32,251 nucleotides of DNA from Gemmata sp. (lineage in GTDB: Bacteria; Planctomycetota; Planctomycetia; Gemmatales; Gemmataceae). Location of the stretch: NCBI GenBank assembly GCA_022843445.1, contig JALHNS010000030.1, positions 1 to 32,251 of the forward strand. Direction: 5' to 3'. A program made the translations under genes and the position numbers. Positions 1 to 32,251 of this stretch are shown here, one piece after another. Numbering within the stretch: position 1 is the first letter of the stretch; every line of letters begins with the position of its first letter. Below the pieces are notes generated by a model. It made no database searches. It worked only from the letters and a program-made list of their open reading frames with translations, and was not told where the DNA came from.

Positions 1-545
1 GCGCACCCGCCGCCCGCGGCGAGAGCCGGAAGCGCCGGGCCGGTGTGTAGCACGAACCGCGCCGCGGGCAGGTCGGTGCGCGCCGCCACCGCGTCCCACT
101 TCTGTGGCGGGTCCACGGCCATGAGCACGTTGCGCCCGCACTGCTTGCTCGCTTCGATCACGGCGCGCGTGAATTTCTCCACGGCACTCGCCTTCGGTTG
201 CACCACGGCGCGCGCCGTGAGCAGCGGCACGAACCGCGTCGCGCCGAGTTCGGTCAGCTTCTCGATGAGGAAGTCGCCGCGGTCGCCCTTCGGCAGCGCC
301 GCGCACACGACGAGCGGGAACGGCAGTTCGCGGTTCGCCGCGACCGGTGCCGACACGAGGAGCGAAACGGACTTCTTGCCCGCGCTCAGAACTTCGGCAG
401 GGTAGTCGTTGCCGTCGCCGTTGAAGAGTGTAACGCGCTCACCGGGCGCGAAGCGGCGCACGGCGGCGAGGTGGTGCGCGTCCGGGCCGGTGAGCGCGTA
501 CTCGCCCGGCCCGAGCGCGTCGGGCGTGTAGAAGCGGTCGGACAC
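1..545 (-). CDS. rsmE: RsmE-family 16S rRNA (uracil-1498-N3)-methyltransferase, 3' end cut by window edge
   Basis: Read on the minus strand from a GTG at 545 the frame stays open to the left edge, giving about 181 residues of a protein usually near 240. The N-terminus starts VSDRFYTPD and has the PUA-like pattern of RsmE (GPDAHHLAAVRR, followed by a G-D-G turn). Then come LVVCAALPKGDRGDFLIEKLTELGA (shortened: the KGDR..IEKLTELG motif) and a V-IEASKQCGRN segment, both hallmarks of the RsmE SPOUT domain. The C-terminal AdoMet-binding trefoil knot lies outside the window. The known family reaction is N3-methylation of U1498 in 16S rRNA in the assembled 30S subunit. The start follows a 53-codon ORF by only 7 nt, so the two may be co-transcribed. 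Identification is from motifs seen; the exact start is inferred. Confidence 0.88.
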   Translation of the reverse strand, partial: MSDRFYTPDALGPGEYALTGPDAHHLAAVRRFAPGERVTLFNGDGNDYPAEVLSAGKKSVSLLVSAPVAANRELPFPLVVCAALPKGDRGDFLIEKLTELGATRFVPLLTARAVVQPKASAVEKFTRAVIEASKQCGRNVLMAVDPPQKWDAVAARTDLPAARFVLHTGPALPALAAGGGC

Positions 546-552
546 GGGGCGC

Positions 553-714
553 TCAGGCGCGGCCGGCGGGCGCGCCGTCGGCCACGTCCGCGAACTGGGT
601 GTAGGCGTCGGAGCTCGGTCCCGGGTTCGCGGGCGGCGCGCCCGGCGCGGGCCGCGGCTCCCAGAACGTCGCGTACGATTCGGGTGCGGTGCGGTCGCGG
701 GCGTCGGGTTGCAT
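553..714 (-). CDS. small proline/alanine-rich hypothetical protein
   Basis: An ATG at 714 opens a 53-residue frame (MQPDARDRTAPESYATFWEP... ending AGRA-stop) that stops 7 nt before the GTG of the RsmE gene. The product is soluble, rich in Pro, Ala and Asp, and has no membrane segment or recognised motif. A purine-rich stretch (AAGTGAGA) sits about 7 nt ahead of the ATG and could serve as ribosome binding site. The tight spacing suggests translation in tandem with the methyltransferase. I do not recognise the family. It could be a real planctomycete small protein or only an upstream ORF of rsmE. Confidence 0.5.
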   Translation of the reverse strand: MQPDARDRTAPESYATFWEPRPAPGAPPANPGPSSDAYTQFADVADGAPAGRA

Positions 715-819
715 GTGCGTTCTCACTTCGGCCCGGTGCGAGCTCGAGCCGCGGGGGAGAGATGAACGGACGGGCTTTAGAATACAGCGCGCCGCGGCTC
801 GCGGTCAAGGGGATTCGGC

Positions 820-1020
820 TCACAGGTCGTGAACGGCCCCCCGGCCGCCGACGCGGTGCCAGCCGTCGCCGCGCCACTCGAACACCACTTCGTCGCGCCC
901 GCGCCACGCTACACAATACGCGCCGCTGATGCTCGCCACCGACCAACCGATACGGCGCAGCAGTTCCCAGTTCGGGGTTACGCCGTCGGCGTGCGGGACG
1001 AGCGGTGAGAGCGGGTGCAT
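820..1020 (-). CDS. 66-residue hypothetical protein
   Basis: The frame starts with ATG at 1020 and encodes MHPLSPLVPHADGVTPNWELL... with a compact beta-rich-looking C-terminal half (VVFEWRGDGWHRV). It contains several Trp residues, has no signal peptide and no membrane segment. GAGAGTGCC lies directly upstream as a weak ribosome binding site. The composition (Trp, Asp, Glu, aromatic residues at regular intervals) looks like a genuine protein rather than a shadow frame, and no better frame covers this stretch. The family is unknown to me; it may be restricted to Gemmata relatives. A long non-coding leader with a strong promoter-like sequence (1428-1456) lies upstream. Confidence 0.55.
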   Translation of the reverse strand: MHPLSPLVPHADGVTPNWELLRRIGWSVASISGAYCVAWRGRDEVVFEWRGDGWHRVGGRGAVHDL

Positions 1021-1274
1021 GGCACTCTCCGAAAGCGGGCGCGGCCGGCGAGACTGTGTGCCGGTATCGGCCGCCGCGGGCCGCGAGTTGAGCGCCGCCG
1101 CGCGCGTTCGGGCGGGCCGCGCTGTTGAACTGAGCGAACAGTTGGGTCGCGCGGCTTATACCGCCGGTTTCGCCGGGTGCAAGCGCGAATACGGTGCCCG
1201 CGACCGGACCCGAATTTCAAGCGAAATGCGCAATTCGGGGCGCGAAACCGAGTTCGGCCCGTTCAAACACCGAT

Positions 1275-1303
1275 ACCGCGATTCGGCCCGAAGCCGTCGC
1301 GGT
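1275..1303 (-). other. hairpin abutting a leader-ORF stop codon
   Basis: On the minus strand ACCGCGA pairs with TCGCGGT, and inside it CGGC pairs with GCCG around a TTCGG loop. The left base of the stem is the A of the TGA that ends the 27-codon leader ORF. No T-tract follows, so it is not a classical intrinsic terminator; it could be an attenuator-type or stabilising structure. Confidence 0.35.
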
Positions 1304-1386
1304 CAGAGTGTGAAGTCGGTTCTCGGTTTGCAACGGGGCCGTTCACACGCGTGCGCGCCGCGCCGTTCGACTTCGCGGGCGCGCAC
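1303..1386 (-). CDS. possible 27-residue leader peptide
   Basis: A GTG at 1386 is preceded at 5 nt by GGAGGGG and opens a frame MRAREVERRGAHACERP... ending TGA at 1303-1305. It lies about 30 nt downstream of the predicted transcription start of the 1428-1456 promoter and is followed at once by a hairpin. The peptide is Arg-rich and has no run of a single regulatory amino acid. This is only a candidate; the strong Shine-Dalgarno and the position are the evidence. Confidence 0.22.
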   Translation of the reverse strand: MRAREVERRGAHACERPRCKPRTDFTL

Positions 1387-1427
1387 GAAAACCCCTCCAG
1401 TGAACGCGCGTTCGCGCCACTAATTAG

Positions 1428-1456
1428 ATAGTATACTTTCGTTCAAAAATTGTCAA
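1428..1456 (-). promoter_or_regulatory. near-consensus sigma-70 promoter
   Basis: The minus strand reads TTGACA (1456-1451), a perfect -35 box. It is followed after 17 nt by TACTAT (1433-1428) or after 15 nt by TATACT (1435-1430). It points left, toward the 66-residue gene about 400 nt away. Such a match is striking in DNA this GC-rich. Confidence 0.55.
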
Positions 1457-1494
1457 CGGTCGAGCGGCGCGAATCGCGGAGCGCCGCCCGCGGT

Positions 1495-2217
1495 TCAGCG
1501 CCCGAACCGCTGCCACAGTTCGTGGTTGACGATGTTGCCGTCGACCGGGCAAAAGAGCGCCTTCAGAGTGGGTTCGTCGGCGTCCTCGCGCGCGACGGTT
1601 ACGGAGCCGTCCCACAGCAGCACGAAGAACCCGCCCTTGAATTGGCCGGCGAACTTGGCGCGCAGCGCGCCGGGCGCGAACTCCTTCGGCACTTCCACGT
1701 CCGCGGGCTTCGTCCACGGCACCGCTTCGGCGGCTTCCACCACCGCGGCGGTGTTCGAGGTGCCGTCCGTCATTTGAACGAACTTCCACCGCTGCCGGTG
1801 CCGCATCCCGCCGGGGCCGACCAGTTGCTGCCAGTAGGTGTGGCCCTCCGGCGCCTCCTTCGCCACGGACTTGAACTGTGTGGGCATCAGCGGGATGAGT
1901 TTCTTGTTGTGCTCGCTGTCCCACGGTTCGTCGTGCTTGAACTGCTTGTACAGAGCGGCGTGCTCGATGTGCGGCAAGATGGCGACGCGCCAACTCAACA
2001 GCGACTGCGTCGGCTCGGCGGGCGCGAGAGTGCCGTAGGTCGGCAAGTGCCCGTAGTTGTCGTGGTAGTTGTGCAGCGCCAGCCCGATTTGTTTCAGGTT
2101 GTTCGCGGTGATTCGGGCTTCGTCCGAGCGAAACGGGTCGAACAACCCGCCGGCACCGCCGCAACCGCCGACGGCGACCGCGAGCGCGACGGGCACGAGC
2201 AAAGCGATGTGGCGCAC
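1495..2217 (-). CDS. DUF1559-family lipoprotein
   Basis: A GTG start at 2217 is preceded by AGAGGA. The 240-residue product begins [19 protein letters not shown], a lipoprotein signal peptide with the lipobox Cys at residue 19. The DUF1559 (SBP_bac_10) core follows directly: [18 protein letters not shown], then [12 protein letters not shown], then [15 protein letters not shown]. Unlike the usual DUF1559 protein it lacks the N-terminal pseudopilin methylation motif and hydrophobic spine helix. The C-terminal H-X9-DG motif is degenerate: the His position reads Phe before [14 protein letters not shown]1559 proteins are greatly expanded in planctomycetes and their role is unknown. This member is probably membrane-anchored through lipid rather than assembled like a pilin. 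It stands alone with a 176-nt gap to the upstream sigma gene. Confidence 0.87.
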
Positions 2218-2393
2218 GGCGGGCGTCCTCTGGTGAAGTGGGTAGGGGGATTGTCGCCGCGCGCGGGCCGCGGTTCAAGCGCGGGAGTTGGGACGTGTGC
2301 GGCCGGACGTGAAGGGCGCGCGGGCCGCGCTCGGGTCGGTCGAGCGGGTCGAAGCGCGACCGGGTTTCGTTCTCGGCCCGGCCCGCCGCCCCG

Positions 2394-3914
2394 TTACTCT
2401 TCCTCGTCGGCGAACTCTTCGAGCCGCTCGGCGCGGTTCGGCTGGCGCAGTTTCAGCAGCCCGCGGGCCTCGATCTGGCGGATGCGCTCGCGGGTGATGC
2501 CGTACTGCCGGGCCACTTCGTCGAGCGTGCGGGGCGTGCCGTCTTTCAGTCCGTACCGCAGTTCGATCACCTCGCGCTCGCGCGGCGCGAGGCTCCGCAG
2601 CACCTCGGTGAGGCGCTCGCGCAGCAGGCTGAAGTCCGCGTCGTCGCCGGGGCTGACCGCGTGCGCGTCGCTCAGGAACTCCTCGAGGGCGCGCTCGCCG
2701 TCGCCGCCGACGGCGTCGTTCAGGCTCACCGGGGCGCGGCCCACCACGCGCAGGCTGCGCACGTCTTCCACCTTCACGTCGAGCGCGTCCGCGAGTTCCT
2801 CGTTGGTCGGCTCGCGGCCGGTGGCGGCGGTCAGTTCGCCGCGCAGCTTTTCGGCCTTCGCCATCAGGCTGATCTGGTGGCACGGCACGCGCACGGTGCG
2901 GGCGTTGTCGTGCAGCGCGCGCGTGATGCCCTGCCGCACCCACCACGTCGCGTAGGTGCCGAACTTGAACTCCAGCCGCCACTCGTACTTGTCGACCGCC
3001 CGCATGAGGCCGCGGTTGCCCTCTTGAATGAGGTCGCCGAACGGCAGCCCGCGGTTGCGGTAGTTCTTGGCGATGCTCACCACGAGGCGCAGGTTGGCTT
3101 CGGCCAGTTCCTTGCGCACGGCTTGGTACGCGGCGCGGCGCTTGCGCAGCACGCGCACCAGTGCCGCGAGTTCGTCGGCGGTCATGCGGGCCTTGCACTC
3201 GGCGGCGCGGAGCGCCTTTTCGTGCTTGGCCTTGTCCGCGGGGCCGGTCGCGGCGGCGAACGCGATGCTCAGGTGCCTCAGTTCGTCGGCGAGGTCGTTC
3301 AGTTCGTCGGTCCAGCGCTCCAGCAGTTCGGTGCGGGGCGACAGTTCCGCGGCGAGCTTGCGGCACTTCGCGAGCCGGGTGAAGCGGTCCCGCTGCCACG
3401 TGCGGTGCCCGCCGCGGAACTCGTCGCGCGCGCCCTGCGCGAACACGTCGGCGTCTTGGTCGAGCAGCGAGCGGAGCGTGGGCAGGTCCGGGCCGAGCCG
3501 CGCCAGAATTTGTGCGCGCGACAGCCGCAGGGCGGCCGACGAGTACGCGTCGATGTGCGGATCGACCGGCGCGCCGCCGGCGGCGATCTGCTCGAACTTC
3601 TCCAAAACGCGCGCGAGCACGCGGGGGCACAGCAGCGCGGCTTGCCGGAACCGGTCGCGGCGGTGTTCGAGTTTCCGCGCCAGCGCGATTTCCTTGTCCC
3701 GCGACAGCAGCGGGATGGCCCCCATCTGCCGCAGGTACAGGCCCAGCGCGTCGTCCGCGCCGCCGGAGTGCTCGGCGTGCTCGGCCGGTTCGAGGAGCGT
3801 GTCGTCCTCGTCGTCCTCGTCCTCGTCCAGATCGGCCGATTCGGTGTCGAGGTCTTCGCGCTCGTCGCGCTCGTCTTCCGGGCGGCGATTCGTGTTGTCG
3901 GGCATTCGGTTCAT
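2394..3914 (-). CDS. RpoD/SigA-like RNA polymerase sigma-70 factor
   Basis: A 506-residue protein from ATG at 3914 ([11 protein letters not shown]). The frame is open 27 codons further upstream, but those residues look like non-coding leader. An acidic N-terminal tract ([11 protein letters not shown]) replaces a classical region 1.1. Region 1.2 follows ([15 protein letters not shown]), then about 190 residues of non-conserved Arg/Ala-rich helix. Region 2 has [36 protein letters not shown] and [19 protein letters not shown], nearly identical to primary sigma factors. Region 3 contains [11 protein letters not shown]. Region 4 ends with [20 protein letters not shown] and the RpoD-like tail [14 protein letters not shown]. 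It directs RNA polymerase to -10/-35 promoters. Whether it is the housekeeping factor or one of several paralogues cannot be told from this window. GGGAG lies about 13 nt before the ATG. Confidence 0.93.
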
Positions 3915-4285
3915 ATCCGTGCGCTCCCGGCCGGCACCAGCCCGACCGTAAGGCGTTGTGTGGCTTCGTGTTCTGCGGCCCGTTCGCGGGCGCACGGGTC
4001 GTGTGTGCGTAGGGATTGCAGGGCCGCGCGGTTCCGGGCGCGCGGTGCGTGCGACGACAGTTCGGGGCGCGTATTGCGGCCCGGCACTTTAATTGGATGC
4101 GTCCCGCGGCCCTCGGGTTCACGGGGCGCGGGTTCGCTCACCCAATTATACCCGCGCAATTCGCGTGCCGGGTGTCGCGGCGCGGTAAAGTTTGCCGCGC
4201 CAATCGCGCCGCGGCTAGCACAGTTAGAGGAACTACGCTCGCCGGAGCGCCAAATTTGCGCCCGCGCGCTGTGCGAAGTGAAGAT
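3915..4285. other. 371-nt leader/intergenic region upstream of the sigma gene
   Basis: The gap between the small HTH-like gene and the RpoD-like gene has no convincing protein. Its minus strand has several AT-rich islands, among them TATAAT at 4150-4145, giving a predicted transcript leader of roughly 220 nt. No clear -35 box is found 16-18 nt ahead of it. Frames across it give Arg/Pro-rich translations and are probably spurious. Confidence 0.4.
4145..4150 (-). promoter_or_regulatory. candidate -10 box (TATAAT) for the sigma gene
   Basis: A perfect TATAAT on the minus strand with no matching -35 hexamer. It is the best promoter candidate upstream of the RpoD-like gene and implies a leader of about 220 nt. 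Confidence 0.35.
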
Positions 4286-4489
4286 TTAGCGCGACGGGAG
4301 AGGCTTCAGCTCGTGCCCGTCTTTGCGCAGGGCCGCGGCGCGGGCCATTACCGACCAGCGCGGCACCGCGCCGCCGGCCAACTCCCGCAACCGGGCCGCG
4401 ACCGCGTCCAGCGAATCCGAGGTGTTCCACACGTCCACGAACCGTTCCGCGGGCACGTCCCACACCCGCTCGCCGATCGTTCGAACCAT
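4286..4489 (-). CDS. 67-residue HTH-like hypothetical protein
   Basis: The ATG at 4489 follows GGGGGCGGT. The product, MVRTIGERVWDVPAERFVDV..., continues with WNTSDSLDAVAARLRELAGG and SVMARAAALRKDGHELKPL. This resembles the small planctomycete proteins in which a Trp-x-x-(S/A)-x-S start leads into a helix-turn-helix that ends in a basic R-x-x-x-LRK-x-G recognition helix. It may bind DNA, but that is inference from the pattern. It lies upstream of the RpoD-like gene in the same direction across a 371-nt gap, so co-transcription is possible but not shown. Confidence 0.68.
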   Translation of the reverse strand: MVRTIGERVWDVPAERFVDVWNTSDSLDAVAARLRELAGGAVPRWSVMARAAALRKDGHELKPLPSR

Positions 4490-4644
4490 ACCGCCCCCGG
4501 CCGCGACTGGTGCCGAACTTTAATGTGTTCGGTGCGGCCCCGCGGGGCAAGCGCGCGGGCCGCGTGTGCGCGCGGTTCCTGCGCATCAGGGTTGCCCGAC
4601 CGCGCGAACCGCTACCGTGGGCGGAATCGCTACAGTGTGACACC

Positions 4645-5073
4645 ATGCCGCCGTTTCAAGTGCTCATCGTGCCCGCTGCGCTGCTCGCCGAACTGATCGC
4701 GCACGCGCGAACGTGCGCGCCTGTGGAGTGCTGCGGGCTGCTCGCGGGGCGCGTCGCCGGCGGCACCGCGCGCGCCGAAACGCGGTACGAGGTGGGCAAC
4801 GACGCGGCGAGCGCGACCGCCTACGCCACGAACCCGCGCGACATGCTGCGCGCCTTCCGCGACATGCGCGAGCGCGGGTTGGAACTGCTAGCGATCTACC
4901 ACTCGCACCCCGCGTCGCCGCCGAAGCCGAGCGCGCGCGACCGCGCCGAAAACACTTACGGCGAAACGGTGGCGCACGTCATCGTGAGCCTCGCGGGGCC
5001 GGAACCGGAAGTGCGGGCGTGGTGGCTCGCGCCCGACGGCGCGCGCGAAGCGGACCTCGTTAGCCGCGAATAG
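4645..5073 (+). CDS. M67-family (JAMM/MPN+) metallopeptidase
   Basis: A 142-residue protein from ATG at 4645; the longer open frame upstream is Arg-rich and unlike the family. The complete JAMM zinc site is visible: Glu28 in PVECCGLLAG, His86 and His88 in YHSHP, Ser96 and Asp99 in PSARD. This is the HxH-x7-SxxD pattern of active enzymes. Bacterial members of this class cut peptide or isopeptide bonds after a C-terminal Gly-Gly or remove cysteine from sulfur-carrier proteins (Mec/CysO-type). No ubiquitin-like or ThiS-like partner, E1-like or cysteine synthase gene is in the window, so the substrate is open. There is no signal peptide, so it is cytoplasmic. Its 3' end overlaps the convergent TIGR02996 gene by 14 nt. 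Confidence 0.9.
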   Translation: MPPFQVLIVPAALLAELIAHARTCAPVECCGLLAGRVAGGTARAETRYEVGNDAASATAYATNPRDMLRAFRDMRERGLELLAIYHSHPASPPKPSARDRAENTYGETVAHVIVSLAGPEPEVRAWWLAPDGAREADLVSRE

Positions 5074-5767
5074 TCCCCAGATGCCGCACAGTCTCGAACC
5101 GGGCGCGCAGCAATTCGATGGCCGCTTCTGGGAGCGCACCGGAGCAGTACACTTCGCGCAATTCGGGCAGGTGCGGCGACTGCGCCAGCGCTTTCGCTTC
5201 GGAAAGCGTCAGGTGCGGGTTGTCGAGCCGGCCGGCGCGGCTGCGCAAGCCGAGTGTGCGCAATCGCCGCAGGTTGGGGCACTCCGCGAGCAACGTCAGT
5301 TGCCCCAAGGGAACTTGGCAGAACGGCAGGTACAGTTCCGTGAGTCGGTTCAGTTCCGTGAGCACGAGCGCCTTCACCAGTTCGCGCTCGGTCGCGTTGT
5401 CGAGCGTGAGTACCTGAACCGGTGTGGCCGCGAACAGCGCCTTGCGGTGCTTGGGCAGTAGCTTCGCGCTCAGTCGCGCGCCCGGCACGAACCCGCGACG
5501 GAACTCGTCCATCCACTGCACGCCGCGCAGCACGGGCAACTCCGCGAACCACGCCTTCCCGTGCGCTTTCAGGAGCGCTTCGGCGCGGAAGTGGTCCACG
5601 TTGTACTGCCGCGGGTACGGCGCGAGCGCCACCTGAAGGCGCACGAACTCCGCGCGCTCGTGGTCGCCGTGCTCGTCGAGCCAATCGGCGTACACGAGGC
5701 GCGCGGTGTCCTCTTCCGGGCGCTCGCAGATCGCGCTCAAAAACGGCTCGTAGCCCGGTGGCGGCAT
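5060..5767 (-). CDS. TIGR02996 repeat-companion domain protein with leucine-rich C-terminus
   Basis: A 235-residue protein from ATG at 5767. The first 45 residues carry the TIGR02996 domain typical of planctomycetes and myxobacteria: FLSAICERPEEDTARLVYADWLDEHGDHERAEFVR split over positions 9-43. The rest has leucine-rich spacing (LNRLTELYLPFCQ, LAECPNLRRLRTLGLRS, PHLPELREVYCSG), consistent with degenerate leucine-rich repeats, which are usual companions of this domain. Its function is unknown; protein-protein interaction is a reasonable guess. There is no signal peptide. The 3' end overlaps the M67 peptidase gene by 14 nt in convergent orientation. Confidence 0.87.
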   Translation of the reverse strand: MPPPGYEPFLSAICERPEEDTARLVYADWLDEHGDHERAEFVRLQVALAPYPRQYNVDHFRAEALLKAHGKAWFAELPVLRGVQWMDEFRRGFVPGARLSAKLLPKHRKALFAATPVQVLTLDNATERELVKALVLTELNRLTELYLPFCQVPLGQLTLLAECPNLRRLRTLGLRSRAGRLDNPHLTLSEAKALAQSPHLPELREVYCSGALPEAAIELLRARFETVRHLGTIRG

Positions 5768-5800
5768 CGCGGTTCACCTCCCGCTGCTCGAGTGATCGTG

Positions 5801-5913
5801 CGGTTCGTGTTATCGTGGTGCGACGCTCCGCGTCGCATTCGTGCGCGCCCGGAGCGATTCGTGTCGGGCGAGTTTCCACGACGCGGAGCGTCGTGCCACG
5901 ATAAGACGAATCG
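5801..5913. repeat. 113-bp REP/MITE-like inverted repeat
   Basis: Arms 5801-5835 and 5879-5913 are inverted copies, about 31 of 35 positions matching, around a 43-nt spacer. Each arm contains its own small palindrome, CGACGC-TCC-GCGTCG. The unit occupies the region between divergent genes (TIGR02996 protein and VWA protein). No transposase is encoded. It is likely a dispersed palindromic element, but copies elsewhere cannot be seen from this window. Confidence 0.65.
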
Positions 5914-5957
5914 CGCCGCGCCTCAGACGAACCGGAGCTGCCCAGCTTAACAAAGAG

Positions 5958-5980
5958 AGCGCTTTCGCGCTTCCCTTTTT
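5958..5980 (+). terminator. hairpin plus T-tract just ahead of the VWA gene start
   Basis: AGCGC-TTTC-GCGCT forms a 5-bp stem and is followed by TCCC and TTTTT on the plus strand. The ATG of the VWA gene lies 15 nt further on. It could terminate leftover transcription or act as a leader attenuator. The stem is short. Confidence 0.35.
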
Positions 5981-5994
5981 CGCGGGCCGCCGGT

Positions 5995-6915
5995 ATGCAG
6001 CGCGACATGAAATCGCGCTCCGGGTTCCGCCGCGCGCTGTGGGTCAGTGCCGTGTCGCACGCGGTCGCGGCCGGCGCGCTCGTCGCGCTGTTCCACTCCG
6101 ATCGCGCACCGGCCCCCGCCGCGCCCGGCATCCGCACCACCGCCGAACCAGAAGTGCGGATGGCGCTCGCCGATACCGATACCGGTATCGAAGTCCAAGC
6201 GCCCGCGCCGTCCCAAACACAAGCCGCGCCGAGCCCCGAACCCGCGGCGCACCTGCCGCGCGGCCCGGTCGCACCGAACGTGCCGCACGCGTTGCCGCCG
6301 GAACTGCTCGCGCTGATGCGCAGGCCCGCGAGCGCCGAACCGGTCGGCGGGGCCGTCACCGAAGTGCCCGCAACGCCCGGCTCCGCGAACCCGCCCGCCG
6401 ACGCGAACGTGAAGCCGGCCGCGGCCGCTACCGGCACCGCCGGCGCGAAGGGCGCGCCGCCGATTCACGGCGCGCTGAACGCGAATCAGACCGTGGTGTA
6501 TGTGCTGGATTCGTCCGGGAGTATGGGCGCGAACGGGATGTTCGACGCGGCCCGCGCGCAGCTCGTTGCCACGCTGAACGCGCAACCCGCCGGCGCGCGG
6601 TTTCAGGTGATCGCGTACGCGGCGCAACCGACACCGCTGCTCGCCTCCGCCGGCACCGCGCTGCCGATGAGCGAAGCGAACGTGCGGAGCGCCGCGCAGA
6701 AACTCGCCGCGCTCGAACCGCGCGGCAAGAGCGACCACCGCGCCGCGGTCCGCGCCGCCGCGGCGTACCGGCCGGACGTGATTCTGGTGCTGACCGATTC
6801 GCACGACCTGACCGCGGTCGCCCTCAAGCCGCTGCTCGCGGGCGCGCCGAGCGCCGCGGTGTTCGTGGGCGTGGTGACACCGGACGGCGTGCAACCGCCC
6901 CGCGCCGTGAAGTGA
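5995..6915 (+). CDS. membrane-anchored VWA-domain protein
   Basis: A 306-residue protein; ATG at 5995 or a second in-frame Met five codons on. Residues 11-34 form an uncleaved-looking membrane segment after a basic stretch. A Pro/Ala-rich linker spans residues 38-160. The VWA domain occupies about 165-300: beta-strand TVVYVLDSSGSMG with the MIDAS DxSxS at 172-176, a central strand FQVIAYAAQ, a third MIDAS loop reading GKSDHRAAV where family members often have T-D, and VILVLTDSHDL. The domain is short (about 130 residues against the usual 180). The architecture (N-terminal anchor, disordered spacer, extracytoplasmic or cytosolic VWA) fits metal-dependent protein binding. The partner is unknown. 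A large inverted repeat follows 3 nt after the stop. Confidence 0.85.
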   Translation: MQRDMKSRSGFRRALWVSAVSHAVAAGALVALFHSDRAPAPAAPGIRTTAEPEVRMALADTDTGIEVQAPAPSQTQAAPSPEPAAHLPRGPVAPNVPHALPPELLALMRRPASAEPVGGAVTEVPATPGSANPPADANVKPAAAATGTAGAKGAPPIHGALNANQTVVYVLDSSGSMGANGMFDAARAQLVATLNAQPAGARFQVIAYAAQPTPLLASAGTALPMSEANVRSAAQKLAALEPRGKSDHRAAVRAAAAYRPDVILVLTDSHDLTAVALKPLLAGAPSAAVFVGVVTPDGVQPPRAVK

Positions 6916-6918
6916 TTG

Positions 6919-7078
6919 GTAGGTCGCGGTCGAGCGGCGCTTCACCGCGAGGCCCGACGGCGAGAAGCGATTCGTGAAATCGCTTACGTCTTTGGAGCGT
7001 ACAAAGCGCGCAAGCGTTTCTCGCATTGCTGGCTCGCTGTCGGGCTTCGCGGCGAAGCGCCGCTCAACCGCGACCTAC
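6919..7078. repeat. 160-bp inverted-repeat cassette between convergent genes
   Basis: The 42-nt ends 6919-6960 and 7037-7078 are inverted copies with about 38 matches. The interior is 76 nt and holds a weaker second pair (CGAGAAGCG near 6961, CGTTTCTCG near 7015). The cassette fills almost exactly the gap between the VWA gene stop (6915) and the AAA ATPase stop (7084). It has no reading frame of its own and no evident target-site duplication. It may work as a bidirectional terminator, and its shape is that of a non-autonomous MITE. Confidence 0.65.
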
Positions 7079-7083
7079 AAGAA

Positions 7084-8001
7084 TTAGGCGTTCTGGTCTT
7101 CGTACTCCTCGTCTTCTTCGCGCGCGCCGTCGTTCTCCGGGGCGCTGTTGGCGAACTCGACGCTCGACGGGTTGTGCGCGTCGATGGAGCGCAGCAACTT
7201 CGCCGCCTCTTCCAGTTCGTTCCCCATGCAGCACACGCTGATGACCAGCTCCGCGAGCGCCGCGAACGGCAGGTCGCTACTCAGTTCGACCCACTTCGCC
7301 AGTTCCGGCCCGGTCAGTTCCGGCACCTTGCGGGCGATGTAGGCTTCGCGCATGCGCGCGTCCGGGGCGTCGATGCGCAGGATGCGGTCGAACCGCCGCG
7401 GGCGCGAGATGATGCGCCGGTCCAGCTTTTCGGGGTAGTTCGTGGTGGCGATGTTCACCGCTTTGTCCACTTGGTGGTTGCCGTCGAGCCACTGCAGCAG
7501 ATCGGAGTCGCCGTAGTGCTGAATGATGGCGTCGATGTCCTCGAACACGCACACCATCGGGCGCTGCGGTTCCACGTCGCGGAACTTGCGCATGCACTCG
7601 ATGAACGCCCGCGGGTACTGGCAGTAGAACGCGACGTGCCCGTCGGCGACCACGTCCGCGATGATCTGGTTCACCAGCGACGACTTGCCGCACCCCTGCT
7701 TGCCGTACAGCAGGTACCCGCGGCGGTGCAGGAACCCGTACCGGGCGAACCGGTCGCCGACGTTCCAGAACTGCTTGATCTCGTTTTGGACCGTAGCCGG
7801 CAGGCTGTCGGTGAAGTGGATCAGTTCGTCGGCCTGAATGTCGCGCAGTTGGAACACGGGCCGGCCGCAGCTATCGAGGCTGACGGAGTACGCGCCGGCG
7901 GGCAGCCCATCGGTGGTCCGGCCGCACGCTTGGAACGTGTTCGGCCCGGTAATCATCCACTGGTAGCCGAACTCGTTGCGAACCGGGAGACGGGTCACCA
8001 T
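7084..8001 (-). CDS. AAA+ ATPase, BCS1-like
   Basis: A 305-residue protein from ATG at 8001. About 85 N-terminal residues of unknown fold precede a single AAA module. It has Walker A GKQGCGKSS at 100-108, Walker B VCVFEDID at 150-157, a sensor-1 region ATTNYPEKLD at 185-194, and the second region of homology RPRRFDR at 200-206 with candidate arginine fingers. The C-terminal lid helices run to about 280, and the last 25 residues are strongly acidic (EEDEEYEDQ). The set matches the BCS1/FtsH-like clade of AAA proteins, which remodel or thread protein substrates, but no transmembrane segment or protease domain is attached. It stands alone between two inverted structures, so no partner is suggested by the neighbourhood. 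Confidence 0.88.
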   Translation of the reverse strand: MVTRLPVRNEFGYQWMITGPNTFQACGRTTDGLPAGAYSVSLDSCGRPVFQLRDIQADELIHFTDSLPATVQNEIKQFWNVGDRFARYGFLHRRGYLLYGKQGCGKSSLVNQIIADVVADGHVAFYCQYPRAFIECMRKFRDVEPQRPMVCVFEDIDAIIQHYGDSDLLQWLDGNHQVDKAVNIATTNYPEKLDRRIISRPRRFDRILRIDAPDARMREAYIARKVPELTGPELAKWVELSSDLPFAALAELVISVCCMGNELEEAAKLLRSIDAHNPSSVEFANSAPENDGAREEDEEYEDQNA

Positions 8002-8036
8002 GCTGTCCTCGCGGGTGTGGGGAACTCAAGAGACGG

Positions 8037-8058
8037 GCGAACCGCGCCGCGGGTTCGC
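8037..8058. terminator. hairpin between SGNH hydrolase and AAA ATPase genes
   Basis: GCGAACC (8037-8043) pairs with GGTTCGC (8052-8058) around an 8-nt GC loop. It lies after the stop of the leftward SGNH hydrolase gene and before the AAA gene. No T-tract follows, so termination is tentative. Confidence 0.35.
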
Positions 8059-8140
8059 GCCGAAGAGTTCTACCAGCGAGTGGACGCGCTTGCAGTGTTG
8101 GTAGCGGCGCGCGAAGCGGGTGCCCGCGCCGCGAGGCGGT

Positions 8141-9397
8141 TTACTCCGGTTTGATCGCAAACGTACGCGCCACTGGTTGCGCCAGCTTGTACACCTCGGC
8201 CTGCGCCGCGTCGATCTTCTCCATCCGCTTCTTCAACTCCGCCGGTTTGCGCTCGGCGGCCACGTCCGACAGCCACTCCGGGGCGTTGAACATCACCACG
8301 CCGAAGAACCGTTGGCTCACCAGCGCGTTCTTCGCGTTGATCGCTTGCAGCACCTTGTTGCCCTGCTCCCACACCGGGCCGGTCGTCACGGTGCCGAGGT
8401 TCACGCCCGCGGCCAACTCCTTCGCAGAGAACTTGCCCACGTCCTTGCCGTCGATGCTCACCGTGTAGTTGCCGTCCTTCAGGCCCTTCATCGTGAGGCC
8501 GTACCAGTTCAGGTCTTTCAGCTCGTTCGTGTACGGCAACATCGAGAGCCAGTCTTTCTGAATCGGCATCGGTAGCGCGTCGTCGGTGCGTGTGAAGACA
8601 ACTGTCTGGTTCGCTTCGACCAAAACCTTGTCCACCTTGCAACCTTTGGTGTCGGCCTTCGCGTTCGACACATCAACGGTCACGTCGCTCACGAGCGCCG
8701 GGGCGTGCAACCCGGTGAGGATCGCGTGCGCCATCAGCATGCCGCCGGGCGGCGAGGTGTGGAACCCGTCGTAGTACGGCACCGCCTTCTTCGCCATCGG
8801 GTCGTCTTGCTCCATGCGGTCGGTCGCGGCGCGCGTGATCGCGTACTGATCCACGAAGCTCACTTTGTGCTTCGCGGCGAGTTCCTTGAGCGGTGCGTAG
8901 AACTGCTTTTGCGTTTCGACGTACTCTTTGCCGTTGCTCTTGTTGCGGCGGTCCACCGCGTTCGGCGAGAGCAGCGCGACGCGCACCCCGGCCTTGTTCG
9001 CCATTTCCAGCATCGCGTTCGTCTTCTCGACGAACACCTTGTTCCCGGCCGGGTTGAACTTGCCGTACCCGCCGTCGTTCATGCCGAAATTGATCGTGAT
9101 CGCGGTGGGCTTCTCCGCGAGGACGTGGTTCTGGAACCGGTTCGCGCCGCCGTTCGCGGTGTCGCCGCCGATGCCCGCGTTCAGGAACGTGAAGTTGCCC
9201 TTCGGCATCCGCGTCGTCAAGTACAGCTCGATGTAGCTCGAATACTGGTACTGCGCGGTGATGCTGTCGCCGAGGAACAGCACGCGGTCGTTGGGCTTGA
9301 AGAAGAACTCCGGGGCTGGATCGGCGGCGCGCGTGCCTGCGGCCGGCGCGAGCGCCAGCACCAGCGCGAGTGCGGCGCACGCGAACGAGCGAATCAT
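8141..9397 (-). CDS. secreted SGNH/GDSL-family hydrolase
   Basis: A 418-residue protein from ATG at 9397 with a Sec signal peptide (residues 1-24, ending AGTRAAD). All SGNH blocks are seen: block I FLGDSIT with Ser45, block II NAGIGGDT with Gly near 78, block III NFGMND with Asn107, block V DGFHTSPPG with Asp210 and His213. The fold normally ends near residue 235. The additional 180 residues form a beta-rich domain followed by a helical tail (KKRMEKIDAAQAEVYKLAQ), an arrangement common in planctomycete proteins of this group. The reaction is ester hydrolysis; carbohydrate deacetylation is plausible next to a sulfatase, but the substrate is not determined. A 69-nt gap separates it from the upstream sulfatase in the same direction, so an operon is likely. 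Confidence 0.92.
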   Translation of the reverse strand: MIRSFACAALALVLALAPAAGTRAADPAPEFFFKPNDRVLFLGDSITAQYQYSSYIELYLTTRMPKGNFTFLNAGIGGDTANGGANRFQNHVLAEKPTAITINFGMNDGGYGKFNPAGNKVFVEKTNAMLEMANKAGVRVALLSPNAVDRRNKSNGKEYVETQKQFYAPLKELAAKHKVSFVDQYAITRAATDRMEQDDPMAKKAVPYYDGFHTSPPGGMLMAHAILTGLHAPALVSDVTVDVSNAKADTKGCKVDKVLVEANQTVVFTRTDDALPMPIQKDWLSMLPYTNELKDLNWYGLTMKGLKDGNYTVSIDGKDVGKFSAKELAAGVNLGTVTTGPVWEQGNKVLQAINAKNALVSQRFFGVVMFNAPEWLSDVAAERKPAELKKRMEKIDAAQAEVYKLAQPVARTFAIKPE

Positions 9398-9466
9398 GTG
9401 ATGGAACCTCGTGGAGAGAGTGACACGAGGCGGATTGTAGCCGCGGCGCGCGCGAAACGCACGCGG

Positions 9467-10927
9467 TCACTTCTCCGGGAACGCGTCATCCTTACCAATC
9501 GCCTTGCCCTCCCACACCGGGACGCCGTTGTTGAAGGTGAGCAGCCGGCTCTGGCTCCCCGGGAGCGGCGCGGCGCTCTTCGCTGGTGCCCACTTCGCCA
9601 ACCCCTTCTTCACCTCCGCGAACTTCGGTTCTTTCGCAAGGTTCGTCCATTCGTGCGGGTCCGCGGCGCGGTCGTAGAGTTCTTCGCTGCCGTCCGCGTA
9701 CACGATATACCGCCACTTCTCGGTGCGCACCGCGTGGTTGCCGGGGTTGTGGGTGGTGATCGCGGGGCGCTCGCGCGCTGCCTTCGCGTCTTTTAGCTGT
9801 GGCACGAGGCTCACGCCTTCGACGGTGGCGTTCGCAGGGAGGCCGCACAGGTCGAGGAGCGTGGGATACATGTCGAGCAGTTCGGCCGGGCGGTCGCACT
9901 TCGCGTTCGCGCTCACGCCGGGGCCGGCGAAGATCAGCGGCACCCGCGTCGAGCGCTCCCACAAGGTGTTCTTCCCGGTGATGCCCTTTTCGCCCAAGTG
10001 CCAACCGTGATCGCTCCACAGCACCACAATCGTGTTCTTCTCGTGCCCGCTGTCCTTCAGCGCCGCAAGCACGCGACCGATTTGCGCGTCTACGAAGCTG
10101 ATGCTCGCGAGGTACGAGCGCACGAGCGGTTCCCACTGCTTCGCGTCTTGCAGCCACTTCAACCGCGGTTCGGGCAGTTTCCAGTGCAGGTACGACGCGA
10201 ATCGCGGGAGGTCGTCGCGGTCGTCGGCCTTCACCGGCGGGAGTTTGAGCTTGTCCGCGGGGTACAGGTCGAACCACTTTTGCGGCGCGAAACACGGAAC
10301 GTGCGGGTGCTGGAACCCGACCGCGAAGAACCACGGGTCTTTGGGCATCTCCTTCAACTTCGCGCTCGCCCACGTCGCGATGTCGTAGTCGAAGCAGTCT
10401 TCGTCCTTCTCCGGGTACGCACCCCAATCCATCGCGCGAATCGGATCGGGCGTTTCGACCAGTTTCGCCTTCGGCAGCGTGCGAAACGTACCGCCGGGTC
10501 CGAACGTGCCGACCTCCGCAGCGCGCGCCTCCTTCGGCGGATACGGCCCGTGGAAAATCTTCCCGGTGCTGAGCGTCGCGTAGCCGCCGTTGGCGTACGC
10601 TTGAAACAGCGTGACGTGATCCTTCAGTTTCTCCGAAGTGCGGAACCACGGTTGCAGCGCGTACACGCCGGTGGTGCCGGGCCGCAGCCCGGTGAGCACG
10701 CTCGTTCGGCTGGGGTTACACAGCGGCGCTTGGCAGTGCGCGTTCGTGAACGTCGTGCCGCGCGCCGCGAGCGCGTCGAGGTGCGGCGTTTTCACCTGCG
10801 CGTGCCCGGCGAGCGGGCCGACCCAATCGTTCAGATCGTCCACACTGACGAACAGCACGTTGGGCTTGTCGGCCGCGCGCGCGACCGGCGCGACCAACAC
10901 GAGCGCGAGTGCGAAGAGGGTGCGCAT
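9467..10927 (-). CDS. secreted sulfatase, iduronate-2-sulfatase-like
   Basis: The start chosen is ATG at 10927, giving 486 residues with a signal peptide MRTLFALALVLVAPVARAA. The frame is open further upstream but that part lies in the divergent promoter. Metal ligands SVDDLNDW at 28-35 and the formylglycine motif LCNPSRTSVLTG with Cys70 are present, so a maturase must convert the Cys; none is encoded here. WSDHGWHLGEKG and the sequence PHVPCFAP further support a type I sulfatase close to iduronate-2-sulfatase. It removes sulfate esters from glycans or other compounds outside the cytoplasm. The C-terminal region DGSEELYDRAADPHEWTN is the usual sulfatase end. It is followed at 69 nt by the SGNH hydrolase gene, suggesting joint action on a decorated polysaccharide. 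Confidence 0.94.
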   Translation of the reverse strand: MRTLFALALVLVAPVARAADKPNVLFVSVDDLNDWVGPLAGHAQVKTPHLDALAARGTTFTNAHCQAPLCNPSRTSVLTGLRPGTTGVYALQPWFRTSEKLKDHVTLFQAYANGGYATLSTGKIFHGPYPPKEARAAEVGTFGPGGTFRTLPKAKLVETPDPIRAMDWGAYPEKDEDCFDYDIATWASAKLKEMPKDPWFFAVGFQHPHVPCFAPQKWFDLYPADKLKLPPVKADDRDDLPRFASYLHWKLPEPRLKWLQDAKQWEPLVRSYLASISFVDAQIGRVLAALKDSGHEKNTIVVLWSDHGWHLGEKGITGKNTLWERSTRVPLIFAGPGVSANAKCDRPAELLDMYPTLLDLCGLPANATVEGVSLVPQLKDAKAARERPAITTHNPGNHAVRTEKWRYIVYADGSEELYDRAADPHEWTNLAKEPKFAEVKKGLAKWAPAKSAAPLPGSQSRLLTFNNGVPVWEGKAIGKDDAFPEK

Positions 10928-10940
10928 GGCAACTTCCGGC

Positions 10941-10970
10941 GTGAAACGGGAGCGGGTGGTGCGATACAAT
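10941..10970 (+). promoter_or_regulatory. candidate promoter of the PSCyt2/PSD1 gene
   Basis: GTGAAA (10941-10946), an 18-nt spacer and TACAAT (10965-10970) lie in the 88-nt gap between the divergent sulfatase and PSD1 genes. The predicted start would leave a leader of about 40 nt. The layout matches the ECF-gene promoter at 30318-30347 (GTGACC, 18 nt, TACAAT). Confidence 0.45.
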
Positions 10971-11015
10971 GCGGCCATTGTGCCCGCACTCTCCCGCCGC
11001 GCCAACGAGCGAATC

Positions 11016-13925
11016 ATGCCGCTCCGCTTCGTCGCACTCGTACTCCCCTTCGCCCTCGTCAGTGTGCCCGCGCCAACCGGTGCCGCCGACGCGAAGGCGC
11101 ACTGGGCGTTCGTCGCCCCGGTGCGCCCCGCGGTTCCGAAGACCGCGTACCCGACGCGCAATCCGATCGACAATTTCGTCCGCGGGCGGTTGGAGCGCGA
11201 GAAGCTCGCGCCGAGCGCGGAAGCGGACCGCGTCACGCTGTGCCGCCGGCTCTACCTCGACCTCATCGGCCTGCCGCCGTCGCCGAAGGAAGTAGACGAA
11301 TTCGTTTCGGATAAGCGCGAGAACGCTTACGAACTGCTGGTGGAGAAGTTGCTCGCCAGTCCGCACTACGGCGAGAAGTGGGCGCGCTGGTGGCTGGACG
11401 CGGCGCGCTACGCGGACAGCGACGGCTACGAAAAAGACAAGGCACGCAACGTGTGGGCGTACCGCGAGTACGTCATCGGCGCGCTCAACCGCGACCTGCC
11501 GTTCAACCAGTTCGTCATCGAGCAACTCGCGGGCGACCAGCTTCCCAACGCCACGCAAGAGCAGATCGTCGCCACCGGGTTCTTGCGGATGTCGATGCTG
11601 AACGAAGAGGGCGGCGTCGATCCCGAACAGTTCCGCATGGACGCGATGTTCGACCGCATGGACGCCCTCGGCAAAGCGTTCCTCGGGCTGAGCGTCGCGT
11701 GCGTGCAGTGCCACGACCACAAGTTCGACCCGTTCTCGCAGGAAGAGTATTACCAACTGTTCGCGTTCCTCAACAACGACCACGAAGCCGAGCGCGTCGT
11801 GTACACGTCGAAGGAACTTGTGAAAGTCAACGCGCTCCGTTCGCGCATGACCGAACTCGACGCGAAGTTGAAAGAGGTACACGCGGATTGGGCAAAGCGG
11901 CTCGCGAAGTGGGAAGCGAGCGTGCCGAAGGAACCGAAGTGGCTCGCGCTCGCGGCGGAGAACGCGGGCGACAACGGGCAGCGGTACATTCCGCAGAAGG
12001 ACGGTTCCATTCTCGCGCAGGGCTACGCGCCCACGAAGTTCAGCACGACGCTCCGCGCGCCGGCACCCGCGAAGACCGTGAAAGCGTTCCGGCTGGAGTT
12101 GCTGAACGACCCGAACCTGCCGTGCAACGGGCCGGGCCGCTCGTTCATGGGCACCTGCGCGCTCACCGAATTCGGTGTCGAAGTGGAAGCGAACGGGAAA
12201 CGCGAGAAGGTGAAGATCGCCAAGGCGCACGCCGACTACGCCAACCCGGAGCGCTTGCTCGAAGACAACTTCTTCGACAAGACCGACCGCCGCCGCGTGA
12301 CCGGGCCGGTCGAGTTCGCCATCGACGGCAAGGACGAAACCGCGTGGGGCATCGACGCCGGCCCCGGTCGGCGAAACGTGCCGCGGGTCGCGGTGTTCGT
12401 GCCGGAGAAGCCGCTGGAACTCGGCGCGGGGGCGGTGCTGCACTTCAACCTGAAGCAGAACCACGGCGGTTGGAACAGCGACGACAACATGAACAACAAC
12501 CTCGGCCGCTTCCGGTTGAGCGCGACCGCGGACGCGCCGCCGGCCGAACTGCTCCCGCCCTTGGTGCGCACCTCGCTCGCGGTTCCCGCCGAGAAGCGGT
12601 CGCCGGCGCAAGCGCAAACCGTGTTCGCGCACTGGCGCGGCACCGTGAAAGACTTCGCCGAAACGCACGACGCCATCGAAAAGCTGTGGGCCGAGTGGCC
12701 GGTGGGTTCCACGAGCCTCGTCGCCGAGAAGCGCGATGACCCGCGCGACACGCGCCTGCTGAAGCGGGGCGACTTCCTGCGCCCCGGGGCGAAGGTGGAA
12801 GCCGACGTGCCCGCGGTGCTGCACCAACTGCCGAAGGGCGCGGACGGTTCGCGGCTCACGCTGGCAAAGTGGATCGTGGACAAGAAATCGCCGACCACGG
12901 CGCGCGCGATCGTGAATCGCGTGTGGCAGTCGTACTTCGGGGTCGGGCTGGTCGGCACGCCGGAAGAGTTCGGCACGCAGGGCGAAAAGCCCACGCATCC
13001 CGAGTTGCTCGATTGGCTCGCGGTCGAGTTCATGGAACCTACCCCCCCGGCCCCCCTCCCTGAAGGGAAGGGGGAGAGACCGCTCGCTGCGCTCGCGGGC
13101 GAAAACCGTGCGCCGTCTTCTTCTGTCTCCCCCCTTCCCTTCAGGGAGGGGGGGCAGGGGGGGGTAGGTGATTGGTCCCTCAAGCACGTTCACCGGCTCA
13201 TCGTGACCAGCGCCACCTATCGCCAAGCGTCCAAAGTGACGCCGGCGCTGTTGGAGCGCGACCCGGAGAACAAGTTGCTCGCTCGCGGGGCGCGGTTCCG
13301 CGCGGAGGGCGAAGTGGTGCGCGACATCGCGCTCACCGCGAGCGGGTTGCTAAACCGCAAGGTGGGTGGCCCGAGCGTGTTCGCGCCGGCCCCGGAGTTC
13401 CTCTTCAAGCCGCCCGCGAGCTACGGCCCGTTCGAGTGGGACGAGGCCAAAGGCGAAGATCGCTACCGCCGGGCGCTGTACACGTTCCGCCGTCGCAGCA
13501 CGCCGTACCCGGCGCTCACGGTGTTCGACGTCCCGATAGGCGAAGCGAGTTGCGTGAAGCGCACGCGCACGAACACGCCGCTTCAGGCGCTCACCGCGCT
13601 GAACGAAACCGTGTTCGTGGAGTGCGCTCGCGGGCTGGCGAAGCGCGCCATTCTCGAAGGCGGGAAGACCGACACCGAGCGCCTGGCGTACGCCTTCCGC
13701 CTCTGCGTTTCGCGCGAACCCGCGGCGGACGAACTGGAAGTGCTGGCGAAGCTGCTCTCCAAGAACCGCAAGCGGTTCGAGGAGGGCGAAGCGAACCCGT
13801 CGGAAATCGCCACCGGCGAGAAGGACAGCCCGAAGCCGGACGGCTTCACGCACGCGGACTGGGCCGCGTTCACGCTGCTCGCGCGAGTGCTGCTGAACTT
13901 GGATGAGACGCTGACGAAGGAATAA
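11016..13925 (+). CDS. DUF1549 (PSCyt2) / DUF1553 (PSD1) secreted protein with an internal palindromic insertion
   Basis: The start ATG at 11016 gives 969 residues with a signal peptide ending PAPTGAADA. The DUF1549 domain covers about residues 50-255 and contains DLIGLPPSPKEVDEF, WARWWLDAARYADSDGYEKD and the conserved CVQCHDHKFDP near 229-239. A middle region of beta-sandwich type covers 340-560. PSD1 spans about 605-955 with LAKWIVDKKSPTTARAIVNRVWQ, HPELLDWLAVEF, LIVTSATYRQ and TNTPLQALTALNE. No N-terminal PSC haem domain is present. Residues about 675-718 (PTPPAPLPEGKGE to PFREGGQGGVGD) come from a palindromic DNA element and are foreign to the family. These proteins are typical of planctomycetes, are usually paired with a DUF1501 protein (here at 16821) and have no proven function. 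Confidence 0.92.
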   Translation: MPLRFVALVLPFALVSVPAPTGAADAKAHWAFVAPVRPAVPKTAYPTRNPIDNFVRGRLEREKLAPSAEADRVTLCRRLYLDLIGLPPSPKEVDEFVSDKRENAYELLVEKLLASPHYGEKWARWWLDAARYADSDGYEKDKARNVWAYREYVIGALNRDLPFNQFVIEQLAGDQLPNATQEQIVATGFLRMSMLNEEGGVDPEQFRMDAMFDRMDALGKAFLGLSVACVQCHDHKFDPFSQEEYYQLFAFLNNDHEAERVVYTSKELVKVNALRSRMTELDAKLKEVHADWAKRLAKWEASVPKEPKWLALAAENAGDNGQRYIPQKDGSILAQGYAPTKFSTTLRAPAPAKTVKAFRLELLNDPNLPCNGPGRSFMGTCALTEFGVEVEANGKREKVKIAKAHADYANPERLLEDNFFDKTDRRRVTGPVEFAIDGKDETAWGIDAGPGRRNVPRVAVFVPEKPLELGAGAVLHFNLKQNHGGWNSDDNMNNNLGRFRLSATADAPPAELLPPLVRTSLAVPAEKRSPAQAQTVFAHWRGTVKDFAETHDAIEKLWAEWPVGSTSLVAEKRDDPRDTRLLKRGDFLRPGAKVEADVPAVLHQLPKGADGSRLTLAKWIVDKKSPTTARAIVNRVWQSYFGVGLVGTPEEFGTQGEKPTHPELLDWLAVEFMEPTPPAPLPEGKGERPLAALAGENRAPSSSVSPLPFREGGQGGVGDWSLKHVHRLIVTSATYRQASKVTPALLERDPENKLLARGARFRAEGEVVRDIALTASGLLNRKVGGPSVFAPAPEFLFKPPASYGPFEWDEAKGEDRYRRALYTFRRRSTPYPALTVFDVPIGEASCVKRTRTNTPLQALTALNETVFVECARGLAKRAILEGGKTDTERLAYAFRLCVSREPAADELEVLAKLLSKNRKRFEEGEANPSEIATGEKDSPKPDGFTHADWAAFTLLARVLLNLDETLTKE
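13038..13168. repeat. palindromic element inserted in frame within the PSD1 coding region
   Basis: Arms 13038-13080 and 13125-13168 are near-perfect inverted copies of about 43 nt; they differ only by a few changes in the C/G runs. The interior is 44 nt and begins with a minor palindrome (CGCTCGCTGCGCTCGCG). The core of the arm is CTCCCTGAAGGGAAGGGGG. Translation continues through the element as a Pro/Gly-rich stretch between EFME and DWSLKHVHRL, which are adjoining blocks in ordinary PSD1 proteins. Confidence 0.8.
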
Positions 13926-13932
13926 GTGCGCT

Positions 13933-13998
13933 GTCGAACCGCCGGCGTAAGCCGGTGGGTACGACGACAACCCGCCGGCTTACGCCCGGCGGTTCGAC
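13933..13998. repeat. long hairpin (planctomycete-type GCCGGCGTAAGCCGG repeat)
   Basis: Arms 13933-13960 and 13970-13998 pair over 28 positions with one mismatch and one bulge around a 9-nt loop. Each arm carries a second palindrome, GCCGGCGTAAGCCGG or its mirror. It starts 7 nt after the PSD1 stop and ends 26 nt before the DUF1080 start. In an operon it could dampen transcription or protect the 3' end of the upstream message; it may equally be a dispersed repeat. Confidence 0.65.
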
Positions 13999-14024
13999 CA
14001 ACCGCTAACCAACAAGGACAAGCG

Positions 14025-15242
14025 ATGCCTCTCCGACGCTCCCTCTTCGCACTCGCGCTGGTTGTGAGTGCGTGCGCGCTGTTGCCCGCCGACGACAAGA
14101 AGCCCGCCGACGACAAGAAGGACGACGGGTTCCGCCCGCTGTTCAACGGCAAGAACCTCGACGGCTGGGTGAACGTGAACTGCCACCCGGACACGTTCTT
14201 CGTGAAGGACAACACCATCATCACCACCGGGAAGCCCACCGGGTTCCTGCGCACCGACAAACAGTACGAGAACTTCGTGCTGGAGTTCGACTGGATGCAC
14301 GTCGAGAAGACGAAGATGGCGAACAGCGGGCTGTTCGTGTGGGGCGACCCGCTGCCGGCGGTCGGCACCGGCTACACGCGCGGCATCGAAGTGCAGGTGC
14401 TCATCAACTTCGCCCCGAAGGACGGTTGGGCCACGAGCCACGGCGACATCTTCAGCATCTGGGGCGCGAAGTGCGTGCCGGACCGCCCGCACTTCAAGGG
14501 CATCGAGCGGTGCCTGCCGAGCGAGAACCGCGTGAAGGGCGGCGGCGAGTGGAACCACTACAAGGTCACCGCGAACGACGGCGCGATCAAGCTCGAAGTG
14601 AACGGCAAGGAAGTGAGCGGCGTGAGCAAGTGCAACCCGCGGAAGGGCTACTTGGCGCTCGAGAGTGAGGACAGCGAGTGCCACTTCAAGAACATCAAGA
14701 TCAAGGAACTGCCGAGCACGAACCCGAAGCCGGAAGAGTGCGCGCAGGTCGCCGCGGGGCACGTCTCGCTATTCAACGGTCTCGATCTGAAGGGTTGGAA
14801 GACCGACGACGGAGCGTGGAAGGCCGGGGGCGGCGTGCTGAAGCCGGGCGGGAAGGCGCTGCTCGTTTCCGACGCCAAGTTCGCCACCGGGGAACTGGTC
14901 TTCGACTGGCGGTTGCCAGCGAAGTCTACCAAATCGGTTTCCGCGAGTGTCGGCGCAGCGACGGTGACGGTCGCCCCCGGCGGTACGGTTCAGGTGGGAA
15001 TCGCGATTGCCGGCACCGTGGCCGCGAGCAAGCCGGTCGAGACGAAGGCGGTGAAGGCCGGTTGGAACCGCACGGTACTGACCTTCGACGGCGCGACCGC
15101 GACCGCGCGCGTCAACGGCGAAGTTGTCGCCAAGGTCAACGCGGGCGGTGCGGCCCCGGTCGGCCCGGTGCTGTTCCACCCGGCCGACGGCCTTGAGATC
15201 ATGAACGTGTTCGTGCGCGAACTGAAGGAGGAGAAGAAGTGA
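14025..15242 (+). CDS. secreted protein with two DUF1080 (3-keto-disaccharide hydrolase-like) domains
   Basis: A 405-residue protein from ATG at 14025, preceded by AAGGA. The signal peptide (MPLRRSLFALALVVSACALLPA) is followed by a charged DDKK repeat. The first DUF1080 domain, about residues 35-230, has FRPLFNGKNLDGW, FVLEFDWMHVEKT, NSGLFVWGD and a WNHYKV strand. The second, about 245-400, opens with a matching SLFNGLDLKGW but is shorter and has lost the glycan-face motifs, so it may be structural. The fold is a concanavalin-like jelly roll found in glycoside hydrolases or glycan-binding proteins; hydrolysis of 3-keto sugars has been shown for some members. The last codons overlap the next gene by 4 nt (GTGA), and AAGGAGGAG in its 3' end is the next gene's Shine-Dalgarno. 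Confidence 0.9.
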   Translation: MPLRRSLFALALVVSACALLPADDKKPADDKKDDGFRPLFNGKNLDGWVNVNCHPDTFFVKDNTIITTGKPTGFLRTDKQYENFVLEFDWMHVEKTKMANSGLFVWGDPLPAVGTGYTRGIEVQVLINFAPKDGWATSHGDIFSIWGAKCVPDRPHFKGIERCLPSENRVKGGGEWNHYKVTANDGAIKLEVNGKEVSGVSKCNPRKGYLALESEDSECHFKNIKIKELPSTNPKPEECAQVAAGHVSLFNGLDLKGWKTDDGAWKAGGGVLKPGGKALLVSDAKFATGELVFDWRLPAKSTKSVSASVGAATVTVAPGGTVQVGIAIAGTVAASKPVETKAVKAGWNRTVLTFDGATATARVNGEVVAKVNAGGAAPVGPVLFHPADGLEIMNVFVRELKEEKK

Positions 15243-15844
15243 GTACCGAGCCGAGCGAATCCGGTATCGACTTCGACCGCACGCCGGTTCCGGGCGTGCC
15301 GTTGGATATCGTTTGGTTCTTGTTGTCGTTGCCGCGCGAGGTGCGCATCAACTGCGCCAACTTCCTGAACGCCAGCACAATCGAGGGGTTCGACGGCACG
15401 CCCGAAATAACGGCCGGGCTGTGGAAGAACGAACTCCAACGGCGCATTGACGCCTTCGACCGCGGCGAGATGAAGGGCTACACGCTCAAAGAAGTAATGG
15501 CGCGCGTCCGCTTGCGCTTGGAGCAACTGGCGCGCACGCCGCACCCGGACCACCTGCACGGCTACAGTTGCGTCGATTACTTCGCCGACGGTTGGGCCGA
15601 GAAGGGGTTCTACGACGAAGTGGCGCACTTGTGGGTGATCGAGCCGCTACGCGAGTTGAACGACGAGCGGCGCGACGGCTTCTTCGCGGTTGGCGGGCCG
15701 GGTGCAGACGGCATCCGGTTCTGCTACCGCTACGGGCACGAAGGCGTGTGGACGTTCTACCCGATCACGCGCGAGTTCGTACCCGTTGCAAAAAACGTGA
15801 ACGAATTGGTCGAGAAATGGCGCGCGGGCGAACTCACAGTGTAA
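15239..15844 (+). CDS. hypothetical protein, possibly SUKH-like C-terminus
   Basis: A 201-residue protein that starts at GTG 15239 inside the stop of the DUF1080 gene, with a perfect Shine-Dalgarno AAGGAGGAG 4 nt upstream, so translation is coupled. The N-terminal half has LKNELQRRID-like helix text (KNELQRRIDAFDRGEMKGYTLKEV is split over 63-86) reminiscent of addiction-module proteins. The C-terminal half reads DGFFAVGGPGADGIRFCYR, then GVWTFYPITREFVPVAKNVNELVEKW. This alternation of a G-x-x-G-I turn, aromatic strand and closing E-L-V-x-x-W helix resembles SMI1/KNR4 (SUKH) proteins. Both assignments are weak. It has no signal peptide, which is odd between two exported products. Confidence 0.75.
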   Translation: MSTEPSESGIDFDRTPVPGVPLDIVWFLLSLPREVRINCANFLNASTIEGFDGTPEITAGLWKNELQRRIDAFDRGEMKGYTLKEVMARVRLRLEQLARTPHPDHLHGYSCVDYFADGWAEKGFYDEVAHLWVIEPLRELNDERRDGFFAVGGPGADGIRFCYRYGHEGVWTFYPITREFVPVAKNVNELVEKWRAGELTV

Positions 15845-15856
15845 AGGAACCCACCC

Positions 15857-16759
15857 GTGCGCGTGCTGTCGGCACACAAGAAGGCGATTACCGGGCTGGC
15901 GTTCGCGCGCGACGGCGCGCGGCTGGCCGAAGCCGCGCACGGCGGGAAGGTGCGCGTGTGGGACGTCGCCACCGGCACCGTCGAACGCACCTTCGATGCG
16001 TCCGAGGGGCTGTTCCCGAATCAGGTGAAGCTCGCGTTCACCGCGGACGGTGCGCACCTCGCGGTGGCGAACGACCGCGTGCTCCTGTTCGACTTGAAGA
16101 ACGGCGACAGCACCGAACTGCCCGGCACGTCGGCGTTCAACGGGTTGCACGTTTCGCCGAAGGGCGCGGAACTGATGGGCCACGGCGACGCGCTGCTCCG
16201 GTGGACGCTCGCGGACGGCGCGAAGGTGCCCGCGTACAAGTTGCCGGCTGCCGGGGGCGGACGAATGCTCACGTTCCCCGGGGCCGCGTACGCGCCGTGC
16301 GGCACGCGCGTCGCGGTCGCGCGGCGCGCGTGGGGTCAGGGCACCGGCAACGTGAACACGGTGTTCGTTCTCGAACGCGCGGGGAGCGAAGTGCTCGCGG
16401 CGTTCGACAGCACCGGGCACGACCCGAAGCGGCTCGCGTTCAGCCCCAACGGGCAGTGGCTCGCCGCCGCGTGCGGGCCGGTGTTACGCGTGTACGACAT
16501 CGCGGCAAAGGCGGAAGTCGCGGCGCTGAAGGCGGGCAAACTGCACTTCATGGCGGTCGCGTTCAGCCCGAACGGGAAGTGGCTCGCCACCGTGAGCAAG
16601 GACCGCACCACGCGGTTGTGGGAAGTGGGCGCGTGGGACGATCCGCGCACGTTCGAGTGGGACGCAGGGAAGTTGCTCGACCTTGCGTTCGCCCCGGACG
16701 GCGCGACTGCGGCCGTTTCGAGCGACACCGGCAAGATCGTACTGTTCGACGTGGACTGA
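15857..16759 (+). CDS. WD40 repeat protein
   Basis: A 300-residue protein from GTG at 15857 with AAAGGA 9 nt upstream, 12 nt after the preceding stop. Repeats are visible: [20 protein letters not shown] with [80 protein letters not shown] and [24 protein letters not shown]. Together they account for a seven-bladed propeller with some degenerate blades. No signal peptide is seen. WD40 proteins often sit next to PSCyt/PSD1-DUF1501 pairs in planctomycetes, though usually fused or exported. Its likely role is scaffold or binding; no enzymatic residue is evident. It is translated as part of the same gene train. Confidence 0.9.
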
Positions 16760-16820
16760 TAGTGGGCCGCACACTGGCGTTCGCGGTTCGTTGAAACACG
16801 CTCTCGCTGAGGGTTCGCAC

Positions 16821-18200
16821 ATGCTCGAAGCGCACGCGCTCCGAAACCGCCGGTGGTTCCTCCGCGATTGCGGCGTCGGCCTCGGCGCGCTCGCGCTCGC
16901 CGACCTCGCGCGCGCAGACGCGCCAAAGGCGCGTACGCACCACGAGCCGAAGGCCAAGCGCGTCATCTACCTGTTCATGGGCGGCGCGCCGAGCCACTTG
17001 GAACTGTTCGACAACAAGCCGCAACTCGCGAAGTTCGACGGCACGCTCCCGCCACCGGAGTTGCTCAAGAACTACCGGGCCGCGTTCATCAACCCGAACA
17101 GCAAACTCCTCGGGCCGAAGTTCAAGTTCAAGAAGTTCGGGCAGAACGGCACCGAACTCGGCGAGTTGCTCCCTCACCTCGGCGAGGTGATCGACGAAAT
17201 CGCGCTCGTGAAGTCGATGCACACGGACGCCTTCAACCACGCGCCGGGGCAGATCATGGCGCTCACCGGGCACCAGCAGTTCGGCCGGCCCAGCGCGGGC
17301 GCGTGGGTGAGCTACGGCCTCGGTAGCGAATCGAAAGACCTGCCGGGGTTCGTGGTGTTCAGCAGCGGGAGCAAGGGGCCGAGCGGCGGGAACGCGTGCT
17401 GGGGCGCGGGGTTCCTGCCCACCAGCCACGCGGGCACGCTGTTCCGCTCCGCCGGCGACCCGGTGCTGTTCCTCGGCAACCCGCCGGGCGTGGACAAGGA
17501 CATTCAAAAGGAATCGCTCGACGCGATCAACGCGCTGAACAAGAAGCGGCTCGACGCGGTGGGCGACCCGGAAATCGCGGCGCGCATCTCGGCGTACGAG
17601 ATGGCCGGCCGCATGCAGGCCAGCGCCCCGGAGCTAATGGACCTGAGCAAAGAGACGAAGGAAGCGCTCGCGCTCTACGGCGCGGAACCGGGCAAGCCGA
17701 GCTTCGCGAACAACTGCCTGCTCGCGCGCCGCCTCATCGAGCGTGGCGTGCGGTTCGTGCAACTGTTCCACGAAGCGTGGGACCATCACGGCGGCCTCAC
17801 GAACGGCCTCAAGACCGAGTGCGGGAAGACCGACCGCGCGTGCGCGGCGCTCGTCAAAGACCTGAAGCAGCGGGGCTTGTTGAAAGACACGCTGGTGATT
17901 TGGGGCGGCGAGTTCGGGCGCACGCCGATGGTGCAAGGCGGCAACGACGGCCGCGACCACCACCCGAACTGCTACACGATGTGGCTCGCCGGCGGCGGGG
18001 TGAAACCGGGCACGGTGCTGGGCACGAGCGACGACCTCGGCTTCAACGCGGTGGAAGACAAGGTCCACGTTCACGACCTGAACGCGACCGTGCTACACCT
18101 GCTCGGCATGGATCACGAGAAACTGACGTACCGGCATCAGGGCCGCGACTTCCGCCTGACCGACGTTCACGGCCACGTGGTGAAGAAACTGCTGGCGTGA
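16821..18200 (+). CDS. Tat-exported DUF1501 protein
   Basis: A 459-residue protein from ATG at 16821 with GAGGG upstream. The N-terminus has a twin-arginine signal ([21 protein letters not shown]). The DUF1501 body shows [88 protein letters not shown] and a His-rich [17 protein letters not shown]. It ends with [33 protein letters not shown], the standard C-terminus. The fold is related to alkaline phosphatase/sulfatase proteins and probably binds metal, but lacks the sulfatase Cys motif. The family regularly neighbours PSCyt2/PSD1 genes; here three other genes lie between them. Function is unknown. Confidence 0.94.
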
Positions 18201-18207
18201 ACTCCGG

Positions 18208-18237
18208 CCGAACGTCCGGTGTGAGCCGGCCGTTCGG
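18208..18237. terminator. hairpin between convergent DUF1501 and VWA genes
   Basis: CCGAACGTCCGG (18208-18219) pairs with CCGGCCGTTCGG (18226-18237), 11 of 12 positions, around a 6-nt loop. It is 7 nt past the DUF1501 stop and 25 nt from the stop of the opposite gene, a position expected for a shared terminator. No T-tract follows. Confidence 0.5.
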
Positions 18238-18262
18238 CTGTGGGCACTCGCTTCGAAACGGG

Positions 18263-19516
18263 TCAGTCCTCTTCGCGGCGCGCGGTCGGTTTGCTGTACC
18301 GCCGGTTGTGCGCCTCGAATTTCGCGCGCTTCAGCGTGCCCATGTGGTCCCCGGCCTCGATCTGGCGGTCCAGATCGGCGACCGCGACGATCTCGGCGTC
18401 CACCTCCAGTGTGGCCGGCACCGACTGGAGCAGCGCGCGGGCCTGTGCGAGGCACGCCCGCGCCCCGGCCGCGTCGCCGCGGGCGAGCGCGTCGGTGACA
18501 CCCTTCTTGAGCCGGGCCACCGTGAGGAGCACCACCTTTTCTTGCACGTCGAGGTCCGGGGCGAGCGCTTCCCACGCACTCGCGGCCACCGCGGGCAGCA
18601 CCAACTCGGCCGTGAGCGCTTGGCGCTCCGTGGCCCCCGGCGCGGCCCAGTCGAGGCGCACGGCGCACACCCGCGCTTCGCCCGCGGTCGGGGGCACGGT
18701 GAACCGCAGCGCGACCAGCACCGGGAACCCGGCCACGAGGTTCGGCAGCCGCAGCCGGCCGTCGGCGGCGCGGTCGAGGTCGTTCAGCACCTCCGAGGCC
18801 GCACCGCCCGCGCCCGGGTCCGCGGCGAGCAGCACGTCGGTGCCGGCGGTTGCCGTCAGGCCGGTCAGTTCGGCGGCGAACACCGCCGCGAGTTGCCGCG
18901 GGCTTTCGACGTAGTAGTAGTTCCCGTCGCCGGACCGCGCCATCGCTTCGAGCAGGTCTTCGTTGTAGTCGTTGCCCAAGCCCATCGTACTCGTGCTCAC
19001 GCCTGTGCCGAGTCGGGCGTGAACGCCGTTGGCGATCGCGTCCGGGCGGCTCTCGCCCACGTTCGCCAACCCGTCGGAGAGCAGCAGCACGCGGTTCAGC
19101 CCGCCGGGCACGCGGCCCGCGGCCACCTGATTCGCGCCCTCGGCCCACCCGCCGTGCAGCGCGGTGCTGCCCCCGGGTTGCACGCCCGCGATCAGCGCCA
19201 GAAGGCGGGCGCGGTCGCCGACCGGGGCGTTCGGCGCGAGCGTGTCCACCTTGTCGTCGAACACGGTGAGGCTGACCCGGTCGCCGGGCACGAGTTCCTT
19301 CACCGCGAACGCGGCGGCCTCACGGGCGCAGTTCAGTTTGCGCGCCTCGTCCATCGAGCCGGAGCGGTCGATCACGATGCCGAGGTTCAGTGTCGGGCGA
19401 GCAGTGCCGGGATCGGCGGCGGGCGGGGTGATGTGAACGAGAACGTCGAGAACGGTGGAAGCGTCGCTCCGAACCGCCGGGCGGATCGGGAGCAACTTGA
19501 TTGTGGGCTGTTTCAT
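18263..19516 (-). CDS. VWA-domain protein (inter-alpha-trypsin inhibitor/YfbK-like architecture)
   Basis: A 417-residue protein from ATG at 19516. The VWA domain begins near residue 42 and has a full MIDAS: DRSGSM at 50-55, T118 in GGSTAL, and SDG at 147-149. Its strands are LNLGIVID, VSLTVFDD and RVLLLSDG. A YNEDLLEAMARSGDGNYYYVES block follows, as in VWA proteins where an extra helix and beta-sandwich complete the fold. Residues 230-330 are beta-rich (LRFTVPPTAGEARVCAVRLDW), and the C-terminal 90 residues are helical (KGVTDALARGDAAGARACLAQARALL). There is no signal peptide or membrane helix, so it is probably cytoplasmic. Metal-dependent ligand binding is likely; the partner is unknown. The AAA ATPase at 7084 is not close enough to suggest a MoxR-VWA type pair. 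Confidence 0.9.
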   Translation of the reverse strand: MKQPTIKLLPIRPAVRSDASTVLDVLVHITPPAADPGTARPTLNLGIVIDRSGSMDEARKLNCAREAAAFAVKELVPGDRVSLTVFDDKVDTLAPNAPVGDRARLLALIAGVQPGGSTALHGGWAEGANQVAAGRVPGGLNRVLLLSDGLANVGESRPDAIANGVHARLGTGVSTSTMGLGNDYNEDLLEAMARSGDGNYYYVESPRQLAAVFAAELTGLTATAGTDVLLAADPGAGGAASEVLNDLDRAADGRLRLPNLVAGFPVLVALRFTVPPTAGEARVCAVRLDWAAPGATERQALTAELVLPAVAASAWEALAPDLDVQEKVVLLTVARLKKGVTDALARGDAAGARACLAQARALLQSVPATLEVDAEIVAVADLDRQIEAGDHMGTLKRAKFEAHNRRYSKPTARREED

Positions 19517-19634
19517 TGCACGGCTCTCGGTGGGTGTGAGGGAACGCGGGAGGGACGCGCGCCGCGCCCCACAGGTTCACGTTCCTCCCGGCACCCCTCA
19601 ATACGACAGTTCGCGCCGCATTTTTCGCTTCGGC

Positions 19635-20912
19635 TCACACCGTCGGCAGTTCGAAGCCCTTGCGGTACTCGCGGGCGAGCAGCTTGTTCGCGCCGGCGTC
19701 GTCGGTCGTTTCGGCCTTCGCGTCCCACTTCAGCGTCTTCCCGGTGCGGTACGCGAGGTTCCCCAAGTGGCACAGCAGCGTGCTCGCGTGCCCCACTTCC
19801 ACCTCCGCGTTCGGCTTCGCGTCGCCGCGAATGGCGTCCACGAAGTTGCGCACGTGCAGCCCCACCATGTCGCCCGCGGGCTTGCCGGTCGCGTCGTCGC
19901 CGCCGCGCACCTTCCACGAGTCGCCGTCGAACACGAGCGTGCCTTTGTCGCCGTGAATCGCGATACCGTAGCTCTGGCCTTCTGGTCCTTGCCCCTTCTT
20001 CTCCCACACGCGGTGCTCCCACACGAGCGTGAAGCCCTTCGCGCCGCCCGGCCCGGCGGCGAAGTCGAACGTCGCGATCTGCGTGTCCGGCGTTTCCTGC
20101 TCGTCGTCGTGGAAGTGCTTGCCGCCGGCGCAACTCACCTTCACCGGCGCGCCGAGGTCGCACACGTTGCGCGCCACGTCCAAGCCGTGAATCCCGTTGT
20201 TGCCCAGTTCGCCGGTGCCGAGGTCCCAGAACCAGTGCCAGTTGTAATGGAACCGGTTCTTGGTGAATTCGCCGCTCGCAGGCCCGAGCCACAGCGAGTA
20301 ATCGACGCCCGCGGGCGGTTGCTCCGGCTTCGCGAAGCCGATGTTCGGCCGCGGCCCGCCGATCCACGCGCGCGCGAACGTGACTGTGCCGAGCTTCCCG
20401 CTCCGCACGTACTCGCGGGCCGCGATCACGCTGGGTTGGCTGCGCCGCTGCGTGCCGGCCTGCACCACCACCTTGTACTTGCGGGCCGCCTGCACCATGC
20501 GCCGGCCCTCGGTCACGTTGTGCGAAACCGGTTTCTCGACGTAGACGTGCTTCCCGCGCTCGGCGGCCCACACGGTGGCGAGCGCGTGCCAGTGGTCCGG
20601 GGCGCACACCACCAGCGCCGTCACGCCCTTGTCGTCGAGCGCCTTGCGCACGTCGGTTTCCACCTTCGGCGTCACTTCGGACTTCTTGAGCGCGTCCAGC
20701 GCGCCCTTCACCATGCCGGGGTCCGGGTCGATGAGGTACGCGACCTCGACGCCCGGCGTTGCGGCGAACACCGGCGCGAGTTGCTTGCCGCGCACGCGGA
20801 GGCCCATGATCGCGACGCGGACCTTCTCGTTCGGCTTGTCCGCGGCGCGCGCGTACGACGCGGCCGAGAGGGTGAGGGCGGAGGTGGCGAGGAACTGGCG
20901 GCGCGTGTTCAT
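19635..20912 (-). CDS. Tat-exported GFO/IDH/MocA-family oxidoreductase
   Basis: A 425-residue protein from ATG at 20912 with a twin-arginine signal (MNTRRQFLATSALTLSAASYARAA). The Rossmann domain follows: VRVAIMGLRVRGKQL (dinucleotide loop at 37-42), YLIDPDPGM, ALVVCAPDHWHA and the catalytic-lysine motif YVEKPVSHN with EKP at 126-128. The C-terminal alpha/beta domain has WHWFWDLGTGELGNNGIHGLD with the conserved His used in the active site, and AIHGDKGTLVFDGDSW. Such enzymes oxidise or isomerise sugars with NAD(P); exported Tat members are numerous in planctomycetes and carry their nucleotide folded in. The substrate is unknown, but nearby sulfatase and DUF1080 genes point to sugar breakdown (inference). 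It is divergent from the zinc-ribbon gene across 90 nt. Confidence 0.94.
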   Translation of the reverse strand: MNTRRQFLATSALTLSAASYARAADKPNEKVRVAIMGLRVRGKQLAPVFAATPGVEVAYLIDPDPGMVKGALDALKKSEVTPKVETDVRKALDDKGVTALVVCAPDHWHALATVWAAERGKHVYVEKPVSHNVTEGRRMVQAARKYKVVVQAGTQRRSQPSVIAAREYVRSGKLGTVTFARAWIGGPRPNIGFAKPEQPPAGVDYSLWLGPASGEFTKNRFHYNWHWFWDLGTGELGNNGIHGLDVARNVCDLGAPVKVSCAGGKHFHDDEQETPDTQIATFDFAAGPGGAKGFTLVWEHRVWEKKGQGPEGQSYGIAIHGDKGTLVFDGDSWKVRGGDDATGKPAGDMVGLHVRNFVDAIRGDAKPNAEVEVGHASTLLCHLGNLAYRTGKTLKWDAKAETTDDAGANKLLAREYRKGFELPTV

Positions 20913-21002
20913 GGCAGGTTACACAACGGGGGAGGAAATTGGCTCGCCACATGGTACCTTGTGCATCGGGGGTTTGCGAGCGGCGCTTTGGGAGGATCGG
21001 CC

Positions 21003-21914
21003 GTGGCGATCGTCGTTCAGTGTTCGGGGTGCCCGACGCGGTTGAGCGCGCCCGAGGGCGCGGCCGGCAAACAACTCAAGTGCCCGAAGTGCGGATCGCT
21101 GGCGACCGTGCCGGAGCAAGTGGTGGAAACGAAGCCGGCCCAGCCGCCGAGGCCGAAACCGAAAGTGACCGCGGACCCGGTCGATGACGACGACGACCGC
21201 CCGCGCTCGCGCACGCGCCGTGACGATGACGACGATGACGACGACGACCGGCCGCGCAAGAAGAAGCGCCGCGGCGACGATGACGACGACGAGTACGACC
21301 ACGACCGGAAGCGCGGCAAGCGCCGGTCCGCCCGCAACAGCGGGGGCGGCGGGGGCAAAATGGCCGTGATGGTTGTGGTGGGTTTGGTCGCGCTGATCGG
21401 CGTGGGCGTGGCGATCTTCATGCTGGTGGGCAAAGGCTCGCGCGCGCCGCTGCCGCCGGGGTGGACGATGGTGGAGAACGCGGACGCGGGCGTGAAGGGC
21501 GCGTTCCCCACCGACCCGATGGTGATCGGCAATCGCGGCAACTTCGGCTTCGGCGCGGGAATGAACATCCCCGGGTTCGGCGAGATTCCGCAGGTGGAAT
21601 CGAGCCACGTGCTGACCTGTGGCGGCGGGTTGGGCGGGCGCGCCGGGGTGAACGTGAGCGTGCAAGTCACGCGGTTCCGTGGGGCGCTCCCGCGCGCGAT
21701 GCGCGACGCGGTCGCCGACGGGTTCGGCGGGGCCGCGCTCGGCGGCGAAGCCAAGAGCGTGCGCTGGCTCGGCGGCAGCGGCGTTGAGATGCGCGTCGGC
21801 GGGCAGATCGTCCGCCAAGTGTACACCGACAAGGCCATCGTTCAGGCGACCGTCAACGGTGCGAAGCCCGAAGAGGCCGAGGCGTTCTTCGATAACTTCG
21901 AACTGACGAAGTAG
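21003..21914 (+). CDS. zinc-ribbon membrane protein with charged low-complexity linker
   Basis: A 303-residue protein from GTG at 21003, with GGAGG 7 nt upstream. The N-terminal zinc ribbon has CxxC pairs at 7-10 and 27-30 (CSGC, CPKC). Residues 58-105 are a mixed acidic/basic tract with runs of Asp and RKKKRR-type patches, encoded by GAC/GAT repeats. A single membrane helix lies near 119-143 (MAVMVVVGLVALIGVGVAIFMLV). The C-terminal 150 residues are presumably extracytoplasmic and form a compact domain, starting PPGWTMVENADAGVKGAFP and ending EEAEAFFDNFELTK. This resembles planctomycete proteins where a zinc ribbon of the MJ0042/DUF-type precedes a helix and a PsbP-like or stress-induced domain. 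The function is unknown. Confidence 0.82.
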   Translation: MAIVVQCSGCPTRLSAPEGAAGKQLKCPKCGSLATVPEQVVETKPAQPPRPKPKVTADPVDDDDDRPRSRTRRDDDDDDDDDRPRKKKRRGDDDDDEYDHDRKRGKRRSARNSGGGGGKMAVMVVVGLVALIGVGVAIFMLVGKGSRAPLPPGWTMVENADAGVKGAFPTDPMVIGNRGNFGFGAGMNIPGFGEIPQVESSHVLTCGGGLGGRAGVNVSVQVTRFRGALPRAMRDAVADGFGGAALGGEAKSVRWLGGSGVEMRVGGQIVRQVYTDKAIVQATVNGAKPEEAEAFFDNFELTK

Positions 21915-21932
21915 CGGTCGCCCCTCCGCGTC

Positions 21933-22889
21933 CTAGTCGATGTACTGCGGCGGGCTTTCGCCCACGCGCTTCGTCACGCGCGGGAACGTGCCCTTCGGTG
22001 CGCCCTCGGTGATCGAGAGCACGTTCAACTGGTGGTGCCAGTCGTCGCCGAAGTCGAACCAGTAACCAAACCGCGCGCCCTTCTTCAGCGGCAGTTCGTC
22101 GATGGTGGTTTCGTCGGTGTACCCGGCGACCGGCGGGCCGTCGTCACCGTAGTCCCCGGCTTCCGGCATCACGTACCGGGGCCCCTTCGGGTCCATCGGC
22201 CCTTTCCCGAACTGGAACTCGTACATGTGCGGGTCTTCGCGGTCGAACGCGTCGTAGATCGCCCAGTGCAGGTCTTCGAGCGTCTGGTCGCCGCGAATCT
22301 CGATGGTTCGGCTCACCGCTCGGTTCTGCTTCAGGAACTTCGCGGTCATCGGCCCTTGCAGGATGAACACCTCGAGTTCGTACACGCGCGGCGGCCCGGC
22401 GGGCGCTGCGCGCTTCGGTTTCCTGCGCCGCGGCGCGGGCGGTGGTGGGGGCGCGTTCGTGAACACCTCGGCCAGTTGCGCGAGCATCGCGGACATCGGG
22501 TTCTTTTCGGCTAGCGCGCGAACGGCGAACCGCGAGTCGCAGCGGTCGATGCCCAGCGCGTCGCGCACCGCCTTCGATTTGGCGCTCAGCGTCGCGGGCG
22601 ACACGCCGGCGCGCTGCGCCATCACGTCCGGCGGCGTGTGAAACGGTTGGCTCGGGTCGCTGCCGAGGAAATTGGCGTACGCCACCGCCGACACCACGCC
22701 CGCGGCCCAACCCGCCGGCTTCCCGCTCGCCACCGGCACGCCCGCGCGGCAGGCGTCCGCGGCACACACCCGGCACAGGTCGCGGTACTCGGCGTTCAGG
22801 TGCGCGGCGCAGTAGGCGTCGGTGAGCGCGACGATCTCCCGGAACCGGTCGTGCAGCGCTTTCGGCACGCTCTTGAGCAGTTCGTCCAT
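21933..22889 (-). CDS. DUF6398 - plasmid pRiA4b ORF-3-like fusion protein
   Basis: A 318-residue protein from ATG at 22889. Residues about 15-120 match the DUF6398 pattern: LNAEYRDLCRVCAADACRAG, WAAGVVSAVAYANFLGSDPSQ, GVSPATLSAKSKAVRDALGI, including a helix-turn-helix-like end. A Pro/Lys-rich linker (PPPPPAPRRRKPKRAAP) follows. Residues about 170-305 are a pRiA4b ORF-3 (PF07929-type) domain: RTIEIRGDQTLEDLHWAIYDAFDR, HMYEFQFGK, FGYWFDFGDDWHHQLNV. ORF-3-like proteins are widespread on plasmids and chromosomes and have no settled role. It starts 22 nt after the stop of the sulfatase-sialidase gene in the same direction, so both may share a transcript. Confidence 0.87.
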   Translation of the reverse strand: MDELLKSVPKALHDRFREIVALTDAYCAAHLNAEYRDLCRVCAADACRAGVPVASGKPAGWAAGVVSAVAYANFLGSDPSQPFHTPPDVMAQRAGVSPATLSAKSKAVRDALGIDRCDSRFAVRALAEKNPMSAMLAQLAEVFTNAPPPPPAPRRRKPKRAAPAGPPRVYELEVFILQGPMTAKFLKQNRAVSRTIEIRGDQTLEDLHWAIYDAFDREDPHMYEFQFGKGPMDPKGPRYVMPEAGDYGDDGPPVAGYTDETTIDELPLKKGARFGYWFDFGDDWHHQLNVLSITEGAPKGTFPRVTKRVGESPPQYID

Positions 22890-22911
22890 CTGTCGGCCCT
22901 CGTTGGGCAGG

Positions 22912-25467
22912 TTATCTCGCGTCGCCTTCTTTCACCCACGCTTCGGTGAAGCGGGCGTGCTTCATGGTCTTGCCGTCGGTCACGAAGTAGCTGTACACCG
23001 CGTGCAGCGCGCCGTCCTTCGACTGAATGATGGCCGGGTAGTGGTACGAACCCGTGTCGTGCTTCTCCAAGTGCCGCGTCCACTTCCACGTTTTGCCCTC
23101 GTCGTCCGAGAGCGACACCGCCAGCGAACTGCGGCCCTTCGTGGTGTCGTTGTAGATGAGCGCCCAGTTCCCGCTCGCGAGGCGCACCGCGTCCAACCCG
23201 CTCCCGGGGTTCGGCAACTCGGTGCTCGTCACGGTGCCCCACGTTTCGCCGCGGTCCTTCGATTCGCACGCGCGAACCTTCTTGAAGACGCCGTTCTCGC
23301 GCATGTACGCCACGAGCGAACCGTCTTTGCGCTCCAGCACCGCGGGCTGAATGCTGCCGAACCCCGCGAGCGGTTGCGAAGCGAACCACGTCTTCCCGCC
23401 GTCGTCCGACAGCGCCATGAGGCCCGCGGAGTAGGTGTCCGAGTACAGCGGCAGCACGATGCGCCCGTTCGAGAGCACCACCGGCTTGCACCGCGGTTGC
23501 CAGCCGAGGCGCGACAGCAGTTTGTCGCCCACGCGCTTCTTCACCAACTCGTCGCTGAGCGCCACCGGCAGCTTCGTTTTGTCCTCGACCTGCTCCTGCC
23601 ACGCGGCGAATTCGCGGAGCATCACCGGCTCGAAGTCTTTGGGCTTCAGCGGGATGTTGCCCTGCCAATCCCACTTCGGCGCGCCGTCTTTCTGGTAGTC
23701 GCCGGACGTGCGGTAGTGCGTGAGGCACGACTCCCACGAGTTCGCCAGAATCACCGGCCAGAACAGCCAGAGCTTGTGGTTCTTGTCGATCCACATCGCG
23801 GTGTTGCAGTCCGGGAAGCCGGGGGTGTCGGCCATCAGGAACGCATCGCTCCACTTGTCCGCGCCGGCCCTCTTACGGGCACCGTACACCGCGACGTCGT
23901 CCGCGGAGCGCTCGCCGCTGCCGCGGTACCACGACACCAGCAAGTCGCCGTTCGGGCACTCCACGATGCCGGGCGCGTGGTTGTGCTGCTTGTGCAGCGG
24001 GAAGATCAGTTCCGACGTGAGTTCGGGCTTCTCCTTCTCCCCCTTCTTCGGTTCTACCACGCGCCCCGGTTCGCGCACGTTCTTCCCGACGCGCTTCGTG
24101 AGGCTGTCGCCCAAATCGTCGCGCGCCTTCTCCGCGAGCGCGAGCAGTTCCTTCACCTTGTCCGGGTGCTCGTCCGCGACGTTCTTCTCCTCGAACGGGT
24201 CTTTCGAGACGTGGTACAACTCCGGCTTCTCGACCTTCACGTTCCGGTACTTGCCCGGCACGCCGTCTTTCCCGGGGGCTTGGCCGTTCATCGTGCGGTA
24301 GGTGTGCGGAAGCACGAGCTTCCACGACCGCGTGCGCACCGCTTGCAGTTCGTTCTGTGCGTAGTAGTGGAAGTACGCTTCGTGCGCGAAGTCCGCGTCC
24401 GGCGCGCATTCGAGCAGCGGCCAAATGTCTTTGCCGTCGATCGTATGCTTCGGCAACTCCGCGCCGATCAGCTTCGCCACCGTGGGGAAGATGTCGATCG
24501 TCATCGCCGGGATGAAGCACGCCGAGTCCGCACCGATCTTGCCCGGCCAGCGCGCGACGAACGGCACGCGCACCCCGCCTTCCCACGACGTGCCCTTTCC
24601 TTCGCGCAGCTTGCCGCTGTTGCCGGCGTGGTTCCCGTAGCTCAGCCACGGGCCGTTATCGCTCGTGAAGATGACGAGCGTGTTCTTCGCCAGCTTGTGT
24701 TCGTCCAGCGCCTTCAGAATCTGCCCGACCGACCAGTCGATCTCTTCGATCACGTCGCCGTACAGCCCGGCTTTGCTCTTGCCCTTGAACGCCTCGCCCG
24801 CAAACAGCGGGACGTGCGGCATGGAGTGCGCGACGTACAGGAAGAACGGCTTGTCCTTGTTGTCGGCGATGAACTTTGTCGCGCGTTCTGTGTACTGCGC
24901 CGTGAGCTTGGCTTGGTCCGCAGCAGTCACGTTCGCGTTCACGACCTTCTCGCCGTCGAACAGCGGCAGCGGTGGGTACGTCCCCTTCTTCGCCTCCGGG
25001 TGTTCGGGCCACATGTCGTTCGAGTACGGCAGCCCGAAGTAGGAGTCGAACCCGTGGCGCGTGGGGAGGAACTGCGGGTGGTGGCCGAGGTGCCACTTGC
25101 CCACCATGCCGGTCGCGTAGCCCTTGCTCTTGCACAGCTCCGCGAGTGTAACCTCGTTCGCGCTGATGCCGTGCCGCGCGTTCGGCCCGAGCGCACCATG
25201 AATGCCGACGCGGTTCGGGTAGCACCCGGTGAGGAGCGCCCCGCGGCTCGCGCTGCACACCGCCTGCGCGACGTGGAAATCGGCGAGCGTGACGCCCTCT
25301 TTCGCCATTTGGTCGATGTTCGGCGTGCGAATGCCCTTCGCGCCGAAGCACCCGAGGTCGCCGTAGCCCAAATCGTCGGCGAAGACGATGACGATATTGG
25401 GCCGCGGGGCGTCGGCGCGAACGGGGGCGGAACAGAACGCGAGAAGTGCGAGTGCGAGCGTTCTCAT
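22912..25467 (-). CDS. sulfatase-sialidase-like fusion protein, secreted
   Basis: An 851-residue protein from ATG at 25467 with signal peptide MRTLALALLAFCSAPVRADA. Residues 22-470 form a type I arylsulfatase: IVIVFADDLGYGDLG (metal ligands 31-32), formylglycine motif CSASRGALLTG with Cys71, GKWHLGHHPQFLPTRHGFD, FTSDNGPWLSYGNHAG and VEKPELYHVSKDPFEEKN. A Lys/Glu-rich linker (EPKKGEKEKPE) leads to a BNR/sialidase-like propeller from about 500: HAPGIVECPNGDLLVSWYRG, DCNTAMWIDKNHKLWLFWP, and three Asp-boxes SDDGGKTW, SKDRGETW and SDDEGKTW near residues 690, 737 and 785. The classical FRIP arginine motif is not seen, so true sialidase activity is uncertain. A single enzyme that desulfates and then cleaves a sugar, or uses the propeller to bind it, is a reasonable inference. 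Confidence 0.93.
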   Translation of the reverse strand: MRTLALALLAFCSAPVRADAPRPNIVIVFADDLGYGDLGCFGAKGIRTPNIDQMAKEGVTLADFHVAQAVCSASRGALLTGCYPNRVGIHGALGPNARHGISANEVTLAELCKSKGYATGMVGKWHLGHHPQFLPTRHGFDSYFGLPYSNDMWPEHPEAKKGTYPPLPLFDGEKVVNANVTAADQAKLTAQYTERATKFIADNKDKPFFLYVAHSMPHVPLFAGEAFKGKSKAGLYGDVIEEIDWSVGQILKALDEHKLAKNTLVIFTSDNGPWLSYGNHAGNSGKLREGKGTSWEGGVRVPFVARWPGKIGADSACFIPAMTIDIFPTVAKLIGAELPKHTIDGKDIWPLLECAPDADFAHEAYFHYYAQNELQAVRTRSWKLVLPHTYRTMNGQAPGKDGVPGKYRNVKVEKPELYHVSKDPFEEKNVADEHPDKVKELLALAEKARDDLGDSLTKRVGKNVREPGRVVEPKKGEKEKPELTSELIFPLHKQHNHAPGIVECPNGDLLVSWYRGSGERSADDVAVYGARKRAGADKWSDAFLMADTPGFPDCNTAMWIDKNHKLWLFWPVILANSWESCLTHYRTSGDYQKDGAPKWDWQGNIPLKPKDFEPVMLREFAAWQEQVEDKTKLPVALSDELVKKRVGDKLLSRLGWQPRCKPVVLSNGRIVLPLYSDTYSAGLMALSDDGGKTWFASQPLAGFGSIQPAVLERKDGSLVAYMRENGVFKKVRACESKDRGETWGTVTSTELPNPGSGLDAVRLASGNWALIYNDTTKGRSSLAVSLSDDEGKTWKWTRHLEKHDTGSYHYPAIIQSKDGALHAVYSYFVTDGKTMKHARFTEAWVKEGDAR

Positions 25468-25538
25468 CGCGCGGGCCTCTGGTGGAACGAGCGGGCGCAG
25501 TGTACTCGAGGGCGGCGCGAAGGTTCAGAGAATTCTCA

Positions 25539-25568
25539 TTGCACTTCCGGTGTGCGGCGCGGTACTGT
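25539..25568 (+). promoter_or_regulatory. candidate promoter of the DUF1559 pseudopilin gene
   Basis: TTGCAC (25539-25544), an 18-nt spacer and TACTGT (25563-25568) lie in the 147-nt gap between divergent genes, about 46 nt before the ATG. The match is moderate. Confidence 0.35.
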
Positions 25569-25614
25569 GCGATCGGTCTTCCGATTCTCTCCTCACTTTC
25601 ATGGAAGCCGTGTC

Positions 25615-26679
25615 ATGTATCGTTCCCTCTCGCGCTCGAAGCGTGGGTTCACGCTGATCGAGCTGCTGGTAGTGATCGCGATCATCGCGATTCTCATCGG
25701 CCTGCTGCTCCCCGCGGTACAAAAGGTGCGGGAAGCCGCCGCCCGCATGAGCTGCCAGAACAACCTGAAGCAGATCGGGTTGGCGGTTCACAACTTCCAC
25801 GACCAGCGCGGGTTCCTGCCCACGGCCGGCACCAGCGACGCGCCGCCGTACGCTCCCGCGAACGTGGGCGGGTGGGGCAGCGCGTGGACCGTGTTCATCC
25901 TCCCGAACATGGAACAGGACAACTTGCTGCAGCGCTTCACCTTCAACGGCGGCTCGGGTTGGGGCACCAGCGCGTCGAACAACTGCGCCGTGGCGAGCAA
26001 CGCGCGGATCAAAAACTACCTGTGCCCGTCGTCGCCGGCCGGCGACCGCGCGCCGTCGCCGCACAGCGGGACCAACATCCAGAGCAACCACTACGTGGCC
26101 GTGACCGGCGCGGTACCGGGGCTGATCCCGGGCTACAACGAAACCCGGTTCTACACCAACAGCGGCGCGAGCAACTGCTGCTCCGGGGGCATCGCCGGCG
26201 GCGGCGGCGCGATGATCCTCGGCATCGACGTCAGACTGGCCCTGAACCAAATCGCCGACGGCACCAGCAACGTGGTGCTCGTGAGCGAACAGAACGACCT
26301 GCTCACCCTCGATAACGGCACCCGCGTGACGTGGGGCACCGGCCTGCTACACGGGTGGATGATCGGCTGGCCGCGCACCCAGACCCCGATCAACGGGACG
26401 AACGCCGGCGACGCCCGCCAGTTCCAATCGACCACCATCCGCTACGCGATCAACCGCAAGACCGGTTGGCCCGCGGGGACCGGCAACACCGGCAACTGCG
26501 GCTCGGTCGGCGTGTGCCAGAACACCGGCAGCAACATCCCGCTGAACTCCGCGCACAGCGGCGGCGTGAACGCGCTCTACGGCGACGGCTCGGTGAAGTT
26601 CCTCCGCGACAGCCTGCCCGTGCAGACGCTGGCCCAACTCGCCACCCGCGACGACGGCGTTCCGCTGGTCAACGACTGA
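25615..26679 (+). CDS. DUF1559 pseudopilin-like protein
   Basis: A 354-residue protein from ATG at 25615, with GGAAG 8 nt upstream. The N-terminus is a type IV pilin-like leader: KRG-FTLIELLVVIAIIAIL, with the prepilin peptidase site after Gly and Glu at +5. The segment [34 protein letters not shown] is spread over positions 28-61 and is the DUF1559 signature. The C-terminus has the intact H-X9-DG motif (HSGGVNALYGDGS). Several Cys pairs (ASNCCSG, GNCGSVGVCQN) could form disulfides outside the cytoplasm. DUF1559 proteins occur in dozens per planctomycete genome and may build surface fibres or sorting structures, but the role is unproven. It is followed by a small lipoprotein gene, a frequent pairing. 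Confidence 0.95.
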   Translation: MYRSLSRSKRGFTLIELLVVIAIIAILIGLLLPAVQKVREAAARMSCQNNLKQIGLAVHNFHDQRGFLPTAGTSDAPPYAPANVGGWGSAWTVFILPNMEQDNLLQRFTFNGGSGWGTSASNNCAVASNARIKNYLCPSSPAGDRAPSPHSGTNIQSNHYVAVTGAVPGLIPGYNETRFYTNSGASNCCSGGIAGGGGAMILGIDVRLALNQIADGTSNVVLVSEQNDLLTLDNGTRVTWGTGLLHGWMIGWPRTQTPINGTNAGDARQFQSTTIRYAINRKTGWPAGTGNTGNCGSVGVCQNTGSNIPLNSAHSGGVNALYGDGSVKFLRDSLPVQTLAQLATRDDGVPLVND

Positions 26680-26688
26680 CGCGCCGCG

Positions 26689-26714
26689 CGGCCCCGGCGG
26701 TCGTGCCGGGGCCG
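26689..26714 (+). terminator. GC-rich hairpin after the DUF1559 gene
   Basis: CGGCCCCGGC (26689-26698) pairs perfectly with GCCGGGGCCG (26705-26714) around a 6-nt loop, 10 nt after the stop. There is no T-tract, and the next gene starts 45 nt on, so partial termination or message protection inside an operon is as likely as full termination. Confidence 0.5.
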
Positions 26715-26758
26715 TTCCGTGCGTTCCTCTCCCCAATCTCCTCCGCGAGGGTGTCCCC

Positions 26759-27175
26759 GTGCGCCGGTTCGTCGTTTCGTTCGCTCTGGTTCTCGCCGCA
26801 GTCGCGCTCGCCGGCTGCGATAAAAAGGGTGCCGCGGCCACCAAGCGCGCGCGCGTGAACGGGTCCGTCACACTCGACGGCAAAGCGCTCACCACCGGCG
26901 AAGTGGTGTTCGACGCCGAGAACGGCGAGCCGCCCGGCGCGTTCACCATCGTGGACGGCAAGTTCGAGGGCGTGGCACCGGTCGGCAAGAACAAGGTGAA
27001 ACTCACCGCCATGCGCAAGGTTTCGATGAAAGAGAAGATGAAGATGGACGGGCCCGGCTACGACCAACTGGTCGAAGAGAACCTGCTCCCGGCCCGCTAC
27101 GCCGACGGCACCCTGATGCGCGAGGTGCTCGAATCCGGCGACAACAAGTTCGACTTCGATCTCAAATCCAAGTGA
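26759..27175 (+). CDS. small lipoprotein downstream of DUF1559 protein
   Basis: A 138-residue protein from GTG at 26759 with GAGGGTG upstream. The signal peptide MRRFVVSFALVLAAVALAGC has a lipobox Cys at residue 20. The mature part reads VNGSVTLDGKALTTGEVVFDAENGEPPGAF, cut here into the pattern V-x-G-x-V-x-x-D-G-K-x-L: a single transthyretin-like/carboxypeptidase-regulatory-like beta sandwich. This is the typical small lipoprotein that follows DUF1559 genes in planctomycetes. It is anchored at a membrane; a role as partner or accessory of the pseudopilin is inferred from this recurring pairing only. A strong hairpin lies after its stop. Confidence 0.87.
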   Translation: MRRFVVSFALVLAAVALAGCDKKGAAATKRARVNGSVTLDGKALTTGEVVFDAENGEPPGAFTIVDGKFEGVAPVGKNKVKLTAMRKVSMKEKMKMDGPGYDQLVEENLLPARYADGTLMREVLESGDNKFDFDLKSK

Positions 27176-27182
27176 CCAACGG

Positions 27183-27219
27183 CGCGGGGGCCGGCGCGTA
27201 AGTCGCGCCGGCCCCCGCG
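27183..27219 (+). terminator. strong 16-bp hairpin after the lipoprotein gene
   Basis: Positions 27183-27198 pair perfectly with 27204-27219 around a 5-nt loop (TAAGT). The stem is almost pure GC (CGCGGGGGCCGGCGCG). It begins 8 nt after the stop codon. No T-tract follows, but the stem strength and position make a terminator likely. Confidence 0.7.
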
Positions 27220-27262
27220 TGTATCATTCCGGTAGTGCCCGCCCGCCGCCGGAACCCGACCT

Positions 27263-28630
27263 ATGACCCGCGCTTGCTTTCTCGTTCTGTTCGCGCTCGT
27301 TCTCGTGCCGGCCGCTCGCGCCGACGATTGGCCCCAGTGGATGGGGCCGAATCGCGACGGCGTTTGGGCCGAAACCGGCGTCCTCGACAAGTTCCCCAAA
27401 GGCGGGCCGAAACTGCTCTGGACCGCGCCGGTCGGCGGCGGCTACTCCGGCCCCGCGGTCGCCGGCGGCCAAGTGTACGTGCTCGACCGCGTGCTCGCCA
27501 AAGGCGCGAAGAACCCCGACGACCCGTTCGACACGAAGATGAAGGTGCCCGGCACCGAGCGGGTGCTGTGCCTCGACGCGCGCACCGGCCAAGAGGTGTG
27601 GAAGCACGAGTACCCGTGCCCGTACCAAGTGAGCTACGCCGCCGGGCCGCGGTGCACGCCCACCGTACACGCCGGGAAGGTGTACGCGCTCGGCACGATG
27701 GGCGATCTGTACTGCTTGGACGCCGCCACCGGCAAAGAGCTGTGGCACAAGAACCTGCCGAAAGAGTACAAAGCGAAGGTGCCGCAGTGGGGCTACTGCG
27801 GGCACCCGCTCGTGTACAAGAACCTCGTGATCGTGACCGCCGGCGGCGACGCGGTCGCGGTCGCGCTCGACAAAGACACCGGCGCGGAGAAGTGGCGGGC
27901 GCTCACCTCCCCGGACCTCGGCTACTGCCCGCCGACGCTCGTTCGCGCGAACGGCACCGACCAACTCGCCATCTGGCACGGGCACGCGCTGCACGCCCTC
28001 GACCCGCTCACCGGCAAGGAACACTGGAAGGTGCCGCTCGAACCGCTGTACGCGATGAGCATCATGGCCCCGCGGCAGCACGGCGACCGGCTGTTCGCGG
28101 CCGGCATCGGCGGCGCGGGCGTGGTGCTGAAGCTGACCGCCGACAAGCCCGAGGTGCTGTGGCACGAAACCGCCGACAAGGGCTCCGACCGCAAGCCGAA
28201 GCCGCGCGGCCTGTACCCGGTGAACATGACCCCGCTGATCGAAGGCGGCGTGGTGTACGGCGTGGACCAACCGGGCATGCTGCGCGCGGTGGAACTGGAC
28301 ACCGGCAAGAAACTGTGGTTCACGCACAAGCCGGTGATCGGCCGTGAGGAGGACGAGGACTACAAGGGCGCGGGTTCGGGTACGGCGTTCCTCGTGAAGA
28401 ACGGCCCCCGGTACTTCTTGTTCGCCGAGACGGGCGAGCTGGTGATCGCGGAACTGTCGCCCGAACCGCTGCCCAAGGGGTACAAGGAGTTGGGCCGCGC
28501 GAAGCTGCTGGCCCCGACCGGCACCGCGTTCGGGCGCAAGGTGCTGTGGAGCCACCCGGCGTTCGCGCACAAGTGCGTGTTCGCGCGCAACGACACCGAA
28601 CTGCGGTGCTACTCGCTGGCCGCGGAGTGA
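27263..28630 (+). CDS. secreted PQQ-like (BamB-type) beta-propeller protein
   Basis: A 455-residue protein from ATG at 27263 with signal peptide MTRACFLVLFALVLVPAARA. It opens with DDWPQWMGPNRDGVWAETG, the characteristic start of planctomycete PQQ-like proteins. Propeller blades follow with the tryptophan-docking pattern: GQVYVLD, VLCLDARTGQEVWKHEY, GKVYALGTMGDLYCLDAATGKELWHKN, VAVALDKDTGAEKWRAL, ALHALDPLTGKEHWKV and AVELDTGKKLWF. The C-terminal blade closes with NDTELRCYSLA. True quinoprotein dehydrogenase residues (the Cys-Cys disulfide ring and Asp base) are not evident, so it is more probably a binding or scaffold protein than an enzyme. It has no close partner; 32 nt separates it from the strong hairpin upstream. 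Confidence 0.92.
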   Translation: MTRACFLVLFALVLVPAARADDWPQWMGPNRDGVWAETGVLDKFPKGGPKLLWTAPVGGGYSGPAVAGGQVYVLDRVLAKGAKNPDDPFDTKMKVPGTERVLCLDARTGQEVWKHEYPCPYQVSYAAGPRCTPTVHAGKVYALGTMGDLYCLDAATGKELWHKNLPKEYKAKVPQWGYCGHPLVYKNLVIVTAGGDAVAVALDKDTGAEKWRALTSPDLGYCPPTLVRANGTDQLAIWHGHALHALDPLTGKEHWKVPLEPLYAMSIMAPRQHGDRLFAAGIGGAGVVLKLTADKPEVLWHETADKGSDRKPKPRGLYPVNMTPLIEGGVVYGVDQPGMLRAVELDTGKKLWFTHKPVIGREEDEDYKGAGSGTAFLVKNGPRYFLFAETGELVIAELSPEPLPKGYKELGRAKLLAPTGTAFGRKVLWSHPAFAHKCVFARNDTELRCYSLAAE

Positions 28631-28699
28631 GGCCGAAGGCCCTTCCGGTGCGCCGCGCGTTCGGGTGCGGTGACCGCGCACTATTGTGGAGGGCGAACG

Positions 28700-28930
28700 A
28701 TGAGTGACCGCAAGAACGACCCGTCCGACGCGGGCGCGCCGCCCGGCGCGCCCCTCTCCGTCGCGCCGTCACCGGAGTTGGTCGCGGCCCTCGCGCAGAC
28801 GGTAAACGAAACCGAACTGGCCGAAGGGCTGCGCGAACTGCGCGCCGGTGGCGGGCGCACCCTCGACCAGTTCACCGGCGAACTCGAAGGGGCCGCCCGC
28901 GCCGCCGGTGCCACCAAAAGCGCGAGTTAG
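28700..28930 (+). CDS. small antitoxin-like hypothetical protein
   Basis: A 76-residue protein from ATG at 28700 with GGAGGG 7 nt upstream. The first 30 residues are Pro/Asp/Ala-rich. The rest forms one or two helices: SPELVAALAQTVNETELAEGL and ELRAGGGRTLDQFTGELEGA. No DNA-binding motif is clear. It is followed after 6 nt by a decayed ORF that resembles small toxin-like proteins of the same planctomycetes, so an antitoxin or partner role is inferred. Alternatively it is an unrelated small protein of Gemmata relatives. Confidence 0.62.
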   Translation: MSDRKNDPSDAGAPPGAPLSVAPSPELVAALAQTVNETELAEGLRELRAGGGRTLDQFTGELEGAARAAGATKSAS

Positions 28931-28936
28931 GTCGCC

Positions 28937-29136
28937 ATGTACGAGGTGGTCTACTCTGGGCGCGTGACCGACGCGCTGCGCGAACCGGTGGTGCGCAACC
29001 CCGCACGGTCGGCGCAACTGTTGGGGCGCTGCGCGAGATGGACCGGCGGTTGCGCCTGTACCAGCAGTTCGGCCAGCCGTTGCGCGAGCTGACCGTCGAT
29101 CCCGCGCAGCGGCGTGGCGCAGCGCTCAACTTGTGA
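28937..29136 (+). pseudogene. frameshifted RelE/ParE-like small protein remnant
   Basis: From ATG at 28937 the first frame reads MYEVVYSGRVTDALREPVVR and then becomes nonsense after about residue 31, stopping at 29092. In the frame shifted by one base the continuation is GALREMDRRLRLYQQFGQPL, then RELTVDPAQ, stopping at 29136. Joined, these make the first two thirds of a typical Gemmata protein of the YSGRVxDALR...EIDRRLRLYPQFGQPLRDL kind, which resembles RelE/ParE toxins. One base is missing near 29020, in TTGGGGCGC. The C-terminal third (usually a W-I-G-x-V...V-V-R-Y strand pair) is absent and replaced by RRGAALNL. The 3' end overlaps the convergent membrane-protein gene by 11 nt. The family link rests on pattern recognition and needs a search. 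Confidence 0.6.
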
Positions 29137-29680
29137 ACGCGGCCGGTACCGCGGCGCGCAGAGAGGCGAGCAGTTCGGCGAAGTCCGCGGCGCGCATCAT
29201 GTGCTCGCGCAACTGAAGCGGTTCGGGGCTCAGGTCGTGAACCAACTCGAGCACGCGGTTGCGCTCCGGGCCGTCGCACTTCGCGCGGCGGATCGCGGAC
29301 AGCGGCACCACTCGGGGGTGCGGCGGCTCGTTGGAAACGGGCAGATCGTTTTCGTCGCGGGCCGGTTCGCCGCGCGCCCCCCGCGGCAGTTCGAGCGCGG
29401 TCGGGGTGAGGCGCAGCAGCGGCGGGCGCAGCGCGTCGTACCAGCCGCGCAGGAAGTACCACACCGCCAGCAAACAGGTGGGGACGCCGAACGCGCCGAG
29501 CACCACCATCGCGACGCCGGTGGGCAGTTGGCCCTCGCGCGCGCGGTCGATGCCGGCGGGCAGGAACGACGTGCCGATCGCGCCGATGCCGCCGAAGAAC
29601 ACGACCGAGCAGCACGCAGCGTGCAGCCCGGCCCAGTAGGGGAACGCGCGCGCCGCGGGTGCGGGCGAATCAGACGCCAT
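29126..29680 (-). CDS. small membrane protein coupled to an ECF sigma gene
   Basis: A 184-residue protein from ATG at 29680. Two membrane helices are evident, about residues 16-42 (YWAGLHAACCSVVFFGGIGAI) and 55-80 (GVAMVVLGAFGVPTCLLAVW). A cytosolic C-terminal domain follows with LRPPLLRLTPTALELPRG and RVVPLSAIRRAKCDG, a PH-like or DUF3592-like beta pattern, and a helical end. The start codon lies within the last codons of the sigma factor gene (11-nt overlap), so translation is coupled. By analogy with ECF loci it might regulate the sigma factor, but no anti-sigma zinc motif or RskA/ZAS-type helix is seen. Family unknown. Confidence 0.8.
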   Translation of the reverse strand: MASDSPAPAARAFPYWAGLHAACCSVVFFGGIGAIGTSFLPAGIDRAREGQLPTGVAMVVLGAFGVPTCLLAVWYFLRGWYDALRPPLLRLTPTALELPRGARGEPARDENDLPVSNEPPHPRVVPLSAIRRAKCDGPERNRVLELVHDLSPEPLQLREHMMRAADFAELLASLRAAVPAAFTS

Positions 29681-30311
29681 CGGGGGGCTCCTGCCCGTCC
29701 GGCACCAGCACGGTTCGCAGGCGGCGCAGGGCGCGCAGGTACCGCATGGACGCCGCGGCCTCGGTCAGGTCCAGCGCCCGCGCCACCTCTTGGTTGCTCA
29801 GCCCCTCGTGGTGCCGCATGAGCACGATCTCGCGGTCGTCGTCGGACAACTTCGCCACCGCCGTTGCGAGCCGCCGCTGGAGTTCGAGGCGGATCGCTTC
29901 GGAGGCGGGCGTGCGGTCGTTGGCGACCAGTTGCGCCACCAGCGAGGCGCTGGAATCGTCGGCCCACGCCGGGCGCGCGACGGCCTGTTCGCGGTCCACG
30001 CTGCGGCGCTGCGCGAGCCGGTGCCGGCGGTGCGTGTCGATGATGCGGTCTTGGGCGAGGTGCCGGAGCCACAGGTGGAACGGCATGTCCGGCTTCTTCA
30101 GGTACTCGGTGAGCCGCAGGTTGGCTTCCACGAGCACGTCTTGCACGATGTCGGACGCGTCCACGCGCCGCGCGACCGCCGGGTCGAGGCGCAGGCCGAT
30201 CACTTGGCGCAGCGGTTCGCGGAACTCGCCGAGCAACTCGTCGACGGCCCCCGGCGCGCCGGCGCGGGCGGCGTCGAGAAGCCGGTCGGTATCTTCGCGA
30301 TTGGGCCACAT
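29670..30311 (-). CDS. planctomycete ECF-type RNA polymerase sigma factor
   Basis: A 213-residue protein from ATG at 30311 (MWPNREDTDRLLDAARAG). Region 2 covers about 25-95 and contains VDASDIVQDVLVEANLRL and FHLWLRHLAQDRIIDTHRRH. A linker of about 45 residues follows, then region 4: LSDDDREIVLMRHHEGLSNQEVARALDLTEAAASMRYLRALRRLR with a clear helix-turn-helix (NQEVARALDLTEAAASM). This matches the planctomycete ECF class, which often uses long N-terminal and linker segments. The last codons overlap the membrane-protein gene. A promoter-like sequence ends 6 nt before the ATG, which implies a leaderless message. Confidence 0.92.
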   Translation of the reverse strand: MWPNREDTDRLLDAARAGAPGAVDELLGEFREPLRQVIGLRLDPAVARRVDASDIVQDVLVEANLRLTEYLKKPDMPFHLWLRHLAQDRIIDTHRRHRLAQRRSVDREQAVARPAWADDSSASLVAQLVANDRTPASEAIRLELQRRLATAVAKLSDDDREIVLMRHHEGLSNQEVARALDLTEAAASMRYLRALRRLRTVLVPDGQEPPDGV

Positions 30312-30317
30312 GATGAA

Positions 30318-30347
30318 ATTGTAGCCAGCTTACTGTGGTCCGGTCAC
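30318..30347 (-). promoter_or_regulatory. candidate promoter giving a leaderless ECF sigma transcript
   Basis: The minus strand reads GTGACC (30347-30342), an 18-nt spacer and TACAAT (30323-30318). The ATG at 30311 falls where transcription should start. Confidence 0.42.
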
Positions 30348-30430
30348 TCCGGGACCGGAATTGAAGAGCTGCCGCGAATCCGCTCGCCGCGGGCGGAGGG
30401 ACTCCGGTCGCCGTGCGACCGAGGCCCCAC

Positions 30431-31144
30431 TCATTCGGTCACTTCGGTGCGATCGGGAACCGTGTTCGCCTTCGGCTTGCTCTTGGTCGGCTTCGTGGGG
30501 CGGATCGCGGCCGCGGGTTTCGGCTTCGGCTGCTCCGGGGCGACCGCCGGCACCTCGCCGCTCGCCGCCATCGTCGCGCGGAGCTTCTTCCGCACGCGCG
30601 ACAGCAGCGCGCCGATGCTGTTCACCGGCACGTCGGTTTCGGTGCTGATCTCCTCGTAACTGCGCCCCTCGAGGTAGTAGAGGCGCACGATCTCGCGCTC
30701 TTTGCCCTTCAGCTTGCGCAGCAGCTTCTCCACCTCTTCGAGGCTCTCCAGCCCCTTCTGCGCGGCGGGCGCGTCGTCCGGCAGTTCTTCGGGCAGCCGG
30801 GTTTCGCCCTTGTTGATCGCGGCGCGCACCTGCTGGCGGCGCGCCAACTCGTGAACGCACACGCGCCGGGCGACGACGGCCAAATAGGTGGCGAGGCTGC
30901 ACTCCTTGCGGAACTCGCGCAGCACTTTGAAGTTGTCGGCGCACACGCGGAGTAGCACTTCGGCCGCGATGTCTTCCACGTCTTCGGGGGCGACGCGGAC
31001 GCTCCGCAGGTGCGCGGTGTAGCCGATGGTGTGGTAGATGAGGCTGAGGAACCGATCGACGAAATCGTTCCACGACCCCGGCTCGCGGTTGAGGCACCGT
31101 TTGAGCAGGTCGCGGTCCACCACGGTGAACGGAGATTCGTCCAC
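30431..31144 (-). CDS. ECF-type RNA polymerase sigma factor
   Basis: The start chosen is GTG at 31144 (MDESPFTVVDRDLLKRCL), 237 residues, with CGAGGTT 7-10 nt upstream. The longer frame to a GTG at 31216 would run through a promoter-like sequence (31190-31218) and is less likely. Region 2 contains WNDFVDRFLSLIYHTIGY, APEDVEDIAAEVLLRVC and CSLATYLAVVARRVCVHEL; region 4 has LKGKEREIVRLYYLEGRSYEEISTETDVPVNSIGALLSRVRKKLR. A Pro/Lys/Ala-rich tail of about 45 residues follows region 4 (EQPKPKPAAAIRPTKPTKSK), unlike classical ECF factors; such tails are seen in several planctomycete groups. It may contact DNA or a regulator. The gap to the other ECF gene is 119 nt. Confidence 0.92.
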   Translation of the reverse strand: MDESPFTVVDRDLLKRCLNREPGSWNDFVDRFLSLIYHTIGYTAHLRSVRVAPEDVEDIAAEVLLRVCADNFKVLREFRKECSLATYLAVVARRVCVHELARRQQVRAAINKGETRLPEELPDDAPAAQKGLESLEEVEKLLRKLKGKEREIVRLYYLEGRSYEEISTETDVPVNSIGALLSRVRKKLRATMAASGEVPAVAPEQPKPKPAAAIRPTKPTKSKPKANTVPDRTEVTE

Positions 31145-31189
31145 GGCCGGAACCTCGTGAGGCCCGTCGTTCCGCTGAGCAACAGAATG

Positions 31190-31218
31190 ATTGTAACCGG
31201 TCGGCGGGCGGTTCACAA
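31190..31218 (-). promoter_or_regulatory. candidate promoter of the second ECF sigma gene
   Basis: The minus strand reads TTGTGA (31218-31213), a 17-nt spacer and TACAAT (31195-31190). Transcription would start near 31183 and leave a leader of about 40 nt before the GTG at 31144. This supports the shorter start of that gene. Confidence 0.45.
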
Positions 31219-31299
31219 CGGCCGGCGGCGGGTTCGCGGGCTACACCATGATACGCGCGCCGGGCGCGACCGTTACAACCGGCCCGCGCAAAAGGCGCG

Positions 31300-32251
31300 T
31301 CAGGGCTTGGCGCGCGGGGGCGGCGCGAGTTCGTCCGGCGGGCCGGCGATCTCGGCGAACCGCGCCAGCACCGCGCAGGCGTCGCGGAACTTGTCGAGTT
31401 TCTTCGTTTCCGCTTCGCCGAAGATGCCGGCGGTGGCGTTCCAGCGCACCGCGTGCGCGCGGGCGAGTGCGAACGCCGCGTCGTACTCGCGGGCCTCAAC
31501 GTGTTTCGTCGCGGCCCGCTGCGCAGCCTCGTGCGCGCGGTCGAAGAGCGACAGCCGCGCCGCCGAGAAGCGGTTGTCGCCGGTCGCGAGCGCGTTCAGT
31601 TCCAAGATGCGGCGCTCGACGTTGGCCCAGTGTTCCGACCCCGCGAGCGGGTTCTTCAGCAACTCGGCGCGCGCGGTACGGTTCACCCAATCGGTTTCGG
31701 CTCCGGTCAGCGGTTGCGAACCGATCAACCCGGCGAACTCGGTGCGGCCCGGCGCGGTGCGCGCGAACCCGTCCCAATCGCCCGGGGCGAGCGCGCGGAA
31801 CTCGGCGGTCAGTGCGGCCTCGGCGCGGTCGTGCCAAGCGTGAAACCACGCGGTGCGCGCCGCGAGCGACTGATCGCCCACGCGCTCGTGGGGGATCACG
31901 TTGATCAGGTCGTGCAGCGCGCGCGCGCCGGCGAAGTCGTTCGGCGCGAGTTCCTCCCACCTCCGCTTGAGTTGCCCCTCGGCGGCCCGCACCCAACTGT
32001 CGCGGCGAATTCCAAGTTCGCGCGCGAGTTCCGGGTACGCCAACTGAAGCCTCGATACTCGCGCCACAACGGTTTTGCCGCGCGCGAGATCGTCCAGCAG
32101 CGGCCGTTCCAACTCGGCTTCCAGCTCGGCGCGCCGCGCGTCGGCTTCGCCGAGCGGCAGCCAGTCGTCCATCTCCGGTACGAGCCACCACGCCGCCGCG
32201 GCGGTGCCGAAGGCCGCGAACAGCGCCAGTAGCCGCACCGCGCGGCGCGCG
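31300..32251 (-). CDS. membrane-anchored hypothetical protein, 5' end at or beyond window edge
   Basis: The frame stops at 31300 and is open to the right edge. A GTG at 32238 gives 312 residues, but no purine-rich ribosome binding site precedes it and upstream codons add basic residues before the membrane helix, so the true start may lie outside. Residues 1-20 from the GTG form one helix (LLALFAAFGTAAAAWWLV). The rest is a large, helix-rich soluble domain rich in Ala, Arg, Glu and Trp: LEAELERPLLDDLARGKTVV, LQLAYPELARELGIRRD, RWEELAPNDFAGARALHDL, AWFHAWHDRAEAALTAEF. No catalytic motif is seen. It has a TPR-like or coiled-coil look and may be a periplasmic or cytosolic scaffold. It lies upstream of the ECF genes in the same direction, at 155 nt from the second ECF start. 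Confidence 0.75.
   Translation of the reverse strand, partial: ARRAVRLLALFAAFGTAAAAWWLVPEMDDWLPLGEADARRAELEAELERPLLDDLARGKTVVARVSRLQLAYPELARELGIRRDSWVRAAEGQLKRRWEELAPNDFAGARALHDLINVIPHERVGDQSLAARTAWFHAWHDRAEAALTAEFRALAPGDWDGFARTAPGRTEFAGLIGSQPLTGAETDWVNRTARAELLKNPLAGSEHWANVERRILELNALATGDNRFSAARLSLFDRAHEAAQRAATKHVEAREYDAAFALARAHAVRWNATAGIFGEAETKKLDKFRDACAVLARFAEIAGPPDELAPPPRAKP

Follow-up and report, generated by a model that had tools for sequence, protein, structure and literature searches.

The window analyzed here, i.e. 32,251 nucleotides of contig C30 in a Gemmata sp. genome of 7.39 Mb (G000), carries on its forward strand a PSCyt2/PSD1 gene (DUF1549/DUF1553; 11016..13925), which appears in the ORF list as a read-through frame and matches the Pfam profiles PSCyt2 (E 2.4e-86) and PSD1 (E 6.9e-89). 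The gene starts with the ATG at 11016, ends with the stop at 13923-13925, and is otherwise an open PSCyt2/PSD1 gene; in the Pfam search, its PSD1 match is split into two stretches. Inside this gene, at 13037..13169 (+), lies a palindromic element of the form ACCT...AGGT, which runs from ACCTACCCCCCCGGCCCCCCTCCCTGAAGGGAAGGGGGAG to GGGGTAGGT. With its ends taken from the family alignment and the sequence, the element is 133 bp long (3k+1) and open in the frame of the gene.

The left arm (13037..13079, +) forms a hairpin by itself (CTCCCTGAAGGGAAGGGGG) and has ACCTACCCCCC as its outer end, while the right arm (13127..13169, +) is an inverted copy of the left arm with GGGGTAGGT as its outer end; both are delimited by inverted-repeat, core, and alignment evidence. 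Between the arms is a variable interior (13080..13126, +), as seen in an alignment of 20 copies (15 from G000 and 5 from a second genome, G007) where the arms are near-invariant and the interior varies. The near-identical inverted arms described in the initial annotation are real; specifically, a 33-nt pair at 13042-13074 and 13130-13162 is 94% complementary, and is accompanied by a 20-nt outer pair at 85%. Both arms contain the core CTCCCTGAAGGGAAGGGGG without mismatch (13056-13074, + and 13130-13148, -), and a 16-base piece of it has four matches in the window at up to 3 mismatches, all within the two arms, with 0.38 expected. The predicted fold of the insert region has an energy of -109.3 kcal/mol (z -9.1), and Rfam at gathering thresholds returns no match in the window.

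The annotation also proposed that the element is inserted in frame into an otherwise intact PSCyt2/PSD1 gene, and this is borne out. In translation, the codons at 13038..13169 (+) add exactly 44 Pro/Gly-rich residues, PTPPAPLPEGKGE...SPLPFREGGQGGVG (PTPPAPLP...GGQGGVG).

Copy number, distribution, and spread of the arm family

The element belongs to a dispersed family. At up to 3 mismatches, the core CTCCCTGAAGGGAAGGGGG has 110 matches in G000 compared with 1 for a reversed control, and 125 compared with 0 in G007, which belongs to the same genus and is assembled as one contig of 10.1 Mb. The annotation had named a lack of further arm copies in related genomes as counterevidence, and many further copies of the arm exist in this genome; a chance origin is excluded because the control yields 1 match against 110 genome-wide for the core. 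At up to 1 mismatch, 16 of the 95 family genomes have the core, and 13 of them belong to the 19 same-genus genomes; across the class, it is found in 13 of 297 genomes (3 of 154 genera).

We took 63 sites in G000 from the 101 of 110 core matches listed, leaving out two 3-mismatch matches (C9 and C69); for G007, the sites come from 100 listed places among its 125 cores. Two arm forms are present, about one base apart in each of three C/G runs; as they differ by three bases in total, the reading frame is kept. Measured two-arm copies range from 124 to 163 bp, and one nested copy reaches 190 bp. The elements are, in short, palindromic, multicopy, and roughly 100–160 bp long, as are the coding palindromes of the RPE type.

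Terminal inverted repeats, a MITE feature, are present, and no direct repeats indicative of target duplication are visible by eye at the element ends in the flank table, nor is there a clean, high-identity empty site. Left flanks often end with TTTC, GGCA, or TTCG, and right flanks often start with GAAA, TGCC, or CGAA, apparently independently. An autonomous or composite element was sought among the 100 of 125 G007 core places listed, and none was found there, as no adjacent inward core pair lies 0.6–5 kb apart. Two wider inward pairs in G007 are formed by the outer arms of two complete elements lying 2.7 and 3.6 kb from each other; of the three ORFs in between, one matches MoeA, one TsaD, and one nothing in Pfam. 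No transposase linked to the elements was found, and plasmid sequences gave no match to the element. In viral contigs, 21 bases are matched exactly in one stretch and a longer degenerate pattern is matched in 5; these matches were inspected and none accounts for the spread of the family, so we do not retain a viral vehicle.

A RAYT (Y1 tyrosine transposase) could also have spread the elements as REPs, given that they are palindromic and multicopy, that the right arm has GTAG at its outer end, and that REPs inside ORFs have been described (PMC3733652). This is very unlikely, however, as the distribution of Y1/RAYT genes across genomes does not follow that of the elements. For example, G007 has 125 cores and no Y1_Tnp match, whereas G005 and G008 have 11 and 7 Y1_Tnp matches, respectively, but lack the core even with 1 mismatch allowed. 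Furthermore, no core of the window's family is present at the 30 Y1 loci examined among the 37 matches listed, and many copies are genic rather than mainly extragenic. GTAG itself is present but located 3' of the hairpin on its strand; the GTAG tag of REPs is usually 5' of the stem-loop.

Reading frame and phase inside genes

For G000, the flanks of each site were scored using a hexamer coding model trained on the ORFs of the fetched stretches, and 44 of the 63 sites were assessed, the other 19 being at contig ends. At 29 of the 44, both flanks belong to one gene, agree in strand and frame, and are joined by a stop-free read-through of the element. Three sites have same-strand coding flanks in different frames, one of which (L074) holds an N run, and 12 have a noncoding-scoring flank or opposite-strand flanks and were not placed inside one gene. 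The repeat had been proposed to be coding-compatible, and among the sites examined nearly all genic copies do keep the frame, i.e. 29 are in frame and open versus 3 out of frame, or 29/32 compared with an expected 1/3 (P = 2e-11). By eye, a single reading phase (P-T/P-P-P ... G-G-V/G-G) is found in 28 of the 29 in-frame copies, with L030 deviating at the left. When the 63 sites were also tested by ORF, 41 could be assessed, and 24 of them have a spanning ORF whose two sides are both coding; 22 of these 24 are among the 29 from the flank test, and L036 and L045 are additional.

In G007, 36 of 61 sites are located in an ORF that is coding on both sides, based on a model retrained on this genome and applied to whole ORFs. 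An earlier classing with the G000-trained model had given 11 sites in frame, 50 with a noncoding-scoring flank, and 0 out of frame, and was redone in this way because neighboring palindromes lower the flank scores. The ORF test misses some genic copies; for example, L160 was classed as having no spanning coding ORF and is in the MoeA gene. Placement in frame in unrelated conserved genes is thus seen in both genomes. We also compared windows 140–500 nt away from the sites, where the ratio of same-frame to other-frame cases is 19/4 (G000) and 32/9 (G007) at elements, and 93/44 (G000) and 22/5 (G007) at random positions. Out-of-frame cases in these far windows are similar in frequency to, or below, those at random positions, where gene boundaries cause them.

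Element length follows the same pattern. A length of 1 mod 3 is found in 36 of 38 genic two-arm copies compared with 9 of 15 non-genic ones (Fisher P = 0.004), after leaving out nine sites whose ends were not clean, one containing an N run, and those at contig ends. The two genic exceptions are artefacts of end detection, i.e. the window element is really 133 bp, and L122 starts with AATCTACC and was trimmed too short.

Besides that of the window, 25 of the 28 proteins with an in-frame insert in G000 have Pfam matches, from which we name the hosts (GlpK and NifS also through comparison with solved structures). They include GlpK, MutL, CheA, PheT, KdtA, RecD2, Lnt, a NifS-like protein, RNase R, and MutM, as well as a PSD1 paralogue, QueG, SelB, PNKP-ligase, PutA, and an M16 peptidase. 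In the PSD1 paralogue (L059), the position of the arm corresponds to that in the window gene.

A hairpin this stable in the mRNA sense (-109 kcal/mol) could be removed or skipped after transcription, in an intron-like or intein-like manner or by ribosome bypassing, leaving a protein without the peptide. Such bypass or splicing is extremely improbable because frame and stops matter, as 29 of the 32 genic copies are read in frame without a stop and genic lengths hold to 3k+1. We infer instead that the insert is translated.

Palindromes turn over between close genomes

The annotation asked whether the 44 residues are absent elsewhere, and most PSD1 homologues do lack them. Among 78 aligned PSD1 segments, of which 77 come from named contigs and one is that of the window, the corresponding loop has 4 residues in 54 and more than 25 in 6, compared with 47 in the window protein. 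Fourteen same-genus genomes have a close orthologue, and in 12 of these the loop is readable. Different palindromic inserts occupy it in G000, G001, G016, G006, and G018 (z -5.7 to -9.1), weaker palindromes are found in G009 (37 residues; z -2.8) and G003 (14 residues; z about -3), and the loop is unstructured with 13–19 residues in G010, G012, G007, and G005 and has 4 residues in G002.

Reuse of the same loop is also observed in other proteins. RNase R is readable in 14 of 19 genomes, with z values of -4 or lower in 7 (G000, G002, G003, G005, G006, G007, and G013). The arm family of the window is present in the RNase R loop of both G000 and G002, while G006 holds a hybrid with arms of two families; in G009, the RNase R frame has stops in the loop, with a frameshift inside the palindrome. 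MutM is readable in 19 of 19 genomes, with z values of -6.5 or lower in G000, G010, G013, G018, and G002, a long insert without fold signal in G006 (z +0.5), and 6–16 residues in the remaining 13. In comparison with solved structures, the inserts coincide with gaps, with 48 residues versus 8 in MutM (1l1t), 64 versus 9 in RNase R (8cdu), 45 versus 6 in GlpK (4e1j), 47 versus 15 in NifS (4isy), ~36 versus 5 in PutA (5ur2), and 72 versus 44 in ALDH (3b4w). The insert is therefore missing from orthologues of PSD1, RNase R, and MutM, and in six proteins relative to solved structures. Orthologues with the same loop and no DNA palindrome, which the initial annotation had named as counterevidence, are mostly not what we find, as most long inserts at the same place are palindromes; the exceptions are the MutM insert of G006 and, with its weak signal, the PSD1 insert of G009.

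Some sites stay filled while the palindrome changes, which could mean that inserts are kept because the hairpin or peptide is useful to the host gene, i.e. domestication beyond mere tolerance. We regard this as improbable, given that same-genus orthologues can lack the long insert altogether (PSD1 of G002, and MutM in 13 of 19 genomes) and that the sequence, length, and family of the insert all vary.

With inserts masked, 15 of 36 target proteins in G007 are orthologous to 15 of 31 target proteins in G000, with the same loop by eye, while the number expected by chance is ~0.2, assuming about 6,500 genes. A PKS paralogue match was left out of these 15 shared genes. One single-arm copy is in the same place in both genomes (L057/L141). 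The sites common to G000 and G007 could partly be old inherited insertions.

We also compared 18 G007 sites in both G009 and G012, whose DNA identity to G007 in the genes compared is 92–95% and 88–89%, respectively. Sixteen sites were found in G012 (15 of them genic by the ORF test), and between these two good assemblies all 16 differ by 0 to 249 bp, a length always divisible by three (P = 2e-8). With 3 mismatches allowed, the window's family has no core at 10 of these sites, one at 5, and two at 1, and several of the others have other palindromes based on alignments and z values. At one site (L127), G007 has the element, while G009 and G012 lack it and are 162 bp, or 54 codons, shorter. By contrast, only 4 of 18 length differences between G007 and G009 are multiples of three (3 of 11 among sites without N runs). 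These departures are likely due to assembly error, presumably in the C/G runs, as G009 is a gapped draft with a frameshift inside its RNase R palindrome.

The element was initially proposed to be mobile. Its dispersal and its presence or absence between close genomes, as at L127, are in line with this proposal, but neither an enzyme nor a target duplication was found. Part of the pattern could also be explained by old vertical insertions that predate the genus radiation, with arms homogenized or switched between families by gene conversion and without recent insertion. The 15 target genes common to G000 and G007, including the single-arm copy, are consistent with such inheritance, and the hybrid element in the RNase R of G006 with inheritance plus conversion. 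We nevertheless find this unlikely, though less so than the other alternatives. Specifically, L127 is absent from two close relatives, 10 of 16 G012 sites have no core of the window's family, and a short, ancestral-like loop persists within the genus (G002 PSD1). Moreover, the PSD1 loop of G007 is unstructured with 15 residues, and that of G009, at ~93% DNA identity, holds a 37-residue insert with a weak palindrome.

Given these observations, we consider it likely that the window copy is one of a set of dispersed, non-autonomous, translatable palindromes in Gemmata, which spread in trans, survive in tolerant loops, and reuse those loops. Copies would reach new sites through a process acting in trans, i.e. 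transposition-like insertion, and also through recombination between similar arms of different palindromes. A filter would then act after insertion: copies between genes would survive, as would those in tolerant loops that keep the frame, and the others would be lost. As such, genic copies would persist almost only in proteins with a tolerant loop, read in phase and open through both arms, with the total inserted length remaining a multiple of three. The product would be a Pro/Gly-rich, probably disordered loop, read through by the ribosome and presumably near-neutral. The dispersal, the frame and phase of the copies, their lack in most homologues, the reuse of loops, and the turnover in close relatives are observed here; both the insertion process and an enzyme behind it are presumed, and selection probably favors tolerated loops.

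Reuse of the same loop suggests that an accepted palindrome is a target or recombination partner for later ones, and the nested and hybrid elements support this. An accepted palindrome may thereby become a lasting landing site, in which later palindromes insert, nest, or replace the resident one, so that orthologous loops of sister species would come to hold different palindromes with the frame intact. The finding is wider than first noted, and the evidence supports a recurrent, frame-keeping colonization of common loops by several palindrome families. With less assurance, we lean toward the idea that Gemmata has common landing loops in dozens of conserved proteins, repeatedly colonized by unrelated palindromes that nest in or replace each other, the first opening a haven that later ones prefer. 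The three out-of-frame G000 sites, the background of out-of-frame cases in the far windows (4 of 23 same-strand pairs in G000 and 9 of 41 in G007), the G009 length differences, the non-palindromic MutM insert of G006, the possibly inherited sites common to G000 and G007, and the searches that found no transposase, autonomous copy, or simple target duplication are contrary to the main explanation.

Significance and relation to known palindromic elements

If this reading is true, coding palindromes, which were described as peculiar to Rickettsia and then Wolbachia (titles cited in PMC10969869 and PMC2229807), would represent a more general entry of selfish DNA into proteins, for which some protein loops seem to be safe landing sites. 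Loop reuse would map, naturally and in replicate, which loops of MutM, RNase R, PSD1, and other proteins tolerate ~30–60 extra residues, and element movement becomes a testable question in cultivable bacteria. The inserts also call for caution in annotation, as many Gemmata proteins have insert peptides that lie outside the domain sequence.

Among small dispersed repeats, bacterial MITEs (NEMIS/Correia, ERIC, and others) are similarly small and non-autonomous, with inverted ends and sometimes in-frame gene fusions (PMC2229807). Unlike for MITEs, our searches in Gemmata found no target duplication or autonomous parent. GTAG/CGTC REPs and BIME/REPIN dimers also consist of hairpin units in inverted pairs, and some REPs are in ORFs (PMC3733652). 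In the same source, REPs occur inside ORFs in several species, REP families are reported in Planctomycetes, and the recB of two Xanthomonas species carries different REPs at about the same site. By contrast, the Gemmata elements are often genic, where REPs are mostly intergenic, and they have no link to RAYTs.

The closest likeness is to the RPEs, i.e. palindromes of 105–150 bp, in several families, located in frame in conserved Rickettsia genes; an RPE-bearing guanylate kinase is translated and active, with a changed substrate affinity, and both sources cite a paper on coding palindromes of Wolbachia (PMC10969869, PMC2229807). The Gemmata elements share with RPEs a length of ~105–150 bp, several families, in-frame placement in unrelated conserved genes, and a target duplication that is not established (PMC10969869, PMC2229807). 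They therefore appear to work like Rickettsia palindromic elements, a likeness of build and placement rather than one drawn from sequence comparison. They differ in that the host is a planctomycete with a 7–10 Mb genome, and in that a single arm family is present in 31 (G000) and 36 (G007) genes, compared with the 19 reading frames of the first RPE report alone, as cited in PMC2229807. Orthologous loops in Gemmata also hold different palindromes, with nested and hybrid elements. Apart from PMC3733652, none of the titles and opening abstract lines listed in searches of an open literature collection describes coding palindromes in planctomycetes. Coding palindromes of Rickettsia and Wolbachia were already known; the most novel part here is the proposed shared landing loops in a planctomycete.

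MoeA and PSD1 sites

A copy of the main palindromic family lies in the MoeA gene of G007, a genome of the same genus (minus strand; locus L160, ORF 1400-3124), where the frame is open and the element is positioned between two Pfam domains of MoeA. The test for ORFs coding on both sides of each G007 element site overlooked this copy.

At the same point as in the window PSD1 gene, a PSD1 paralogue of the window's own genome, G000, carries a single arm (L059, contig C256, ~1750-1849). The PSD1 gene of a Planctomycetaceae bacterium from Baikal (L293, SIAF01000055.1) has a Pro/Gly-rich loop of 64 residues at this site, which is of yet another type.

Neighbouring palindromes and compound arrays

Directly 3' of the window PSD1 gene, at 13935-13998, is a further palindrome (GAACCGCCGGCGTAAGCCGG...CCGGCTTACGCCCGGCGGTTCG), and a similar one, GCCGGCTCACGCCGGC, is held by the G012 site orthologous to locus L129. 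Six G007 loci (L126, L132, L145, L146, L148, and L168) are compound arrays in which the main family adjoins or surrounds palindromes of two further kinds (CCTAACCCCCTAACCCCCTTCCC... and CCCCTCCCCAACCCCTCCCC...), with some of these located within reading frames.

The RNase R locus

RNase R is a conserved gene, and in the gapped draft G009 (L187/L198) a frameshift with accompanying stops falls within its palindrome; it reflects either misassembly of the C/G runs or a genuine mutation. In G000, a segment that precedes RNase R (residues 12-76 of the translated L053:4774-7293) resembles sequence elsewhere in six genomes (G000 itself, G003, G007, G010, G012, and G018) and may therefore represent another repeat family.

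An arm on a viral contig

A viral contig (L415, IMGVR_UViG_3300026549_000006) carries, within an ORF with no PHROG match, a single arm at 3312-3332, close to the C-terminus and reading ...EEPTPDPSLKGRG..., that has the same design as the main family.
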